This document shows positions 1 to 64,000 of a stretch of DNA of 64,000 bases, one piece after another. Source of the DNA: Nitrosopumilus ureiphilus (GTDB lineage Archaea > Thermoproteota > Nitrososphaeria > Nitrososphaerales > Nitrosopumilaceae). The stretch is from NCBI RefSeq assembly GCF_013407185.1, contig NZ_CP026995.1, positions 1,261,913-1,325,912 of the forward strand, in the 5' to 3' direction. The notes below the pieces were generated by a model. It was not told where the DNA came from, ran no database searches, and worked only from the letters and a program-made list of their open reading frames with translations. The position numbers and the translations under genes are program-made. Positions within the stretch are counted from its first letter, which is position 1. The number at the start of each line of letters is the position of its first letter.

Positions 1-232
1 CACTCATCTTGGTTCGTTTTGTTTTAGTGTCTATTCCTCGTTTAAAATCCCAAAAATCATTTAGTAAATCCACACTTGCATGAAGTGCCATTACACCTGC
101 AAATGTCAATAATGCATCAAGCAAGTCTAGTGAAGAGTTTTGCCACCAATTTAGCGCCAATCCCACAGAAACTGCAATTACTGATGCAAGAAGGAATCGG
201 ACTCTAATCACACGAAGCCATACTGAGAGCAT
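1..232 (-). CDS. UbiA-family prenyltransferase, N-terminal fragment cut by window edge
   Basis: The reverse strand opens at an ATG at 232 and runs off the left edge, giving about 77 residues. A hydrophobic N-terminal helix is followed by HASVDLLNDFWDFKRGID, which fits the first Asp-rich substrate-binding motif of UbiA prenyltransferases (NDxxDxxxxxD type). Family knowledge: these integral membrane enzymes transfer a polyprenyl chain to an aromatic or glycerol acceptor, for example in MenA or archaeal lipid synthesis. The acceptor cannot be told from this fragment. The second Asp motif lies outside the window. Confidence 0.75.
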   Translation of the reverse strand, partial: MLSVWLRVIRVRFLLASVIAVSVGLALNWWQNSSLDLLDALLTFAGVMALHASVDLLNDFWDFKRGIDTKTKRTKMS

Positions 233-318
233 AATAATATGGACTATTTTTCAGTATAATATTCATGAGTTTTGAGGTAAACCATTGTTTATATCAAATC
301 TAAAGAATAGATTATACC

Positions 319-525
319 GTGATAATTGGAAGAATTTTGGAAAATGAAAAAAGAGTAAAATTTAATGTCAAGATTCATTGTAATGATTGTGGAATGTCAG
401 TTCCAGGAGGACTACAAACTGGAGAATCATATTTTCAAACAGATGGTTTTAAGATAGAATTAGAAGAGTTTAAGCGAAATTATCTTTGTGGAGTTTGCAG
501 AGACAAGAAAAGAGTTGAAAAATAA
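319..525 (+). CDS. Small zinc-binding protein, unknown function
   Basis: A 68-residue protein starting at GTG. It holds two paired-cysteine knuckles, CNDC near residue 21 and CGVC near residue 57, spaced as in a split zinc ribbon, with a Lys/Arg-rich tail. I do not recognise the family. The compact size and Cys pairs suggest a structural zinc site, perhaps for nucleic-acid or protein contact. It stands alone between a divergent prenyltransferase gene and a convergent small membrane ORF. Confidence 0.6.
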   Translation: MIIGRILENEKRVKFNVKIHCNDCGMSVPGGLQTGESYFQTDGFKIELEEFKRNYLCGVCRDKKRVEK

Positions 526-532
526 AAAATCA

Positions 533-643
533 TCAGAAGAGGGAGAGGAAATATCCCCCTTCTAAATTGGCCTCAGACTTTAAGAAGATAAACATTGCAA
601 TTCCCATCATTAAAATTCCGCCAATTACAAGATAAACAGCCAT
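533..643 (-). CDS. Putative single-span membrane micropeptide
   Basis: A 36-residue reverse-strand reading frame with an ATG start and TGA stop. It begins MAVYLVIGGILMMGIAMF, one clear transmembrane helix, followed by a short charged tail. Gene-sized spacing and coherent hydrophobicity support coding, but the length is too short for certainty. No function can be assigned. Confidence 0.45.
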   Translation of the reverse strand: MAVYLVIGGILMMGIAMFIFLKSEANLEGGYFLSLF

Positions 644-703
644 TTAGGTAGTTCCAAATCAGTTGATGTCAAAAATTTTATCAAAAAAACAAGTGAGGAA
701 TAA

Positions 704-1105
704 TCACACTAAGGACTCATCGTTAACTTCAATTGGTTTTCTACCCATAAAACCAGAATCTTTTTCATGCCAGAATTTTATTTCTGTCTCACCATATTTC
801 CAACACAGCCAAACTTCCTCATCAAACCTCTTTGAAGGAAAATCAAGTAATCCTTGCTCAATACTTTTAACTGAAACACCAGTGTTTTCTAGGATTTCTA
901 CTGCTTCATAGAATTTTGTTACTGCTGAATTTAATTTCTGCTTTAATGTGATAAATTCTTTAAATGAATTTGTAGTTGAAAGACTCATCTGGAGTTGTTG
1001 CTCCAATTTTGACACTTCATTCTTTTTGGAAAGAGCGTATTCAAATTTTTTTATTACATCAGGAAGTGCAGCATTTGCCTCATTAGTAGTAAAAAGTGAG
1101 AACAT
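704..1105 (-). CDS. DUF2203 family protein
   Basis: Chosen start is the ATG at 1105, giving MFSLFTTNEANAALPDV, which matches the family opening (FTxxEANALLP). A 13-residue longer frame from 1144 exists but would crowd the divergent gene at 1178. The C-terminal half shows the family signature: GLLDFPSKR, then EVWLCWKYGE, then FWHEKDSGFMGRKP. DUF2203 proteins are small, soluble, mostly helical, conserved in archaea and bacteria, and functionally uncharacterised. Length (133 residues) is normal for the family. Confidence 0.85.
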   Translation of the reverse strand: MFSLFTTNEANAALPDVIKKFEYALSKKNEVSKLEQQLQMSLSTTNSFKEFITLKQKLNSAVTKFYEAVEILENTGVSVKSIEQGLLDFPSKRFDEEVWLCWKYGETEIKFWHEKDSGFMGRKPIEVNDESLV

Positions 1106-1177
1106 ATTCTTTCTCAGGAAGGCTGGATTAAAAATCTTAGGCACAAATTTATTAAGAATTCTAATAGAAACTGCAAC

Positions 1178-1456
1178 ATGAGCGAAGACCCATTAGAAGA
1201 AATCATAATTCAAGTAATTAATGGAGCAGTATCAACAATTCCAGCTTACCTAGAGGATATTAAGGAAAATAAAGATACACTCAAAGTTGAAAACCCTCAA
1301 GAATTTGTATATGGAATAGTAATGGGCATGGCCCTTGGCATGGGCGGTGCAATACTGAGTGCTCAAAAAGAAGTACCAACTACAGAAGATCAGATGAAAA
1401 TAAGAGACATTGTATACAAACACATACCAGAGATAAGAGAACGAATATTCAATTGA
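1178..1456 (+). CDS. Conserved hypothetical protein, Gly/Met-rich central helix
   Basis: A 92-residue acidic protein starting at ATG. The middle carries a short hydrophobic run (GIVMGMALGMGGAIL) that could be a buried helix or one membrane segment; the ends are charged and helical. Its stop codon overlaps the TTG start of the next gene (ATTGA overlap), so the two are probably cotranscribed and translationally coupled. I do not recognise the family. Confidence 0.65.
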   Translation: MSEDPLEEIIIQVINGAVSTIPAYLEDIKENKDTLKVENPQEFVYGIVMGMALGMGGAILSAQKEVPTTEDQMKIRDIVYKHIPEIRERIFN

Positions 1457-1851
1457 TTGAATTTAATCAAAAAGAAATAGATTTTCTAGAATCGCTAGAA
1501 GAAGCAAGGATTGCAACTTCTCACAATGACATTCCACATGTAAAACCAGTATCATTTGTATTCTGTGACAATGTCATTGTAGTTGCCACAGATTACAATA
1601 CTCGAACATTTTCAAACATAAAATCAAATCCAAACACAGGAATTGTAATTGATGCATACAAATCAGGAAATCATAAAGCAATCTGCATTCAAGGAAAAAC
1701 AGAAATTGTTGAAAACGGACCAGAATTTAAAAAACTATACGATATTTTTTATAAAAAATTTGAATGGGTTCAAAAAGATCCATGGAATGAAAACGAAGCG
1801 CCATTTTTGAAGATGATACCAAGAAACAAAGTAAGTTGGGGATTTAGTTAA
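1453..1851 (+). CDS. Pyridoxamine 5'-phosphate oxidase-like flavin/F420-binding protein
   Basis: A 132-residue protein with a TTG start overlapping the upstream stop. It fits the split-barrel PPOX fold: an N-terminal helix, EEARIATSHNDIPHVKPVSF as the first strands, then VIVVATDYNTRTFSNIKSNP, and a C-terminal FLKMIPRNKVSWGF strand. Family members bind FMN or F420 and reduce small molecules or act as cofactor carriers. The cofactor cannot be decided from sequence alone. It is coupled to the unknown 92-residue protein upstream, suggesting a shared role. Confidence 0.8.
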   Translation: MIEFNQKEIDFLESLEEARIATSHNDIPHVKPVSFVFCDNVIVVATDYNTRTFSNIKSNPNTGIVIDAYKSGNHKAICIQGKTEIVENGPEFKKLYDIFYKKFEWVQKDPWNENEAPFLKMIPRNKVSWGFS

Positions 1852-1876
1852 AAAAATTCAAAAAAATAATTTTTGA

Positions 1877-2257
1877 TTAGGCATACATTGAAACAGATTT
1901 ATTGAGAGATTCAATTACATGATTGATTTTTCGTATATTAAATGGCTTGTGGATTATTGCAGCAACCCCCCATTCTTTTAATTCCTTTTGAAGCTCAGCA
2001 GAGGTATTTCCAGTTACAATCATCACTTTAGCAGTTGAATCGATTTTTTTGATTTCTTTTAGCGCTTCAAGTCCATTTAATTTTGGCATCTCTACATCCA
2101 AAAATAAAATGTCAGGCTTGTGTTTGGCAAAAAGTTTTATTGCATCCATCCCATTATGGCCAATGCCTAAAATTTCCAAGCCCTGGATAGTCAACAATTC
2201 AGAAAATAGTTCAGTGATTTGAATATCATCATCTACAACTACACAAGTATTGATCAT
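1877..2257 (-). CDS. Stand-alone response regulator receiver protein (CheY-like)
   Basis: Single receiver domain of 126 residues, no output domain. Visible signatures are the acidic pocket VVDDD near the N-terminus, the phospho-acceptor Asp in ILFLDVEMP, the switch Thr in MIVTGNT and the conserved Lys-Pro in IIHKPF. I prefer the ATG at 2257 over a TTG three codons upstream because the receiver strand begins immediately. Function is phosphorelay from an unseen histidine kinase, which is not in this window, to an unknown partner. Confidence 0.9.
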   Translation of the reverse strand: MINTCVVVDDDIQITELFSELLTIQGLEILGIGHNGMDAIKLFAKHKPDILFLDVEMPKLNGLEALKEIKKIDSTAKVMIVTGNTSAELQKELKEWGVAAIIHKPFNIRKINHVIESLNKSVSMYA

Positions 2258-2288
2258 CAATCCCAAATATGGTATTGATAACTAAGTA

Positions 2289-3356
2289 TTAAGTTAATCT
2301 CTTATTATGTATAAAAGAGATTGTTTTTTCAGACAATACACTATTTAAAAAAGTCAATTTTTGAGATTTATTCATCAGATTTTGATTTAAATGAGGAATG
2401 AAATTTTTGCTATCAGATTTGGCAGTCCCGTCTAATTCAGATTCAGCTAATTTATTTCTCAAAAAGAATATTCCAGTCAAGGTTAATCCAAGAGAAATTA
2501 AATCAACAGTCGTGATTGTTTCAGATAGAAATATCCCAGCAAAAATTATTCCAAAAACAGAAGTGGTCGAATATAATAATACAGTTCGCACGGCACCAAT
2601 TAATTTTAATGCTGCTAAAAACAACAGGGTAGACATCCCTGTTCCCAAAATGGATATAATCACGATGTTTGGAAGATATTGTATATCAAAATCCATCGGG
2701 ATTTCAAGTAAAATTAAAAATGATAATGCAATTATTGCACAAAAAAACGAAGTTATCTGAGTAACTCTTCTTGTATCATATTTGTCACCAACATACTTGC
2801 ATATTGTGATATCAGCAGCATAAAGAAGTCCAGAAATAATTATCAATAGATCACCTGTTGCAATTTCTTCTATATTCATTCCATTTTGAAAAATATTGTT
2901 ACCAATTGGGATTATCATCATTCCAATGATGATCATGGAAAATGGAATGCATTCTTTTATGTTAATTCGTTCTTTGAAAATAACCATTGCAAGTATCAAA
3001 GAAAAAAGGATTTCACCATTACTAAAAATAGAAGCATTGACTGCAGAGGAATTTTGCAATCCGAAAAAATAGGTAGTTAATGCTGCTACTTCAGATAATC
3101 CAATTAAAGCCATAAACAAAATATCTCTTTGAGAAAACTTGCTAACAGGATCAGTTTTTCGCGCTATAGGGGTAAAAAACGCTGTACATATCATATAAAT
3201 TAAAAAAGTCATAAAAATAGGATTTACTTCAATTATGTTTTCCCCCATTTCCAGCATTGGTTTTGATAAGACATGTACAAGGGACGAAAGAGCAGCAGCA
3301 AGTATAATAAAATAATATCCAAAGCGTGATTTTTTCCCATCTAGTTTAATCTTCAA
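2289..3356 (-). CDS. EamA/DMT-family transporter
   Basis: A 355-residue membrane protein with about ten hydrophobic helices in two homologous halves, the classic EamA duplication. The first half has YFFGLQNSSAVNASIFSNGEI, and the second half has LLFLAALKLIGAVRTVLLYSTT, the conserved helix-loop patterns of drug/metabolite exporters. The C-terminal 50 residues are soluble, Lys/Ser/Asn-rich and longer than usual. Likely role is export of a small metabolite; the substrate is unknown. It lies 31 bp upstream of the receiver gene on the same strand, so cotranscription is possible. Confidence 0.85.
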   Translation of the reverse strand: MKIKLDGKKSRFGYYFIILAAALSSLVHVLSKPMLEMGENIIEVNPIFMTFLIYMICTAFFTPIARKTDPVSKFSQRDILFMALIGLSEVAALTTYFFGLQNSSAVNASIFSNGEILFSLILAMVIFKERINIKECIPFSMIIIGMMIIPIGNNIFQNGMNIEEIATGDLLIIISGLLYAADITICKYVGDKYDTRRVTQITSFFCAIIALSFLILLEIPMDFDIQYLPNIVIISILGTGMSTLLFLAALKLIGAVRTVLLYSTTSVFGIIFAGIFLSETITTVDLISLGLTLTGIFFLRNKLAESELDGTAKSDSKNFIPHLNQNLMNKSQKLTFLNSVLSEKTISFIHNKRLT

Positions 3357-3416
3357 TTAATCCCATAATTGGGATCAACAGTCTACCTTAATAGTATGAT
3401 CTATGGGTTCAATTAA

Positions 3417-4025
3417 TTAAATTGGAATAGTTTGAAATATAGAACTTTTAGCAATATCTGAATCACTTAATTGGACATCTACAGTCAATTTGTTTTTTTC
3501 AATATTTATTTTCAAATTGGTAAATGCACAAGCATATTTGTTAATTTTTTTATTATCAACTACAATTTGATCGAATTGATAAATTAAACCATCATCAATG
3601 AGACTGTTGATTTTACGGTAACCTGATGTTCGCGGTAATTGACAATCTTTTAAAATATCATGTATGATTTTTGGAGACTCGGAAACAGATTCAATAATTT
3701 TCTTTTTTTCCATATCACCATACGCTTGTAAAATTATAGTATTTACATACGAATCTGAAAGAGTGTACCAATGCTCTTTTGATTTTCTTGGTTTGGATTG
3801 AAAAATATTTTCAAATATTTTTCTCTCAATTCCATCAGCACCTTTTCCAAAAAATTCTCGCAAAACAAGATCAAGCTTATCAAATTCCTCAATTGCCTGA
3901 GTAAGTGAAATTCCAAATTTTTCAAAAAGTCTATCATTAATTTTCTCTACAGTTTTTGAACCTAAATTCTTTTCAATAACTTCATTTAGTGATCTTACTA
4001 GTAAATGATCTAATCCAGACATCAC
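3417..4025 (-). CDS. Winged-helix-like regulatory protein
   Basis: A 202-residue protein. Residues 1-75 form a helical N-terminal module with a motif like those of nitrogen-control or dimerisation domains. Residues 110-160 give a helix-turn-helix with a wing: KIIHDILKDCQLPRTSGYRKI, then LIDDGLIYQ. The C-terminal 45 residues form a beta-rich tail (NLKINIEKNKLTVDVQ). Similar wHTH proteins with this tail are common in thaumarchaea, and another short one occurs here at 38,529. DNA targets are unknown; the divergent HEAT-repeat gene is a neighbour. Confidence 0.65.
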   Translation of the reverse strand: MMSGLDHLLVRSLNEVIEKNLGSKTVEKINDRLFEKFGISLTQAIEEFDKLDLVLREFFGKGADGIERKIFENIFQSKPRKSKEHWYTLSDSYVNTIILQAYGDMEKKKIIESVSESPKIIHDILKDCQLPRTSGYRKINSLIDDGLIYQFDQIVVDNKKINKYACAFTNLKINIEKNKLTVDVQLSDSDIAKSSIFQTIPI

Positions 4026-4109
4026 ATATTCATATTACTTCTTGCTTATTAGTTTTTTTTATGGGAATAATAGATATTTTTAATAAATAGTCATTCCCAA
4101 TTTTGGGTA

Positions 4110-4607
4110 TTGGCCATACAATTGTTTGATGAAAATAATATCAGGGAAATGCCCAGTGAAGAAAGATTCAATTTTTGTGAAAATATACTAAAAAATGACG
4201 ATGATGAATCAAGGCGATGGGATGCAGTTTGGCTTGTAGGAGAATTAGCTGAAAATATTAATGAAAACCACAGAATACGTCAAAAAGTTGCAGACCTTAT
4301 GGAATGGGTATTAAGAAATGATTCTAATGGAGTGGTAAAACATGAAGCAAGTTTTCAGATTGCAGCAAGAAACTTGAGGGAAAAAATTCCTCTTTTAGTA
4401 GAAATCTCATTAAATGACAAAAGTGTTTTATCAAAACATGAAGCAATCGAGTCTTTAGGGTTGATGAGAGCATTTGAAGTTGAAGAGGATATTAAATTAG
4501 CATTAAAGGATCCCAGTTCAGATGTTAGAGAAACAGCTGAATTTATTCTCAAAAGATTCAAAAGATTACGGAACTCTGGGGAATATACACCGTCAGAAAT
4601 ACTCTAA
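4110..4607 (+). CDS. HEAT-repeat protein
   Basis: A 165-residue all-helical protein starting at TTG. Residues 35-145 read as HEAT or PBS-lyase-like repeats: RRWDAVWLVGELAENI, VVKHEASFQIAARN, LSKHEAIESLGLM and DVRETAEFILKRF, each with the A-x-x-A/L-G pattern. These repeats form scaffolds for protein binding; no catalytic residues are visible. Partner unknown. Confidence 0.75.
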   Translation: MAIQLFDENNIREMPSEERFNFCENILKNDDDESRRWDAVWLVGELAENINENHRIRQKVADLMEWVLRNDSNGVVKHEASFQIAARNLREKIPLLVEISLNDKSVLSKHEAIESLGLMRAFEVEEDIKLALKDPSSDVRETAEFILKRFKRLRNSGEYTPSEIL

Positions 4608-4685
4608 AAAATACAAAAGTAAATCATATGAAAATGGGTCAAAATTATGTTTATTAGCAGTTACAGGAATTTTTGATTAACCAAA

Positions 4686-5462
4686 ATGACAGAGCCAGAC
4701 ATAGTCCCATCAAAATTAAATACCAACATAAATTATAAGATAATTCTAGGAATCATTTGTGCAGTAATAGTTTTCCATATTTATGTAAATTATTTTTCTA
4801 CTGCTGATGATTCTGAAACAATAATTTCAATTTTTTCATTTTTGAATCCATTAGCAGTTTCAATAGCATCGTTCATTGTAGCGATAAAATATATCGATGC
4901 AGGGGTTTATCGAAAAGCAAGCATATCATTAGGATTTGCATATTTGATGATTTTTCTTGGAGAGATAACTTATCTTATTTACGATTTATTTTTAGATATT
5001 GATCCTTATCCTTCAATTGCAGATGTTTTCTTTTTCTTACAATATCCATTGACATTAGTATATGTGATTTTAAACATCAGATTTTTTTCTTCATTTTCAA
5101 ACAAATACAAAGCATGGGTAATCATTTTACCCAGCATAATTTTGATAAGCTATTCAATCAATGCATTAAATGAATATGGGGAAGCAGGATTTGATTTCTA
5201 TTATGGATTAATTTTTGTTTCATCTGCAGGAGTGTTATTAGCATTCTCAATTCTAGGAGCAACAATATTCAGAGATGGGCTTCTAGGAAAAGCTTGGATG
5301 ATACTAGTAATTGGCATTTTGACAATAACTATTGGCGACATATGGTATTACTATCTTGAGCTTATCGGAGAATATGATCTCAGTGATCCAGTTAATCTAT
5401 TTTGGTATAGCGGAGCATGGATAATCATCTACGCATTGTATAAACATAAAAAAATCATTTAG
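4686..5462 (+). CDS. Polytopic membrane protein, unknown function
   Basis: A 258-residue protein with seven or eight predicted transmembrane helices spread over the full length and short loops. A conserved-looking loop, YDLFLDIDPYPSIADVFFF, lies near residue 100. Such a 7-8 helix layout with D-P-Y-P-S-x-A-D resembles sensory membrane modules found in front of kinases or cyclases, but no cytoplasmic effector domain follows here. I cannot name the family with confidence. Confidence 0.7.
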   Translation: MTEPDIVPSKLNTNINYKIILGIICAVIVFHIYVNYFSTADDSETIISIFSFLNPLAVSIASFIVAIKYIDAGVYRKASISLGFAYLMIFLGEITYLIYDLFLDIDPYPSIADVFFFLQYPLTLVYVILNIRFFSSFSNKYKAWVIILPSIILISYSINALNEYGEAGFDFYYGLIFVSSAGVLLAFSILGATIFRDGLLGKAWMILVIGILTITIGDIWYYYLELIGEYDLSDPVNLFWYSGAWIIIYALYKHKKII

Positions 5463-5601
5463 AAAGATTTTGAAAGTCAGTAATATTTGACAACTCATCC
5501 AACAATAATCTAAAAACAATTATGAAATTAAAGAAAATATTAAATTCAGATAAATTATAAATGAAGAAACAATTAAGAAATAGAAAATAGAGTAAACAAC
5601 A

Positions 5602-5880
5602 ATGGCAGTTAAAATAAAATGCTCACACATACTCGTAGCAAAACAAAGTGAATCACTTGTAATTTTAGAGAGAATTAAAAATGGTGAAAAATTTGGAAAA
5701 TTGGCAAAAGAATTGTCAATTGATTCAGGAAGTGCAAAAAAAGATGGAAGTTTAGGCTATTTCACTAAAGGTATGATGGTAAAACCATTTGAAGAAGAAG
5801 CATTCAAACTACAAATTGGAGAGATTTCCAAGCCAATTAAAACAGAATTCGGATATCACATAATCAAAAGATTTGAGTGA
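5602..5880 (+). CDS. Parvulin-type peptidyl-prolyl cis-trans isomerase
   Basis: A 92-residue single-domain parvulin without signal peptide or extra domains. Hallmarks are KCSHILVAK at the N-terminus (first active-site His), FGKLAKELSIDSGSAKKDGSLGYF in the middle, MVKPFEEEAF and the C-terminal FGYHIIKR (second His). Established knowledge: minimal archaeal parvulins of this type were characterised from Cenarchaeum symbiosum (CsPinA) and Nitrosopumilus maritimus (NmPin). They accelerate prolyl isomerisation during folding. Confidence 0.93.
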   Translation: MAVKIKCSHILVAKQSESLVILERIKNGEKFGKLAKELSIDSGSAKKDGSLGYFTKGMMVKPFEEEAFKLQIGEISKPIKTEFGYHIIKRFE

Positions 5881-6032
5881 TTTGAATCAACACAGATTTT
5901 GACTTTATCAACATCATCAATTTTTAGACTGATTTTCTTAAAAAAAATCAGCTCAAATTTGACCGTGTAATTTTTTTCTTTTTGAAATAGTTTTTTCATT
6001 TCATTTGATTTTGTTCGAGTTGAGGCTAACAT
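5856..6032 (-). CDS. Small hypothetical protein
   Basis: A 58-residue Lys-rich reverse-strand frame with ATG start, converging on and overlapping the last eight codons of the parvulin gene. The pattern YTVKFELIFFKKISLKIDDVDKVKI alternates like beta strands. The overlap lowers confidence; nothing else occupies the stretch. No family recognised. Confidence 0.35.
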   Translation of the reverse strand: MLASTRTKSNEMKKLFQKEKNYTVKFELIFFKKISLKIDDVDKVKICVDSNHSNLLIM

Positions 6033-6135
6033 AGAGTCATATCAAAAAATAGTTTAGAAGAACAATATCAATTTCCACACTTAAAACCAAAATAAAATAC
6101 ACAACATTTTTTGGGACAGTACAACAAAATCTCTC

Positions 6136-6294
6136 ATGGTTTTACTAAATGAGAAAACATTAGAAGAGATTCTCACATATCTGGAAAAATCAATTATTAA
6201 TCTAGCAAAAGAAACATTTGAGAATTTAGAAATTGAGGGAGTAAAGGGTTTTCTGGAAAACCAGTTTGAATCAAGACTTGAGAATTTCTTGTAG
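6136..6294 (+). CDS. Small acidic helical protein
   Basis: A 52-residue frame (ATG to TAG) that is preferred over a longer reverse-strand frame across the same bases. It has the acidic, amphipathic composition typical of genuine proteins here: LNEKTLEEILTYLEKSI and then FENLEIEGVKGFLENQFE. Function unknown. About 100 bp separates it from the convergent helicase gene. Confidence 0.45.
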   Translation: MVLLNEKTLEEILTYLEKSIINLAKETFENLEIEGVKGFLENQFESRLENFL

Positions 6295-6394
6295 CAAAAG
6301 AAAGCAGTATTCACCACTTAGAATCAGGAATGAAAAATAAAATTATTCAGAGAAGGCAAAAGATTTTGGAGCAAATTTCAAATCAATATAAAAT

Positions 6395-7963
6395 CTAGAG
6401 AAAAGCATCCAATCCTGTTTTTTGAGATTCAGTTTCATGATTTTTTTCTAACACTCTGGTCATTTTGTCACCCATTGATTTTGCTGCAGTCATCTTTCTT
6501 TTTCCAATCCAGTAGTATGTCTCATCAATAGTATTTTTAGCAATTAGTACTACTAGTTTACCAGTATCTTTTCTTCCAGTTCTCCCTCTTCTTTGGATAA
6601 ACCTAATTGAACTTGGCACATTGTCATAAAAGATAACTTGGTTAACTTCGGCAATATCTAGTCCCTCCTCACCAACACGTGTTGCCACCAATACCTGAAA
6701 AACACCGTCTCTGAATTTTTGTACTGTTTCAATCTGCTTTTTTTGTTTTAAACCAGCATCCCCTGCTTTTCCAATCAAGATTCCAGCCGAGATTCCCATC
6801 TCAGTTAATTTATTGAAAATTAGATCAACTGAATCACGATAGCTGGTAAATATCAGAGCCTTGCCAGGAACAGATTCAAGAATTTCTTTCAATTTTGGAA
6901 TTTTAGAGTGCTCTATTCCACGTGATTGTGCTTCCTTTGCAAGATGGATTGCCCTTGTAAAATTAGGATCCACCTCAAAAAGTTCTTTGATTCCCACACC
7001 CTTTTTTGCCTGTGCACGTTCGCAGAATTTTAGAAATGGTGTAATTCCATGTGCTTCTAGTATGTTTAGAGCATAATGAATTCTAATTCCAGTAAAGAGA
7101 GGCTTTGCAGAGCGCCTATTCTGATTTAATACAAATTGTCTGATTCTCAGTAGCGCAGACAGAGATCGTTGTTCTGCCATACGAATTCCATTTTTTCTCA
7201 GAGCCTCATATCTTTCATCTAATGCTAATTTCAGCAAGGTTTGAATTGATTTTAATTCAGGTGGCAGTTCCACATTAATCCATTCAGTGTGAGTTTCTTG
7301 AGTGTAAGGCTTTACATCAGGACTATCTTCTCTTCTTTCAGCCACACTTGAAATTCTAAGCTTTGTCAGAATCTCTGTTGCCTTTTCTTTTTCACTAGGA
7401 AGAGTTGCAGTCATCCCAAGAATTCTTGCAGAAGAATTTTCAAAACTTTGTGCAATTCCAGAGTATGCATAATCACCAGCTGTTCTGTGAACTTCATCAA
7501 AGATGACAAGGCCGAATTGATCAGGAGTTATAATTCCCCTATTCAAGTCATTTCTAGCAATTTCAGGAGTAGCACAAATTACGCTATTATTCCAGAGTTT
7601 GGTTCGTTTCTGAATTGGGTCCTCGCCGGTAATCAGCGAAATATCATCCAAAGTAAGATTTTCTTTTAAGAATTCATAATGTTGATTTACTAAAACTCTA
7701 GTTGGAGCCAGAAACAATATTCCTCCTGTTCCTCTTGACAAATATTCTGCAATTACCTGTAATGCAATTGCAGTCTTTCCCAGTCCAGTAGGCAAAACAA
7801 CAATGCAATTTTCTTTGATTGCTTGATTTGCAAGATTTACTTGATAATCACGTCTCTCTATAGAGTTTTTTTGGACATATTTTTTCTCAAGATATTGTTC
7901 CAATCTAAAATAATCATCACAATTTATTGATTTTATGCTTTCGTGTAGCAAAATACTATCCAA
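6395..7963 (-). CDS. Hef-like SF2 helicase (helicase part only)
   Basis: A 522-residue DEAH-type SF2 helicase. Motif I is PTGLGKT (58-64), motif II is DEVH (156-159), motif III is TAT (185-187) and motif VI is QRRGRTGR near 463. The insert between the two RecA domains matches the FANCM/Hef group, which remodels stalled forks. Euryarchaeal Hef carries a C-terminal XPF nuclease; this protein ends after the helicase, as in other thaumarchaeal versions. The tail QKTGLDAFL resembles a PCNA-interacting peptide and echoes the tail of the polymerase at 9,054. Confidence 0.9.
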   Translation of the reverse strand: MDSILLHESIKSINCDDYFRLEQYLEKKYVQKNSIERRDYQVNLANQAIKENCIVVLPTGLGKTAIALQVIAEYLSRGTGGILFLAPTRVLVNQHYEFLKENLTLDDISLITGEDPIQKRTKLWNNSVICATPEIARNDLNRGIITPDQFGLVIFDEVHRTAGDYAYSGIAQSFENSSARILGMTATLPSEKEKATEILTKLRISSVAERREDSPDVKPYTQETHTEWINVELPPELKSIQTLLKLALDERYEALRKNGIRMAEQRSLSALLRIRQFVLNQNRRSAKPLFTGIRIHYALNILEAHGITPFLKFCERAQAKKGVGIKELFEVDPNFTRAIHLAKEAQSRGIEHSKIPKLKEILESVPGKALIFTSYRDSVDLIFNKLTEMGISAGILIGKAGDAGLKQKKQIETVQKFRDGVFQVLVATRVGEEGLDIAEVNQVIFYDNVPSSIRFIQRRGRTGRKDTGKLVVLIAKNTIDETYYWIGKRKMTAAKSMGDKMTRVLEKNHETESQKTGLDAFL

Positions 7964-8198
7964 TGCTCAAATATGAACAGCTGCCGGGTTTGGATAAGAC
8001 TCAACTCATCTACAAATAGTAAAATTTCAAATTGGAAGAGGAAACTGAGCCTAGATAATGCATAAAAATTCAAAATTTCACAGAAATTAGACTTTGGAGA
8101 ATTTCCTCAGGAGAGAAGAATTCAGATTTAAAAAAATACATGAGAAAATATACAAAAAACATCACAAAATAAGAAAAATAAAAATTGAAAAAACTACC

Positions 8199-8387
8199 TC
8201 ATTCTAGTTTTTTCTTTGCTTTGTTAATCATCGTAGTCTCTTCACGTAGATGTTTTTTCAACAAGCGCTCATGATCTTTTTTGTGAACGCTGTATGCTTT
8301 GTTTAGAGCCTGTTTTGTGTTTGCTCTTTTAACAGCATTTTGAAATTTTTTGTGAATGACGTTTACTTGTGCTGAATAGCTTGCCAT
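8199..8387 (-). CDS. Small basic helical protein
   Basis: I chose the internal ATG at 8387 (MASYSAQVNVIHKKFQ), giving 62 residues; a frame 20 residues longer exists but its extra N-terminus is atypical. The protein is Lys/Arg/His-rich and alpha-helical, with AVKRANTKQALNKAYSVHKK in the centre. It might be a small nucleic-acid-associated protein, but no family is recognised. Confidence 0.6.
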   Translation of the reverse strand: MASYSAQVNVIHKKFQNAVKRANTKQALNKAYSVHKKDHERLLKKHLREETTMINKAKKKLE

Positions 8388-8521
8388 TGAATCGATAGTC
8401 CATATGAGATTAAAGTAGTTTATGTATACATTATCAAAATATTTCAAATCGTTTTAAAATTGATCGCAAATAAAACTAGAATTAACGTGATCCATATATT
8501 GAGCAGGTAAACACAATCTGT

Positions 8522-9049
8522 GTGAGCGATTCTTTTGACAGACCTGGATGGGACGAATACTTTATGCTTCAAGCAGAATTGGCAAAGCTTCGTTCAAACT
8601 GCATGACAAGACAGGTAGGGGCAGTAATTGTTAGAAACCACAGACAGCTTGCAACAGGATATAATGGAACACCACCTGGAATCAAAAATTGTTTTGAAGG
8701 AGGATGCAAGCGATGCCAACTCAGAATGGAAGGTAAGATAGAATCAGGAGCGTCACTTGATAGATGTCTTTGCAATCATGCAGAAGCAAATGCAATAATG
8801 CATTGTGCCATTATGGGTATTGAAGCAGGAATAAAGGGAGCAGTATTGTATACAACATTTGTCCCATGTCTTGAATGTACAAAAATGGCAATTACAATTG
8901 GAATTAAAAAATTTGTTTGTCTTGACTCTTATCCAGAAACCGATTACGATTTATTAAAGGAGGCAGGAGTGGAAGTAATTCAACTGGACAAAAATGAAAT
9001 TTCAAAATGGGCAAGTAGGCTAGTCAAAAAATACGAGAATTCTGTGTAA
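8522..9049 (+). CDS. Deoxycytidylate (dCMP) deaminase family protein
   Basis: A 175-residue zinc deaminase starting at GTG. The catalytic signature is HAEANAI (His86, Glu88) and PCLEC (Cys116, Cys119), with an N-terminal RPGWDEYFMLQA and a zinc-rich insert, CFEGGCKRCQ, typical of the ComEB/dCMP deaminase group. It converts dCMP to dUMP, feeding thymidylate synthesis. Its stop lies four bases before the DNA polymerase start, so nucleotide supply and replication genes are probably cotranscribed. Confidence 0.9.
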   Translation: MSDSFDRPGWDEYFMLQAELAKLRSNCMTRQVGAVIVRNHRQLATGYNGTPPGIKNCFEGGCKRCQLRMEGKIESGASLDRCLCNHAEANAIMHCAIMGIEAGIKGAVLYTTFVPCLECTKMAITIGIKKFVCLDSYPETDYDLLKEAGVEVIQLDKNEISKWASRLVKKYENSV

Positions 9050-9053
9050 GAAA

Positions 9054-11612
9054 ATGCAAGTAAATGTTACAAATACTGATAAAGTAGAATCAATGTCCCC
9101 ATCAATGCTAGTGTCAGCCACATATGACAATAATTCAAAATCAGCAATTTTGAAATTCTACAACCCTGAATCGCAAAAACTAATCTTATGGAAAGATGAA
9201 ACAGGACACAAACCATACTGCTATTCTAGATTATCACCAGATGAATTAGATTTTCTTCAAGAAAGAGAAGATGTTCTTGAAATCAAAACTGTTCAACGAC
9301 ATGATCTAATTACTGACAAAGAAATCGACATGTCAAAAATCACAGTGGCAGATCCGTTGGCAATTGGTGGAACAGCAGGAGACAAAAGTATCAGAAACAT
9401 AATTGAGACATGGGAATCAGATATCAAATATTATGAAAACTATCTTTATGATAGAAAGTTAATTGTTGGAAAATATTATGAAATTGTCGATAAAAATCTA
9501 AAACCACATGATTTGGAAATTTCCGACGAAGTGAAAATTGCATTGAAAAGTTTGCTTTGGGACAAAGTAGACAGTGAAAGTATGGTCGATTCTGAAGAAT
9601 TTAAAAAATACATTACAGAATGGGCAGATTTACTAAATCAGCCAATTCCAAAAATAAAAAGACTCAGCCTTGATATTGAAGTTGAAGCAGAAGTTGGAAG
9701 AATACCAGATCCAAAAATTGCGGAAAAAAAAGTGACTGCAATTGGAATGAAAGGCTCAGATGGGTTTGATCAAATTTTTGTTCTCAAGACAGAGGGAACA
9801 GAGGAAGGAAAAAATGAATTAGATCAAAATATCAAAATTACATTCTATGAATTAGACAAGGAAAAAGAGATGATATATGATGCATTTGAAATTATCAGGG
9901 AATTCCCGTTTGTGGTAACATACAATGGAGATGAATTTGACTTGCCATATCTTTACAACAGGGCAGAAAGACTTGGAATAAAAAATTCTGAAAACCCATT
10001 TTACATGATGAGGGATTCCGCAACACTAAAAGAAGGAGTTCATCTTGATTTGTATAGAACTCTTTCTAATCGTTCATTTCAAATTTATGCATTCAGCCAA
10101 AAATACACCAACTTTTCTTTAAACAGTGTATCAAAGGCCCTACTTGGTAAAGAAAAGGTAGATTATGGTTTAGAGTTTGACCAACTATCACTATACCAAA
10201 CTGCAAATTATTGTTATAATGACGCTCTACTAACATTTGAGCTTACCAGTTTCAATAATGATTTGTTGATGAAGCTCCTTGTAATCATTGCAAGAATTGG
10301 CAGAATGCCTATTGACGATATTGCAAGAATGGGAGTATCACAGTGGATTAGAAGTCTTCTATATTATGAACATAGGCGAAGAAATTGTCTAATTCCAAAA
10401 AGAGAAGAATTGCAGAGAAGATCAGAAGGAGTCCTATCAGATGCAGTGATTAAAGATAAAAAATATCGTGGGGGCTTGGTCGTTGATCCAAAAGAAGGAA
10501 TTCATTTTGATGTAGTGGTTATGGATTTTGCAAGTCTGTATCCAAGCATCATCAAAGTAAGAAATCTCTCATATGAGACAGTAAGGTGCTCTCATGAAGA
10601 ATGTAAAAAAAATATTATTGAACAGACAAATCATTGGACATGTTCTAAAAGAAACGGACTGACATCAATGATCATTGGATCATTGAGAGATTTGAGGGTG
10701 AACTATTACAAGAGTTTATCAAAAAAAGAGACTCTTACTGATGAACAAAGACAACAATACACAGTTGTCAGCCAAGCGCTTAAGGTCATACTAAATGCCA
10801 GTTATGGTGTTATGGGTGCAGAGATTTTTCCATTGTATTTTCTACCAGTAGCTGAAGCTACCACTGCAATTGGAAGACATACAATCTTGGAGACAATTAA
10901 AAAATGTGAGGCAGCAGGAATTGAAGTATTATACGGCGATACAGATTCATTATTTATCAAAAAACCAACAAAAGAACAAATTCAAACAGTAATTGAACAA
11001 GCAAAAAGAGATCATGGCGTAGATTTAGAGATTGATAAAACATACAGATACTGTGTGCTAAGTAATAGAAAGAAAAACTATCTCGGAGTAACAAAAGATG
11101 GAAATGTGGATGTTAAAGGACTTACAGGAAAGAAATCACATACGCCACCATTTATCAAAAAATTATTTTATGAATTGTTAGAGGTCTTATCAAGAGTTCA
11201 GACAGTAGAGGATTTTGTAAAAGCAAAACAACAAATTTCAGAAAAGATTGCAACATGCGGCAAAAAAGTAGAAGCAAAAGAAATACCACTAGAAGATTTA
11301 ACATTCAATGTAATGCTCAGCAAAGCACCATCTGAATACACAAAGACCATCCCTCAACACATCAGAGCTGCAAAACAATTAGAAACAATCAGAGAAATAA
11401 AAAAAGGAGATAGAATATCATATATCAAAATCCTAAACAAACCAGGTGTGAAACCTGTAGAAATGGCAAAAAAAGAAGAGATTGATTCAAAAAAATACAT
11501 GGAATTCATGGAGTCAACATTAGAACAAATTACATCGTCGATGGATTTGGATTTTGATACAATTTTAGGAAAGCCAAAACAGACAGGATTAGATGAATTT
11601 TTTTGGAGCTAG
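9054..11612 (+). CDS. polB: Replicative family B DNA polymerase
   Basis: An 852-residue archaeal PolB. Exonuclease motif I is LDIEVE (Asp207, Glu209), motif II is YNGDEFDLPYL near 292, and motif III is YCYNDALLT near 385. Polymerase motif A is MDFASLYPSI near 487, motif B is KVILNASYGVMG, and motif C is YGDTDSLF near 625. The C-terminus QTGLDEFF is a canonical PCNA-interacting box (QxxLxxFF). This is the host replicative polymerase, unlike the shorter protein-primed type PolB inside the casposon. Confidence 0.96.
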   Translation: MQVNVTNTDKVESMSPSMLVSATYDNNSKSAILKFYNPESQKLILWKDETGHKPYCYSRLSPDELDFLQEREDVLEIKTVQRHDLITDKEIDMSKITVADPLAIGGTAGDKSIRNIIETWESDIKYYENYLYDRKLIVGKYYEIVDKNLKPHDLEISDEVKIALKSLLWDKVDSESMVDSEEFKKYITEWADLLNQPIPKIKRLSLDIEVEAEVGRIPDPKIAEKKVTAIGMKGSDGFDQIFVLKTEGTEEGKNELDQNIKITFYELDKEKEMIYDAFEIIREFPFVVTYNGDEFDLPYLYNRAERLGIKNSENPFYMMRDSATLKEGVHLDLYRTLSNRSFQIYAFSQKYTNFSLNSVSKALLGKEKVDYGLEFDQLSLYQTANYCYNDALLTFELTSFNNDLLMKLLVIIARIGRMPIDDIARMGVSQWIRSLLYYEHRRRNCLIPKREELQRRSEGVLSDAVIKDKKYRGGLVVDPKEGIHFDVVVMDFASLYPSIIKVRNLSYETVRCSHEECKKNIIEQTNHWTCSKRNGLTSMIIGSLRDLRVNYYKSLSKKETLTDEQRQQYTVVSQALKVILNASYGVMGAEIFPLYFLPVAEATTAIGRHTILETIKKCEAAGIEVLYGDTDSLFIKKPTKEQIQTVIEQAKRDHGVDLEIDKTYRYCVLSNRKKNYLGVTKDGNVDVKGLTGKKSHTPPFIKKLFYELLEVLSRVQTVEDFVKAKQQISEKIATCGKKVEAKEIPLEDLTFNVMLSKAPSEYTKTIPQHIRAAKQLETIREIKKGDRISYIKILNKPGVKPVEMAKKEEIDSKKYMEFMESTLEQITSSMDLDFDTILGKPKQTGLDEFFWS

Positions 11613-11620
11613 TATAAAAA

Positions 11621-11905
11621 ATGGAAATTGACAGTACATTACTTACTATTTTAGGCGTATCAGCTGGAATTTTGATTCTAATGGGATGGGTTGAGCAAAT
11701 CTACAAAGGATACAAGACTAAAAGACTCAAAGATGTTTCAAAATTTTTAATGATTTTCATTGCAGCAGGGTCGATTTTATGGCTAGTTTATGGCATCATA
11801 ATCTCAGATGTATTCATTATTGGCACTAACATGTCAGGATTAATTCTAATGATTATTGTACTAGGAATGAAAAAAAGATACGACATTAGAGCAAATGCAT
11901 CTTAA
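11621..11905 (+). CDS. SemiSWEET / PQ-loop membrane protein
   Basis: A 94-residue protein with three transmembrane helices, the size of a single MtN3/saliva repeat. The conserved first-helix region reads GVSAGILILMGWVEQIYKGYKTK, followed by DVSKFLMIFIAAGSILW, fitting the P/Q-loop layout, although Trp-Val-Glu-Gln stands where Pro-Gln is usual. SemiSWEETs dimerise to move sugars; archaeal substrates are unknown. It starts nine bases after the polymerase stop. Confidence 0.75.
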   Translation: MEIDSTLLTILGVSAGILILMGWVEQIYKGYKTKRLKDVSKFLMIFIAAGSILWLVYGIIISDVFIIGTNMSGLILMIIVLGMKKRYDIRANAS

Positions 11906-11949
11906 TCATAATGAAGAATTAAATACAATACAAAAAATTCCAAAGAAAG

Positions 11950-12606
11950 ATGTTTGTCATTAATTGTAAAAATTATGAAGAGATTTCAGGAGATAAAATA
12001 ATCAAATTTGTAAAAACTGCTGAAAAGATATCAAAAAAATACAAAGTGAAAATTGCAATATCCCCACCTCAACATTTAATCGGATTAGTTGCAAATAGTT
12101 CAATTCCAATTTTTGCTCAACATATTGATGACTCTAAAATTGGAAGTACGACAGGATTTATTATTCCAGAGTTGTTAAAGAAATCCAAAGTAAAAGGATC
12201 TCTAATTAATCACAGTGAGCATAGAATTTCAAGTAAAGAGATTGAAAGATTAATTTTAAAACTAAAAGAATTGAAGATGATATCAATTCTTTGTGTCAAA
12301 GATGTTGCAGAAGTAAAAAAATATGTTAAATTAAATCCAGATTATATTGCAATAGAGCCTCCAGAATTAATTGGATCAGGGAAAGCAGTATCTAAAGAAC
12401 AACCAGAATTGATTTCAAAAGCTGCTAACATAATAAATAATTCAAAAAACAAAACAGAACTACTTTGTGGTGCAGGTATTGTATCTGGTGAAGATGTAGC
12501 AAAAGCTATAGAATTAGGATCAAAAGGCATCTTAGTTGCAAGTGGAATAATTAAAGCAAAAGACTGGAATAAAATAATTTCAGAATTTGCCAAGGCATTA
12601 GTTTAA
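11950..12606 (+). CDS. tpiA: Triosephosphate isomerase, archaeal type
   Basis: A 218-residue TIM barrel of the short archaeal class. Visible active-site elements are the N-terminal NCKNY (Asn5, Lys7), catalytic His88 in INHSEHR and catalytic Glu136 in AIEPPELIG, followed by the phosphate-gripping loop and CGAGIVSGED. It interconverts dihydroxyacetone phosphate and glyceraldehyde 3-phosphate. The neighbouring dikinase gene suggests a gluconeogenic grouping. Confidence 0.95.
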   Translation: MFVINCKNYEEISGDKIIKFVKTAEKISKKYKVKIAISPPQHLIGLVANSSIPIFAQHIDDSKIGSTTGFIIPELLKKSKVKGSLINHSEHRISSKEIERLILKLKELKMISILCVKDVAEVKKYVKLNPDYIAIEPPELIGSGKAVSKEQPELISKAANIINNSKNKTELLCGAGIVSGEDVAKAIELGSKGILVASGIIKAKDWNKIISEFAKALV

Positions 12607-12633
12607 AAAGCCAAAAAATTTACGAAATTTTGC

Positions 12634-15312
12634 ATGGTAAAAACAAAGCCAGTTTATGCATTTGAGGAGGCAGATAGTAAAAAGAGGATGCTGCTGGGTG
12701 GAAAAGGAGCAGGGTTAAGCGAGATGACCCGGCTAAAATTACCTGTTCCACCAGGATTTACGATCACAACTGAAGTTTGTAACAAGTATTACGATAACAA
12801 TAGGAAACTCCCCAAAGATGTTATGCCTGCAGTAATGAAAAATATTGCAAAAATGGAAAAAAAGACAGGTAAAAAATGGAATTCAACAAAAAATCCATTA
12901 CTAGTTTCAGTTCGTTCTGGTGCAGCCATATCAATGCCAGGAATGATGGATACAATTTTGAATTTAGGGTTAAATGAGAAAACAGTTGAAGGATTTGCTG
13001 AACAGACAAAAAATCCACGTTTTTCATGGGATTCGTATAGAAGATTCATTCAATTATTTGGAAAAGTGGTATTTGGAGTAAATGATGAAAAATTTGATCA
13101 TGTCTTAAACTCTGCAAAAACAAAACAAGGAGTTACAGATGATAGTAAACTAAATGTAGAATCATTAAAAAATATCGTATCAGAATACAAAAAAATCTGT
13201 GAAGCACATACAAAAAGAAAATTTCCAGATACGCCAAATGAACAATTAGTGTTATCGATTGAGGCTGTTTTTAAAAGTTGGATGGGAGAAAGAGCAATAG
13301 TTTATCGTGAAAAAAATAACATTACAAAAGATATTGCAAATGGTACTGCAGTAAATGTTGTTGCAATGGTATTTGGAAATATGGGGGACGATAGTGCAAC
13401 AGGGGTGGTATTTACAAGAAACGGTAATAATGGTAAAAAGGAGTTAGAGGGAGAATATCTAATCAATGCTCAAGGAGAAGACGTTGTTGCAGGAGTAAGA
13501 ACAGGAAAGAATATTGAATTTCTAAAAAAAGACATGCCAAAATCACACAAAGAATTAAGCAACGCTTGTGCAAAATTAGAAAAACATTTCAGAGAACCAC
13601 AAGATATTGAATTTACTATTGAACAAGGAAAATTTTACTTATTGCAAACAAGAACTGCAAAAATGAGCGCAAGTGCACTTGTAAAAACATCAGTAGACAT
13701 GGTAAAAGAAAGATTAATTGACAAAAACAATGCACTTGCAAGAATCCCTGCTCAACAATTAGAAGCATTACTTCATAGAACAATAGATGAATCAAAAATT
13801 AAAAATCATAAACAATTAGCAAAAGGAATTGCAGCATCACCAGGGGCTGCAAGTGGGATTGTAGTATTTGATGTAAAAAAAGCAATAGAATTAGGCGATG
13901 CTGGAAATAAAGTAATTCTAGTAAGAAAAGAGACAAAACCAGAAGACGTTCCAGCATTCTTTTCATCAGAAGGGATTTTGACTAGTTTGGGAGGAAAATC
14001 ATCCCATGCAGCGATTGTCTCAAGAGGAATGGGAAAACCATGTATTGTAGGATGTTCAGAATTAAAAATCAGTTATGAAAATAACACATGTACTGCAAAT
14101 GGCATAACTATCAAAGAAAAAGACACAATCACCATTGATGGCAGTGCAGGTACTGTCTTTATTGGAGAAGTCCCAACAGTGGAGCCACAAATGACAAAAG
14201 ACTTTGAGCAAATTTTAGATTGGGCACAAAAAACCAAAACATTAGGAATTAGAGCAAATGCAGATACTCCAGAGGGAGCAAAACTTGCAAGGAAATTTGG
14301 AGGTCAGGGAATCGGATTATGTAGGACAGAAAGGATGTTCAACGGTAGTGACAGAATTAATTTATTTGTGGAAATGATAATGGCTGAAAATATTGAAGAG
14401 CGAAGTAAAATTTTAACCAAATTAGGTCAATTACAAAAAAGTGATTTTATTGAAATTCTACAAGCAATGGAAGGATACGAGGTAACTATCAGATTACTAG
14501 ATCCACCACTACATGAATTCTTACCCAATCCAGAAGAATTAGTTGAAAGAATTCAAAAATTAAAAGCAAGTGGAGATACAGATGGAGTTAACAAAACAGA
14601 AATTATTTTAAAAAGAGCAAGAGAACTTGCAGAGGTCAACCCAATGATGGGGCATAGAGGTGTCAGAGTAGGAATTACGTATCCTGAAATTTATGAGATG
14701 CAAATTCGTGCAGTGTTTGATGCACTAGTGGAATTAACAAAGAAAAAAGTAAAGGCCCATCCACAAATTATGATTCCACAAATTAGCAGTATTGCAGAAC
14801 TAAACCACATAAAGAAAATTTATGATTCTATCAAAAAAGAGATGGAGGCAAAACACAAGATGAAATTAAAAATTAATTTTGGAACCATGATTGAAGTAGT
14901 AAGAGCAGCATTAACTGCAAATGAGCTTGCAAACACTGCAGAATTCTTTAGTTTTGGTACCAATGATTTAACTCAAGGAACATTTAGCTTTAGCAGAGAA
15001 GATGTTGAAGGAAAATTCCTTCCAGAATATATGGAAAAAGAACTTCTTGAGAGAAATCCATTCCAATCAATTGATGTCAACGGTGTAGGAAGCCTGATTA
15101 AAATCGGCATATCTGGAGGACGCGGCGTTAGACCAAACATGGAGATTGGAATATGTGGAGAGCATGGAGGAGATCCAAGTTCCATTAAATTCTGCCATGG
15201 TGCAGGTCTAAGTTATGTTAGTGCATCACCACATAGAATTCCCATTGCAATAGTTGCTGCAGCACAAGCTGTAATTGAGCAGCCAAAAAAGGCAAAAACA
15301 AAGAGAAAATAA
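12634..15312 (+). CDS. ppdK: Pyruvate, phosphate dikinase
   Basis: A full-length 892-residue enzyme with the ATP-grasp N-terminal domain (LGGKGAGLSEM; SVRSGAAISMPGMMDT), the phosphohistidine swivel domain (GGKSSHAAIVSRGMGKPCIVG, His458) and the C-terminal PEP/pyruvate barrel (GLCRTERMF; FGTNDLTQGT; Cys841 in GICGEHGG). It interconverts pyruvate, ATP and phosphate with PEP, AMP and pyrophosphate. In autotrophic thaumarchaea this is expected to run toward PEP for gluconeogenesis. It follows tpiA by 27 bp. Confidence 0.97.
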   Translation: MVKTKPVYAFEEADSKKRMLLGGKGAGLSEMTRLKLPVPPGFTITTEVCNKYYDNNRKLPKDVMPAVMKNIAKMEKKTGKKWNSTKNPLLVSVRSGAAISMPGMMDTILNLGLNEKTVEGFAEQTKNPRFSWDSYRRFIQLFGKVVFGVNDEKFDHVLNSAKTKQGVTDDSKLNVESLKNIVSEYKKICEAHTKRKFPDTPNEQLVLSIEAVFKSWMGERAIVYREKNNITKDIANGTAVNVVAMVFGNMGDDSATGVVFTRNGNNGKKELEGEYLINAQGEDVVAGVRTGKNIEFLKKDMPKSHKELSNACAKLEKHFREPQDIEFTIEQGKFYLLQTRTAKMSASALVKTSVDMVKERLIDKNNALARIPAQQLEALLHRTIDESKIKNHKQLAKGIAASPGAASGIVVFDVKKAIELGDAGNKVILVRKETKPEDVPAFFSSEGILTSLGGKSSHAAIVSRGMGKPCIVGCSELKISYENNTCTANGITIKEKDTITIDGSAGTVFIGEVPTVEPQMTKDFEQILDWAQKTKTLGIRANADTPEGAKLARKFGGQGIGLCRTERMFNGSDRINLFVEMIMAENIEERSKILTKLGQLQKSDFIEILQAMEGYEVTIRLLDPPLHEFLPNPEELVERIQKLKASGDTDGVNKTEIILKRARELAEVNPMMGHRGVRVGITYPEIYEMQIRAVFDALVELTKKKVKAHPQIMIPQISSIAELNHIKKIYDSIKKEMEAKHKMKLKINFGTMIEVVRAALTANELANTAEFFSFGTNDLTQGTFSFSREDVEGKFLPEYMEKELLERNPFQSIDVNGVGSLIKIGISGGRGVRPNMEIGICGEHGGDPSSIKFCHGAGLSYVSASPHRIPIAIVAAAQAVIEQPKKAKTKRK

Positions 15313-15349
15313 TACATTTTAAAGCCAGCTAGAATCAGCACTAGATGAA

Positions 15350-15907
15350 TTGCTGCCTAGAATTGATTCTATAAAACAGATAAGACAGAAAATTGGCATT
15401 ACTCAAAAAAAACTTGCGATAATGACAGGGGTTAGCACCTCGATGATTAATCAAATTGAGTCAGGGAGAAGCCAACCAAGTTATGAAACGGCAAAGAAAA
15501 TTTTTGACAGTCTTGCAAAACTAGAAGGAGAGTCATCATCACATACAGCCGGAGATTTTTGTAGCAAAGATATTGTAAAGCTAAAACCGACTAACACGCT
15601 TCATGACGCAATCAAAAAAATGCATCAATTATCAATTAGTCAAATTCCTGTTTTCAGTAATTCAGAAGTTGTTGGAGTGGTATCAGAAGACGGCATTGTC
15701 AAACACCTAGCAGATGTTGGAGAGTCAGAACTGAAAAAAGCAAAACTTGCAGACACTATGGATCCTGTCCCACCAATAGTAGACTTTGACACACCAGCAA
15801 ATGTTCTAGTTCCATTAATCAGATATTCAAAGTGTATTCTAGTTACAAAGAAATCAAAGATTGTCGGAATAATCACAGCTTCTGACACTCTAAAAATGAT
15901 GGAGTAA
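15350..15907 (+). CDS. XRE-family HTH plus paired CBS-domain regulator
   Basis: A 185-residue protein starting at TTG. Residues 5-60 are a Cro/CI helix-turn-helix (IRQKIGITQKKLAIMTGVST, then MINQIESGRSQPS). Residues 68-185 are two CBS motifs (TLHDAIKKMHQLSISQIPVF; VVGVVSEDGIVKHL; KIVGIITASDTLKMM). CBS pairs bind adenine nucleotides, so this is likely an energy-sensing transcription factor. It follows ppdK by 37 bp, and the casposon sits about 50 bp after its stop without touching the coding frame. Confidence 0.9.
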   Translation: MLPRIDSIKQIRQKIGITQKKLAIMTGVSTSMINQIESGRSQPSYETAKKIFDSLAKLEGESSSHTAGDFCSKDIVKLKPTNTLHDAIKKMHQLSISQIPVFSNSEVVGVVSEDGIVKHLADVGESELKKAKLADTMDPVPPIVDFDTPANVLVPLIRYSKCILVTKKSKIVGIITASDTLKMME

Positions 15908-15939
15908 TTATTCTTTAGAATTAGTTAAGTAAAACGAGC

Positions 15940-15956
15940 TTATCGACTATCAGTAA
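15940..15956 (+). repeat. Casposon target-site duplication, left copy
   Basis: The 17 bases TTATCGACTATCAGTAA directly precede the left terminal inverted repeat and recur exactly at 25571-25587 in the same orientation. The identity runs on for three more A bases, which may belong to the inverted repeat, so the duplication is 17-20 bp. Confidence 0.9.
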
Positions 15957-16010
15957 AAATGGTATCCCCCCGATTTGGGAAGGAAAACATGCTGTGTTGT
16001 CGTAATGCTT
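15957..16010 (+). repeat. Casposon terminal inverted repeat, left
   Basis: A 54-bp sequence starting AAATGGTATCCCCCC. Its reverse complement is found at 25517-25570 with a single C/T difference. The stretch is markedly more GC-rich (runs of C and G) than its surroundings. The left-most cargo gene stops 11 bp inside it. Confidence 0.95.
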
Positions 16011-16020
16011 AAGATCTAAA

Positions 16021-17778
16021 CTATTTTTTTAAGTCTAATTTTTTTAAAATTTCATCTATTTTTTCAATAGCCTTTTTTGTATGTAAGGGGATGATAGCTT
16101 TTTCCGGATTGCTGAAAACAGATCTTTGTTTTAATATTACACATAATTCAAGAATCTCATCACGTAATTGTGGATCTAAAAATCCTATGGACAAGTTGAT
16201 ATTTCTTTCAATTGTCTCTACCAGTAATTCTTTGTAAGACTCAGCTTGACTAATTAGAGCACTATACCCCACTTCTTTACTCAAATCCTCCACATATGGT
16301 TCCTCCATGGTGGTTTTATTGGGGTCGTTGTAAATTGCAACAAATTTCTCAATATCTGGGAATAATTTTTGCAATCTATCGATTTGAAAACGTAAACTTA
16401 GAAGTGTATAGTTTTCTTGTTTTAATCTCTCTTCTTTAATTTGGGTCAATGTGTTACTTGTTTCGGATGCTATTCCTTCAATGTTCTTAGTTTGTTTATC
16501 GATTTCCTTTGTTTGTTTAGAAATTTCTTTTTGTTGTTTACTGAATTTCTTATTTCTTGAATCATCAAAAATCCAAACTAACCCTACTATGATAATTCCA
16601 ATTCCTATTTCCACAATCATTGTACTCCAATTCGCCATGTCATTTCCATCCCAGACAGACATTTCATTTGCTAATAAGGGGACAATTAACAGAGTTAATG
16701 AAATAACAAAAAAACCCGTGTAGGATACCATGAAAATTTTGGAATGGATTATTCTTTTTCCTAATTTCTCTTTCTTAGTAGGATCGGGCTCTGTTTCTTC
16801 ATCATCTTGATCTTTTCTATAGTTGTTATAACTAATGTATAATGTTAGACTTACAATTCCAATAACTGCAATTAATAGAATACTTAATCCAACAAAGACT
16901 AGAAAGGATTGTATTTCACCAATTTTTTGATCTAAATAATTTACAGTGGTTTTCCCAAATAGATTATCAGATTCTATTTCTAAAACATTTCGATAACTAT
17001 CGCGTGATTTTTTATAATATTCTAGATTATTTTCTTTATCTCCTAATTCCAGATACAGTAAACCTTGATTGAGTAATGATTGGATATTATCAGGTTCTTC
17101 ATTGACGGCTCTCACAAAAAATTCTTCAGCTTTTTTTAATTCACCTTGTTTTGCATACAAAACACCTTGGTGGGTTAAAAGATTTGGATTATTTGCGTCA
17201 ACCTTAAATCCAATATCCAATAGTTTTTGCGACTTATCATATTCTTCACGTTCATTATGTAATGCAATTACATTTTCTAAAATTTGAAAATCGTTATTTT
17301 TTTCATAAAGAACTTGCAGTTTTTGAAACAATTCTTCATTATTTGGATCTAATGCAAGTTGTATTGTGACATATCTGGATTCAGCTTTTTCACTTTTTGG
17401 ATATAGGGTAAATGCTTCCCAAAAAGCATATTTTGATTTTTCAAGATCATTGTTTTTAGCATGATATGAACCTAAAGTAAGCAAAACAAGTAGATCTCCG
17501 GAAACTTCCGAAGGTAAATTATCCAGACAACTCTTTACTTCATTCAACGGCAAATTTGCATTTAACTGAAATAGACATTTCATAGATTTTGCATCCACAT
17601 TTTTAGGATATTTATCAATAATCTCTTCAATTTTTAATAATCCTGAATAGTATTTTTCTTGTTCTTCAAACTCCTTAACTTGTTGTAACAATTCCTCCAA
17701 ACTTGGTTCAGACTGAGCAAATATGTAACCTGTGGGAATTAGTAGTAGAAAAAACAAGCAAACAAACCGAATTTTCAT
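16021..17778 (-). CDS. Secreted/membrane TPR protein of the casposon
   Basis: A 585-residue protein. Residues 1-22 are a signal peptide (FLLLIPTGYIFAQ). Residues 30-275 are tetratricopeptide-like repeats predicted outside the cell. Transmembrane helices lie near 290-316, 349-371 and 386-405, followed by a repetitive coiled coil (KQQKEISKQTKEIDKQTKNI, about 414-434) and a cytoplasmic helical domain to the end. The stop is 11 bp from the left inverted repeat. No catalytic motif is seen. It could be an effector, receptor or surface factor; the function is unknown. Confidence 0.8.
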   Translation of the reverse strand: MKIRFVCLFFLLLIPTGYIFAQSEPSLEELLQQVKEFEEQEKYYSGLLKIEEIIDKYPKNVDAKSMKCLFQLNANLPLNEVKSCLDNLPSEVSGDLLVLLTLGSYHAKNNDLEKSKYAFWEAFTLYPKSEKAESRYVTIQLALDPNNEELFQKLQVLYEKNNDFQILENVIALHNEREEYDKSQKLLDIGFKVDANNPNLLTHQGVLYAKQGELKKAEEFFVRAVNEEPDNIQSLLNQGLLYLELGDKENNLEYYKKSRDSYRNVLEIESDNLFGKTTVNYLDQKIGEIQSFLVFVGLSILLIAVIGIVSLTLYISYNNYRKDQDDEETEPDPTKKEKLGKRIIHSKIFMVSYTGFFVISLTLLIVPLLANEMSVWDGNDMANWSTMIVEIGIGIIIVGLVWIFDDSRNKKFSKQQKEISKQTKEIDKQTKNIEGIASETSNTLTQIKEERLKQENYTLLSLRFQIDRLQKLFPDIEKFVAIYNDPNKTTMEEPYVEDLSKEVGYSALISQAESYKELLVETIERNINLSIGFLDPQLRDEILELCVILKQRSVFSNPEKAIIPLHTKKAIEKIDEILKKLDLKK

Positions 17779-17839
17779 ATCTTTCTAACAATCAACTAAA
17801 ATTTAAATCCGCACCGTTATCTATTTAGCTAAGTTTCAC

Positions 17840-18127
17840 GTGAAGTATCATAGAGGTATCATGAAATACATCGTTTCAGTATCAAAAACCTATATTCATA
17901 GAGGAAATCACAGACACAAAAAATCTACAAAGAAGAAATGGCACATTTACTATTATGATGAGGAAGGAAATTTCAAAACAAAACGAGTCAGTTTTTTTCA
18001 AGCATTATTTTACAAGACTCAGAAAAGAAAGAGAATAAAGTATTGGTGTGCAGAATGTGATAATTTCTTTATAGGTTTGGTAAAATCACACAAAGAAGAA
18101 CTGGACTGTCCTAATTGTTTAGAATGA
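17840..18127 (+). CDS. Small basic zinc-ribbon protein of the casposon
   Basis: A 95-residue protein; a start at the Met seven residues in is also possible. The N-terminal two thirds are strongly basic and aromatic (HRGNHRHKKSTKKKWHIYYY). The C-terminus has CAEC and CPNC pairs about 21 residues apart, a zinc ribbon. This composition suggests nucleic-acid binding. It is divergent from the membrane TPR gene and convergent with the winged-helix gene, which it approaches within 7 bp. Confidence 0.65.
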   Translation: MKYHRGIMKYIVSVSKTYIHRGNHRHKKSTKKKWHIYYYDEEGNFKTKRVSFFQALFYKTQKRKRIKYWCAECDNFFIGLVKSHKEELDCPNCLE

Positions 18128-18134
18128 CTATTGA

Positions 18135-19034
18135 TCATTTCTGATCAGATTCTTCCACTGCTTGATTTATTTTAGAAACAGTATCAAACATGGAAACAAC
18201 TGTGGAACCCTGTGGATTTAGAGACACCATTGTGTCTAAGACCTGTTTTGGAATCCAAGTGCAGAGAAGTATCCACAAATAAGATTCAAAATCTGTTTCT
18301 TCAGATGACGAATAATGTCCATTAAACTTTTTTTGTATGGACTCTTGAAGATCTTGGTATGATTGAAAACCTTCTTGTAACCCATCAAGTATTTCCTTAT
18401 CCCATATTTCATAAGATTTAATGAATTTTGGATCATTTGAAAAAAAATCAAAACATTTCACGAGTCTCTCAAAAACCTTTTTCTTGGTGAATGGCTTTGA
18501 AATTTTTTCTAAAAACTCATCTTCGTAATCTTGTATAATTTCTCTATAAAGATCCGTTAAACTGTCAGGTTCTATCTTCCCTTCATGGATTCTAGTCTGT
18601 ACAACAGATGCATAAAGTGATAATAATCCAGTCAAATTATCGCCAAAATGTACCTGATTATAAGGTATTTTTGATAAAATTGACGGATTGCACCAATGGG
18701 AAAAGACTTTCTTGAATAATTCAGATTCCAGAGTGCATCTTAAGTAAAATTTTATAGAATCATCTAACTTTTTGTGGTGTATTTTTAGAATTCCTTCAAG
18801 ATAAGTGATCAACGGTTCAATATTTACAGAATAAACATTTTTTTCATTTTTTATGATAAATCCTTGATTTTCCAGTTTCCTAAGATTTTGGTATATTTTT
18901 GCAGTTGAAGGGTTTTTTTTCTTGCCGTATACAATTTTTGCCAATTCATAACCATTAACTGGTTTAACATAAAGAGCCCAATAGATTTTTGATGGAATTC
19001 CTTCCATAAAGGGAGATTCAATCTTTGCTGGCAA
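18135..19034 (-). CDS. Winged-helix transcriptional regulator of the casposon
   Basis: A 299-residue protein. Residues 10-75 are a winged helix of the PadR/MarR style: IYWALYVKPVNGYELAKIVYG, IYQNLRKLENQGFI, then a wing ending NVYSVNIEPLI. Residues 85-299 form a long helical domain without recognisable motif, perhaps for dimerisation or ligand sensing. It is transcribed divergently from the polymerase operon starting at 19,144, so it may control element replication genes. This is inference from position. Confidence 0.7.
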   Translation of the reverse strand: MPAKIESPFMEGIPSKIYWALYVKPVNGYELAKIVYGKKKNPSTAKIYQNLRKLENQGFIIKNEKNVYSVNIEPLITYLEGILKIHHKKLDDSIKFYLRCTLESELFKKVFSHWCNPSILSKIPYNQVHFGDNLTGLLSLYASVVQTRIHEGKIEPDSLTDLYREIIQDYEDEFLEKISKPFTKKKVFERLVKCFDFFSNDPKFIKSYEIWDKEILDGLQEGFQSYQDLQESIQKKFNGHYSSSEETDFESYLWILLCTWIPKQVLDTMVSLNPQGSTVVSMFDTVSKINQAVEESDQK

Positions 19035-19143
19035 CTAAGTATATCAAAAACGACAACCTATGAAAGACTTCGGGAACATAGTACCTATTTTACTCTAAAG
19101 TGCCTTAGGAAGTTATATTTTTTAATTTGAAAATTGTTTTGAT

Positions 19144-19521
19144 TTGAAAAAAATAAATAAATTACAAAAGCAGTTGGAATCCGTAAAAACTGAATTGGGT
19201 AGACTATTACAATTTAGAGAAACATCAGCATTAAAAAAATTCAAGCGTCAACTCGAAGGAGAGAAAAGTAATATCTTATCTGAAATAAAAAAATCAACTC
19301 AAACCAAGGCAGAAAAAGAAAAACAAAGACAACAAAAAAGAACAGTTGCAAACAGAAATAGAAGTTCCAAGAACAAACGAGTCTGGAACTATGTCAAATC
19401 AATTCAAAAAAACTATTATCCTAAAAAACCTCTCAAAGAAATCAGAACATCACTAAGAAAACACAGGCAAGGACTAGACAACGATGTATCAGACGTTGCA
19501 TGGAGGAATCCTAGCCCATGA
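19144..19521 (+). CDS. Basic coiled-coil protein upstream of casposon PolB; terminal-protein candidate
   Basis: A 125-residue Lys/Arg/Gln-rich protein starting at TTG. Residues 1-75 are a long coiled coil (INKLQKQLESVKTELGRLL); residues 76-125 are basic with Tyr and Ser (WNYVKSIQKNYYPKKP). Its stop overlaps the polymerase start by 4 bp (ATGA), so the products are made together. In phage phi29 the terminal-protein gene directly precedes the polymerase gene. A priming role is plausible but not shown by any motif; it could instead be a polymerase accessory or DNA-binding factor. Confidence 0.7.
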   Translation: MKKINKLQKQLESVKTELGRLLQFRETSALKKFKRQLEGEKSNILSEIKKSTQTKAEKEKQRQQKRTVANRNRSSKNKRVWNYVKSIQKNYYPKKPLKEIRTSLRKHRQGLDNDVSDVAWRNPSP

Positions 19522-21374
19522 TTCCAACATCAAACGCCAAAACACTTGATGGCATTAGAATGCGTAAACAAAACCGAAATCTCAATTCTTCAAAAGATCC
19601 TCGATATGTAGTTGGGATAGATACTGAAACTGAGAATGGAGATATCTTTCTTATTGCAGATTCTGATGGAAATTACCTTGATGGAAAAATAACATTTGAT
19701 GGTATAGCAGAGTTTCTGTTCCGACATGAATATGAATGGATTTTCTTTTACAATTTATCTTATGACGCTGAATGTATTCTAAAGTTACTCCCTGAAGAAA
19801 TACTGATACAGTACAAATGGAAAAAAGAACTACGATTCCAATACAAAAAATATAAAATTCATTATATCGATAGAAAGAAACTCACAATATCCAAAGGGAA
19901 TCACTCTATTTCCTGTTACGATATAGCACAATACTATGACAACAAATCACTTGATGTTGCATCAGAATCTGTTGGATTATCCCTTGATCAAGAATATTTG
20001 GATTTGAAGAAAAACAGAAAAATTTTCTCAAAATTCTATTATTCTCGAAACAAACGTCAAATTCGTGCCTACTGTATCAAAGATTGTAGGCTTACAAAGG
20101 AGTTATCAGAATATTGGATTGGGATATTTGAGACAGTATTCTCATTTTATCCCAATAACTGGATTTCAGCAGGGTATCTGGCAGAAAAGGTTCTGATTAA
20201 CAATGACATTCCAATTCCTCTATTCAATGAATTGCAATACCCAATACAAGAGATTGCCCGAAGTTCGTTTTATGGTGGACGATTTGAGTTAATCAAAAGA
20301 GGATACATTGGAGAATGTTACCTGTATGATCTAAACTCTGCATATCCGTATGCACTAACTACAATGCCTGACATCACTCAAGGAAAGTGGTTTGAATCAA
20401 AAAAGATTCATCCAAAATCAAAGATTGGCTTCTTTTTCATTGAAGCAAACATTTCAGACAAAGTAAAGATTGCACCATTTCCATTTGTAAAAAAGAATAG
20501 AACCATTTGCTATCCTTCTGGTAAATTCAAGACATATGTTACACTAGATGAATTACTCATGGTAAAAGGAGATCCTGAAATAAATTATAAAATATTAGAT
20601 TCATGGCAGTTCATTCCAAGGAATAATTGCACATATCCTTTCAAGAACTTTATCAAAAAACAATACTACAAAAGATTAGAACTAAAAGAAGAGAACAATC
20701 CATTAGAGAAAGCAATCAAGATAGTATTGAATTCCATATATGGTAAGATGGCACAACGTACCAATAATGTTATCGGGAATTTATTCAATCCCGTAATTGC
20801 ATCTTACATTACAGGATACACAAGACGACAACTCTATGAATTTACAAAGAAAAACAAACTTGATAACTTTGTTGTGGCATATGCAACAGATTCTGTTGCA
20901 TGTCAAAAGAAGATAAAAAACCTTGACAGCAAAAAACTAGGAAAAATGAAACTTGACAAACAGGCAGATGATGTGATTTTTCTCTCAAACGGATTCTACA
21001 AATTCAATGGAATCTGGAAGAATCGTGGTATAGGATATGACAACGAAAGAAAAATAGAGATTGAGCATTTAGAAACCAGAGTCAAAAAAGACGGTCAGTT
21101 ATACATCGGAGTGAAATCCACTAGAACCACCCACATAAAGTCAGGGATTTTGTATAACAGGCTCAAAAAAGTGGGTAAAATTGAATCATATGAGAAGAAA
21201 ATTGGGCTGAATTCAGATAAAAAAAGACTATGGGATTCAGATTTAGAATCTCTGAATAGTAAAATGATGTGTGATTCTCTTCCAATTCCTGCAGATTTGG
21301 TAGGGGAATTGATTGGAAAAGAGGATTTGGAATGGTATGACGATGAAAAGTATGAACCTGAAAGTGAATTATGA
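19518..21374 (+). CDS. Casposon family B DNA polymerase, protein-primed type
   Basis: A 618-residue compact PolB. Exonuclease motifs: I, GIDTETE (Asp35, Glu37); II, FFYNLSYDAECI; III, YCIKDCRLTK. Polymerase motif A is YDLNSAYPYAL (Asp271), motif B is KIVLNSIYGKMAQR and motif C is VAYATDSVA (Asp458). The region between motifs A and B is long enough for the TPR inserts of protein-primed enzymes, and a downstream NGFYKF matches the KxY-like motif. The usual DTDS of motif C reads ATDS, so the first Asp is replaced by Ala. It would replicate the casposon. It shares little with the host polymerase at 9,054. Confidence 0.9.
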   Translation: MIPTSNAKTLDGIRMRKQNRNLNSSKDPRYVVGIDTETENGDIFLIADSDGNYLDGKITFDGIAEFLFRHEYEWIFFYNLSYDAECILKLLPEEILIQYKWKKELRFQYKKYKIHYIDRKKLTISKGNHSISCYDIAQYYDNKSLDVASESVGLSLDQEYLDLKKNRKIFSKFYYSRNKRQIRAYCIKDCRLTKELSEYWIGIFETVFSFYPNNWISAGYLAEKVLINNDIPIPLFNELQYPIQEIARSSFYGGRFELIKRGYIGECYLYDLNSAYPYALTTMPDITQGKWFESKKIHPKSKIGFFFIEANISDKVKIAPFPFVKKNRTICYPSGKFKTYVTLDELLMVKGDPEINYKILDSWQFIPRNNCTYPFKNFIKKQYYKRLELKEENNPLEKAIKIVLNSIYGKMAQRTNNVIGNLFNPVIASYITGYTRRQLYEFTKKNKLDNFVVAYATDSVACQKKIKNLDSKKLGKMKLDKQADDVIFLSNGFYKFNGIWKNRGIGYDNERKIEIEHLETRVKKDGQLYIGVKSTRTTHIKSGILYNRLKKVGKIESYEKKIGLNSDKKRLWDSDLESLNSKMMCDSLPIPADLVGELIGKEDLEWYDDEKYEPESEL

Positions 21375-21376
21375 AA

Positions 21377-23029
21377 TTATCCTGTAATTTTCTTGAATTC
21401 TTCATTTTCGAGTAATGCAGAAAATGTTTTTGCTTTTTTTGCTTTTTCTTTGTAATTCACATCTTTTTCTATTGAATTCTTTAACAATTCCATTGATTCT
21501 GAAGTATTGCCTTGAATGTATTTTATCAATGATTTTTTGAAATATGCCTCAGGAATATTTGAGTTGTATTTTAAAACAGAATCAAAACAACAAAGTGCTT
21601 CATCATATTTTTGTAATCTACATAATGCATCACCCTTACGACCTAATGCCTGCAAATGATCAGGTTTTAATTTAATTAGTTCGTCGAAAGTTTGAATTGC
21701 TTTGTTAATATCTAATTGAATTAAAGAAGTGGCTTTATGTAATAATGCCATTTGATGTTCGTTTTCAAATAGAAGAATTTCTTCAAAACATTTCACGGCA
21801 TCTTCATATTTTTTTTCGTTTTCTAAAATAATTCCCTTGTTTCCTAATACCTGAAAATTCAACGGATCTAACACAAGTGTATCGTCAAAAATTTTTATGG
21901 CATCATTAACTTTTCTGTTTTTAATATATTCTTGTGCTTTCTTCAAAAATTCTTCTACTTTACTTTCATCTATTTTTTGAATTTCTTCAAAGGATAATGT
22001 TTTAGCAAATTCTTCATCTATTTCTTCATCATCTATCAGTTTGTCTATTATGTTTGAATCAAAATTTTCATTAGAATAATCATAATCAGTAGTTTTGTAA
22101 TTTTTTAACAAATTCAAAAAATCTAATCCTGATTTGAGGGCATCAATGGTTTCTTGTTGATCAGGTTGGTGTCCTGCATGGACTACCCGATGCCTTGTTT
22201 CCTTACATTTATTGTTCCAGTTTTGACATGTTGATTCACCAGTAATAGTATCAAATGTTGCTGCACGTAATACTGGTTTTATTACATCCCAGCGATATCG
22301 TGGAAATTCAGAAATTGAAGGATTATTCACATTAGCAGCGTCAAGATATGCCTGTACGGATGACGGATCAGTACTATTCAAGTCATTCAAATACGTTCTA
22401 AGAATATCTGATAGAATTATTTCAGCTGAAGTTTGAATTTCAACACATGCTAATCTAAAATTTCTGAATCCAAAGTAATCAATTGAATTTTTGGCTAGTT
22501 CGCTAACAAATGGAAAAGATTTTTCATTCATTAAACTCTCTTTGATTGAACCTATTTCCGCATCTGATAGATTTGACTTTCCTCCAATCTTTATTGCTCC
22601 TTTGGATGAAAAAGTCCAGCCACCTAATTCATTGTGATTTTCATCAAAATAACGATACTTGATAGCAACTACATCTTTTCGAAGTATGTCATGATTGAAA
22701 AATTCATTTGATTTCCATCTACACGTATTTAGAATTTTGTTTAACGCATCAAGGGAATATTTAGTACATATTTTTTGAATTTTTTCCTCTTCAAATTCTA
22801 CTGGGTTTGAAAAAACAAATCGTGTAACACATCTGCTATAATTGGTGTGTCCGAATCTATCTTCAGAAATCCTTGGATTCCCATACCATCCTGAAGCATT
22901 ATCTTTTGAGATCTTTTTTGCAAGATATACCATGCATGAATATTTTGAATTTTTGACAGAATATGGATTATCTGGAAGGTCAATTTGAAATGGTACATTA
23001 AATTGAACTCTGATTTCTTTTAATGGCAT
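21377..23029 (-). CDS. HEPN-like (RxxxxH) protein fused to TPR repeats
   Basis: A 550-residue protein with three parts. Residues 1-160 form a beta-rich N-terminal domain without recognised family. Residues 165-310 are helical and contain KETRHRVVHAGHQP, where Arg279 and His284 give the Rx4H motif of HEPN ribonucleases; the surroundings resemble Apea-type HEPN domains. Residues 355-530 are at least five TPRs (AIKIFDDTLVLDPLNFQVLG; AVKCFEEILLF; AIQTFDELIKLKPDHLQALG). It is convergent with the polymerase gene, 2 bp apart. Likely a defence or toxin-type RNase triggered through the TPRs, by inference. Confidence 0.75.
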   Translation of the reverse strand: MPLKEIRVQFNVPFQIDLPDNPYSVKNSKYSCMVYLAKKISKDNASGWYGNPRISEDRFGHTNYSRCVTRFVFSNPVEFEEEKIQKICTKYSLDALNKILNTCRWKSNEFFNHDILRKDVVAIKYRYFDENHNELGGWTFSSKGAIKIGGKSNLSDAEIGSIKESLMNEKSFPFVSELAKNSIDYFGFRNFRLACVEIQTSAEIILSDILRTYLNDLNSTDPSSVQAYLDAANVNNPSISEFPRYRWDVIKPVLRAATFDTITGESTCQNWNNKCKETRHRVVHAGHQPDQQETIDALKSGLDFLNLLKNYKTTDYDYSNENFDSNIIDKLIDDEEIDEEFAKTLSFEEIQKIDESKVEEFLKKAQEYIKNRKVNDAIKIFDDTLVLDPLNFQVLGNKGIILENEKKYEDAVKCFEEILLFENEHQMALLHKATSLIQLDINKAIQTFDELIKLKPDHLQALGRKGDALCRLQKYDEALCCFDSVLKYNSNIPEAYFKKSLIKYIQGNTSESMELLKNSIEKDVNYKEKAKKAKTFSALLENEEFKKITG

Positions 23030-23108
23030 TTTGTTAGTTTGTTGGACTTCATAATAAAGTGATATTTAATTTTGAAATACTTAAGTTCATAAATTTTAAT
23101 AAACTTCC

Positions 23109-23753
23109 ATGACTAATGGGGATTGGAGTTTTAAACAAAGTAGAGAACAAGCAAAAAAGGCAATTGCCAATCTACTAATCAATGCAGAAGAGTATCTAAA
23201 AGATGCAAAATTAATGTATGAAAACAAGAGATTTCACCACATTTCACTTCCAATAATTTTTGCTATTGAAGAGCTAGGTTCTTGTAGAATAATCCTTGAT
23301 AAACTAAAAAACACTGCAGAAGAAATTGAACTGAATAACTATGATGGATTGTACAAACATCAAAAAAGTATTGATAAAATCAGAAATGAATTAGAAATTT
23401 CTGATGAAAAGAAAAATTGGTTACAAGATGTATGGAAAGGATTTCCATTTTTTAGTCCTGTTGCAGGAAGGGTATTTGAAAATGATGAAGCAGAAAAAAT
23501 GAGATTGTTTGCACAGGAGTCCATGAGTAAAGAGACAGCAGACAAATTCAAGAATCTGTATGATGATGAATTAAAAATTCACTTGGAAAAAGGGGCTGAA
23601 ATGAGAATCAAAGATTCATTTGTATCATTTGATCATAAAACTGGAGATTCCTCCCTTGGAACTCCGATGAATCAACATTATGCAGAGGTAAGAGTTGGAG
23701 CAGTTGAAAAAATGATTCAAAAATTCAGAATTGAATTAGAGGGTATTAAATGA
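23109..23753 (+). CDS. AbiV-like abortive-infection protein
   Basis: A 214-residue helical protein. Residues 12-66 match the AbiV pattern: a helix with INAEEYLKDAKLMYENKRF, then LPIIFAIEELGSCRII with the diagnostic I-E-E-L-G. AbiV proteins have a HEPN-related fold and block phage translation in Lactococcus; archaeal members are not characterised. The C-terminal half has a helix-rich stretch and AEVRVGAVEKMIQKFR. Its last 8 bp overlap the 3' end of the convergent cas1 gene. Role as casposon-borne defence is inference. Confidence 0.75.
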   Translation: MTNGDWSFKQSREQAKKAIANLLINAEEYLKDAKLMYENKRFHHISLPIIFAIEELGSCRIILDKLKNTAEEIELNNYDGLYKHQKSIDKIRNELEISDEKKNWLQDVWKGFPFFSPVAGRVFENDEAEKMRLFAQESMSKETADKFKNLYDDELKIHLEKGAEMRIKDSFVSFDHKTGDSSLGTPMNQHYAEVRVGAVEKMIQKFRIELEGIK

Positions 23754-24768
23754 CAAACTCTTTTTCTTTTCCTGAACAATATTCTGCAAGATTTTGAGAA
23801 GCAATCTTTACAATTGTAATTTCTTGAACTGATTTCAAACCTGATTTTGTCTTCTTACCATGTCGAAAACCATATTTTCTTTCTTGGCGAAACTGTCTAT
23901 CTAACATCTCCAAAAATCTCTTGATCAGAGAAGAATCCATCACAACATTTCCATCTCTGGTATGAACAAATTCTTTGAGTTTGATTCTATGTCTTTTACT
24001 TGAATTATTTGCTATGGAATAAACTGAATAATCTACTAACCATCGAAATGGTTCAATAATATCATAAACTAATGGTTGAAATCCTGTGTGGGAACGATGC
24101 ATGAATCCAAAGTAAGGATCCAGACCAAACCCACAAACAAATTTGGAAATCTCCCCTGCCAATACAGAATAGCCATAATTTAACAAGGCATTGATGATAT
24201 CTGTTGCATTGTTCTTACTGGTGCGGATAAATGACTGATTTCTGGAATTAAACCCATATCTTTCAGGAATGAATTTGGCATATTCTGCAAAGTGGATTTT
24301 GCTTGCAAGATGTTCCTTTTCTGGTAATGATACAACATCACTGCCAATTAACTTGAGTAGTTTTAGTTGAGATTCTTTTTTAGCAGTTAGAATTTGCTTT
24401 GTTAGATATTCGCATTTTGTAGGATCTCTGAACGTATCATACTGTGCAATTCTGTATTTTGTTCCAGTAAGAGAATCCATCATGGAATTGCAATATGTTA
24501 TAGGTTTGCCATATGTGTCAACTAGAATTACATTTCGATTATTTTGAGAAAGTAGTGATAAGGCTTCAGTAGAGACATAGCCTTTTCCTGAAAGAATTAT
24601 TTTCTCATATGGCATGTTCTTGACAAACCACACTTCTGATTCTTGTTCTCCTGTAATGTCATGTCTGCCATTTTTTAGAATTAGTTTTGAATTTTTTACA
24701 GAAATGGAATGTCCATATCCTCGAAGTAGTTTTACATTGTAATGATTTCTTTTGTTTTTTAATGTCAT
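23746..24768 (-). CDS. cas1: Cas1-family casposon integrase (casposase)
   Basis: A 340-residue Cas1. The N-terminal beta domain ends with SLLSQNNRNVILVDTYGKP; the helical catalytic domain carries Glu162 in FAEYAKF, LLNYGYSVLAGEI, GLDPYFGFMH (His224) and the acidic motif YDIIEPFRWLVD (Asp236, Glu239). These are the metal-binding Cas1 residues used by casposases for TIR integration. The C-terminus is basic (RQERKYGFRHGKKTKSG) and may bind DNA. No cas2 or CRISPR array is nearby, consistent with a transposase role. Its ATG overlaps the stop of the cyclase-like gene by 4 bp, so the two are one operon. Confidence 0.95.
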   Translation of the reverse strand: MTLKNKRNHYNVKLLRGYGHSISVKNSKLILKNGRHDITGEQESEVWFVKNMPYEKIILSGKGYVSTEALSLLSQNNRNVILVDTYGKPITYCNSMMDSLTGTKYRIAQYDTFRDPTKCEYLTKQILTAKKESQLKLLKLIGSDVVSLPEKEHLASKIHFAEYAKFIPERYGFNSRNQSFIRTSKNNATDIINALLNYGYSVLAGEISKFVCGFGLDPYFGFMHRSHTGFQPLVYDIIEPFRWLVDYSVYSIANNSSKRHRIKLKEFVHTRDGNVVMDSSLIKRFLEMLDRQFRQERKYGFRHGKKTKSGLKSVQEITIVKIASQNLAEYCSGKEKEFVI

Positions 24769-25490
24769 TTACAAGATACGTATTTTAAAAATTCAATAGT
24801 ATTTCTTATCTTTAAAGATGCTCCAAGATCAGTAATTGAATTCAACTCATTCTCAAAAATTTCTACTAATTCATGTTTTTTTGAAACACCAAAATTTTCT
24901 TTATAGACATTCTTACCCCATCCCAAATCTAATCTACTCGGATAATTAATTGCAATTCCTTTCTCCACACCAATTTTTAATGGAATATCGTAATCTGTAA
25001 AAATTGTCTCATTATATTTTCCATTTAATTTTTTTTCTTTTCGCATTTGTTTAACCATGTTGTAAACACTAGGACTAACAGAAATACCTGCCCAATTTGG
25101 CATTGTATGATATTCTGCTGCTTCATCTATAGCTTTACCGATAATCATTTTATCACTTGAAAATATCTGACCTACACTCATACATCCTCGTAAATAGATT
25201 CCTTGTGAAATAGCCTCTAACATAACTAATGCAACATTATGTGCGGCAGCTGTTAAAACTGAACTCAGATTTTTTCCTGTATTTTTAATTATTATTGTAT
25301 CTGAAAATGCAATTAGTTTATTTTGAAAATCATCATTCTCACCAGGTGATTCATAATTTTCTTTCCAACTACTTGTTAGTTCTTCCCATGATTCGACATA
25401 TTTTTTGACATCTTTTACTCTATTCCATATCCCCTTAGTTCCTAATGCATCAAGAATTACAATTACGCCCGTTTCTTCTTCTACCGTCAT
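24765..25490 (-). CDS. Class III nucleotidyl-cyclase-like protein of the casposon
   Basis: A 241-residue single-domain protein. The layout matches the class III adenylate/guanylate cyclase fold: VILDALGTKG (metal Asp14), then IAFSDTIIIKN (second metal Asp64), then GIYLRGCMSVGQIFS (conserved R-G and G-Q) and MIIGKAIDEAAEYHTMPNWA leading to GISVSPSVY. Both candidate metal Asp residues are present. No sensor or transmembrane domain is attached. Similar stand-alone cyclases act in bacterial Pycsar defence, producing cyclic pyrimidine nucleotides. Substrate here is unknown. It is the first gene inside the right repeat and overlaps cas1 by 4 bp. Confidence 0.7.
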   Translation of the reverse strand: MTVEEETGVIVILDALGTKGIWNRVKDVKKYVESWEELTSSWKENYESPGENDDFQNKLIAFSDTIIIKNTGKNLSSVLTAAAHNVALVMLEAISQGIYLRGCMSVGQIFSSDKMIIGKAIDEAAEYHTMPNWAGISVSPSVYNMVKQMRKEKKLNGKYNETIFTDYDIPLKIGVEKGIAINYPSRLDLGWGKNVYKENFGVSKKHELVEIFENELNSITDLGASLKIRNTIEFLKYVSCK

Positions 25491-25516
25491 AACTTATGAA
25501 AAATATCTATGCAAAA

Positions 25517-25570
25517 AAGCATTACGACAACACAGCATGTTTTCCTTCCCAAATTGGGGGGATACCATTT
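25517..25570 (-). repeat. Casposon terminal inverted repeat, right
   Basis: Reverse complement of the left repeat over 54 bp with one difference. Its inner edge is 26 bp from the start codon of the cyclase-like gene, so it must overlap or closely border that operon's promoter. Confidence 0.95.
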
Positions 25571-25587
25571 TTATCGACTATCAGTAA
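25571..25587 (+). repeat. Casposon target-site duplication, right copy
   Basis: Exact second copy of TTATCGACTATCAGTAA. The chromosomal sequence beyond it contains a short hairpin, ACTGC-TAG-GCAGT at 25602-25614, which would have stood next to the target before insertion. Confidence 0.9.
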
Positions 25588-25849
25588 AAAGGGAAAGCCC
25601 CACTGCTAGGCAGTAAAAGTGTGATATAACCTAAATCATAACGAAAGATTGTTGAAAATAATTAGAACAAAAAATTGTTCTTAGGATTTTAGATTTTTTA
25701 AAGATTTTACTTTGAATGAATATTTTTCCTTTTAATTTTCTGTGCAACAAAATAGATTTTTTTGACAACAATAAATTGACTTAATACCTAAGTTAATGAA
25801 GATGGGCATATTCCTTGCTCAAAAGAAGATATCATGACCTGACATTGAA

Positions 25850-26266
25850 TTACGAAAATATGTTTGCACAATAATCCATCCCCAAATGAACAAAATGGTC
25901 ATAAGATCTCATAAAAGATACCATCGTATCAAATTGTGCTTTTCGAAAATTGGTATACATGTCAATATTAGAGATGGTAGTTTCGGTGTAACCTCTCCAA
26001 AACTTGTCTGTAGCATCCAAAGTTTTTTTATCTATTCCAAGATTGTCAAAGAAATGCTTTTCAGAAAGATAGCATGTTCCAAAAATATCTTCAAGTGAAT
26101 GAAGATATTCATCATAAAAATTAGAGTATAGCTGTGTATAGATAGGAGTTTGGGTTTCATATTTCTTAATTATTTTTGTAGTGTTGTTCTTTAACAGATC
26201 ACATACCGAAATTGAATTATTCTTTTCTGCCTTTACATCACTTTGGTAAATCTGTTTATTACTCAT
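25850..26266 (-). CDS. Hypothetical helical protein
   Basis: The ATG at 26266 (MSNKQIYQSDVKAEKN) is preferred over one ten codons upstream because the latter extension is not protein-like; this gives 138 residues. The product is helical and rich in aromatic residues (YTQLYSNFYDEYLHSLEDIF; FWRGYTETTISNIDMYTNFRK), a texture like phasin or granule-associated helical proteins. That likeness is weak. Long upstream spacing suggests its own promoter. Confidence 0.6.
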   Translation of the reverse strand: MSNKQIYQSDVKAEKNNSISVCDLLKNNTTKIIKKYETQTPIYTQLYSNFYDEYLHSLEDIFGTCYLSEKHFFDNLGIDKKTLDATDKFWRGYTETTISNIDMYTNFRKAQFDTMVSFMRSYDHFVHLGMDYCANIFS

Positions 26267-26592
26267 TGTACCCTTACCTGTCTTGGGACATGTCAACTTG
26301 ACATGTGTCTATATGTGTGATCATTTTGAACAGACATATCTCTATAGGCTCAATCTTGAGAGATAAGATAATAGTAAAAATTAAGGCTGTCATCGGATTT
26401 TTCACAAAACCGATCTTAAGTCAATGTTTTTACTATGCTAACAAATCACCTAGTCGTCTCTTTTTGGATTGTAAAGTCGAGTCAATGATATAAAAAAAAC
26501 TCCCCATATCAACTATTAATTCAGCTAAAAGAATTGTGAACCAAAATTGAAATGTAAACATCGTTCAACTAGATAAGAGCGATTATTTTAAT

Positions 26593-26991
26593 TCAGTCTT
26601 TAGGATGAGAGCAAAGTTCTGCCAATACACCATGAAGAGATTTTGGATGAATAAAAGTAACTTTAGTTCCTGCCGAACCAGGCCTTATTTGACCCAAGAA
26701 TTGAATTCCACACCCTTCCATTCGTTCTACTTCGCCTTCAATGTTATCAGTTTCTAATGCCATATGATGTAATCCTGGACCTTTTTTATCAAGAAATTTT
26801 TTGATGGGACTAGAATCGTTTGTTGGCTGCATTAATTCAACACGACCGTTTTCTAAATGAATAATTGCAACTTTGACTCCTTCAGTTTCTACTGTTTCAA
26901 ATTCGACACTATCTACACCTAATGCCTGTTGATACACTTTGGCTGATTCCTCTACATCATTTACTGCAATTGCAATATGATCAATTTTCAT
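26593..26991 (-). CDS. mce: Methylmalonyl-CoA epimerase
   Basis: A 132-residue vicinal-oxygen-chelate fold enzyme. The paired motifs are IDHIAIAVNDVEESAKVY with metal His, VELMQPTNDSSPIKKFL, GPGLHHMALETDNIE with the second metal His and the C-terminal HPKSLHGVLAEL with metal Glu. It interconverts (S)- and (R)-methylmalonyl-CoA, supplying the mutase encoded at 30,619 and 40,903. In thaumarchaea this step belongs to the 3-hydroxypropionate/4-hydroxybutyrate cycle. Confidence 0.95.
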   Translation of the reverse strand: MKIDHIAIAVNDVEESAKVYQQALGVDSVEFETVETEGVKVAIIHLENGRVELMQPTNDSSPIKKFLDKKGPGLHHMALETDNIEGEVERMEGCGIQFLGQIRPGSAGTKVTFIHPKSLHGVLAELCSHPKD

Positions 26992-27058
26992 CTAAAAGAC
27001 CTCTCACTGTAGATATTTTATGGGTTTTATTTAATATGCAGAATGAGTTTTCCCCATC

Positions 27059-27211
27059 ATGGAAACTACCACATATACTGTAATCAAGACGATTAATGAC
27101 GCTGGCCCTACTCATACAGGCATAATCACAGAACAATGTAAAAAAGTTATATCATCACTAGAGAAGGGATACTCCTTTGAGACAAGAAAATTTGTCAAAG
27201 AAAGAACATAA
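27059..27211 (+). CDS. Small conserved-looking protein
   Basis: A 50-residue frame from ATG to TAA, divergent from the epimerase gene. It begins METTTYTVIKTINDAGPTH and ends in a basic tail. Composition is protein-like; no family recognised. Between its stop and 27,478 there are only very short frames, including a hydrophobic peptide near 27,318 (MMAIGLISAFIILV) behind a TATA-like TTTATAAAA at about 27,252. Confidence 0.45.
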   Translation: METTTYTVIKTINDAGPTHTGIITEQCKKVISSLEKGYSFETRKFVKERT

Positions 27212-27478
27212 AATGCAACACTATTACCCTATTGGAACTCCGCCAAATGCACTTATTTATAAAAAAGCTCAAATTTCAATCAAAGCAATGGTGAAACAGG
27301 CATTGTTTTCAATATGATGGCAATAGGGCTAATTTCTGCATTTATAATACTTGTTTCAACCAAAATATTAATTTAAGAAACACTTCCAGAGTTAATTTAT
27401 AATCTGACTTGTAAAAATAAATAAATAAAATTAATGTAACTTATCATTGAGAAAAGAAAATCTCAATTAAACTGAATG

Positions 27479-27625
27479 TTATGTAGACTCCAAATATTGA
27501 ACCAGCATTCTAGTGACAACCCACACTTCTTTTCCTTTGTCAATATGGATACATAGTGACCATGTCAGTCTTTCTGAAAGCAATTCTCCGAGAATTCTCT
27601 TTGATGCTGGAACATCTTGTAACAT
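27479..27625 (-). CDS. Small hypothetical protein
   Basis: A 48-residue reverse-strand frame, ATG to TAA. It reads LQDVPASKRILGELLSERLT then IDKGKEVWVVTRMLVQYL, a plausible helix-strand-helix mini-domain. Composition and lack of competing frames support coding. Function unknown. Confidence 0.45.
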   Translation of the reverse strand: MLQDVPASKRILGELLSERLTWSLCIHIDKGKEVWVVTRMLVQYLEST

Positions 27626-27804
27626 GTTTTGCTATGGATTTTATCGCAGAAAACAACTACTGTAATTCTCAAAAATGACAAGATATACTCAATTATTTAG
27701 AAAAAGACATAACATTAGAATTACATGAAAATTCTTGTGATTTTCTAACACAATAATAAAGAATTAGTTAATATACTAAATTCACAAGACAATAATAAGA
27801 AAAA

Positions 27805-28686
27805 ATGGAATCTGTAAACAAAGATAGTCTTTCTGAATTGACCTTGGAAGAACTGTTTCCAGATACATTAACTGGTACAAATTGTGTCTTTGTTGATAAG
27901 GAACGAGAGGTTTGGATTGCTACAGAAATGTGTGCTCAACATTTAGAGTCTACAATAGATGCACTTGTAGTTCAAGACAATGGTAAACCCATCGGAATTG
28001 TAGGTGGGTATGACATTCTAGATCACCTGAGAAAAAACCCTACACGTGATTCTCAATACCAACATGAAACTAAGGAAATTATGTTCAAAGATGTTCCTCA
28101 AGTTAGTAAACAAACAAAATTCAAAGATTTGATGGATACATGGAAAAATAGCAGAAGGGCATTTGCTATAATTCCAAACAAATCAGGAAGTTATTCACCA
28201 ATTTCTGCAAGAAAAATGCTAGAGGTTGGGAAAAGATACAAAACAGATCTCACAATATCTTCAATGCCTAAAAAGAAAATTATCACATTTCAGGGTGATG
28301 AACCATTAAGGGACATTATTGATTTAATGTTTAATAACAAAACACGAAAACTTCTATTGGGAAATTCTAATCAGTTTATTAGCGATAGGACAATTCTTGA
28401 AGGACTGTCACGAATTACAAAATTTCAAAAGGATGTTGAAAATTTCTTAGATGTTCCAATAAACAAATTTACCTTTGATCACATCAAAGTAATCACCGAA
28501 GATATTCCATTTGATAAACTTTGCACAGTGATGGATAGAATGGAACATCCTTACGTCTGTTACAAAGACATAGTTGTTAGTCCATGGGACATATGCTTGA
28601 CTTTGTCATCTGAGGGCATACAGAAATCTGATGTCAAACTTGAGATGACCAAAACATGTCCACATTGTGGGAAAAATATCAATTAA
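27805..28686 (+). CDS. CBS-domain protein with C-terminal zinc knuckle
   Basis: A 293-residue protein. Residues 20-85 (TEMCAQHLESTIDALVVQDNG, GIVGGYDILDHL) and 86-150 resemble a CBS pair; residues 155-215 (DEPLRDIIDLMFNNKTRKLLL) and 216-275 look like a second, diverged pair. The end has CPHCGKNIN, half of a zinc ribbon. Four CBS motifs would form a disc binding adenine nucleotides. No effector domain is attached, so it may regulate a partner protein. Confidence 0.75.
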   Translation: MESVNKDSLSELTLEELFPDTLTGTNCVFVDKEREVWIATEMCAQHLESTIDALVVQDNGKPIGIVGGYDILDHLRKNPTRDSQYQHETKEIMFKDVPQVSKQTKFKDLMDTWKNSRRAFAIIPNKSGSYSPISARKMLEVGKRYKTDLTISSMPKKKIITFQGDEPLRDIIDLMFNNKTRKLLLGNSNQFISDRTILEGLSRITKFQKDVENFLDVPINKFTFDHIKVITEDIPFDKLCTVMDRMEHPYVCYKDIVVSPWDICLTLSSEGIQKSDVKLEMTKTCPHCGKNIN

Positions 28687-28745
28687 CATATCCTGTAAAA
28701 ATTATGAAATTAACTATTGTACACAGTAAAGTTTCTAAAAAGACG

Positions 28746-29120
28746 TTATTTCAGACGTCGGTAGATCTCTTTGAATTCAGCAGATAGATTGTATGCAATG
28801 TTTAACACATGTGTTAATTGATTCATTGATGTCTTTCCATTACCGATTTGTCTTAGAATAGTTAGAGCTTTTTGTGGAGAAGTTGCAGAAGGGGGTTTTT
28901 GACCAGTCCATGTTTTAAAAGAGTCCCCCACATCCAAACAAAAATTCAAAACAAATTCCTTCCAGTTTTCCATTTCATTTAGTTTCTTTTTTCCTAGAAA
29001 CACTTGTGATAATTCACTAAATTCATTTTTTCTATCTGTGTATAATGTTTTAAGGGCTTCATGGATTTTTTCTTCAGTATATTCTGGAGAATTTAGCATA
29101 TACAATCCTTCAATACTCAT
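28746..29120 (-). CDS. Hypothetical helical protein
   Basis: A 124-residue protein. The first half is acidic and helical (SPEYTEEKIHEALKTLYTDR); the second half holds KTWTGQKPPSATSPQKALTI and a final helix ending EIYRRLK. No motif or family recognised. It converges on the CBS gene with a 60-bp gap. Confidence 0.6.
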   Translation of the reverse strand: MSIEGLYMLNSPEYTEEKIHEALKTLYTDRKNEFSELSQVFLGKKKLNEMENWKEFVLNFCLDVGDSFKTWTGQKPPSATSPQKALTILRQIGNGKTSMNQLTHVLNIAYNLSAEFKEIYRRLK

Positions 29121-29760
29121 GATTTTAAGCAGTCATGTGGATAATTAAACTAATTCAAAATCACCATATTTGATTCTTTAACAGTATAATTTTAAAAATC
29201 TTTTAACTTATCGTTAATTCATAATTTTATAGTGGATTATGTTGAAATTGAAATTATTGCAATTACAATTCTAATAGGATTCTAAACTCTTTTTTTCGTA
29301 TCTTAGTTAATTTAGTCCTTCCTAATGGATATGCAAATTCACACCATTACGATACTATACATGATCTGTCTAATAGAGTAATCACTTTCCTAGATTTTCT
29401 TTTATCGTTTCTTAGATTCCAAACTATCAATGCGCTTATATGCTCAAACAACTATTTTGTGATTAAAATGACTTTAAAATAGTCACTCGTTAAAAGAAAC
29501 AGTCAATATTTCACATGTTAAATTATAGTTCAAATATAATACTAGAGACATACATCTAAAAATTTAGAAAAAGAATTGGCTACAGATTATAATTTATAAT
29601 TAAAACAAAATCAAAAAAGAGTCTAATTAAAAGACCTCACCAACTTATAGTATTAATGGATTTATTTTATTTTAAAATATAAAAAATAATCAAAATTTTA
29701 GTTCATGACTAGATCATTGTACAGGTTTTATTAAGAGCGGAGCAGTATCATTACTCCAAG
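29121..29760. other. Long AT-rich intergenic stretch
   Basis: About 640 bp without a convincing gene on either strand. It contains the distal copy of an 18-bp repeat at 29621-29638 followed on the reverse strand by a T-rich run that looks like an archaeal oligo-T terminator. The rest is AT-rich with only frames shorter than about 20 codons. Confidence 0.6.
29621..29638 (+). repeat. 18-bp direct repeat, distal copy of the mutase gene end
   Basis: GTCTAATTAAAAGACCTC is identical to 30613-30630, where it spans the final codons and stop of the methylmalonyl-CoA mutase gene. On the reverse strand this distal copy is followed by a T-rich run, as expected for the gene's original downstream sequence. 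The two copies bracket a single methyltransferase gene. Confidence 0.85.
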
Positions 29761-30579
29761 ATGAATGAATTAAAAGTAAAAAAAGATTTTACAGGTATTT
29801 ACACGCAAGATTCTCCATATAGATATCTAAAGGAAATGGATAGATTGGAATATTCTATATCAGATTCTACAAAACCGTTGTACAACTCCATCATAGAACA
29901 ACTTGAAGAGACGTTATCTAGACCCATTAATGTATTAGATTTAGGAAGTTCATACGGTATCAACTCATCATTAATGAAATATAATTTAACAATGTCAGAA
30001 TTGAGTAATTTCTTTTTAAATGGAACTGAACCTACAAAAAAAGAGACTAAACAATTCTACGAGGAATGCACAAGTAATGACAACATGAATTTCTATCAAA
30101 TAGATATTTCAGAAGAGGCTCTAAAATTCTCCGAAGAGATGGATTTGTGTGAAAGAGGCATAAATGTTGATCTTGAAGCTGAAAAATTAAATTTATTAGA
30201 ATCATTACCGAAAATAGATGTGGTGATTGCAACTGGTTGTGTTGGCTATATTGGACACAACGCATTTTCAAATCTACTAAAAGTAATTAAAAATAGACAA
30301 TCTAATTCAATCGAATCTGAAACAGAGTATGTCGCTCCAATCTTTGCATTCTCTGTTCTTAGAATGTTTGATATGGAGGACATTGAAGAAGTTTTTGAAA
30401 TGTATGATTATTCTATTGTAAAAAGCGACATAAAACCAATACGTCAAAGAAATTTTTCTGATCCTAAAGAAAAAGAACAGACTATTTCTCTATTACACGA
30501 CATGGGAATTAATACTAAAAAATATGAAGACGATGGTAATTTCTACGCCGACTTTTATATTGCAAAATCCAAAAATTAG
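29761..30579 (+). CDS. SAM-dependent methyltransferase-like protein
   Basis: A 272-residue protein. The Rossmann motif I reads NVLDLGSSYGINSSLM near residue 58; an acidic post-I region, FYQIDISEEALKFSEEM, lies near 112; and IDVVIATGCVGYIGHNAFSNLL supplies strand 4 with its loop. Such class I enzymes methylate small molecules or macromolecules using S-adenosylmethionine. The target is unknown. The gene is the only one between two 18-bp direct repeats and looks like an inserted cassette. Confidence 0.75.
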   Translation: MNELKVKKDFTGIYTQDSPYRYLKEMDRLEYSISDSTKPLYNSIIEQLEETLSRPINVLDLGSSYGINSSLMKYNLTMSELSNFFLNGTEPTKKETKQFYEECTSNDNMNFYQIDISEEALKFSEEMDLCERGINVDLEAEKLNLLESLPKIDVVIATGCVGYIGHNAFSNLLKVIKNRQSNSIESETEYVAPIFAFSVLRMFDMEDIEEVFEMYDYSIVKSDIKPIRQRNFSDPKEKEQTISLLHDMGINTKKYEDDGNFYADFYIAKSKN

Positions 30580-30612
30580 TTCAGTACAGTTTTGAAAATA
30601 AATTCATGAAAG

Positions 30613-30630
30613 GTCTAATTAAAAGACCTC
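30613..30630 (+). repeat. 18-bp direct repeat, proximal copy
   Basis: Identical to 29621-29638. On the reverse strand it comprises GAGGTCTTT plus the TAA stop of the mutase gene and the next six bases, so it overlaps the 3' end of that gene. Confidence 0.85.
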
Positions 30631-32220
30631 TTTTGGGCGATATTCACCAAATACTTCTCTGAATGTATTACTAATTTCGCCAGTAGTAGCAAATGCTTTA
30701 GCAGCAGTAATTATGTAAGGCATCAGATTTTCATCAGTATCAGCAGCATTTTTCATTGCAGAAAGTGCTTTTTCCCATTTGTTTTTGTCTCTTGATTCAC
30801 GTAATTTTTTGAGTGCCTTTTTCTGTTGAATTTCAACATCACCACCAATACGAAGTAATTCTGGTTGTTTTTCTTCTTCAGAATACTTGTTCATGCCAAC
30901 GATAACTCGTTTACCATCATCGATTTCTTTCTTTAAACGATATGCATTAGCTCTGATTTCAGATTGGAAGAATCCTTTCTCAATTGCTTTAACAGAACCA
31001 CCCATTTTTTGTATTTTTTTAAGATATTTCCATACACCGTCTTCAATTTGGTCACATAATTCTTCAAGATAGTAGGAACCTGCCAAAGGATCTGCTGTTT
31101 TTGTAATTCCACTTTCATGCGCAACAATTTGTTGTGTTCTAAGAGCAATTTTTGCAGACTCTTGAGTAGGAAGCGCCAATGCCTCATCTCTAGAGTTTGT
31201 GTGAAGTGATTGAGTACCACCTGCAACAGCTGCCATTGTTTGAATGGCAACTCGAACGATGTTGTTATCAGGCTGTTGTGCAGTTAATGATTCACCACTA
31301 GTTTGAGTGTGGAACTTAAGCTGCAGTGAGCGAGGATTTTTTGCATGGAACATTTCTTTTAAAATTTTTGCATAAACTTTTCTTGCGACCCTAAACTTTG
31401 CAACCTCCTCAAAGAATTCAATGGTACAACAAAAGAAGAATGAAAGACGTGGGGCAAAGTCATCTATTTTCAAACCCTTATCCAAACAAGTCTGAATATA
31501 TGCAATAGCATTTGCCAGTGTAAATGCAACTTCTTGTGTTGCAGTACATCCTGCTTCTCTCATATGATATCCTGAAATTGATACAGGATACCATGAAGGG
31601 ACTTTTTCTGCACAATAGCCAATCATATCACCAATTAATCGCATTGAGGGTTGAGGAGGATAAATGTAGGTATTTCTTGCAATGTATTCTTTTAGAATAT
31701 CATTTTGAGTGGTTCCACGAAGTTCATGACTTTTGAACCCTTGAGCTTCTCCAACTGCAATGTAGTATGCTAGTAATGTTGATGCAGTGGAATTAATTGT
31801 CATTGAAGAACTAACTTTCCCAAGAGGAATTCCATCAAATGCTGTCATCATATCTTTAATGGATGTAATTGATACGCCGACTTTTCCCACTTCACCTTCA
31901 GCTTGAGGAGAATCAGAATCATAACCAATTTGAGTTGGCAGATCAAAAGCCATACTAAGGCCAGTTTGTCCTTTTTCAAGCATGAATTTGAATCGTTCAT
32001 TTGTAAGTTTAGCATCACCGAATCCAGAATACTGTCTCATAGTCCAAAATCGTTCACGGAACATTTCAGGATGAATACCTCTTGTGAAAGGATATTTTCC
32101 TGCATCCTCAACAGGTCTCTTTTTAGGGGATTTTTGATAAATCCGTTGTACAGGAAAAGAAGAATCTGTGAAAATTTTCTTTTCAGGACTTTTTGATTTT
32201 GTTGGTTTTTTTGCGGCCAA
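30619..32220 (-). CDS. Methylmalonyl-CoA mutase, large (catalytic barrel) subunit
   Basis: A 533-residue protein starting at TTG. It contains the mutase barrel signatures RPVEDAGKYPFTRG, FRERFWTMRQYSGFG, LSMAFDLPTQIGYDSD and QTSGESLTAQQPDNN. The B12-binding domain is absent, as in archaea where it is a separate protein; here that is the gene at 40,903. With coenzyme B12 it interconverts methylmalonyl-CoA and succinyl-CoA. It lies 4 bp downstream of meaB. Its last codons form one copy of the 18-bp repeat at 30613-30630. Confidence 0.95.
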   Translation of the reverse strand: MAAKKPTKSKSPEKKIFTDSSFPVQRIYQKSPKKRPVEDAGKYPFTRGIHPEMFRERFWTMRQYSGFGDAKLTNERFKFMLEKGQTGLSMAFDLPTQIGYDSDSPQAEGEVGKVGVSITSIKDMMTAFDGIPLGKVSSSMTINSTASTLLAYYIAVGEAQGFKSHELRGTTQNDILKEYIARNTYIYPPQPSMRLIGDMIGYCAEKVPSWYPVSISGYHMREAGCTATQEVAFTLANAIAYIQTCLDKGLKIDDFAPRLSFFFCCTIEFFEEVAKFRVARKVYAKILKEMFHAKNPRSLQLKFHTQTSGESLTAQQPDNNIVRVAIQTMAAVAGGTQSLHTNSRDEALALPTQESAKIALRTQQIVAHESGITKTADPLAGSYYLEELCDQIEDGVWKYLKKIQKMGGSVKAIEKGFFQSEIRANAYRLKKEIDDGKRVIVGMNKYSEEEKQPELLRIGGDVEIQQKKALKKLRESRDKNKWEKALSAMKNAADTDENLMPYIITAAKAFATTGEISNTFREVFGEYRPKEVF

Positions 32221-32224
32221 ATTA

Positions 32225-33142
32225 TCACTTTAACAAAGATTTTGTAATTTTATCTCCTGCATAAAATGGGTCGATATTTTTTGTTTGTAATTTTTTAAGA
32301 TATTTTGAGAATGATTTATCAGAATCCAGCATATGATCCATCTTTTCTTTGATGTTATTTAAAACAATATCCTTTAGTTCGGCTTCAAGTCGTTTTTGAT
32401 CTTTTTCCTTCTTGAATTTCTTTTTAGATATCATCATCTCTTTGAGGGTCTTTGCAAATAATGCAATTCCAGAATTCTTTTTGACAGATGTTTTAAGGAT
32501 TGTAGGATTTCTCACTGAATCTCCAATAAAGTCCCTTACTGCATCAAATAATTGATTTGTTCCAGCAAGATCACTTTTGTTTACAAGATAGATATCTCCA
32601 ATTTCAGTTAAGCCAGCTTTGATAGTTTGGATACTATCACCAGTATTTGGATTAAAAACTACAACTGTAATATCTGCAATATTAGAAATCTCAACTTCTG
32701 TTTGTCCTGCACCAACACTTTCAATTATTATTGGATTGAATCCAGCATATTCTAAAATTCTAATACTATTTCGTAATGAACGAGAAACCGCACCTGTAGC
32801 ACCCCGTGACGCAATACTTCGGATATAAGTTCCAGAATCTGTTGATTCAGTCATTCTAACTCTGTCACCAAGTATAGCACCACCAGTGACGTGACTAGTG
32901 GGATCAATAGCAAGAACTGCAGGTTTTGTGCCTAATTTTTTCATCTCGACGGATGTTTTGTTAATCAAGGAACTTTTTCCAGCACCGGCAGGACCTGTGA
33001 TTCCAATAATAATTGAATCGCCAGTATCTTTGAAAATTTTCTTTATGATTTTTTTTGCTTCCTTTTGATCATTTTCCATAATGGTAATTGCCTTAGCAAT
33101 GGCCCCACGTTTTCCTTTTTTTAAATCTGCAAGCAATTCCAT
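32225..33142 (-). CDS. meaB: MeaB/ArgK-type GTPase, mutase chaperone
   Basis: A 305-residue G3E-family GTPase. The P-loop is GITGPAGAGKSSLI, the metal-binding region is LAIDPTSHVTGGAILGDRVR, the Walker B analog is IIESVGAGQTEVEI with ADITVVVFNP, and the base-specificity motif is VNKSD. MeaB loads and protects coenzyme B12 in methylmalonyl-CoA mutase. Its position 4 bp upstream of the mutase gene fits that role. Confidence 0.95.
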   Translation of the reverse strand: MELLADLKKGKRGAIAKAITIMENDQKEAKKIIKKIFKDTGDSIIIGITGPAGAGKSSLINKTSVEMKKLGTKPAVLAIDPTSHVTGGAILGDRVRMTESTDSGTYIRSIASRGATGAVSRSLRNSIRILEYAGFNPIIIESVGAGQTEVEISNIADITVVVFNPNTGDSIQTIKAGLTEIGDIYLVNKSDLAGTNQLFDAVRDFIGDSVRNPTILKTSVKKNSGIALFAKTLKEMMISKKKFKKEKDQKRLEAELKDIVLNNIKEKMDHMLDSDKSFSKYLKKLQTKNIDPFYAGDKITKSLLK

Positions 33143-33373
33143 TACACAGATAGATTTCAGAGGTGCAATAAAATCTTGTGTAAATTTATTTTTTTAACAG
33201 ATAATAGGCATGTTTTGTATTTGTTGTCAATTACTGATCTATGCTGCCAACGCAATTATTTTTGAATCAGGCAATAATTCTAGTACGAATTGATTAATAA
33301 TTAAAGTATACTTTGCATATTAAAAATAAAGATTGGTCAAAGATAGTAAACATGCTAATAATATCACAAGGAA

Positions 33374-33754
33374 TTATAGTTCTACTGCATGATCCCAGCT
33401 TTTTCTTAACTTTTTGTTGTCTTTGGCAAATATCCAAGTCCAGGAACCATCATCATTATCTAAAATTTTTCCAAGGGATTTCAGATATTTTAGAATAACA
33501 GTAAGTACGGGCATCTTCATGCTTCCACCTAGTGCTCGGGATAACTGACTTTTAGAATCAAACTCGCCATGTTTTTGGAATAGTTCTTCTATTTTTAAAA
33601 CACTTTTTAGTGTAGGATTATAGTCATCCAAGTCTTTTTTAAAATTAACATCAATAGTATAATGTCTGACAGTTGTTTTAGATACAGAATTTGTTTCGGG
33701 AGTAGTGTTTTTTGAAAAAGTAATTTTACCTGATTTTGTCTCTACAGACATCAT
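33374..33754 (-). CDS. Small winged-helix-like protein, possible antitoxin
   Basis: A 126-residue protein. The C-terminal 75 residues read as a winged helix (SVLKIEELFQKHGEFDSKSQ, then LSRALGGSMKMPVLTVILKY, then LGKILDNDDGSWTWIF). The N-terminal 45 residues are polar and probably extended, as in antitoxins that thread onto a toxin. It follows the RelE-like gene by 58 bp on the same strand. The antitoxin role is inference from that pairing. Confidence 0.6.
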   Translation of the reverse strand: MMSVETKSGKITFSKNTTPETNSVSKTTVRHYTIDVNFKKDLDDYNPTLKSVLKIEELFQKHGEFDSKSQLSRALGGSMKMPVLTVILKYLKSLGKILDNDDGSWTWIFAKDNKKLRKSWDHAVEL

Positions 33755-33812
33755 TCTACCATATACTACAAAGTATATAACTTATACGTACTGGACTTAT
33801 ATGTACTAGCAA

Positions 33813-34145
33813 TTACGCAGATTTTTTCTTGTAATAACCAAATCGTTTGTTGTATGAATCATGATTCATCAATTCAAGTAACAAAATACTAAGTTCACCC
33901 TTTACCTCAAATTCAATAATAGAATAGATTAATCGCCATCTGTTTGGAAGAGCATATCTGTAAAGAATCGAAATATTGTGTTTTGTGACATAATATTTTG
34001 GAATCTGTTTTTTCTTAACATGTTCACCAATTATTTTGTCTTGTTTTAGGTCAGCAATTGCTTGATTTATAGCAGTCTTAATTGGGCCATCAGATAATTT
34101 ATCAAACACATCTACAAAATTATCTTGGACCGCCCTTAATTTCAC
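33813..34145 (-). CDS. RelE/ParE-superfamily toxin-like protein
   Basis: A 110-residue protein. The fold pattern is an N-terminal helical pair (FVDVFDKLSDGPIKTAINQA), KKKQIPKYYVTKHNISILYRY, then LPNRWRLIYSIIEF and a C-terminal LLELMNHDSYNKRFGYYKKK, which matches archaeal RelE-like proteins. Conserved basic and Tyr residues at the end could be catalytic. RelE proteins cleave mRNA at the ribosome. A small regulator gene follows on the same strand. Confidence 0.7.
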   Translation of the reverse strand: MKLRAVQDNFVDVFDKLSDGPIKTAINQAIADLKQDKIIGEHVKKKQIPKYYVTKHNISILYRYALPNRWRLIYSIIEFEVKGELSILLLELMNHDSYNKRFGYYKKKSA

Positions 34146-34265
34146 AATAGATACCAGTTAACAGCAGTATAAAAAATCAGAGTTGGAATTAATTACAATC
34201 CAAGTCAATTGGCAATATCACAATTACCTAGATATAATATTAGAACATGATAAGCAAAAGAATCG

Positions 34266-34637
34266 ATGAATGATCCATGTAAATCATGTGGAGAAAAAAT
34301 AGAGTTTTTAGAATTTACAGAAGAGATAACATGTGAGAATGGTCATAAAATCCACAAATACAAAAAAGGAGATATTAGAGACACAGTAAGTGCGATATTA
34401 ATTCAAAAATATAAGATCTACAATAGACATAAACACATTAATTTTAAAAACTTTGGACTTTCTTTCATAATCATAATTTTTTCTTCAATAATTGCATTAA
34501 ATGATCTTGACACTACATCAAATATCATTTTTTTAGTAGGGATAATATTGTCAAGTTTACTCATGCCAATAAAGAACAACATAGTAAGCTATGAGTCATC
34601 AGACCCAAATATTGAGAAAGGCATAGTATTTGAGTAG
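34266..34637 (+). CDS. Zinc-ribbon membrane protein
   Basis: A 123-residue protein. The N-terminus has CKSCGEKIEF and CENGHKIH, a Cys/His zinc site. Two transmembrane helices follow (FGLSFIIIIFSSIIAL and IIFLVGIILSSLLMPI). The C-terminus is acidic. The family is unknown. It converges on the membrane-anchored protein gene 17 bp away. Confidence 0.65.
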   Translation: MNDPCKSCGEKIEFLEFTEEITCENGHKIHKYKKGDIRDTVSAILIQKYKIYNRHKHINFKNFGLSFIIIIFSSIIALNDLDTTSNIIFLVGIILSSLLMPIKNNIVSYESSDPNIEKGIVFE

Positions 34638-34654
34638 AAAATCTTGTCTCTGAT

Positions 34655-35062
34655 CTAAGGTCTAGAATAGATTACAGGAGGTGCAGGGTCATCAAGAAAA
34701 TGAATCTCAGTTTTTAGTTGTACATGTCCCAATTCTTCATGATCAATTTCCAATACAATTGGATGAATTGCCCATCCATATTTTGGCATATTTGGAAATG
34801 GTACAATTTCAATAAATTGAGAATCAGAAAACGTTTTTTGAAAAGATTGCTCCATTCCAAGAATTTCCATTACAACAGAATTTGTTTTTTCAGATTTATC
34901 ATAGTAGGAAATCTCCACATGTCCAGTATCATAGTATACTGCATCCACCTGAAATGTTTGACGTAGTTCATCTTTGTCGTCTGTTCCACCACCAATCAGG
35001 AAAACTATTGCTAAAATCGTAAAGATTCCAAGAAAAATTGGAGGGGCAAGTTTTCTAGCCAT
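34655..35062 (-). CDS. N-terminally anchored extracytoplasmic protein
   Basis: A 135-residue protein with one N-terminal membrane helix (IFLGIFTILAIVFLIGGG) and a beta-rich outer domain (VDAVYYDTGHVEISYYDKSE; YGWAIHPIVLEIDHEELG). Its first 8 bp overlap the end of the aminopeptidase gene, so it is translated from the same message. Function unknown; a cell-surface role is inferred. Confidence 0.65.
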   Translation of the reverse strand: MARKLAPPIFLGIFTILAIVFLIGGGTDDKDELRQTFQVDAVYYDTGHVEISYYDKSEKTNSVVMEILGMEQSFQKTFSDSQFIEIVPFPNMPKYGWAIHPIVLEIDHEELGHVQLKTEIHFLDDPAPPVIYSRP

Positions 35063-37556
35063 CTTTGAATTCTTGTCTCATTCGTCTAAGGAGTTTCGAG
35101 TTGATTCTAATTCTTTCCAGTGTTTGTGTTTGAGTCCTCTCAGTTCCAGGCGTAGGATTTTTTGTGAAGAATGCTTTGATTTCTTTTTCCATAGAGTCAT
35201 CTGCCACAGAAGAGATACTGGCCACAATTCTATTAAACAAAGGATTTCCATGTCCCACTTTTTTGTTTAATTTTTTCCAATTTTTCTTCAACCAGGGCCA
35301 CAGAACCTTATCACCGTATGGATTTGCGGCAACTTTCATAATTGGTAATTGCATATTTTGTGAACGAACACTTGGAGTTTGAGAAAAGTCAAGTGATCTG
35401 AGTAAGAGTTTTTTGTCTTTGAATCCACACATGGCACCAAGGAATCGAAGTTTTTCTTCCATGGTTTTTGCATTCTTGTATAGTTTTGTTAATTCTACAT
35501 GAGTTTTTGAATTTCCATTCCATGCAGCAATAGAGCAAATTGGTTCTACTAAATCAGGGGAGATAGAACCAGGAGATTTTAGGAATTTTTTGTATCTCCT
35601 AAGAGCGTCATCTGTAACCTCATCATCATTCATTTTTCCCAATGCAGAAATTACAAAAGAACGTAAGAGCACATCAGTGTGTTTGTCTGATTTTTTTGGT
35701 TCCCATCCTAAATTAAATAAAATTTTTCTAAAATAGTTTACAGCATAACTTCTAATCTCTTCTGCGAATTTTTCATCAAATGCTCTGAAATACAAAGAAG
35801 TCAGATTGTGTGCAACGTTGACTGATGCAAGATAACTATCTTCATCAAAGTAAGCATCAGAAAAGTCCAGATAATTTCGGACTTGTTCATCACCTGAAAC
35901 ACAAAGGGAGAACAAATCATTTTGAATTGCCCATCTATCAATTGCAGGTATGCGCTTTTCATCTACTAACATTTTCAAATCAAGAAGAATTCCTTCATCG
36001 TATTTTACACGATAGAAACCTTTTCGTCCATAGTTAGCAACAAAGCCCACTGTATTTTTAGGCAATTTTATAGACATTGATTTTTTTGTAAAGAGTTTTT
36101 TAGAAATTTCATCATCTAATCCTAAAGATAACGGAATAGACCACAAGCCCTTGCTGAATTTTTTATCAGATTCAAGCAAGCATCTTTTCTGTTTTAGTTT
36201 GAGTATATTTCCATCTTGATTAACTTCAATTAATGGAAATCCAGGCTGTTTTAGCCACGTATTAACCATTGAAGAAACAGGCATTCCAGATGCTTTTCCA
36301 ATTGCATTCCACAAATCTTGTCCTTCAGCGTTTTTGTATTTGAAATCAGACAGATATTTTTTGAGACCTTTTTGGAAATTTGGTTCCCCAACATAATACT
36401 CAAGCATTCGCAGAATACAGCCGCCTTTATCATAAGAAATCGCATCAAAGATTTCTCGAATTTCAGCAGGAGAGTTTACTGTAACATCAATTGGATGTGT
36501 TGTTTTTAGTGAATCAAGACCCATTGCAACATTCATTGCATCCTCAATGAATTGATCCCACAAATCCCATTCAGGATAAAATTTGTCTACAAACTTTGTA
36601 GCCATAAATGTTGCAAAGCTTTCATTTAGCCACAAATCATTCCACCATTTCATAGTAACTAAATTTCCAAACCATTGATGAGCAATCTCATGTGAGATTA
36701 CTTCTGCAATGAATTGTTTTGTTCTAGTTGAAGATGTTTTAGGATCATAAAGCAGGATTGTCTCTCTGAATGTAATTGCACCCCAGTTTTCCATTGCGCC
36801 TGCTGCAAAGTCAGGTACGGCAATTAAATCAAGTTTAGGTAAAGGATATTTTATTCCAAAATATTTTTCATAAGATATTAGAAGTTTTTTTCCTAGTTTT
36901 AAGGAAAATTTCCCTTTTGATTTGTTTCCCTTTGTTGTGACAACTCTAATCTGAGTCTTGCCAATTTTACCTGTAAGATACTCAAATTCCCCAACACCAA
37001 GATAGATCAAATATGTTGAAACAATCGGTGTCTTTCCAAAATTGTAAATTGTTTTACTGCCAATTTTTTTCTTTGATTTAACGGGCATGTTAGATATTGC
37101 TGAAAATTTATTGTCGGCAATTATTGAAATTTCAAATGTGGCCTTTGCTTCAGGTTCATCCCAGCACGGAAATGCACGTCTAGCGTCTGCTGCTTCAAAT
37201 TGTGTTGTAGCAAGATATTTTGTTTTGCCACTTTGTTGGTACTGGCTTCTATAAAATCCAAGAAGTCTATCATTTAAAATTCCTTGAAATTCAATGTTGA
37301 TGACAACTTTACCTTTGATTTTTTCACCTAATTTGATTTGTAATTCTTCTTTTTTCTCATTTAATACTGGAGTTGATTTGATAAGATTTCCTCTAAATTT
37401 TACATTGCACGATGTAATTCTTATCTCAGCACAATTCATGGAAATTGTACTTGTCGACTTTTTACAATTAACAGTAATTGATTCAGTTCCAGAAAATGTG
37501 AATTTTTTAAGATCAGGCTCAAAAGTTAATGCATAGTTAATTGGAATAACGTCCAC
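35055..37556 (-). CDS. M1-family zinc aminopeptidase
   Basis: An 833-residue enzyme starting at GTG. The exopeptidase motif GAMENWG and the zinc site HEIAHQWFGNLV with a downstream NESFATFMA Glu are present. The N-terminal beta domain, thermolysin-like core and long helical C-terminal domain match tricorn interacting factor F2/F3 and human aminopeptidase relatives. It trims N-terminal residues from peptides released by the proteasome. There is no signal peptide, so it acts in the cytoplasm. Confidence 0.95.
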   Translation of the reverse strand: MDVIPINYALTFEPDLKKFTFSGTESITVNCKKSTSTISMNCAEIRITSCNVKFRGNLIKSTPVLNEKKEELQIKLGEKIKGKVVINIEFQGILNDRLLGFYRSQYQQSGKTKYLATTQFEAADARRAFPCWDEPEAKATFEISIIADNKFSAISNMPVKSKKKIGSKTIYNFGKTPIVSTYLIYLGVGEFEYLTGKIGKTQIRVVTTKGNKSKGKFSLKLGKKLLISYEKYFGIKYPLPKLDLIAVPDFAAGAMENWGAITFRETILLYDPKTSSTRTKQFIAEVISHEIAHQWFGNLVTMKWWNDLWLNESFATFMATKFVDKFYPEWDLWDQFIEDAMNVAMGLDSLKTTHPIDVTVNSPAEIREIFDAISYDKGGCILRMLEYYVGEPNFQKGLKKYLSDFKYKNAEGQDLWNAIGKASGMPVSSMVNTWLKQPGFPLIEVNQDGNILKLKQKRCLLESDKKFSKGLWSIPLSLGLDDEISKKLFTKKSMSIKLPKNTVGFVANYGRKGFYRVKYDEGILLDLKMLVDEKRIPAIDRWAIQNDLFSLCVSGDEQVRNYLDFSDAYFDEDSYLASVNVAHNLTSLYFRAFDEKFAEEIRSYAVNYFRKILFNLGWEPKKSDKHTDVLLRSFVISALGKMNDDEVTDDALRRYKKFLKSPGSISPDLVEPICSIAAWNGNSKTHVELTKLYKNAKTMEEKLRFLGAMCGFKDKKLLLRSLDFSQTPSVRSQNMQLPIMKVAANPYGDKVLWPWLKKNWKKLNKKVGHGNPLFNRIVASISSVADDSMEKEIKAFFTKNPTPGTERTQTQTLERIRINSKLLRRMRQEFKDG

Positions 37557-37612
37557 GACTGAGATACTTTACTTAGGCTTTAAGTAGATTTTCCATCTTC
37601 GATTTTCAGAGA

Positions 37613-37774
37613 TCATGTCCATGGATCAGATCTCTCATCCCAGGAAACTGCATTGAATTCATTTTCAGATAGTGAAACACTATCACGAATGCCCAAAAGC
37701 AGACATTCATCTGAGCAATGAGTTAGCTCTGAAATTTTCATGAATTTTCCACAGTTTTCACAGTATTGGCCCAT
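37613..37774 (-). CDS. Small cysteine-rich zinc-binding protein
   Basis: A 53-residue frame, ATG to TGA. CENC near the start and CSDEC about 12 residues later form a likely zinc site; the remainder is acidic. It lies 57 bp upstream of the aminopeptidase on the same strand. Family unknown. Confidence 0.55.
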   Translation of the reverse strand: MGQYCENCGKFMKISELTHCSDECLLLGIRDSVSLSENEFNAVSWDERSDPWT

Positions 37775-37925
37775 TTCTCAATTCACTAATGCTTTTGCAC
37801 TATTTCCATTAGGGTTTTAAGAGTAGAATCAGACTATAAAATAATCCACAATTATCATTTCTGAGAACAAATGCTCTAAGAGTAATAGATCCAACTTATA
37901 TGATATCTAACTTTGATTTTGTTAA

Positions 37926-38513
37926 TTGGATTCAAAAACAATAAAATCACAGCAGCATCCACCAAAAAAAGAAAAAACACGCAGTGTGACTTATCGTTTA
38001 CCAGTAAAATTAGTTGAAGAAATAGAGACCGAAGCTAGTAATCACAACATATCACACAATGTTATGGCAAGACAAATTTTAGAAAAATACATTCGATGGG
38101 ACAGATATACAGAAAAAATAGGCATCATTCCAGTACCAAAAAAAATTCTAGATATCTTCGGAGTGGAAATGAATTCACAAGACATCAATGAAATCATCAA
38201 TGTGATAAAGCCAATAATTAAAGACACAGTGTTATTTATCAAAGGAGAGTATGATTTGAAAAGATGTATTGAGACATTAGAAGATTATATGCGAGCATCA
38301 GGAATGAAATCAGATCACAGAGTAGAAGGAACAATACATCATTTTGTTATTCAACATGAGCTTGGAAGTAATTGGTCAATTTTTACAGAACAATTACTGC
38401 AAGAAATATTCCATGAATTCTTACCTGATACAAAAATGAAATCTCAAACAACTGAATCAACTGTTGTCGCATCAATTGTATTAGGTGAAGATTTTAGTGA
38501 ACATGATTATTAA
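37926..38513 (+). CDS. Ribbon-helix-helix-type DNA-binding protein
   Basis: A 195-residue protein starting at TTG. Residues 15-60 are an Arc/CopG-like ribbon-helix-helix (RSVTYRLPVKLVEEIETEAS, then VMARQILEKYIRWD). Residues 65-195 form an alpha/beta domain with no known motif (MDxxx absent; PVPKKILDIFGVEMNSQD is conserved-looking). Likely a transcriptional repressor with its own sensor domain. It converges on the next wHTH gene 15 bp away. Confidence 0.7.
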   Translation: MDSKTIKSQQHPPKKEKTRSVTYRLPVKLVEEIETEASNHNISHNVMARQILEKYIRWDRYTEKIGIIPVPKKILDIFGVEMNSQDINEIINVIKPIIKDTVLFIKGEYDLKRCIETLEDYMRASGMKSDHRVEGTIHHFVIQHELGSNWSIFTEQLLQEIFHEFLPDTKMKSQTTESTVVASIVLGEDFSEHDY

Positions 38514-38528
38514 AAAATTAGAAAAAGA

Positions 38529-38858
38529 TTAATTTTTGTTAAAAACCACATCAACAGCAAGTTTTCCATCACAGAATTGGGTATTGACTTCTTTAATTTT
38601 GCTCTTATACAAAAAGAGTCGTTTACCTTCATCAGTGATTATTCCAGAAGTGCGAATCATGTGAGAGTCATGAAGTTGTTGAATTCGTCTATACACAGTA
38701 CTCAGCGGAATATCTTTTTCACGAGATATCTCAATTGCAGATTTTGGAGCACCCATTATTGATTCGAGAATAAATCTACAATACTTGTCAGAAAGGATTT
38801 CAAGAAAAACTTCTTTTCTTTCTGGCTCTTCAATTTTTAATTGGTTCAAGATTTGCAT
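38529..38858 (-). CDS. ArsR-like winged-helix protein
   Basis: A 109-residue protein. A helix-turn-helix (YCRFILESIMGAPKSAIEIS, then DIPLSTVYRRIQQLHDSHMI) is followed by a wing and a beta tail (GKLAVDVVF). The tail resembles that of the 202-residue regulator at 3,417, suggesting a shared thaumarchaeal regulator family. Target unknown. Confidence 0.75.
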   Translation of the reverse strand: MQILNQLKIEEPERKEVFLEILSDKYCRFILESIMGAPKSAIEISREKDIPLSTVYRRIQQLHDSHMIRTSGIITDEGKRLFLYKSKIKEVNTQFCDGKLAVDVVFNKN

Positions 38859-38948
38859 ATTGTCTTTAGGTAATTTTTAGATATAATTAGTGAGTAGACA
38901 GTTCTGTGCAGTGCAAGACAAACTTTATGGAAATATGAGAATAATAAA

Positions 38949-39869
38949 TTAAAGTTCAGATTTTGTAGTTTGATCTGCTTTTAATCCCTTGTATCGATTT
39001 CTGATTGTAACCTCTGTGACGCCTGCAGCTTCTGCAAGGTCTCGTTGAGTGATTGCGACTCCGTTATGAACACATGACAGGTATAATGCAGTTGCTGCAA
39101 GTCCCATAGGATCTTTTCCTGCTGATTCCTTTCGCTCTTGTGCATCTTTAAGCACCTTAACTGCATAACGTTTTGTTTTCTCAGAAATATCCAGTTTGCT
39201 TGAAATTCTTGCAATACACTGAATTGAATCTACAACAGGCATTTTTAATTCCAATTCATGATGGAGTAATCTATAGCATCTTGCGATATCTTTTCGCTTT
39301 ACATTTGCAGCATCTGCAATATCTTTTAGAGTTCTAGGAGTTTCAGTATCTCTGCATGCAGCATATAGTGATGCTGCAATCATTGCAGCAATTGATCTTC
39401 CACGTACTAGTTTTTTCTCCAATGCTTTTCTGTAAATGTATGATGCTTTTTCAAGAACATTTGCAGGAATTGCAACCTTGTCTTTTAATTTATTTAAATC
39501 ACTTAGTGCTTGTCGGAGATTTCTATCAATTGGCTCATGAACTTGGCTCCTACTATCCCAAGTTCTGAGTCTCTCAATTGTACTTTTCATAGATGTAGAA
39601 AGTGGTTTTCCAGACGCATCCTTGTTTATTGGATTGATCACAGTGGATAACCCCATATCATGAATCATCAGCGATGATGGAGCACCAGTTCTAGCAGGAT
39701 CTGTGCCGCCCTCTTTTGAAAATGATCTCCACTCAGGCCCTGAATCTTGTAATGTCTCAGAAATCACAAAACCGCATTTACCACAAAATCTTTCTCCAGT
39801 TGTATCATCAGTAAGTAAAGAATTTTTTCCGCAACGCAAACAAAGAGAATTTTGATTTGTCGTAACCAT
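38949..39869 (-). CDS. tfb: Transcription initiation factor TFB
   Basis: A 306-residue TFB. The N-terminal zinc ribbon is CLRCGKNSLLTDD with FCGKCG, then the B-reader (GPEWRSFSKEGGTDPARTG), then two cyclin folds (ASYIYRKALEKKLVRGRSIA; CIARISSKLDISEKTKRYA) and the recognition helix (TQRDLAEAAGVTEVTIRNRY). It recruits RNA polymerase to TBP-bound promoters. It is closely similar over its whole length to the TFB at 45,347. Confidence 0.97.
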   Translation of the reverse strand: MVTTNQNSLCLRCGKNSLLTDDTTGERFCGKCGFVISETLQDSGPEWRSFSKEGGTDPARTGAPSSLMIHDMGLSTVINPINKDASGKPLSTSMKSTIERLRTWDSRSQVHEPIDRNLRQALSDLNKLKDKVAIPANVLEKASYIYRKALEKKLVRGRSIAAMIAASLYAACRDTETPRTLKDIADAANVKRKDIARCYRLLHHELELKMPVVDSIQCIARISSKLDISEKTKRYAVKVLKDAQERKESAGKDPMGLAATALYLSCVHNGVAITQRDLAEAAGVTEVTIRNRYKGLKADQTTKSEL

Positions 39870-39880
39870 GTAGGATAACC

Positions 39881-40165
39881 TTATGCTTCTGCCCTTTTTA
39901 GGGAAATCTCAATTGATGAAACGTCTCTGTTTCTGCCATCTTGAGATACTAGTGATTCTGAGCCAATTTTAACATCGCCAATAACAAATGCAGGTTTTGT
40001 TTTCTGCAACACTATTTGAGCTACATCCACTGCGTGTGCAATAGTCATCCCTCTGGCTTTAATTGTGACTATTGGCATAGTAGCTAGTTGGATGATTGCT
40101 GATGTGACATAGGTCATCAATGGTTTTTTTCCAATGAAAATCGTATCTTTAGAATTGTTTGACAT
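39881..40165 (-). CDS. albA: Alba-family chromatin protein
   Basis: I chose the ATG at 40165 (MSNNSKDTIFIGKKPLMTY), giving 94 residues, over one seven codons earlier, because Alba starts with this short polar lead. The motif GKKPLMTYVTSAIIQLA, with the DNA-binding Lys pair, and TIKARGMTIAHAVDVAQI are typical. Alba coats DNA or RNA as dimers. It lies 12 bp upstream of the TFB gene on the same strand. Confidence 0.92.
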   Translation of the reverse strand: MSNNSKDTIFIGKKPLMTYVTSAIIQLATMPIVTIKARGMTIAHAVDVAQIVLQKTKPAFVIGDVKIGSESLVSQDGRNRDVSSIEISLKRAEA

Positions 40166-40305
40166 ATTGCATTCGTATTGGCGCATAATTTAAACTGAGT
40201 ATATGCAACTAGTCGCAAATTCTCTCAAAAAAAAGAAAAAAAGATTTTTGATTACTTGGAAATAATTTAGTTCAAAATTAATTAAACGAAACTAGTCTAA
40301 ATTCA

Positions 40306-40434
40306 TCAATTACGATGTTTTGGTAAACATTCTCGGCAATAGACTGGTCTGTCCGCTTTTGGTTCAAAAGGAACTTCAGATTCTTTGCCGCAGTCAGAAC
40401 ATGTACATTTGTACATTTTTCTATCTTCGGACAT
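40306..40434 (-). CDS. CxxC-x17-CxxC zinc-ribbon microprotein
   Basis: The ATG at 40434 gives a 42-residue protein, MSEDRKMYKCTCSDCGKES onward, followed by VPFEPKADRPVYCRECL. The pattern of two Cys pairs around V-P-F-x-P-x-x-x-R-P-V-Y is the recognised CxxC-x17-CxxC family seen across archaea and bacteria. Function unknown. Upstream frame extension to 40488 is unlikely. Confidence 0.8.
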   Translation of the reverse strand: MSEDRKMYKCTCSDCGKESEVPFEPKADRPVYCRECLPKHRN

Positions 40435-40510
40435 AATTAACTTGAATTTCTCAACTATAAGAACGGTAGGTAATTTAGAAAAAATCACAAAATATTGAAA
40501 TTGTTAGAAT

Positions 40511-40792
40511 TTATGCAATAACAGTAATTTCAGGACTAGGCATTCCACCATAGCCTGGATCAATTTTTTGCTTAGGATTCAGTGTTGTATCATGATGACA
40601 TGCTTTGTTACAAACAGGACAGAATTTTCTATCAAGTACAATGCACTGACAAATATGATTTTTCACATATGCTTGAGCGGCATTATTCCATTCTCCCGTC
40701 CCATTACAGTACACACAAGTATTTGGACCAGAGGCGCCAATTCCTTTACAAAAATCACATATGTCTTCGGTCATACCTATTATTTCTGACAT
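40511..40792 (-). CDS. DnaJ-type cysteine-rich zinc protein
   Basis: A 93-residue protein with CDFCKGIGASG, CVYCNGTGEW and CPVC, close to the CxxCxGxG repeats of the DnaJ zinc domain, without a J domain. Such proteins bind zinc and may act as small chaperones or in complex assembly. Function is not established here. Confidence 0.7.
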   Translation of the reverse strand: MSEIIGMTEDICDFCKGIGASGPNTCVYCNGTGEWNNAAQAYVKNHICQCIVLDRKFCPVCNKACHHDTTLNPKQKIDPGYGGMPSPEITVIA

Positions 40793-40902
40793 AGCCTAAT
40801 TTTTGAATCAATATATTTGAAGAGATTAGAGCATAGCACCTAAAAAACAGATTGACGAAAATCAAATAAACCCTTTAAAACACACAAAACATAGAATTAA
40901 TT

Positions 40903-41325
40903 ATGAAGCAAAAGACCGCATCACGAAGTATCAAAATCTTGGTTGCCAAGTTAGGTCTTGACGGTCATGATAGAGGAGCACTAGTACTTTGCAGAGCGTT
41001 CAGGGATGCAGGCATGGAAGTAATCTATTCAGGTCTTTTTGCAACCCCAGAAAGAATTGCACAGATTGCAGAAGATGAAGATGTAGATGCTGTTGCAATG
41101 AGTTTGCTAAATGGTGCACATGGAACTCTTTTTCCAAGAGTAGTAAAGGCATTAAAAAAGAAAGGCATCAATGATGTCCTCATCGTTGGTGGAGGAGTAA
41201 TTCCAGACATAGACCACAAAGATTTGATTAAATCTGGAGTAGATCATGTGTTTGGTCCAGGCACACCATTGCCAACAATTATCAGCCACATTACAACTGG
41301 TGTATCCAAATTAAGAAAAATATAA
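40903..41325 (+). CDS. Methylmalonyl-CoA mutase, B12-binding small subunit
   Basis: A 140-residue cobalamin-binding domain. The signature is KLGLDGHDRGA, where D-x-H-x-x-G supplies the lower cobalt-ligand His, followed by MSLLNGAHGTLFP and IVGGGVIPDIDHKDL. It completes the mutase whose barrel subunit is at 30,619. Separate genes for the two parts are usual in archaea. It lies about 8.7 kb from its partner and converges on ilvC. Confidence 0.95.
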   Translation: MKQKTASRSIKILVAKLGLDGHDRGALVLCRAFRDAGMEVIYSGLFATPERIAQIAEDEDVDAVAMSLLNGAHGTLFPRVVKALKKKGINDVLIVGGGVIPDIDHKDLIKSGVDHVFGPGTPLPTIISHITTGVSKLRKI

Positions 41326-41334
41326 GAAAAAAGA

Positions 41335-42333
41335 TTATTCTGTGGAATCAGGCCACATCATTTTACGCATGTCTTTACCAACTTTTTCAATTTGGTGTTC
41401 GTCATATTGTTTCATGTATTTGTCAAATGCATCTTTGCCGTTTTTCTGATATTCAGAAATCCACTCGCTGTTGAACGTACCATCTTGAATCATGGTAAGA
41501 ACTTTTTTCATGTTTTCTTTATTTGCAGAATCCATCACCATTGGCCCACGTGTTAGACCACCATATCTTGCGGTTTCACTTACACGTCTCCACATACCAT
41601 TAATTCCATATCTCTGAATCATATCTACGATGAGTTTGAGCTCATGTAAAACTTCAAAATATGCAATTTCAGGTTGATATCCTGCTTCAACAAGAGTCTC
41701 AAATGCATTTGTCACCATAGAAGCTGCACCACCACAAAGGTCTGCTTGTTCACCAAACCAATCAGTTTCTACTTCTTCTTTGAAAGTAGTTTTGATCAAT
41801 CCAGCTCTTGCACTTCCGATTGCTTTTGCAATTCCCAATGTTCTATCCCAAGATTTTCCTGTAAAATCTTGTTCAACTGCAACAATTGCAGGAGTTCCAA
41901 AATTGTCAAGATATGTTTCTCTAACTTTAGAACCTGGTCCTTTTGGGGCCACCATAATCAGGTCAACATTACTTGGAGCTTCAATCCATTTCCAATAGAT
42001 TGCAGCTGCATGAGAAAATGACAATGCTTTTCCTTCAGAAAGATTCGGTCCGATTTCATCCTTGTATACTTGACCTTGAATCATGTCAGGAATCAAAATG
42101 TGTATAATGTCTCCTTGTTTTGTTGCATCTGCAACAGACATTACTTTGTGACCATCAGCTTCTGCCTTTTTCCAGCTATTACCACCTTCTTTGAGACCAA
42201 TTATTACATTCAGACCAGAGTCTTTCATGTTGTTAGCCTGTGCGTCACCTTGGATTCCATAACCGATTACAGATACTGTTTGATCTTTAATAGGATCAAG
42301 GCTGATATCGTTATCCTTCCATGTTTTTGCCAT
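41335..42333 (-). CDS. ilvC: Ketol-acid reductoisomerase, class I
   Basis: A 332-residue enzyme with an N-terminal Rossmann fold (VIGYGIQGDAQANNM) and C-terminal knotted helical domain (ETDWFGEQADLCGG with metal Asp/Glu; EVLHELKLIVDMI; RRVSETARYGG). It converts acetolactate to dihydroxyisovalerate in valine and isoleucine synthesis. The usual G-S-Q-G-H-A loop reads G-I-Q-G-D-A here, which could affect cofactor binding. Confidence 0.96.
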   Translation of the reverse strand: MAKTWKDNDISLDPIKDQTVSVIGYGIQGDAQANNMKDSGLNVIIGLKEGGNSWKKAEADGHKVMSVADATKQGDIIHILIPDMIQGQVYKDEIGPNLSEGKALSFSHAAAIYWKWIEAPSNVDLIMVAPKGPGSKVRETYLDNFGTPAIVAVEQDFTGKSWDRTLGIAKAIGSARAGLIKTTFKEEVETDWFGEQADLCGGAASMVTNAFETLVEAGYQPEIAYFEVLHELKLIVDMIQRYGINGMWRRVSETARYGGLTRGPMVMDSANKENMKKVLTMIQDGTFNSEWISEYQKNGKDAFDKYMKQYDEHQIEKVGKDMRKMMWPDSTE

Positions 42334-42585
42334 GATTTTTTCAAGAATGCTGCAAATATTAACTAAATCAAATCATAGTATTATTATATCAAAATTATAA
42401 CAATTACCGATTTTTCTTCGAATTACAAATTATGTGGATATTTTGATTCGAGAGTACGCGCTAGTACTAACTCTTGAGTAATGTTCAATATCTCAATAGG
42501 CGTAAAATGAAAATATTACACTTTCAAATCATGTTTAGAAAACAATAGCTAGTCTTAAATAACGAAATTATGAATTTGGATTGTT

Positions 42586-42711
42586 ATGGTTGAAACTACC
42601 CGACAGGTAGAAATGTCAGAAAACAGAATTCAATTTTTAGAGGAAATCCAAGAGATAATCGATCAAGACAAAGATCTCTACGAGGCTTTTGCCAAAGAAA
42701 AATTTGAGTGA
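42586..42711 (+). CDS. Small acidic helical protein
   Basis: A 41-residue frame, ATG to TGA, reading SENRIQFLEEIQEIIDQDKD. Its stop is adjacent to the stop of the convergent Fic/Doc-like gene. Composition is protein-like and acidic. Function unknown; an antidote role for the neighbour would be speculation. Confidence 0.5.
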   Translation: MVETTRQVEMSENRIQFLEEIQEIIDQDKDLYEAFAKEKFE

Positions 42712-43131
42712 TTATTTTTTAACAACCTTTTTCATTAGATAAGTTTCAATGTCAGGATAAATCGAAGGATCACCTTCAGGTTTGTATGTAGTATCTTCTA
42801 ATAGTTTGAAATATTCTTGTTTTTCCCTCTTGTTTGCAAACTTTAAATCAAATCCATTTTTCTGTAAAAAATATTTAGTAACTGCTGTAGCGGTTGCTTT
42901 ATTACCATTTTTGAAAGATTGACCCCATACTAAACCTGATAGCAAGATAGATGCTTTTTTTATTATACGAATACGAGGATCAGGAATTGGATTAAACTCG
43001 TTAACATGTCTAAATGTACCATAAAATACTTCAATATCATCTAACCCAAAAGATTCACCCCTTTGTTCAACTATTAATTTATTCAATGCTACAATGTTTT
43101 CAATTACATTTCCAGTGAACATATCAGACAT
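42712..43131 (-). CDS. Fic/Doc-like protein with degenerate active-site motif
   Basis: A 139-residue helical protein in the style of Doc toxins. The core KASILLSGLVWGQSFKNGNKATATAVTKYFL aligns with the Fic motif HPFxDGNKRT, but the catalytic His is Gln and the acidic residue is Asn (QSFKNGNKAT). The nucleotide-positioning G-N-K remains. Fic proteins attach AMP or phosphate to targets; with these changes it may be inactive or use other chemistry. Confidence 0.65.
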   Translation of the reverse strand: MSDMFTGNVIENIVALNKLIVEQRGESFGLDDIEVFYGTFRHVNEFNPIPDPRIRIIKKASILLSGLVWGQSFKNGNKATATAVTKYFLQKNGFDLKFANKREKQEYFKLLEDTTYKPEGDPSIYPDIETYLMKKVVKK

Positions 43132-43337
43132 GCAAAAATTATGATTAATGGATTAAGTTAAACTTTATGCGTTATTAATTGTGAAAAGATCAAGATGATG
43201 GATAATTTTGATCAAAAATTAAATTAGTATAGGTTTGAAACACTAGGAATTTTATTGTAGATTATCTTTTCCTCTAAATCTTTCTTTTAATTTAGAATTT
43301 TTTTCTTGGTTTTATCAGTATCCCTCTAAAATGATAA

Positions 43338-43412
43338 CTATCCTTCCTTCTTCTTTGCTATTTTATCTTCAAAACTTCGCCTAGTTGTTGCTTGCAATAA
43401 TCTAGGATTCAT
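43338..43412 (-). CDS. Very small basic reading frame
   Basis: A 24-residue frame (MNPRLLQATTRRSFEDKIAK and tail) inside the 350-bp gap between 43,131 and 43,481. It is basic and protein-like but too short for confidence. I see nothing else in this gap. Confidence 0.25.
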   Translation of the reverse strand: MNPRLLQATTRRSFEDKIAKKKEG

Positions 43413-43480
43413 AGGATAACTTTTCGTAGATTGTTATAAAACTATATTTTGGCAGTTTCAGCAAATATTAACTATGAAAT

Positions 43481-43600
43481 TTAGATTTCAATTATTTTAT
43501 TACAAGAACGGCATTTTACAGTGACTTTTTTGCCGGCAAGCCTGACAAATCTCTTAGAACCGCATTTAGGACAAACAGGGCAAGCTCGGATAGATTTCAT
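43481..43600 (-). CDS. Small zinc-ribbon protein
   Basis: A 39-residue protein. It has ACPVCPKCGSKRF and KCRSC, giving a four- to five-Cys zinc site, with a basic core (VRLAGKKVTVKC). Its ATG overlaps the stop of nadM by one base (TAATG), so it is translationally coupled to that gene. Function unknown. Confidence 0.6.
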   Translation of the reverse strand: MKSIRACPVCPKCGSKRFVRLAGKKVTVKCRSCNKIIEI

Positions 43601-44130
43601 TAGTGCTCAGTAGGATTTGTATCGGATTTAGAAATTACTGCAAGCCTATTTTTTGCATTAATTTTTGTCAGCAATTCATAAACGGCATTGGGAACACAGT
43701 CCTTCCAGTTTTCATCAGAGACAATCATTGAGCGGATTTTAGTTGCATTGAATTGAGTTCTGTCTAAAAACACAGGAGTAACAACATCAATGCCAGAATC
43801 TCCTAATAACATTGAAACATAAGTGTTCCCGCTATACACTTTAGCAAAATTTGGTAATGCAGATTTTAGATATGATGCCCATGTAGCAACATTGAATTGG
43901 TTTTCTATAGATATGACAAAACATCGTGTAAGATCAAGTGAGGATTCCTTTAGAGAATTATGAATCATTTCGATTCGTTCACCTGCTGTAAAAGGATCTT
44001 TTTTCAAATAATTAAACTGAGAACTAGTAATTGCAATAATTACCTCATCACACTCATTGAGAATTTGTTTTGCCAAATCCAAATGTCCTAAATGAAAAGG
44101 CTGAAACCTTCCCATCATCAATCCTCGCAT
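43600..44130 (-). CDS. nadM: Nicotinamide-nucleotide adenylyltransferase, archaeal
   Basis: A 176-residue nucleotidyltransferase. The N-terminal GRFQPFHLGHLDL carries the HxGH motif, with ITSSQFNYLKKDPFTAGER for the second site and the C-terminal RTQFNATKIRSMI (the ISSTxxR analog). It forms NAD from NMN and ATP. NAD synthesis is completed with the NadE gene at 51,790. It lies between a coupled zinc-ribbon protein and the EF-Tu-like gene. Confidence 0.94.
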   Translation of the reverse strand: MRGLMMGRFQPFHLGHLDLAKQILNECDEVIIAITSSQFNYLKKDPFTAGERIEMIHNSLKESSLDLTRCFVISIENQFNVATWASYLKSALPNFAKVYSGNTYVSMLLGDSGIDVVTPVFLDRTQFNATKIRSMIVSDENWKDCVPNAVYELLTKINAKNRLAVISKSDTNPTEH

Positions 44131-44164
44131 AATTAATGATTAATTTTGATTTAATTAAATTAGT

Positions 44165-45085
44165 CTATTGAATTGGACCGCTTCCAAGAATTCTAATTGT
44201 GGAAGACTCTGGTTTTAGAATTACAGCAATTTGACCTTTTTTGCATACAATTGGTTTTTCAAATGTTAGTTTCAGAGGAGAGATGGATGTGAATTTTGCA
44301 GCCTTTATTTGCAGTCCAACATTAACCAAACAACCCTGATTTTCTGCAATTTCGTTTTTGTAAAAGGGGCTTTTTTGAAAATCAAGTTCAATCTCTGTTT
44401 TTACATCGACGACGCCTTCTTTAGAAATTACATCACCTCGTCCTACATCATCAGGCTTTGCACCCTTTACTGCAAGTCCAACTCTTGCAGGACAAACAGA
44501 TTCTTCAACAGGATCATCGTGCATTTGTATTGATTTTATCAGCACATCAATTCCTGCAGGGTACAGTTTCAAGTTATCATATTGTTTTATTTTCCCATGT
44601 GTTACTTTACCCAAAATTACAGTTCCAACGCCCTTTACATCAAAACAATGATCAATTACCATCTCAGAAGGATCATCATTTGACAAAGGCTCTAGTTTAT
44701 CCATTTCTTCTTTAATTTTATCATGTTCAACTTTTGTATAATTTTCTACAACAGTACCTTTGATCATTGCATCTAACTTTGATTCATCAACATCAAACGT
44801 ATGCGATAGAATACCTTTTTCTTTTTTTAGGGAGTCCAATGCAATGATTTGCTCCCCAGTAAATTTATCTAATTTATCCACTAAAAGTATGACATATTCT
44901 GCCAAATTGATTGCTTGAAATAGTGGCTGAATTTTTTCTGGAAATCCACTTGGAGTAACCCAAGTTTTAATTACATCAGACTCTTTTCGGTCATAAAGTG
45001 AAAGATCAGTTACGGTTCCTTTTTTCCCAAATCCAGATGCAATATCTTGCTTGCCTAAAACAACAAAGTTTACAGATAATACCAT
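44165..45085 (-). CDS. EF-Tu/SelB-like protein with degenerate GTPase domain
   Basis: A 306-residue protein. Domains II and III are normal for translation factors (HCFDVKGVGTVILGKVTHG; DVGRGDVISKEG; CKKGQIAVILK near the end). The N-terminal G domain lacks the P-loop; where GHVDHGKT should be is VVLGKQDIASGFGKKGT. It also lacks NKxD. It therefore probably does not hydrolyse GTP. Such pseudo-GTPase relatives of EF1A/SelB occur in archaea without known role. Confidence 0.8.
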   Translation of the reverse strand: MVLSVNFVVLGKQDIASGFGKKGTVTDLSLYDRKESDVIKTWVTPSGFPEKIQPLFQAINLAEYVILLVDKLDKFTGEQIIALDSLKKEKGILSHTFDVDESKLDAMIKGTVVENYTKVEHDKIKEEMDKLEPLSNDDPSEMVIDHCFDVKGVGTVILGKVTHGKIKQYDNLKLYPAGIDVLIKSIQMHDDPVEESVCPARVGLAVKGAKPDDVGRGDVISKEGVVDVKTEIELDFQKSPFYKNEIAENQGCLVNVGLQIKAAKFTSISPLKLTFEKPIVCKKGQIAVILKPESSTIRILGSGPIQ

Positions 45086-45159
45086 TAGTTTTGAATAAAA
45101 AATTTGGGTTAATGTAGGTTATTGTAATGCTTATACGATATGAGCAGTTCACACAAAAT

Positions 45160-45237
45160 ATGAAATTAGGAATTAAGATTGTAATATTTGGAATTATAGC
45201 AATTCTTGCCCAAGCGCTGGGTGCTTTACTATTGTGA
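45160..45237 (+). CDS. Hydrophobic micropeptide
   Basis: A 25-residue frame, MKLGIKIVIFGIIAILAQAL and tail, one membrane helix. It lies in the divergent gap between the EF-Tu-like gene and the second TFB gene, with TATA-like sequence upstream. Too short for certainty. Confidence 0.35.
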   Translation: MKLGIKIVIFGIIAILAQALGALLL

Positions 45238-45346
45238 GAAAAGCATTTTATTTTCACAGAATATAGTGCCTAAAAAATCAAAAAACAGGTATTTTGGAAT
45301 AAATTCACAAAATAAATGGTTATTATAGGAAACAAAGTAATCAATA

Positions 45347-46279
45347 GTGGTCATATTTTTGGTTTTAGAAATTATCAATGCAGATAGTGTCTGCAGACGT
45401 TGTGGACAAAAATCCATGTTGACAGACAATGTCACAGGTGAAAGATTTTGTTCCAAATGCGGTTTTGTGATTTCTGAGACATTACAAGATTCAGGGCCTG
45501 AGTGGAGATCATTTTCAAAAGATGGCGGTACAGATCCTACAAGAACTGGTGCTCCAACATCACTTGCTATGCACGATAGAGGACTTGCTACAATTATCAG
45601 CCCTATGAATAAAGATGCGTCTGGAAAACCACTTTCTGCATCTATGAAAAGCACAATTGAGAGACTCAGAACTTGGGATAGCAGGAGCAAAGTAAATGCA
45701 TCATCAGATAAAAATCTCCGACAAGCACTAAGTCAGTTATCAACACTAAAAGACAAATTATCACTTTCAGATTCTGTAATTGAAAAAGCATCATACATTT
45801 ACAGAAAAGCATTGGAGAAAGGTCTAGTAAGAGGTCGCTCCATTTCGGCACTAATTGCTGCGGCACTCTATGCGGCATGCAGAGATACTGAAACTCCTAG
45901 AACTCTAAAAGATGTTGCAGATGCCGGAAACATAAAGAAAAAAGACATTTCACGATGTTATCGAATTTTACATCAAGAATTAGAGCTAAAAATGCCAGTA
46001 GTCAATCCGATTCAGTGTATTGCAAGAATTTCAAGCAAACTGGATATTTCTGAGAAAACAAAACGCTATGCTGCCAAAGTTCTTCAAATTGCTCAAGAGC
46101 ATGAGGAATCTGCAGGAAAAGATCCTATGGGGTTAGCAGCTGCCGCATTGTACCTCTCATGTGTAAAAAATGGGGAGGATAGAACACAAAGAGACATTGC
46201 AGAAGCCTCAAATGTGACAGAAGTGACCATTAGAAATAGATACAAAGGCCTCAGATTAGACCAAGATACGGAGATATAG
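45347..46279 (+). CDS. tfb: Transcription initiation factor TFB, second copy
   Basis: A 310-residue TFB with zinc ribbon (CRRCGQKSMLTDN; FCSKCG), B-reader (GPEWRSFSKDGGTDPTRTG) and two cyclin folds. The GTG at 45347 gives a short hydrophobic lead; the TTG at 45359 is also plausible. It is highly similar to the TFB at 38,949. TBP follows 22 bp downstream on the same strand, so these two factors are cotranscribed. Confidence 0.96.
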   Translation: MVIFLVLEIINADSVCRRCGQKSMLTDNVTGERFCSKCGFVISETLQDSGPEWRSFSKDGGTDPTRTGAPTSLAMHDRGLATIISPMNKDASGKPLSASMKSTIERLRTWDSRSKVNASSDKNLRQALSQLSTLKDKLSLSDSVIEKASYIYRKALEKGLVRGRSISALIAAALYAACRDTETPRTLKDVADAGNIKKKDISRCYRILHQELELKMPVVNPIQCIARISSKLDISEKTKRYAAKVLQIAQEHEESAGKDPMGLAAAALYLSCVKNGEDRTQRDIAEASNVTEVTIRNRYKGLRLDQDTEI

Positions 46280-46300
46280 TCAAGAAATAACGAAAAAGAC

Positions 46301-46861
46301 ATGACAGAAACCAAACCAGTGATAGCAATAGTTAACGTAGTAGCATCTGCAACAATTGAGCAGAAATTAGATCTTGTAGATATAACAAAAAAGTTTCCAG
46401 ATGTAGAGTATCATCCAGAACAATTCCCAGGAGCTGTTTTCAGACTTAAAACCCCGCGAACTGCAACACTGCTTTTTGGCTCAGGAAAAATGGTATGCAC
46501 AGGTGCCAAATCTGAAGAGATGGCAATTAAAGCAGTGAACATTGTTGTTCAAAATCTAAGAAAGGGAAAAATCAAAATTAAAAATGAACCCATAGTTACA
46601 ATTCAAAATATCGTCTCATCAATTAATCTGGGAGGCAAAGTAAACTTGGAACAAGCAGCTAGAACTCTTCCAAGAAGTATGTATGAACCAGAACAATTCC
46701 CAGGATTAATTCACAGAATGCTTGATCCAAAAACAGTAATTCTAATTTTTGCCTCAGGTAAGCTTGTATGTGTTGGTGCAAGAATTGAAAAAGACATCCA
46801 TCGCTCAGTCAATCAGATTCATAGCTTACTTGAAGAGAAAAATTTAATGGTTTATGACTAA
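46301..46861 (+). CDS. tbp: TATA-binding protein TBP
   Basis: A 186-residue TBP saddle with two internal repeats. The first has NVVASATIEQKLDLVDI and YHPEQFPGAVFRL, the second NIVSSINLGGKVNLEQAART and YEPEQFPGLIHRML, each followed by the conserved FxSGKxVCxGA strand. It binds the promoter TATA box. It is downstream of the second TFB gene. Confidence 0.97.
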   Translation: MTETKPVIAIVNVVASATIEQKLDLVDITKKFPDVEYHPEQFPGAVFRLKTPRTATLLFGSGKMVCTGAKSEEMAIKAVNIVVQNLRKGKIKIKNEPIVTIQNIVSSINLGGKVNLEQAARTLPRSMYEPEQFPGLIHRMLDPKTVILIFASGKLVCVGARIEKDIHRSVNQIHSLLEEKNLMVYD

Positions 46862-46914
46862 ACTAAAAAACAGGTAAACAAAAAGATTGTAAATTTTATT
46901 GTAAATAATTGATT

Positions 46915-47010
46915 TTATTTTTTAAAACAATCACAACCACAATCATACATTCCAGCTTTTCCCATGCACTGATCATGATGATTATTGTAGCATTTATTGC
47001 AAGTAAGCAT
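46915..47010 (-). CDS. Cys-rich microprotein
   Basis: A 31-residue frame. It reads MLTCNKCYNNHHDQCMGKAG and ends YDCGCDCF, with six Cys and three His/Gly pairs, a strong candidate for a small zinc-binding peptide. It shares the 700-bp gap after TBP with two other tiny frames. Confidence 0.5.
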   Translation of the reverse strand: MLTCNKCYNNHHDQCMGKAGMYDCGCDCFKK

Positions 47011-47126
47011 TATGCTGAAACCTTTTTTTTGTGAGTTTTTTCATGGATTAACACTTTAGAAAAGGTGTCAGAATTTCCTTCCCAATGAAAATTACAAATT
47101 CTACATTGATATTTCATTTTATTTCA

Positions 47127-47231
47127 TTATCCCTCTTTCTTTTTTTCAGATTCTTTGAATGCATCTACATCATCTGAAACTTTGGCCTTTGTAGAACCAA
47201 ATTTCAATTTTCCAATTATTTTTTTGAACAT
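47127..47231 (-). CDS. Small charged protein
   Basis: A 34-residue frame, MFKKIIGKLKFGSTKAKVSD followed by an acidic then Lys-rich tail. Looks like a genuine microprotein by composition; the family is unknown. Confidence 0.45.
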   Translation of the reverse strand: MFKKIIGKLKFGSTKAKVSDDVDAFKESEKKKEG

Positions 47232-47388
47232 ACTCTAATTAGTTTATCCTAGATATATACCGGCTTAATTTCTGAGTTTTATGCCTAATTCCCCTATAGA
47301 TTTTCTATGAATTCAGACATATAGAAGCATATCACTAATAATTACCCACATAGATGATTCAAATACACAAAATTGAATTTTTTGTGTT

Positions 47389-47499
47389 CTAACACGGATA
47401 CTCGAAAAGATCATCGGCATCATCGTATTCTTCATCCAGAATATGCAAATGATACAAAATGGATTTATTATTTTGAGCACAAGATGTGCCGGATTTCAT
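47389..47499 (-). CDS. Small acidic protein
   Basis: A 36-residue frame with an acidic C-terminus (HILDEEYDDADDLFEYP). An opposite-strand frame of similar size exists over the same bases but is His-rich and less protein-like, so I favour this strand. Function unknown. Confidence 0.4.
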   Translation of the reverse strand: MKSGTSCAQNNKSILYHLHILDEEYDDADDLFEYPC

Positions 47500-47571
47500 A
47501 ATGAGTTATGAATGTCATTTTTCTATAAAAGAGTAACGTACGAATCATACTACACCAGGATGTTTGCAAAA

Positions 47572-48321
47572 TTACGGAAATGAATTCAGCACTACAGCGT
47601 AACTTGCAAACCTATGATTTTTTGGTTTTACCAATTTTTGATGATACTTACTAATTGGTTTTCCACTTGCACCATTAAGACCCAATGGACCTTTAACATA
47701 TTTTTCATTATCTGCCCAACCAAGTACTTTATCTGAAGGTGCATAGTAGTTTACAATTTTTTTGTTTACAATGCTTTGAAGAATTTTACCGTATTTTTTA
47801 GAAGGCACATCTTCAGTAATAGATGCACCAAAAAAGTAAACACCTTCAATTAATCCAATATTTTGTTTCTTTTTTGAAAGATATTCCAACGTACTCAATA
47901 TTACCTGAGAACCTAAAGAGTGACCCATCAACCTAATCTTTGTGTTTGGACTTGATTGCTTAAAGTCCTGAATAAACAGACCAAGATTACGGCCATTTTT
48001 CTTTGCAATTGTTTGTCCTACAGCAAGTGCATGTTTTGCATGTTTTATCAAATGGGCTCCTGTTGTGTTTGAATCATAACTAAATCCAATTACAGGATTA
48101 GTGTATCCCAATTTACGCAAACGATTTTTTGCCAACAGTACCTTGGCAACAGCTCCTGCGCCATCGTTTCTCAATCCATGAATCATAATTGTGAGGTCTT
48201 TAGAATTAACCAATTTTTTAAAATCTTTTTTTGGATAAAGATAATATGAATTGGTTTTGAGGGGGTTTCCATTAGAAAGATCATAGTATCCCCTAGTGGA
48301 AATTCGTGGAATTGGCCTCAT
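47572..48321 (-). CDS. Alpha/beta-hydrolase, lipase-like
   Basis: A 249-residue protein. The nucleophile elbow is MGHSLGSQVI near residue 138, the oxyanion region is DLTIMIHGLRNDGAG, and likely acid and base residues lie in YYAPSDKVLGWAD and the C-terminal KPKNHRFAS. The pattern matches DUF726- or lipase-like hydrolases; the substrate is unknown. Its start overlaps the end of the MetRS gene by 4 bp. Confidence 0.75.
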   Translation of the reverse strand: MRPIPRISTRGYYDLSNGNPLKTNSYYLYPKKDFKKLVNSKDLTIMIHGLRNDGAGAVAKVLLAKNRLRKLGYTNPVIGFSYDSNTTGAHLIKHAKHALAVGQTIAKKNGRNLGLFIQDFKQSSPNTKIRLMGHSLGSQVILSTLEYLSKKKQNIGLIEGVYFFGASITEDVPSKKYGKILQSIVNKKIVNYYAPSDKVLGWADNEKYVKGPLGLNGASGKPISKYHQKLVKPKNHRFASYAVVLNSFP

Positions 48322-49976
48322 TTTTCAAATGATCCTAACTGTTTTTTGTGCTGTTCAATATCAGATTCTTCCACTTTGACAAACAAAGGAGATGCAACCC
48401 CCAAAGTATGTCCTGCAGGCACGCCAAACTCAGAGATGCCACTCCAAGAAGAATCTTTGACGTTACCACATAGTCCCAACTGCGTCCAGATTTTTTGTGC
48501 AGATTCGGGCAAAAATGGGAAAATAGCAATAGAAATGCTTCTTGCGGCATTCACTGAAAGATACACACAATTTGCAGTGCCAGGTCCTTTTGTCCAAGGT
48601 TCTTTGTGCTGGAAATATGTGTTAAAAAAAGATGAAAACTCCATTATTTTCTTCAAAGCCCTATCAAGATGATTCTGCTCCAAAAGAGAGCCAAGTTCTG
48701 AAGCAAGATTCTTTATTTTTTCTTCTGCTTCAGAATCTTTTTCATCAAAGGATTCGATTTTTGGGACCTTTCCATCAAATGCTTTTTTTGTAAACCCCAA
48801 TGCCCGATTTACAAAGTTTCCTAGATTTCCAATCAGTTCAGAATTGATTCGTGTTGTAAAGTCATCCCAATCAAAATTCAAATCATCTTGAGAATACGGA
48901 TTGATAGACACAAGATAATATCTAAGATAATCAGCAGGGTAAAATTCTAAAAAGTCTTTTAATCCAATATACCAATTTCTACTTTTAGATATTTTCTTTC
49001 CCTGAAGAGTAAGGTGACCTCGTGTTGGAATATAGTCAGGCAGTTTGTATTCACTATTTATTCCCAATCGCATTGCAGGTAAAAAAAGATAATGATGATA
49101 CACAATGTCTTTTCCAATAAAGTGATAAATGTCTGCAGAATTCCAAAATTCTTTTCCATCAATTCCTTTATCGTTTAGAAATTTTAATGCGGTTGAAATG
49201 TATGCAAGGTGATTATCAAACCAACCATAGAATACTTTGTCCTTTGCATCATCTAGCGGGACTGGAACTCCCCAAGTAATATCACGAGTAATATCCCAAT
49301 CAATTAAACCAGATTTAATCCAGTTTTGAACATATTTTTTCACATCTTTTTGAAGATGTGTATTCTCTTCCAGCCATTTAGTTAAAGAGTCACCAAAATT
49401 TTTGAGTTTGAAAAAATAATGTTTTGTTTTTTCTTTAGTTGGAACTTGACCGCAAAGAGAACATTTAGGATCAGCAATCTCTTCTGGAACACGACCACAA
49501 CTCTCACAAAGATCAGAGTATTGGTCCTCTGCCTTGCAATGAGGGCACGTTCCTTTGACATATCTGTCTGGCAGGAATTTTTTATCATTATTACAGTAGA
49601 ATTGAATTATTTCTTGCTCATAGATATGGCCTGCATCATTTAGTTTTTTGAAGACATCCTGAACAAAAGCAATGTTTTCAGGCGAGCTAGTCTTGTAAAA
49701 ATAATCAAACTGAATGTTAAATGCTGAAAAATCATCATAATCACGTTTATTCCAATGAGCAACATATTCTGCTGGAGTCTTGCCTTCTTTCTCAGACTGA
49801 ATTAAGATGGGAGTTCCAAAATCATCAGATGCACAGACATAGTAAGCCTCCACGCCATTTAGTTTTAGGAATCTAGTTGTTACATCGGCTGGAAGATATG
49901 TAGATGCAACATGTCCCAAATGGATTTCACCATTTGCATATGGCAATGCACTTGTAATGATGGCTTTGTTGTTCAT
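48318..49976 (-). CDS. metG: Methionyl-tRNA synthetase
   Basis: A 552-residue class I synthetase. The HIGH-type motif is PYANGEIHLGHVAS near residue 18, and KMSKS is KKISKSRNW near 330. The zinc-binding insert is CPHCKAEDQYSDLCESC with a second pair CSLCG. It charges tRNA with methionine. The C-terminal EMAP/tRNA-binding domain is not fused here, so it may be a separate protein elsewhere. Confidence 0.97.
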   Translation of the reverse strand: MNNKAIITSALPYANGEIHLGHVASTYLPADVTTRFLKLNGVEAYYVCASDDFGTPILIQSEKEGKTPAEYVAHWNKRDYDDFSAFNIQFDYFYKTSSPENIAFVQDVFKKLNDAGHIYEQEIIQFYCNNDKKFLPDRYVKGTCPHCKAEDQYSDLCESCGRVPEEIADPKCSLCGQVPTKEKTKHYFFKLKNFGDSLTKWLEENTHLQKDVKKYVQNWIKSGLIDWDITRDITWGVPVPLDDAKDKVFYGWFDNHLAYISTALKFLNDKGIDGKEFWNSADIYHFIGKDIVYHHYLFLPAMRLGINSEYKLPDYIPTRGHLTLQGKKISKSRNWYIGLKDFLEFYPADYLRYYLVSINPYSQDDLNFDWDDFTTRINSELIGNLGNFVNRALGFTKKAFDGKVPKIESFDEKDSEAEEKIKNLASELGSLLEQNHLDRALKKIMEFSSFFNTYFQHKEPWTKGPGTANCVYLSVNAARSISIAIFPFLPESAQKIWTQLGLCGNVKDSSWSGISEFGVPAGHTLGVASPLFVKVEESDIEQHKKQLGSFEK

Positions 49977-50014
49977 CAGATACTTGTCAAGAACTGTATT
50001 GGGGTTAAGAAGTT

Positions 50015-51256
50015 TTACCAGCTGTTTGCATATTTTACTTGTTCTGGTGTAAGTTTATCGATTTTAACATTCATTGCAGCCAGTGCATCAACTGCTACTT
50101 GCTTATCAATTTCTTCAGGAACATTGATGATCTTGTTTTCCATTTTTTTGTGATTTTTAAGAATATACAAAACAGACAAAATTTGATTTGAAAATGATTG
50201 TGCCATTACTTCTGGAGGATGTCCTTCAGCTGCGACCAAGTTTGCAAGTCTACCTTGCCCAATTAGATAAACGACTTTACCATTTTTTAGAGTACATTCA
50301 TCAAGATTTGGCCTTACTTCTTTTACAGATTTTGATTGTTTTAACAAGAATTTACTGTCAATTTCTACATCAAAGTGACCTACGTTGCCCATGATTGCAC
50401 CATTTTTCATTTGCATGATGTGTTCTTTTCTAATTACACTAGTCATTCCAGTACATGTGACAAACATATCACCAATCTTTGCAGCTTGAGCCATAGGCAT
50501 TACTTCAAATCCATCCATGTGAGCTTCAAGTGCTTTTACAGGATCAATCTCAGTTACAATTACTTTGGAACCCATTCCTTGGAATCGGGATGCAACACCA
50601 CGACCAACCCAACCATACCCAATTACAACTACACGTTTTGAGGCCATAAGTAAGTTCATTGCACGAAGATATCCATCAATGGTACTTTGTCCAGTCCCAT
50701 ATCGATTATCAAACATGTGCTTTGTGTATGCTTCATTTACCAAAATTACAGGATAGCGAAGTTTGCCCTGATTCTCCACAGCTCTAATTCTAGTAACACC
50801 TGCAGTAGTTTCTTCAGTAGCTCCTAGAATTTTCATAGTGCTGAATCTTTTATCAAAATGTGCTTTGATGTTCATGTCTGCTCCATCATCAGTTAAGATT
50901 GTAGGTTTGTGTTTTAATACCTGATCAATACACCAATCATACTCCTTGACAGATTGACCATGCCATGCATAGACATGTATTCCTTGAGATGCTAAAAAGG
51001 AAGCAATATCATCTTGTGTAGTTAATGGATTTCCACCACAACATGCAACAGTTGCACCAAGTTCTTTTGCACCCATTAGTAAGACAGAAGTCTCTTTTGT
51101 AATGTGCAAGCAAAATCCAAGGGTTATGCCCTTTAGTGGTTTTGATTTTTTAAATCTGTTAATAGTATTATCTAGAATTTGCATGTGGGATCTGGCCCAT
51201 TCATAGGATAGTTTGCCCTCTTTGATTAATTTAGAACTAGACTTTACTTTACTCAA
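50015..51256 (-). CDS. ahcY: S-adenosylhomocysteine hydrolase
   Basis: A 413-residue enzyme. The NAD-binding Rossmann motif is VVIGYGWVGRGVASRF, and catalytic region residues lie in TDDGADMN, EETTAGV and VNEAYTKHMFDNRYGTGQS. It splits S-adenosylhomocysteine into homocysteine and adenosine, relieving product inhibition of methyltransferases. It is upstream of metG on the same strand, a methionine-cycle grouping. Confidence 0.97.
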   Translation of the reverse strand: MSKVKSSSKLIKEGKLSYEWARSHMQILDNTINRFKKSKPLKGITLGFCLHITKETSVLLMGAKELGATVACCGGNPLTTQDDIASFLASQGIHVYAWHGQSVKEYDWCIDQVLKHKPTILTDDGADMNIKAHFDKRFSTMKILGATEETTAGVTRIRAVENQGKLRYPVILVNEAYTKHMFDNRYGTGQSTIDGYLRAMNLLMASKRVVVIGYGWVGRGVASRFQGMGSKVIVTEIDPVKALEAHMDGFEVMPMAQAAKIGDMFVTCTGMTSVIRKEHIMQMKNGAIMGNVGHFDVEIDSKFLLKQSKSVKEVRPNLDECTLKNGKVVYLIGQGRLANLVAAEGHPPEVMAQSFSNQILSVLYILKNHKKMENKIINVPEEIDKQVAVDALAAMNVKIDKLTPEQVKYANSW

Positions 51257-51331
51257 TAATCAAACCCTCAAGGTACACTATAAAATTCTATCATGCGAAT
51301 CTAAATAAATGACAAAAATGTCAGAATATTA

Positions 51332-51634
51332 TTGACTTGGAAAAAGATTGCAGAAAAAGGCGAAGTAATAGCAGGAAAAGGCAAAGCCTTCAAAATCGAA
51401 GGAAAACAAATCGCAATCTTTAATCAAGACGGATACCACGCAATAGACGATCTATGTGTCCATCAAGACGGATCAATTGCTCCTGGGAAACTAGATGGCG
51501 ACATTGTAGAATGCCCATTACATTTTTGGCATTACAATATCAAGACAGGAGAACTAACCGATTATCTCAAAGATGTCAAACTAGAAACATACAAAGTTGA
51601 GGCCAGAGACGATGGTATCTACGTGGATGTATAA
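51332..51634 (+). CDS. Rieske-type [2Fe-2S] ferredoxin
   Basis: A 100-residue single Rieske domain starting at TTG. The cluster ligands are in CVHQDGS and CPLHFWHYN, the C-x-H...C-x-x-H pattern of ferredoxins that serve oxygenases rather than of respiratory Rieske proteins with a disulfide. No signal peptide. Its oxygenase partner is not in this window. Confidence 0.93.
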   Translation: MTWKKIAEKGEVIAGKGKAFKIEGKQIAIFNQDGYHAIDDLCVHQDGSIAPGKLDGDIVECPLHFWHYNIKTGELTDYLKDVKLETYKVEARDDGIYVDV

Positions 51635-51789
51635 AAAAACACTGATTTTCTAATCATAAATTTAAAAAAATTATTTATTGGGTTATTTGTAAAGTTAGAC
51701 GAAGTAATCACTATTGTGGGTTCAAAATGAATTGATTTTCCTTCAAATTAAGGAGAATTTTTATCCTCAGAAATAATCAAAACTAATCA

Positions 51790-52581
51790 TTGAATCAAGA
51801 TATTATTAATGAAATTAAAAATCAGGATTATGCTTCAATAACACAGACATTGGAGAAATTTCTATCAGATCAAATAGAAAAAAATCATGCAAAGGGGGTA
51901 ATTCTAGGATTAAGTGGAGGAATTGATTCCGCAGTTTTAGCTTATCTTTGTAAAAGACAAATCAAAGAGAAAACAGTTGCATTGATTATGCCAGATACTT
52001 CAATCACACCAAAATCTGAAACAGATGACGCTCTCAAAATGATTTCACTTACAGGAATAGAATACAAACTGATTGACATAAAACCAATTGTAAATGAATA
52101 TTCGATGTATCTAGAACCCAATGATCAGGCAAAGGGAAATCTTCGTGCAAGAATTAGAACGAATATTTTGTATTATTATGCAAATTCCAAAAATTATCTA
52201 GTTTTAGGCTCTAGCGATAAAAGTGAGTACTTGCTAGGATATTTTACAAAATACGGTGATGGTGCATCAGACATTACACCAATTATTTTACTCTACAAAC
52301 TACAGATAAGAGAGATTGCAAAATATCTAGGAGTTCCTGAAAATGTCATTTCAAAAAAGAGTAGCCCTCACTTGTGGAAAGAGCATGAGGCAGAAGACGA
52401 ATTAGGAGCAACATATGAGGAGATTGATTCTACATTGTACTGTTTATTTGAAAAGAAACTATCAGTTGATGAAACTGTGGAATTAACTCAAATTGATAAA
52501 TCAATGGTAGAGAAGGTCTACCAACAAAACATAAACAGTGAACATAAAAGATTGCCTGCACAAAAACCAGATAGAGGCTAA
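51790..52581 (+). CDS. nadE: NAD synthetase, ammonia-dependent
   Basis: A 263-residue N-type ATP pyrophosphatase starting at TTG. The P-loop is LGLSGGIDSAV near residue 41, and conserved substrate residues lie in LVLGSSDKSEYLLGYFTKYGDG and KKSSPHLW. There is no glutaminase domain, so it uses ammonia, which fits an ammonia oxidiser. It precedes cysS by 3 bp. Confidence 0.96.
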   Translation: MNQDIINEIKNQDYASITQTLEKFLSDQIEKNHAKGVILGLSGGIDSAVLAYLCKRQIKEKTVALIMPDTSITPKSETDDALKMISLTGIEYKLIDIKPIVNEYSMYLEPNDQAKGNLRARIRTNILYYYANSKNYLVLGSSDKSEYLLGYFTKYGDGASDITPIILLYKLQIREIAKYLGVPENVISKKSSPHLWKEHEAEDELGATYEEIDSTLYCLFEKKLSVDETVELTQIDKSMVEKVYQQNINSEHKRLPAQKPDRG

Positions 52582-52584
52582 GGG

Positions 52585-53976
52585 ATGAAACTTCAAGACA
52601 CATTACTGAATTCAGAACAAGAATTAGATATTTCTAAAAAGGTCAAAATTTACCTTTGCGGTGTTACTGTGTATGATGAGTCACATATTGGTCATGCAAG
52701 AACCATCATAGTTTTTGATGTACTAAGAAAATATTTAGAAAGTAAAAATGTGGAAATTGAATTTATTCAGAATTTTACAGACGTAGATGACAAAATTATC
52801 AATCGTGCAAATTCAGAGAACACTACAGCAGAAGAGATCAGTACAAAATACATTGAAAACTATTTCAAAGATTTTGATGGATTAAATGTAAAGCGCGCGA
52901 CAAACTATCCCAAAGCAACAGAGCACATTGAAGACATTGTAAAATTTATTGAAAAACTAATTGAAAAACAAATTGCGTATACTACAAAAAATGGTGTGTA
53001 TTTTGCAGTATCAAAATTTTCTGAATATGGAAAGTTGTCAAAGAAAAAAATAGATGAACTTCAATCAGGTGCAAGAATAGAAGTAGACGAAGCTAAAAAA
53101 GATCCACTAGATTTTGCAATGTGGAAATTCTCAGACAAGGAGCCTGTGTGGGATAGTCCTTGGGGCAAAGGTCGTCCAGGGTGGCATATAGAATGCTCCG
53201 CGATGAGCATAAAGTATCTTGGAGAAAATTTTGACATTCACGGTGGTGGACGAGATTTAATTTTTCCACATCACGAAAATGAGATTGCCCAATCCGAATC
53301 ATGTACTGGTACTCAATTTGCAAAGATTTGGATGCATGTTGGAATGGTGACAATCAATGGTGAAAAAATGTCAAAATCACTTGGAAATATCAAATCAATC
53401 AAGCATGTTTTAGAGAACTGGGGTCCAAACATCATCAGATTATTCTGTCTTTCAGGGCACTATTCAAAACCAATTGATTATTCTGAAGAATTACTCAAGG
53501 AAAATCTCACTAAATGGAGACAGATAGAGACATGCTACTATGAGTTAATTCATGCAAATAGTGAAAATAGTGAAAAAATTAATTCAGTAATTGAGAAGAT
53601 AGGCACAGACTTTGATAATGCACTAAATGATGATCTTAATACACATCTTGCATTATCTGCATTTTTTCAACTAGTAAAAGAGACTAACAGATTAGCAGCT
53701 GAAGAGCGGCTCGGTAGAGAAGATGCTCAAATTATCAAAAAAGAATTTGGAAGGATGCTTGAAATTTTAGGATTGCAAATTCCAGAAATGACAGAAATCG
53801 AAAAACAAGAAATTGATGATCTGATTTCAAGCCGAGAGCAATTTAGAAAAGAAAAAAGATTTGGAGATGCAGATAAAATTCGAGACAAACTTAATGAGAT
53901 GAATATCGAATTAATTGATCACAAGGGAAAAACAATCTGGGTGAAAAAAGAATGCATAAAGGCTGAAAATAAATAA
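52585..53976 (+). CDS. cysS: Cysteinyl-tRNA synthetase
   Basis: A 463-residue class I synthetase. The zinc ligand starts in YLCGVTVYDESHIGHAR, with HIGH, then HIECSAMSIKYLG, GGRDLIFPHHENEIAQ and KMSKS in EKMSKSLGN. The C-terminal anticodon-binding helices are present. It is cotranscribed with nadE. It is the last core gene before the accessory region. Confidence 0.97.
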   Translation: MKLQDTLLNSEQELDISKKVKIYLCGVTVYDESHIGHARTIIVFDVLRKYLESKNVEIEFIQNFTDVDDKIINRANSENTTAEEISTKYIENYFKDFDGLNVKRATNYPKATEHIEDIVKFIEKLIEKQIAYTTKNGVYFAVSKFSEYGKLSKKKIDELQSGARIEVDEAKKDPLDFAMWKFSDKEPVWDSPWGKGRPGWHIECSAMSIKYLGENFDIHGGGRDLIFPHHENEIAQSESCTGTQFAKIWMHVGMVTINGEKMSKSLGNIKSIKHVLENWGPNIIRLFCLSGHYSKPIDYSEELLKENLTKWRQIETCYYELIHANSENSEKINSVIEKIGTDFDNALNDDLNTHLALSAFFQLVKETNRLAAEERLGREDAQIIKKEFGRMLEILGLQIPEMTEIEKQEIDDLISSREQFRKEKRFGDADKIRDKLNEMNIELIDHKGKTIWVKKECIKAENK

Positions 53977-54017
53977 AAAAGATTTAGATAATTTCAAAAA
54001 ATTTATGCCTGAAGTTA

Positions 54018-54069
54018 TTAGTCTAGTTTAACTGATAGAAAAGTATCACTTAGTCTTCATTTTATTAAT
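54018..54069 (+). promoter_or_regulatory. Shared promoter/operator block upstream of the integrase-N chimera
   Basis: TTAGTCTTCATTTTATTAAT at 54050-54069 matches 18 of 20 bases of the sequence at the same place before the integrase gene (63913-63894, reverse strand). A further TTAGTCTAGTTTAA at 54018-54031 matches 12 of 14 bases of the 16-bp repeat there. The conserved TTAGTC elements suggest an operator or a common promoter inherited with the gene. Confidence 0.55.
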
Positions 54070-54074
54070 TAAAC

Positions 54075-54839
54075 ATGAGCGAAACAATCGTGAAAGAACA
54101 ATACAGTGAATTAGAATGGTTAGAGGATTTATTCAATTCGTCAGAATCAGAGAGAACTGTTGTAGTAGCAAAAGCACCCTTGAGATCTTTTGACCTATTT
54201 TGTCAAAGTCAAAATGTTACAAGAGAGGACATGATCAAGAGATATCAAAAATGGTTTAAACCCGAGAAAGAAAGTGAAGTAGAACAAGACATAGCAGAAA
54301 ATAAATTTTTGAGAGCTAACTTGGTAGGAAAATTAGCCAACATTTTTACGGATTTAGAAAAGAAGGAGTTAAGATATTTAGGAAAAATCAAGGCGATAAT
54401 ATCTTCTGAGGGAATTGAAGTTGAGAAAAAATACCAACAAGGATTTAGAATAAAGACATTTTGTAAGTTAATGTTTTCATGTAATCGTTTTCCTAAATGT
54501 CATGATCAATCTCAAGGATTTTTTCGTAGATGGATAATTGTAAAATGGGATAGGAATTTTGAAAACGATCCTGAAAGAATTGAATATCTTAAAGAAAAAT
54601 TAATTGAGAATAAATCAGAAATAAATCTAGTCTTTTCCAATCTTGTTACAATTGCCAATCGGTTAAACAAAGTTGGAAGATTTACTCATACCAAAGATTA
54701 TAAAGTCATTCAAAAAATGTGGAATGAAAATGCAAACCCATTAGAACAGTTTTACACCAACTGCATTATTGACAGCGAATGTAATAGAACTAAACGAGAG
54801 ACATATCAATTCTACAAAAATTATTGTTATGAGATATGA
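54075..54839 (+). CDS. Chimera: integrase N-terminus fused to half of a D5-like SF3 helicase
   Basis: A 254-residue protein. Residues 12-62 (LFNSSESERTVVVAKAPLRS, FDLFCQSQN, MIKRYQKW) align with residues 16-65 of the integrase at 62,992. Residues 75-160 switch to a D5/P4-type helicase: ENKFLRANLVGKLANIF, GKIKAIISSEGIEVEKKYQQ, KLMFSCNRFPKCHDQSQGFF and RRWIIVKW. The helicase Walker A loop is missing. The C-terminus (NPLEQFYTNCII) resembles the region after D5. A recombination remnant of an integrated virus or plasmid is the best explanation. Confidence 0.75.
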   Translation: MSETIVKEQYSELEWLEDLFNSSESERTVVVAKAPLRSFDLFCQSQNVTREDMIKRYQKWFKPEKESEVEQDIAENKFLRANLVGKLANIFTDLEKKELRYLGKIKAIISSEGIEVEKKYQQGFRIKTFCKLMFSCNRFPKCHDQSQGFFRRWIIVKWDRNFENDPERIEYLKEKLIENKSEINLVFSNLVTIANRLNKVGRFTHTKDYKVIQKMWNENANPLEQFYTNCIIDSECNRTKRETYQFYKNYCYEI

Positions 54840-54922
54840 GAAACCCCACTTGGAATGGGCCAATTCAGTTCCCTCTGTTGGGACAGACGACTTTATTAAA
54901 AGGAAAAAACTAATAGAATAAA

Positions 54923-55459
54923 TTGTCACAAACCAAACCAAAACGTCCTACTGGTCTTACTGTTTTAGGAATTCTTTACATTATAACTGCAATTACAAAT
55001 TTCGTTTCGGCTATGGAGACATTTAGAGTCTATCAGGCTACAAAATTATGGTCTGATGGAGATAGTGTTCTTGGAATGGTTTGGTTTTTTTTATTTATTA
55101 CTATGATTTTATTTTTTGTAATAGCAGGTCTAATATTTTCTGGGAAGGGAAGAAAAGCTATAATAGGTTTAGTAATTGCCACTATTGTTCTAGGGGTAAT
55201 TTCTTTGATGGCACAGAGTCCAGCCGCCATTATGTCTATTATTGTTAATATTATAATTATTATTTATTTGAGAAAACAACATGTGAAAGAATATTTTGAT
55301 GGCACATCAATTCAATCTACTTTTTCTTCCGAGTCTAATCTTCATCCACCATCAACTTCAACAGATGATGCTGAACCTTTAGACATACTTAAGAAAAGAT
55401 ATGCAGAAGGCGAAATAACCAAAGAAGAGTTTGATGACATTAAAAAAGATTTGATGTAA
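54923..55459 (+). CDS. Membrane protein with C-terminal SHOCT domain
   Basis: A 178-residue protein starting at TTG. Four hydrophobic helices span residues 10-120 (GLTVLGILYIITAITNFV; VWFFLFITMILFFVIAGLI; GLVIATIVLGVISLM; IIVNIIIIIYL). The C-terminal 30 residues (LDILKKRYAEGEITKEEFDD) are a SHOCT domain, a short helical oligomerisation motif. Role unknown; the next gene carries SHOCT-like repeats too. Confidence 0.75.
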   Translation: MSQTKPKRPTGLTVLGILYIITAITNFVSAMETFRVYQATKLWSDGDSVLGMVWFFLFITMILFFVIAGLIFSGKGRKAIIGLVIATIVLGVISLMAQSPAAIMSIIVNIIIIIYLRKQHVKEYFDGTSIQSTFSSESNLHPPSTSTDDAEPLDILKKRYAEGEITKEEFDDIKKDLM

Positions 55460-55582
55460 ATTTTTTACTCCATTTTTACTTAATTTCAATTAGTGTATAT
55501 TATCAGAGTATTGGTGAAGAATCAATTGTAATTCTAAAAAAAATTTAAAATGTATTTAAACCTAAAATACAATACAAAGAAA

Positions 55583-56830
55583 ATGTTTTGTAAACAATGC
55601 TCTGCTGAAAATATGCCTAACTCAAAATTTTGTACAACATGTGGTAGTAAACTTCATACAATTAAAGAAAAACAATCAGTAACAATTCTTAATAAAATAT
55701 CAGAAATTGATTTAAAAAAATTAAAAATTCAGTTAGCAAAAGGAGAAATCACTCCTGTAGAATTCCAAGAAAAGCTAAAATTGATAAAATCAGGAAAAAT
55801 GAACGCAGTAATTACATCAAAAAAAGAAAAACAATCAGTAACAATTCTTAATAAAATATCAGAAATTGATTTAAAAAAATTAAAAATTCAGTTAGCAAAA
55901 GGAGAAATCACTCCTGTAGAATTCCAAGAAAAGCAGCAACAGTATTCATCAAAAATTAAAAAAAACAAAGTACATTTTGAAAGTTTGTTAAAAAAAGGAA
56001 TGGAATTATTTAATCATGGTCAACACAAAGAGGCAACAAAGTATTTTGATAAAGCATTAAGCATAGAGCCTAAAAAAATCAATTTATTAATTTTGAAAGG
56101 AAAATCACTTTATTACTTAAATAAATTCAAATCATCAATATCCTATTTTGATGAAGTTTTAAAATTAGAACCAAATAACATTGAAGTTTTAGAGTATAAG
56201 GGACAAGTGTTAAGTAGAATTAAAAGATATGATGAAGCACTTTTAATTTTTGATGTAACTTTGGGCATTAATTCTAAAAATCCCTCTGTGTGGATAGAGA
56301 AGGGAGATACAATAATGAAAAAAGTATTACATCAAAAGACACCACAACATCCTAGATTAAGAACCGCCTTTCAATCAGGACAAAGTGCCAAATTCAAAGA
56401 AGCAATAACATGTTTTGATAAAGCATTAAAATTCAATTCAAATAACATAGATGCACTAAACAGAAAAGGAGATGCGTATTGCTTGTTAGAAACATTAGGA
56501 GAAAACAAAGGCTGGTCATTTAGAGATGGAATCAAATGTTATGACAAAGTACTAAAAATTGAACCAGAAAATAGAATTGCATTAAACAATAAAGGAGATG
56601 CATATCTGAATACAAAATATGGTGGATGGTATAAAACGGCAATAACATGTTTTGATAAGATTCTTAGAAAAAATCCAGATGATGTTATTGTATTATGTAA
56701 TAAGGGAAGAGCCCTTAGTCTAAAAGGAAAAATCAAAGACTCTCTACCGTATTTTGATAAAGCATTATCAATTGAACCTAATAATTTAAGAGCACTAGAA
56801 CTCAAAAAAATAGCACTTTCAAAGCATTGA
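55583..56830 (+). CDS. Zinc-ribbon, SHOCT-like repeat and TPR protein
   Basis: The ATG at 55583 (MFCKQCSAENMPNSKF) is preferred over one 11 codons upstream, because the zinc ribbon then lies at the extreme N-terminus as in the paralog at 58,376. Then come two perfect copies of a SHOCT-like segment (IDLKKLKIQLAKGEITPVEF), and at least seven TPRs (ATKYFDKALSIEPKKINLLI; SISYFDEVLKLEPNNIEVLE; AITCFDKALKFNSNNIDALN). Total 415 residues. Probably a scaffold for protein complexes. Confidence 0.8.
   Translation: MFCKQCSAENMPNSKFCTTCGSKLHTIKEKQSVTILNKISEIDLKKLKIQLAKGEITPVEFQEKLKLIKSGKMNAVITSKKEKQSVTILNKISEIDLKKLKIQLAKGEITPVEFQEKQQQYSSKIKKNKVHFESLLKKGMELFNHGQHKEATKYFDKALSIEPKKINLLILKGKSLYYLNKFKSSISYFDEVLKLEPNNIEVLEYKGQVLSRIKRYDEALLIFDVTLGINSKNPSVWIEKGDTIMKKVLHQKTPQHPRLRTAFQSGQSAKFKEAITCFDKALKFNSNNIDALNRKGDAYCLLETLGENKGWSFRDGIKCYDKVLKIEPENRIALNNKGDAYLNTKYGGWYKTAITCFDKILRKNPDDVIVLCNKGRALSLKGKIKDSLPYFDKALSIEPNNLRALELKKIALSKH
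55664..55775 (+). repeat. 112-bp direct repeat, copy 1
   Basis: Identical to 55823-55934, offset 159 bp (53 codons), inside one reading frame. It encodes the segment with ISEIDLKKLKIQLAKGEITP. Confidence 0.85.
55823..55934 (+). repeat. 112-bp direct repeat, copy 2
   Basis: Second copy of the 112-bp sequence at 55664-55775. Perfect nucleotide identity, including synonymous positions, indicates a recent tandem duplication rather than selected protein repeats. Confidence 0.85.
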
Positions 56831-56922
56831 AGAAAATTTAAGATGAATGATCATCTTTTGTATTCTAACTCATGATCTTCTTTGCGATTTGACAACCCAA
56901 CATTACACAAAGTATTGAGTAA

Positions 56923-58383
56923 TTACATTCTCGATTTATCTGGAAGATATTCAGGTGGAATTATGCCAGATGCAATATCGATTGCGTGATCTTTCATGAT
57001 TTCAATATCCTCATGAGGAAATGTGGGTAAATTTTGTAAATGTGACCAAAGACAGGAATAGCTCACAGAAATATTCTTTCCAAAATTGTCAACCAGAAAT
57101 TTCAAAATTACTAAGTGTGGTGCACTTTTGGTTCCTTTATAGGATATTTTTGCAAAGTCCCACGCAACTTGTTTGGCCCATGTTTGAACAATTGCGTCAA
57201 TTTCCCTTCGTGTGTATCCTTTGTCTGCAGCAAAATCAACAAAAATGTTTGCACTAGCTTTCTTTGGTCCTAGTTTTTTTAGTATTTCTTTTCCAAGCAA
57301 TTCTTTCGATTTGTCTACCCAAGCTTTTTGGGTATGTAGTGCTCCACCTTTCTCCATTATACAATAGCCAACATCCTCAAAAAATTTTCCAGTATTTGAT
57401 ATTACGAAATTATCCCATTTTTCTTTAAACAAATCTGCAATGGATTTTGGTGTTTCCACCATTCCTGTCCAAGGCATATGAACTGGTACTTTGTCTTTAA
57501 TGTCTTCAGTTCTGAGGAGTTTTGGCCTTCCCCATTTCGTATCCATTATTCCTATTGCAATAAGCGGAAGATACAATGAACCAAGTTGTGTCCAATTGAG
57601 ATTAGACTCAACGAAAGGATCATGAGATTCAGATGAAGTGTTTTCTGAAACTTCAACCACACTATTGCTAAATGATTGATTTGTGATATCTGTAATTCCT
57701 TCTAATGGCGGATAGTTTATTTCAATGTCGGGATTATGCCACCAATCAATTAGATTTTGTGATGCCTCTTCAAGATTTTCGGAATTTTCAGGCAATGTTC
57801 CGTGAATTTCAGGAAGATTTATTGAATCACTTTCTTGTGAAGGAATCCAATTGGGGGGTATCGGGTGATATGCTGTATTATCCGTAGTGGTGGATTCTAT
57901 TTGAGAATGCTCATAGGAATTAGTTTTGTAAGAACTATTATTTGTTGAAAGATTCTCGTTTGAAACTTGTGATTTTGGTTCAACTATGCCCCCATCTGCA
58001 TCTTCTGAGAGGTCTGCATCTTCTGAGAGGTCTGCATCTTCTGAGAGGTCTGCATCTTCTGAGAGGTCTGCATCTTCTGAGAGGTCTGCATCTTCTGAGA
58101 GGTCTGCATCTTCTGAGAGGTCTGCATCTTCTGAGAGGTCTGCATCTTCTGAGAGGTCTGCATCTTCTGAGAGGTCTGCATCTTCTGAGAGGTCTGCATC
58201 TTCTGAGAGGTCTGCATCTTCTGAGAGGTCTGCACTAGATGGGTCTTCCCCTCCAACGTAATCACTCGCAGGGCCATAGATAAAATCTCCCTGATCAGTA
58301 ATATCCCCATACACATCATCTACCGGTACATCTCCAACAGGTCCACTTGGACCAATATCTGGAACATCACCAAAATCACTCAT
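56923..58383 (-). CDS. Repeat-containing acidic protein, unknown function
   Basis: A 486-residue protein. Residues 1-50 are Asp/Gly/Pro-rich and disordered. Residues 52-130 are thirteen perfect repeats of LSEDAD (18 bp each). Residues 130-270 are Ser/Asn/Pro-rich and low complexity. Residues 275-486 form a folded alpha/beta domain (SLYLPLIAIGIMDTKWGRPK; FFEDVGYCIMEKGGALHTQK; AWVDKSKELLGKEILKKLG) that I do not recognise. No signal peptide or membrane helix. It overlaps the next gene by 8 bp, so is cotranscribed with it. Confidence 0.75.
   Translation of the reverse strand: MSDFGDVPDIGPSGPVGDVPVDDVYGDITDQGDFIYGPASDYVGGEDPSSADLSEDADLSEDADLSEDADLSEDADLSEDADLSEDADLSEDADLSEDADLSEDADLSEDADLSEDADLSEDADLSEDADGGIVEPKSQVSNENLSTNNSSYKTNSYEHSQIESTTTDNTAYHPIPPNWIPSQESDSINLPEIHGTLPENSENLEEASQNLIDWWHNPDIEINYPPLEGITDITNQSFSNSVVEVSENTSSESHDPFVESNLNWTQLGSLYLPLIAIGIMDTKWGRPKLLRTEDIKDKVPVHMPWTGMVETPKSIADLFKEKWDNFVISNTGKFFEDVGYCIMEKGGALHTQKAWVDKSKELLGKEILKKLGPKKASANIFVDFAADKGYTRREIDAIVQTWAKQVAWDFAKISYKGTKSAPHLVILKFLVDNFGKNISVSYSCLWSHLQNLPTFPHEDIEIMKDHAIDIASGIIPPEYLPDKSRM
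57995..58228 (+). repeat. Tandem array of thirteen 18-bp repeats
   Basis: TCTGCATCTTCTGAGAGG is repeated 13 times without a single mismatch, followed by a partial fourteenth. It lies inside a gene and is a multiple of three, so changes in copy number keep the frame open. Confidence 0.95.
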
Positions 58384-59194
58384 TAGTTTTCTCCATTTTT
58401 GCTAGAACATGATTTTTGTTTTCTATTACAAATGGATTATCAGGGTCATTCTCTAATGCTTGATCATAACATAATATTGCATCTTGATGTAAACCAAGAT
58501 TAGTAAGTTCATTGCCTTTACAAATAAGAGCATCTGTTCTCTTTGGATTAATTTCTAACACTTTGTTATAACAGTCTAATGCATCTTGAAAATTACTTAA
58601 TCTTGAAAGAATATTTCCTTTAATGTATAGAATATCAATATTGTCAGGTGAATAATTCAGTGCATCATCAATACAAGATAATGCCGATTTTTGACTGTCG
58701 ATTCTACTTAACGCTTTTGCTTTATTACATAAGATGAATGGATTAGTTGAATCAATTTCCAATGCTTTGTTGAACCAATCTATTGCAGTTTTATCCTCAC
58801 CAGAATTGGCAAGAGCCTTTGCTTTATTATGTAAGGCATGAACATTTTTAGAATTAATTTCCAATGCTTTATCATAACAAAGTATTGCATCTTTATAGAC
58901 TCCTACAGAAGCAAGTACATCGCCTTTATGACTAAGTGCAATTTCATCATTAGGGGAAATTTTTAATGCATTGTTAAAATAGGAAGTCGCTTCCAAATAT
59001 TTTCCAGCATATAAAAAAGAAATTCCTTTATTATTTAACCAAGAGACTTTGTTTTGTTTTTCTTCATCAAGTTGATCAGATGATGAGGAAGTATGTTTCC
59101 CAGAAGGAGGGACCAATAAAGAACCACAATGTTTACAAAACTTAGAAGGTGTAGATATTTTTGTACCACATTGGCCACAAAAAAAATTATTCAT
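58376..59194 (-). CDS. Zinc-ribbon TPR protein
   Basis: A 272-residue protein. The N-terminus FFCGQCGTKISTPSKFCKHC is a zinc ribbon. Residues 45-270 are about seven TPRs with near-consensus spacing (ATSYFNNALKISPNDEIALS; AILCYDKALEINSKNVHALH; AIDWFNKALEIDSTNPFILC). It is the clear paralog of the protein at 55,583, though without SHOCT-like segments. Likely a cytoplasmic scaffold. Confidence 0.85.
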   Translation of the reverse strand: MNNFFCGQCGTKISTPSKFCKHCGSLLVPPSGKHTSSSSDQLDEEKQNKVSWLNNKGISFLYAGKYLEATSYFNNALKISPNDEIALSHKGDVLASVGVYKDAILCYDKALEINSKNVHALHNKAKALANSGEDKTAIDWFNKALEIDSTNPFILCNKAKALSRIDSQKSALSCIDDALNYSPDNIDILYIKGNILSRLSNFQDALDCYNKVLEINPKRTDALICKGNELTNLGLHQDAILCYDQALENDPDNPFVIENKNHVLAKMEKTNE

Positions 59195-59268
59195 CCTTAA
59201 TCCTCTAAAAACACATCCTTTCTAGACATGAATTGTATCACTGTTAATAAAAAATATAAATTTAATAT

Positions 59269-60630
59269 TCAAATCTTACTCCATACCATACGAATTATAA
59301 TTACAGGGGCTATAAAGTACATCCCAATATTCAAAAGAATCAAACTAATTCCATATCCCAATACTGATTCCTCCGAATCCATATCAACATAGTTTAGAAT
59401 AGAAAGTGAACTGATCATTGGAGTTATTACAAGTTTTACTGCTTCTTTGAATAGGGGATTTTCACGTTCATAATCTGCAATCATTGGAGAAAATGAGTAG
59501 TAAAATTGATTAAATGATTCCATAAAATTTGTGCCCGATTCTGATCGCAATAATGAATTGTCTCGAAGTTCTCGTAATTGTTGTACTTGTGATGCTAGTT
59601 CTGAACCAAATGTGGCTGTTGCAATTAAACAACCACCTCCTTGATCATCATAATCTCTTACTTCATCTTCAGCAATAATTTTTATCAGAGATACTTTTGT
59701 GAATCCTAAAAAATCTCCTCCAGTAGGAATGAGAGTCACTCTTGCACCAGGTATTGGAATTGAAGAGTCACATTCCACATCACCCACAAATCTGCCATCA
59801 ACAAATTGTAGAGAATCATAATGGCCTTCTCCTTCTTCAATACAGGGACCTGTAAGATGTGCTGTATCATCATTATATACAGAACCACTATATTTTACAG
59901 GATACGACTTTAGATAATGGTCTTCCAGTTCTACACTAGAAATAATTCCATTTTCTATTGTTAATTCACCAATGATGACATACTTTTCAACTTCACCCTT
60001 CATAATCGGTGTAACAAAACTGAGATCATAGATGCCATCATACTCATTTGTTACAAGTTTTTTTAGAGTTGGGTCCACAACACACATAGGAACATTATCA
60101 ATTACTGTCAATTCTAATCCTTCATTACATCTAACATGTTCTGGGACTCTTCCTTTTTCTACTTGTATTTCAGGAGGTAAATATTGAGAATCATATCCAT
60201 AAATTACACCACAGTATTGATGAACATCATCCCCTAGCGTAAAAGTGCCAATAAACTCTATTGCATTGTAACCTGCTGGAAAATCTAATGTAAAAATTCT
60301 ACTAGAAGGAGTGGTTTGAATTGTCGAATCTGTTTCTTCTCCATTAACTAGTACTACTATCATCAAATCTAGAGATTCACAACCTTGATTTATTGAATAC
60401 ACCATTGTTCTTGGAATTTCTACCGTTATTTGACTAGCCGTATCAGATTCTACAGTCATAAAAACAGTAGGAGTAAATTCATCAATACATGACTCTAAGA
60501 CTTTTCCGTGAGTGACGGTGTAATCTAATTCAATATCTTCTGAATCTGAACATATTGTTTCAAAGGCTTCAATTCCTGTAGTTATTCCAATTAATCCCAT
60601 AACTGCAAAAAAGATTATGAATAAATTCAA
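59269..60630 (-). CDS. Secreted membrane protein with CFI-box domain
   Basis: A 453-residue protein. It has an N-terminal hydrophobic signal (LFIIFFAVMGLIGITTGI). An outer beta-rich region fills residues 25-320. Then GGGCLIATATFGSELASQV and LRELRDNSLL form a CFI-box-type domain (CFIATAAYGSxxxxxVxxLRxFRD), followed by SPMIADYERENP and one or two C-terminal membrane helices. CFI-box proteins are common on archaeal cell surfaces; function is not established. Confidence 0.8.
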   Translation of the reverse strand: MNLFIIFFAVMGLIGITTGIEAFETICSDSEDIELDYTVTHGKVLESCIDEFTPTVFMTVESDTASQITVEIPRTMVYSINQGCESLDLMIVVLVNGEETDSTIQTTPSSRIFTLDFPAGYNAIEFIGTFTLGDDVHQYCGVIYGYDSQYLPPEIQVEKGRVPEHVRCNEGLELTVIDNVPMCVVDPTLKKLVTNEYDGIYDLSFVTPIMKGEVEKYVIIGELTIENGIISSVELEDHYLKSYPVKYSGSVYNDDTAHLTGPCIEEGEGHYDSLQFVDGRFVGDVECDSSIPIPGARVTLIPTGGDFLGFTKVSLIKIIAEDEVRDYDDQGGGCLIATATFGSELASQVQQLRELRDNSLLRSESGTNFMESFNQFYYSFSPMIADYERENPLFKEAVKLVITPMISSLSILNYVDMDSEESVLGYGISLILLNIGMYFIAPVIIIRMVWSKI

Positions 60631-61001
60631 TTTGTATAATTTAACATCATCTTCTTTTAATCACGATAACTACAATAATAACAATTATTACTATAAATGC
60701 AAAACCAATACTGAATTAATACAGTGTAAATCAATTTACTGAATACCGCTTACGGAGCACATACGGTTGGTTCCAATATCTTTCATGCCCAACCCTAGTT
60801 AGAGTGTCAATGTGATCTGACAAATCATTCTCCGAGATTTGAAATCCGTGAAACAAAAATTTCAAATTCGATAGAAATCATTTATACCGTATGTTGAAGA
60901 GACGATTTAGGCACAAATCCTGACACTTCTAGTTTTGAACTTTCTTCTATTGACAATCTCAAATCTAAAAGAGTAAAGTTTTGATCATAATGTGTCAGGA
61001 A
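60631..61001. other. Intergenic stretch without a convincing gene
   Basis: About 370 bp upstream of the CFI-box gene. The first part contains a hydrophobic frame without a good start (IGFAFIVIIVIIVVIVI, reverse strand near 60,660-60,720). The rest is AT-rich with no feature I can support. Confidence 0.5.
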
Positions 61002-61109
61002 CTACAGCAGATTATCCCCGACATAATATGAAACAATACCAACATACCCAATGAGAATCCAAGCCCATAGAGGTATTTCTTCCAAGACGTCTTTTATTGT
61101 ATCAATCAT
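61002..61109 (-). CDS. Single-span membrane micropeptide
   Basis: A 35-residue frame, ATG to TAG: an amphipathic lead (MIDTIKDVLEEIPLWAW) and one helix (ILIGYVGIVSYYVG). Composition is that of many small thaumarchaeal membrane peptides. Function unknown. Confidence 0.45.
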   Translation of the reverse strand: MIDTIKDVLEEIPLWAWILIGYVGIVSYYVGDNLL

Positions 61110-61399
61110 AACTTACAATGATCTTTTCACTAGAATATAAAATTGCATTTACCATCCTAAATAACAAAAAGTACACAACTAAGTAACGTTCAATTCTATT
61201 TTTTAAAATATTGTAATAGATAATTAGCAAATACTAATTTCTATTATTCAGTCATGAAAACAATCAATGAGAAACTAATGAAATAATATTTTCAGTCATA
61301 AAATCTTCTCTTTATTATTTTAAATCAAGTGCATTTTGTATGATAATTGAATTTGTAGTAGTAAGAGAAACCTGTCACAAATGGGAGGGTTTAAAGTAA

Positions 61400-61801
61400 T
61401 TGCCTAAGAGTGGGCACTTACCGGATATCTCAAAAAACTTTGGGTTTTTTAAGAATTTTGCAGTTAACTCTTTGAATCGCAAAGATTATTCAGGAGCTCG
61501 GTCAGCATTGTATTCTCTTAATGGTTGTCTAGGAGATGAATATCTGGTAACAATCAGTTCAAATAAATATAAACAATCTTTGAAAGACCAATCAACATAT
61601 CAATGCAATCATTGTAGGATGTCAGTTTCGAAGACTTTCAATGAGGGTGAAGAAAACACATACACAAAAGAAATTCAGGTTCCAACAGAAATTCTAATAT
61701 CAAAAGTTCATATTTTTGAGATAAATTTACCATTAGTATTAGCAATATTTTCAGAAAGTAAAACAACAAAAAATACTCAGAGATATTATTTTCAAACCTA
61801 A
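61400..61801 (+). CDS. Hypothetical protein, possibly the 3' part of an interrupted gene
   Basis: A 133-residue frame starting at TTG, immediately after an in-frame TAA at 61397. An ATG-started 19-codon frame (61340-61396, ending ETCHKWEGLK) runs into that stop in the same reading frame. Joined, it would be a protein of about 153 residues. It has a zinc-like CNHCRMSVSK near residue 70, and a C-terminal beta region. Either the first part is a leader, or a stop mutation has broken the gene. Confidence 0.45.
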   Translation: MPKSGHLPDISKNFGFFKNFAVNSLNRKDYSGARSALYSLNGCLGDEYLVTISSNKYKQSLKDQSTYQCNHCRMSVSKTFNEGEENTYTKEIQVPTEILISKVHIFEINLPLVLAIFSESKTTKNTQRYYFQT

Positions 61802-61851
61802 GAACATAGGCATTACACATGAATCTAGAATACTTAGTATTTTCTTACAAG

Positions 61852-61867
61852 TTAGTCCAGTCTAATT
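61852..61867 (+). repeat. 16-bp direct repeat, left copy
   Basis: TTAGTCCAGTCTAATT, identical to 63932-63947. The two copies lie 2,080 bp apart in the same orientation and bracket the HNH, zinc-finger and integrase genes. They may be attachment or regulator sites. Confidence 0.7.
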
Positions 61868-61951
61868 GTGAATTAAATCTAAGTTAGTTCATAACATTTA
61901 CGCCTAGAAGGACGTTTTGAGGAATTTGAATTATTTTTAGGTACAAACGGT

Positions 61952-62671
61952 TCAAGGATTGGAATTTCTTTCTCGTTCTGTCTTATGCGTATGGCAATTC
62001 TTACAAAGTGCTTGACAGTTACTAGGATCAGTATTCCAAGAACGGCCATCTATGTGATCATAGTCAAAGTAAACTAATCTGCCATTAACTAGACCTATTC
62101 TCCTACCACAATCATTACACCTATTATCTTGTTTTCTCAAAGTTTGTGATTCAATTTCTCTACCAAATGAACGTCTAGATTGTTTTTCTGTATATTCTGG
62201 TTCTGATTTTGATTGAGAAGTTTTTGCAATTACTGCAATAATTATGATGAAAATGATTACACCTATCACAACATATCCAATTTGTTCATCTTGAAGAACA
62301 ACATCACCTGTTTGTGAATCATATCTCATTCCTGTATTGGGATCAACAATTTGGTTACTTTGAGTATCTCTGCATGCAGGATTTCCTTGATTATCTAATC
62401 CATAATATGTTCCAGACGGACATTTCAAATCAGGATTCTGTGCTAATTGTTGTCGTCTCATTTCATCTTCTGATGTAAATTTATTTTGAGTAATTTCGGC
62501 TACTCGTTCACCATATCCCTCAGGTATAAAATCTGCACATCTAACCGGATCATGTTGCCAATTATCCTGACAGTATTCACTCATTATATCCCTAGAACCT
62601 GTCTGTGAAAAACTAGGAATGATTGTAATAGATAAAAGGAGAATAATTGACAGAATGGCAATAGATTTCAT
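61952..62671 (-). CDS. Membrane-anchored HNH endonuclease-like protein
   Basis: A 239-residue protein. A signal peptide (ILLLSITIIPSFSQ) leads into an outer domain of about 105 residues with four Cys. A transmembrane helix lies near 132-150 (YVVIGVIIFIIIIAVIA). The C-terminus is an HNH domain: CNDCGRRIGL, YFDYDHIDGRSWNTDPSNCQ, LCKNCHTHK, with zinc Cys pairs and the D-H...N...H core. The nuclease would face the cytoplasm. This is an unusual architecture; DNA uptake or entry defence is a guess. Confidence 0.75.
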   Translation of the reverse strand: MKSIAILSIILLLSITIIPSFSQTGSRDIMSEYCQDNWQHDPVRCADFIPEGYGERVAEITQNKFTSEDEMRRQQLAQNPDLKCPSGTYYGLDNQGNPACRDTQSNQIVDPNTGMRYDSQTGDVVLQDEQIGYVVIGVIIFIIIIAVIAKTSQSKSEPEYTEKQSRRSFGREIESQTLRKQDNRCNDCGRRIGLVNGRLVYFDYDHIDGRSWNTDPSNCQALCKNCHTHKTERERNSNP

Positions 62672-62714
62672 AAAACGATTTAACAGATTATGAACTTAAG
62701 CATTTTGAGATTAT

Positions 62715-62900
62715 TTAGTTGTAAAATTCACCGTTTCTATACAATTTACCCTTAAATTCCTCTTTAATTTTTTCAATTCCACCATCAAAAAGAGATTCAT
62801 CAAGGCCTATTGGTAGATGTATTCCATGTTTTTCTGCAAGGTGTTTAATCATCCATTTTTCAGTTTTTGTTTTATATCCACAACGTTTACACATATTCAT
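62715..62900 (-). CDS. Single C2H2 zinc-finger protein
   Basis: A 61-residue protein. The finger is CKRCGYKTKTEKWMIKHLAE followed by KH, the C2H2 pattern found in archaeal viruses and plasmids. A 35-residue tail follows. Its ATG overlaps the stop of the upstream finger gene by 4 bp (ATGA). Likely a DNA-binding regulator of the integrase operon. Confidence 0.7.
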   Translation of the reverse strand: MNMCKRCGYKTKTEKWMIKHLAEKHGIHLPIGLDESLFDGGIEKIKEEFKGKLYRNGEFYN

Positions 62901-62995
62901 TCTAAAACACCATGTCTTTTTTGAAGATGTTCACGTAATACTTCTACATGTAAAGAAGCCCTTGCACAATACGGACATTTGTAATATTTTATCAA
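62897..62995 (-). CDS. Tiny C2H2 zinc-finger protein
   Basis: A 32-residue frame starting at TTG, where the TTGA overlaps the integrase stop. The sequence KCPYCARASLHVEVLREHLQ followed by KRH is a complete C2H2 finger. It is coupled by 4-bp overlaps to genes on both sides, so integrase and the two fingers form one operon. Confidence 0.65.
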   Translation of the reverse strand: MIKYYKCPYCARASLHVEVLREHLQKRHGVLE

Positions 62996-63888
62996 TTTGA
63001 CACCTCGTTAAAGTCTGGTTGTTTACAAGGTAATAGAATTGTTCTTTGTTCTTTTAATCCGTATTTTACTGCAAGTTCTTCAAGATTGATATGTTTTGCA
63101 TCAAAGTATTGTTCAATGTATCTTTCAGTTAAACCAAGTCTAACTCTTAGATCACCAAATACTTGATCTTCATTGATCACAGCCTGAATGTTATCTTTGT
63201 ATTCAGTAAACACGAACTCATCATCGCCTTTTGATTCTAAGATAGGCTGTACTTTCTCAAAAGCTTCTGATGTGATGAAGGTTTCACGGCTTTCTTTAGT
63301 CTTTGTGTTTTCAGCATCTATTGTGATTCTTACCGGATTTTCGTTTGTATGAAAGTTCTTTTTTGTTAGAGATAACGCTTCACCTAATCGCATACCGGAT
63401 GATATGAGGGTATAGTATAATGCACGTCTTTGCGGACTAGCATTATTACAAATTAGTTTTAAGACTTTGATGGGTATGGCTTTACGTGGTACTTTTCTCG
63501 GTTTTGGGAATTGAATGTAATCTTTTACATCATCTATTGATACCTTGACACCGTGACAGATTCTGAGATATGACTTTACAAAACCAAAGTAAGTTTTAAT
63601 GGTTTTAGGGCTTTTTCTTTTTGATATTCCTTCATGGTCTTGATCAAGAAAATTCACAAACTTATCCAAAGATAGACAGATACTTCGAATATCAGATTCT
63701 TTAGATAATTTTTGGTACATCTCTATCATCTCGTTAATTGTTGTTCCTTGATGTTTGCAAAAAATATCAAAGATTTTTAGAGATACTCGGGCTGAATGTT
63801 CTGTTCTTTTTGATTCTGATTTTCTAAACATTCGACTGAAATAATCTTCATCTGTAAATAGTTCTAAACTCATACCTAATTTATCCAT
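62992..63888 (-). CDS. Tyrosine recombinase (integrase), likely C-terminally incomplete
   Basis: A 298-residue protein. Residues 10-125 are the core-binding SAM-like domain (SLDKFVNFLDQDHEGISKRK; TIKTYFGFVKSYLRI). Catalytic Arg I is in LISSGMRLGEAL near 168, and a beta-hairpin Lys is in NTKTKES. The expected HxxR box and catalytic Tyr are not visible; after FGDLRVRLGLTERY the sequence departs to an unrelated tail. It is shorter than usual archaeal integrases. It may be inactive or act with a partner. Confidence 0.75.
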   Translation of the reverse strand: MDKLGMSLELFTDEDYFSRMFRKSESKRTEHSARVSLKIFDIFCKHQGTTINEMIEMYQKLSKESDIRSICLSLDKFVNFLDQDHEGISKRKSPKTIKTYFGFVKSYLRICHGVKVSIDDVKDYIQFPKPRKVPRKAIPIKVLKLICNNASPQRRALYYTLISSGMRLGEALSLTKKNFHTNENPVRITIDAENTKTKESRETFITSEAFEKVQPILESKGDDEFVFTEYKDNIQAVINEDQVFGDLRVRLGLTERYIEQYFDAKHINLEELAVKYGLKEQRTILLPCKQPDFNEVSN

Positions 63889-63893
63889 TGTAT

Positions 63894-63947
63894 ATTAATA
63901 AAACGAGGACTAATTTAGAATGAAAGTAAACTTAGTCCAGTCTAATT
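63894..63947 (-). promoter_or_regulatory. Integrase promoter/operator block
   Basis: Contains GGACTAA at 63907-63913 and its inverted partner TTAGTCC at 63932-63938 with an 18-bp spacer, a likely repressor or integrase site. The proximal part matches 18 of 20 bases upstream of the chimera at 54,075. The 16-bp repeat TTAGTCCAGTCTAATT (63932-63947) also occurs at 61852. Confidence 0.55.
63932..63947 (+). repeat. 16-bp direct repeat, right copy
   Basis: Second copy of TTAGTCCAGTCTAATT, located 44 bp upstream of the integrase start codon. Confidence 0.7.
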
Positions 63948-64000
63948 AGTTGTATCTAATTTTCATAGTCTTTATTATAATTAAAAAGAAAATCAATACA

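Follow-up and report, generated by a model that had tools for sequence, protein, structure and literature searches.

The gene at positions 24765-25490 (minus strand; 241 aa) of the window, as we call the 64,000-nucleotide stretch of Nitrosopumilus ureiphilus DNA analysed here, encodes a cyclase-like protein whose subfamily, a branch of the class III nucleotidyl cyclase fold that carries no name, has no classification in the libraries searched. The gene sits in a variable slot coupled to the cas1 gene of a casposon. We somewhat favour the reading that the protein is slot cargo and serves a DNA-sensing conflict system as a cyclase-fold module that binds metal and NTP. Neither the fold nor the element is of a new kind; what is new is an unclassified subfamily with a distinct active site, together with the cas1-coupled cargo slot.

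The open reading frame proved to be real. It starts with ATG and lies on the minus strand, which the initial annotation had not given, and the plus strand over the same interval is full of stops. The gene is located upstream of cas1 (23746-24768, minus strand; Pfam Cas_Cas1, 3.6e-39), with a 4-bp overlap between its stop and the cas1 start, as had been described. The initial annotation had called the gene fused into the cas1 operon; translational coupling through the overlap stands, but the fusion is not literal, as this is a separate gene. It is the last gene inside the casposon before the right TIR, with about 27 bp between its start codon and the TIR's inner end. The promoter of the cyclase-cas1 operon is therefore probably inside the TIR.

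The host element had been named a casposon, which was borne out: it is a TIR-bounded, 9.6-kb casposon of family 1 (15954-25573) with a Cas1 casposase, a protein-primed PolB, TIRs and a target-site duplication. The left TIR (57 bp; 15954-16010, plus strand; TAAAAATGGTATCCCCCC...) showed a gapless inverted match to the right TIR (25517-25573, minus strand), with a score of 54 over 57 positions. The direct repeat at the left junction, TTATCGACTATCAGTAAAAA (15940-15959, plus strand), is a target-site duplication overlapping the TIR end, and the identical 20-mer is present at the right junction (25571-25590, plus strand). Just outside the right TIR, at 25571-25625, TAAAAAGGGAAAGCCCC resembles another casposon end (cf. 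the TIR of locus L074, TAAAAAAGGAAAGCCCCCC), and a tandem or nested casposon insertion is possible there.

At the left end, the casposon encodes a 585-aa protein with TPR repeats, two transmembrane helices (2TM) and a coiled coil (16021-17778, minus strand; Pfam TPR_1, 1.1e-8). This is followed by a small zinc-ribbon-like protein (17840-18127, plus strand) with homologs of 73-78% identity in casposon loci L063, L067 and L069, and by a PadR/TrmB-like winged-helix protein (18135-19034, minus strand) with a weak match to Pfam PadR (1.8e-4, below the cut-off). The protein-primed PolB (19518-21374, plus strand; Pfam DNA_pol_B_2, 8.6e-22) is preceded by a conserved small gene (19144-19521, plus strand), homologs of which are present in most of the family 1 casposons fetched; its product is a candidate terminal protein, an idea taken from Krupovic 2014 (PMC4046053). 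A TPR protein in which an internal HEPN-like motif, RHRVVH, was recognised by eye (21377-23029, minus strand; Pfam TPR_2, 1e-14) and an AbiV-type HEPN protein convergent with cas1 (23109-23753, plus strand; Pfam HEPN_AbiV, 5.2e-8) lie between PolB and cas1. AbiV-type HEPN proteins were seen at different places in two casposons, namely here and in the cas1-coupled slot at L065:3706-4302 (E = 6e-20). The window casposase was 84% identical to that of genome G385. Cas1, protein-primed PolB, TIRs, target duplication and element-specific genes are features that the window element has in common with the thaumarchaeal casposons of family 1 (NitAR1-C1 and others; PMC4046053, PMC6563490), and a cyclase goes unmentioned in the main text of these two papers.

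The same genome contains a second casposon remnant on contig 1 at about 355.5-357.2 kb (L010:5499-7217), in which cas1 is split by a frameshift and the PolB region shares 68% identity with the window PolB. At two other sites, L011:4025-4612 (about 1062 kb) and L012:4481-5264 (about 982 kb), similarity is confined to the TIR of the casposon and a short cas1 fragment; these sites look like casposon remnants or miniature derivatives.

We surveyed the casposase loci of Nitrosopumilaceae and relatives, comprising 19 casposases including that of the window, plus a broken sister copy. A same-strand ORF ending -32 to +11 bp from the cas1 start was found at 16 of the 19 casposases (17/20 with the broken sister copy), the exceptions being L063, L072 and L075. 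This slot gene was the last before the TIR wherever casposon TIRs were recognisable. Apart from the pair L067/L070, the slot products were mutually unrelated; they included a RiboL-PSP-like HEPN protein (L064), an AbiV HEPN protein (L065), a GNAT acetyltransferase (L073), an HNH nuclease (L074), a DUF922 protein (L071) and multi-TM proteins (L067, L068 and L070), the others being unknowns. In the frameshifted sister casposon of the same genome, whose cas1 product is about 85-86% identical to that of the window, the slot holds a broken 2TM gene with a 4-bp overlap, and the cyclase-like gene of the G051 casposon occupies a place other than the cas1 slot. The initial annotation had suggested looking for cas1-cyclase pairs in other casposons; the slots surveyed there held unrelated genes. 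Because the occupants are unrelated across casposons, the cas1-coupled variable slot, which is described here from this survey, would appear to be a cargo exchange site with the cyclase-like gene as one of many tenants. The cyclase-like gene is very probably cargo rather than an integration factor. Two loci in the survey had unusual arrangements: genome G051 carries two casposases within about 30 kb (L068 at about 1076 kb and L009 at about 1107 kb), with the ef-2 gene marking the end of one casposon, and in L070 (genome G374) about 1 kb separates two divergent casposases.

The fold of the cyclase-like protein was examined with an AlphaFold (AF2) model built from five sequences (the window protein and four relatives), which had a mean pLDDT of 75 and a pTM of 0.78. 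In a Foldseek search against the PDB, the top 40 matches were without exception structures of class III cyclases (best E = 1.1e-5), and the model thus indicates that the protein almost certainly has the class III cyclase fold, as the initial annotation had supposed. Of the structural likenesses raised there, that to class III cyclases held, whereas the PycC structure 6YII, which is the Pseudomonas aeruginosa PycC of clade A (PaPycC; PMC11224242), appeared only at rank 38 (E = 1.1e-3). A fold search of BFVD returned a single significant viral match, to a Harvfovirus response regulator, and was uninformative.

When Pfam, NCBIfam, PADLOC and the PDB were searched by sequence, nothing above threshold was obtained for the cyclase-like protein, and homology was therefore shown through the fold and a two-step profile chain. 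PF00211 matched neither the protein at E up to 1 nor the family members scanned, and the mCpol domain PF18182 likewise had no Pfam match in either. By hhalign, the cyclase-like family matched a bacterial plasmid family, here named after its FIDILGF motif (probability 98.5, 2e-15, 213 columns), which in turn matched the canonical PF00211 cyclases of thaumarchaea (probability 87, 4.5e-6). Direct profile comparison of the cyclase-like family with thaumarchaeal class III cyclases was weak (P 0.03); this alignment placed D14 and D64 onto the metal Asps and the GKAIDEAAE segment onto GPAMNIAAK. The plasmid family (L107-L113; FIDILGF...FSDS...GPA) consists of hypothetical proteins widespread on bacterial plasmids. 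Those scanned match no Pfam or NCBIfam model; the family comprises class III cyclase homologs without the catalytic Arg. It shares the metal Asps and the absence of the Arg with the window family, but it has its own PRI and AYxLE motifs as against IDEAAE and W-GIS and forms a separate clade (96/96). Its member in Agrobacterium fabrum adjoins AbiEii, AAA-ATPase and UvrD-helicase genes.

The motifs read in the initial annotation, D14 (VILDALG), D64 (FSDTIII), R101-G102...G107-Q108 and G118-K119-A120, were each found in the protein. Among 19 homologs from Thaumarchaeota (Nitrososphaerota), Poribacteria and Bacteroidota, D14, S63, D64, T65, R101, G102, G118, K172 and K227 were invariant (19/19), and the motif residues are therefore not due to chance. 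In alignments with PF00211 proteins, D14 and D64 fall on the metal Asp pair; the loss of this pair in homologs had been named as evidence against a cyclase, and all 19 retained it. The position of the transition-state Asn (D122 in the window protein) was occupied by Asp in 15/19 and by Asn in 1/19, and that of the transition-state Arg (126) by Arg or Lys in 0/19. Identity among the relatives is only about 25-35% across phyla, yet the metal and basic residues are strictly conserved. Judging from these alignments, the metal/NTP site is under strong selection and the textbook cyclisation residues are missing; the protein may carry out an altered chemistry, or may bind NTP alone. Because both transition-state residues (Asn and Arg) are gone, it is doubtful that the protein makes an ordinary 3',5'-cNMP. 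Compared with class III cyclases (PF00211; human sAC, mycobacterial Ma1120), the window protein has the same fold, strand and helix order, two metal Asp and motif order (D..., D..., (R/K)xG, G-[PK]-A), but differs in the absence of a PF00211 match, in the replaced Asn (mostly Asp) and missing Arg, and in the additional invariant K172 and K227 and a C-terminal helical extension. The host genome also encodes two canonical PF00211 cyclases (L084 at about 1088 kb and L085 at about 2138 kb), in which the transition-state Arg is changed to Lys.

Besides the window protein, the family has members in other Thaumarchaeota (Nitrososphaerota), in one Poribacteria MAG and in Hufsiella (Bacteroidota). The distribution was patchy, with the family present in 20 of 400 genomes of the order (about 5%) and broken copies in genomes G438 and G573; viral contigs and the phage collection yielded no relative at the sensitivities used. 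In the tree, the window protein was placed in a clade with Mrr_N fusions and the L029/L127 fusions (82/84; with L130, 90/90). One Mrr_N-cyclase fusion (L009, genome G051; Mrr_N, 1.7e-21) is encoded in a different casposon, and a divergently oriented gene for an N6/N4 DNA methyltransferase lies about 130 bp away. The other (L128, genome G604; Mrr_N, 8.3e-23) adjoins genes for a C5 methyltransferase, an HhH-GPD protein and DrmA, DrmB and DrmC (PADLOC E = 0, 9.5e-173 and 3.4e-42, respectively). At L128:119-9398, the fusion gene takes the place in this DISARM-like cluster at which one might expect a restriction enzyme. The two fusions have a common ancestry (99/96), their Mrr_N parts are 41% identical and the neighbouring methyltransferases are unrelated; they represent one fusion event, and the methyltransferase adjacency thus rests on two loci. 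The arrangement of an Mrr_N-cyclase beside a methyltransferase was not found in the literature searched.

A similar Mrr_N in L019 (genome G136) is followed by an ordinary Mrr nuclease region, as read by eye, which indicates that the cyclase fold of L009 and L128 replaces the nuclease. Accordingly, these two fusions have the Mrr_N sensor of the Mrr restriction endonuclease (Mrr_N plus nuclease), beside DNA methyltransferases, but with a cyclase fold for the nuclease domain, whereas Pfam detected neither Mrr_N nor a nuclease domain in the window protein, and the window casposon has no methyltransferase. L019-L024 were considered as cyclase relatives and rejected because their matches were confined to the N-terminal extension (Mrr_N); L019, the one that was read, is an ordinary Mrr. 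In L029 and L127, a 200-aa N-terminal domain is fused to the cyclase fold; its assignment as a tyrosine recombinase was dropped after a sub-threshold Pfam match (E = 0.009) and a profile comparison with P 0.24. The Hufsiella member is located among ABC-3C-like genes (DUF2326 ATPase and SMEK protein), and in a Fusobacterium relative TPR repeats precede the cyclase-fold domain. Many stand-alone relatives (L131, L132 and L146-L153) have no obvious defence neighbour. The 2.1-Mb Fusobacterium vincentii "plasmid" record L080 (NZ_CP084075.1) looks chromosomal, with housekeeping genes around the match.

The initial annotation had proposed a possible Pycsar-like defence, with the membrane TPR protein at 16021 as a candidate receiver. 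Under such a scheme, an active cyclase would supply a cyclic mononucleotide to a membrane or TIR effector, of which this TPR-2TM protein would be an example. The window protein has the class III fold and the metal Asp pair in common with PycC (6YII, 7R65, EaPycC and AnPycC; PMC11224242), 6YII is among its fold matches, and a 2TM protein is encoded within the window casposon and another within the G051 casposon; however, we now regard such a system as very improbable. The cNMP-binding domain PF00027 was absent from the whole host genome (99.8% complete), although control genomes were positive in 11 of 14 cases, which speaks against a Pycsar-type receptor of cyclic mononucleotides. The PADLOC cyclase models did not match, the one PADLOC-DB hit being to PDC-M13C (E = 0.0076); among the casposon proteins scanned with Pfam, none had a TIR or CNBD domain; no PycTM or PycTIR gene adjoins the cyclase-like gene, and the transition-state pair is missing. 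The TPR-2TM gene lies at the opposite end of the casposon and does not adjoin the cyclase-like gene. Its 2TM stretch is common to L009:5061-5741 (E = 1e-9) and L062, and the 2TM domain occurs in 28/250 Nitrosopumilaceae genomes, two of which have the cyclase-like gene as against about 1.1 expected (hypergeometric p = 0.31). As the domain does not track the cyclase-like gene, the TPR-2TM protein was rejected as its dedicated receiver. Panoptes (mCpol plus 2TM-beta; PMC12657230) likewise has a palm enzyme of cyclase type encoded at the same locus as a 2TM protein, but in the window there is no mCpol Pfam match, the fold is class III and not the Cas10 palm, and no link emerged between the 2TM and cyclase-like families. 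A pseudo-enzyme, that is, an NTP-binding but non-catalytic class III relative acting as a nucleotide sensor or scaffold, is possible though on the unlikely side. It would explain why the metal Asps are kept while the Asn is lost in 18/19 and the Arg in 19/19 homologs, and the related plasmid family also lacks the Arg, but the invariant R101, K172 and K227 fit a re-tooled active site equally well as a binding-only site.

Regulation of transposition had been offered as another role. A casposition regulator would act with Cas1 and tie integration or excision to nucleotide levels, which would agree with the translational coupling to cas1, with a promoter region apparently within the TIR and with the DNA-binding domain of the fused relatives. 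Yet unrelated proteins fill the same slot in other family 1 casposons, the closely related sister casposon has a 2TM gene there, and the G051 casposon carries its cyclase-like gene at another place. With the slot so variable, nothing specific to the cyclase-like protein is needed beside cas1, and we consider a regulator of this kind highly unlikely; an integration-specific role of any sort has an equally slight chance. We give as little credence to a neutral hitchhiker that has no conflict role and is kept through its coupling to cas1. The patchy distribution and the broken copies would suit a hitchhiker, but the strict conservation of metal and basic residues among such divergent relatives shows functional selection.

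We therefore return to the reading of the cyclase-like protein as slot cargo in a DNA-sensing conflict system. Considered by itself, a conflict or defence role is probable; the link to defence is one of guilt by association, since casposons, plasmids and DISARM clusters accumulate any cargo. Foreign DNA would be detected by a sensor, which would be the fused Mrr_N in the relatives and a partner in trans for the window protein. Detection would change the activity or NTP occupancy of a cyclase-fold dimer holding Mg-NTP, with the invariant R101, K172 and K227 presumably handling the triphosphate. The output would be either a nucleotide product read by a non-CNBD protein or a conformational signal. 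The protein would neither drive nor specifically regulate casposon integration; as casposon cargo, it would protect the host, and hence the element, against other elements. A narrower and rather unlikely proposal is restriction-like immunity with a signalling output, in which the methyltransferase would mark self, Mrr_N would read the mark and the re-tooled cyclase domain would make a nucleotide-derived alarm, the window protein being a stand-alone output module. If this restriction-like reading is true, casposons would be carriers of exchangeable defence genes.

These findings point to an uncharacterised class III branch, present in both archaea and bacteria, in which the active site is altered and some members are fused to DNA sensors next to methyltransferase genes. 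The cas1-coupled slot provides a systematic route to casposon cargo, part of which is HEPN/Abi-like, and makes it possible to test whether relatives of the CRISPR integrase ancestor still carry defence genes.

Follow-up and report, generated by a model that had tools for sequence, protein, structure and literature searches.

The window, by which we mean the whole 64-kb stretch of the Nitrosopumilus ureiphilus genome analyzed here, carries an insertion at 54,018-63,945 that lies directly 3' of cysS and is flanked by a 14-bp att repeat. The left att copy (54018..54031), at which the match to an empty site in the family genome G030 ends, is the 14-bp core with two changes, and the right copy (63932..63947) is an exact 16-mer, TTAGTCCAGTCTAATT, whose first 14 bp open the conserved right flank. 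The only other exact copy of this 16-mer in the genome is found at 61852..61867, inside the insertion. Compared with the empty site of G030, the window matches on the cysS side as far as 54031 and again on the right side from 63932 onward. The G030 segments behind these two matches share precisely the 14-bp core, so that 54018-63931 (9,914 bp) is the insertion. G189 has an uninterrupted site that contains the core with one change. More broadly, the right flank (the window from about 63,928-63,941) matches DNA downstream of cysS in 14 of 17 relatives, either directly or a few genes later, with no such match in the ca. 1.5 kb available downstream of cysS in G202, G231, and G222. We also considered a tRNA gene as integration target and found none in the 64-kb window.

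The internal att copy and the element genes that sit on either side of it suggest that the insertion consists of two tandem elements, A (54018-61851, with the left att copy as its attL) and B (61852-63931), with the copy at 61852..61867 as their proposed boundary. The start codons of two integrase-derived frames, a chimeric ORF on the left and ORF 62992-63888 on the right, face inwards and are both located exactly 43 nt inside an att copy. Their 43-nt leaders are identical at 24 of 43 positions, including 20 of the last 27; given that at least 24 matches are reached at 36 of 128,007 positions (the leader's own place counted in), this similarity would be modest on its own, and it is the position of the leader that makes it telling. 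Apparently, the att site 3' of cysS has been used twice in tandem.

The int-distal end of element A holds a remnant, the front part of a gene that we label "LPDI" (61400..61801, on the + strand like the chimera; 36% to the corresponding genes of G074 and G109), and the int-distal end of element B holds a gene with an HNH endonuclease domain (61952..62671, - strand). Further cargo of the insertion is a 486-aa ORF (56923-58383, - strand), in which an 18-bp-spaced tandem repeat (D-L-S-E-D-A) forms a family of fourteen copies at 57941-58288. Inside a TPR-like ORF (55550-56830), a 117-nt stretch is duplicated with 98% identity (55659-55934), and the C-terminal part of an ORF at 59269-60630 (- strand) resembles, as judged by eye, an ORF neighboring an SF3 helicase in a Nitrosopumilus MAG (L121 199-480).

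Composition of the two fusion frames

The ORF at 54075..54839 (+ strand, ATG start), listed as an open frame of 254 residues in a preliminary description of this locus, is present as such and is confirmed as a genuine in-frame chimera of an integrase start and the back half of an SF3 (D5/primpol-type) helicase. Its integrase-derived part (54075..54290; residues 1 to ca. 72) corresponds to the first portion of the region that precedes the catalytic domain. The homology of its first 60 residues to the integrase at 62,992 claimed in that description was recovered at residues 8-69, with 37% identity in a single pairwise comparison (E 4e-10). Searching the whole genome with the chimera as query returned the place of ORF 62992 at E 3.6e-7, and a six-row profile of integrase N-termini, with the chimera itself among the rows, matches it at E 6.3e-35. 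Tyrosine recombinases are characterized by the catalytic residue pattern R...H-x-x-R...Y, and the chimera has no Pfam match to the Phage_integrase catalytic domain (PF00589).

In the junction zone (54285..54293), the residues D-I are common to integrase and helicase relatives. Helicase-derived DNA spans 54285..54868, the end of the similarity to G030, and thus continues beyond the stop codon at 54837-54839. Residues 71-253 align with full-length SF3 helicases (70% identity for G030, 68% for G080) and residues 71-248 with a protein of a Nitrosopumilus MAG (74%), while two IMG/VR contigs, L148 and L153, show 69% and 68% identity to the chimera, the latter together with a terminase large subunit. 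As previously described, the frame runs into the second half of a D5-like helicase without Walker A: the alignment shows a P-loop of the G-x-G-x-x-G-K-S type, which we take to be this motif, in the relatives and not in the chimera, whose homology starts downstream of it. Pfam DUF5906 matches the chimera (1.5e-15) only over profile positions 30-114 of 114, compared with positions 2-114 plus D5_N for the intact G030 protein, and PHROG primases match it down to E 1.8e-26. Invariant helicase columns such as D93/E95, N137, and R151/R152, presumably the downstream helicase motifs, are retained. The stop codon falls opposite residue ca. 458 of the G030 protein and leaves the helicase C-terminal domain incomplete; the ten residues past it, read from the DNA, are identical to those of G134. 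Among predicted structures, the chimera reaches a mean pLDDT of 40.5, compared with 41.7 for the intact helicase of G030, whose alignment was just as shallow; the only confident stretch of the G030 model comprises about residues 425-500, and the chimera's stop lies inside it.

The ORF at 62992..63888 (- strand) is a second fusion, here of integrase residues 1 to ca. 257 to the C-terminal tail of an element ATPase (junction at about 63118-63126). Its earlier designation as an integrase holds for the first part only, because the frame is itself a fusion without the catalytic C-terminal part: the match to intact integrases stops at residue ca. 257, and PF00589 is covered only at profile positions 20-101 of 172. 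Residues 250-295 match the ATPase C-terminus (87% for G074, 81% for G215, and 49% for G109). At the junction, the two G074 parents have a short run around the E-(K/R)-Y codons in common, and the window follows the integrase before this run and the ATPase after it. The insertion therefore contains no intact integrase, since each integrase start is truncated and joined to a part of another gene.

Intact elements with the parental genes are found in G109 and G074. On one strand of G109 (L030), int (6055-7257) is followed in order by the helicase (9655-10743), the LPDI gene, the ATPase, and a small HNH gene; G074 (L103) has, also on one strand, int, a 643-aa gene, the LPDI gene, the ATPase, and the HNH gene. 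The LPDI gene has no Pfam match. The 643-aa gene (6573-8504), which matched neither Pfam nor PHROG under the thresholds applied, is placed where G109 has its SF3 helicase and perhaps encodes an alternative replication protein. For the elements of G074 and G109, an exact-word search of the stretches tried recovered no att repeats, which leaves their ends undefined. The recombination between two mobile-element genes proposed in the preliminary description is supported, and with integrase and helicase co-oriented in a single G109 element, one internal deletion would suffice to form the chimera; by the parental gene order of G109 and G074, each of the two fusions would be the product of one such event.

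The junction was seen in the source genome only. Among 200 family genomes, no further one has the chimera's architecture, and with the chimera as query, one scan of viral contigs gave no matches and one scan of genome contigs gave a single relative that matches the helicase part only. From these searches, we reject a conserved fusion family, for which the same architecture across many genomes had been named as the hallmark. As to the full-length parents that were to be sought in viruses and plasmids, a search of viral contigs with the helicase alignment found 52 loci (the top one 69% identical to the chimera), and of 15 matching plasmid records, none reaches 80% coverage of the query. Among phages, 149 records match, and the one that covers at least 80% of the query is a Mycoplasmopsis phage primase (24%). 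The integrase and ATPases of G109 and G074 have no match at 1e-5 among the 52 viral helicase loci, and the LPDI gene is matched in one of them (L150).

Origin of the fusions

We consider it highly probable that ORF 54075-54839 was left by a deletion within a tyrosine-recombinase element that had entered between cysS and the gene that follows; the chimera is most likely debris of an integrated element rather than a new protein, and largely ordinary. At the base of this reading are the att repeats, the empty sites, the parental gene order, the att-proximal integrase start, the helicase homology starting mid-domain, and the in-frame stop. After integration at this att site, the element may have lost a few kb by internal deletion at a short stretch of shared sequence: the rest of int, everything in between, and the front of the helicase including Walker A. 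With a one-in-three chance of preserving the frame, the helicase frame would have stayed open, and a stop codon would afterwards have truncated its C-terminus. The same kind of deletion in a second element that used this att could have produced the int::ATPase-tail ORF. Neither fusion product should be able to recombine or unwind DNA, and the chimera, if made, is probably inert.

Several lines of evidence argue for a deletion remnant. These are the 14-bp att core together with the empty sites in G030 and G189, the confinement of the exact 16-mer to 61852 and 63932, the location of both integrase starts 43 nt inside an att behind similar leaders, and the stop codon followed by ten homologous residues. 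The second fusion of like kind in the same insertion points in the same direction, as does an integrase-to-HNH joint in G158:C10, where a frameshifted integrase continues into the HNH gene without being in frame with it. Finally, the genus commonly has short integrase stubs. Across 95 genus genomes, the integrase N-terminus was matched 26 times, with 6 matches in frames of at least 350 aa, 4 in frames of 250-350 aa (two of them the window's own), and 16 in frames of less than 250 aa. We re-read the loci of 22 of these 26 matches (all but the window's two, G109, and G074), and the integrase frames terminate at stops and not at locus ends. Mid-integrase fragments also occur (e.g., G178:C9 and G233:C44), so that the debris is not limited to N-terminal stubs. 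Separately, we note a 520-aa integrase frame in L133 (G195:C28) with a C-terminal extension of ca. 140 residues past the integrase homology.

Some observations count against debris. The helicase half is without decay, as none of the 36 positions invariant among seven relatives is changed and, within the close clade, its rate (12/95) resembles that of intact genes (8/91, 9/92, 4/87, and 16/99); a recent deletion explains this, and selection would also be compatible with it. The synonymous rate is saturated, so dN/dS gives no date for the fusion. Both fusions of the window are in frame, for which the chance is 1 in 9, and integrases of G217 (L131) and G161 (L136) have in-frame internal deletions by which the C-terminal part directly follows the N-terminus, though small numbers weaken this point.

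It is quite unlikely that the chimera is a retained dominant-negative or regulatory protein that is driven from the integrase's own leader and interferes with the integrase or the helicase hexamer of related incoming elements. The intact leader and start codon position, the open frame, the conserved helicase residues, and the presence of two in-frame fusions side by side would fit such a role, and in SSV integrases the N-terminal parts function in multimerization and DNA binding according to the portion of PMC8371274 considered here. However, both domains are severed mid-fold, the stop truncates the C-terminus, no second genome among those searched has the junction, and integrase stubs abound in the genus. 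The retained use as a dominant-negative inhibitor raised in the preliminary description is thus possible but unsupported. Even less do we expect that the two inward-facing fusions persist as small proteins whose use is to occupy the att site or to poison an integrase or helicase brought in by related elements; if true, in-frame deletion debris would serve as element-against-element immunity.

An assembly artefact joining two loci, which would account for a junction in one genome only, is scarcely credible and was rejected because the genome is one contig (2.17 Mb, 99.8% complete), residues are shared at the joint, and the flanks are in conserved order. We give practically no credence to an SSV-type suicidal integrase, whose N-terminal part would be left because integration splits the gene: an integrase N-terminal fragment does adjoin the att site, but this idea is contradicted by the att core, which precedes each of the start codons by 43 bp and lies outside the gene. 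Intact relatives (400 and 376 aa) within integrated elements are not split, and the joined part is helicase and not att-flanking host DNA.

Relation to known elements

If the fusions are deletion remnants, they exemplify one decay route in the genus, in which deletions extend from the integrase start near the att into element genes further downstream and produce open chimeras that mislead. Homology-based annotation would tend to label ORF 62,992 as an integrase and ORF 54,075 as a primase, and neither label denotes a working enzyme. In addition, the locus places an att site 3' of cysS; our search found no literature linking Nitrosopumilus, integrase, and cysteinyl-tRNA synthetase.

As far as the parts of Krupovic et al. 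(2019; PMC6563490) used here describe them, thaumarchaeal cryptic integrated elements (CIE) have short att repeats with a median of 17 bp, and the elements at this locus fit this group: they share the tyrosine recombinase, the short att repeats, the intergenic target, and the primpol/SF3-type replication genes found in some CIE. The same parts report tandem re-use of one site for tyrosine-recombinase elements in general. The present copy differs in being a decayed tandem pair in which both integrase genes are fused to downstream element genes. The SSV-type (class I) integrases with their int(N)/int(C), as outlined in the relevant portion of PMC8371274, resemble our case in the integrase N-terminal fragment at the element end but differ in that the att here lies outside the gene and the fragment would stem from a deletion; the att position thus makes the elements at this locus distinct from them. 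The closest likeness of the helicase half is to SF3 helicases from thaumarchaeal elements and from contigs resembling tailed viruses (G030, G080, L148, and L153; 68-71% over ca. 183 residues); those with a full ORF are 509-761 aa long and have the P-loop and the complete C-terminus, whereas the chimera has neither.
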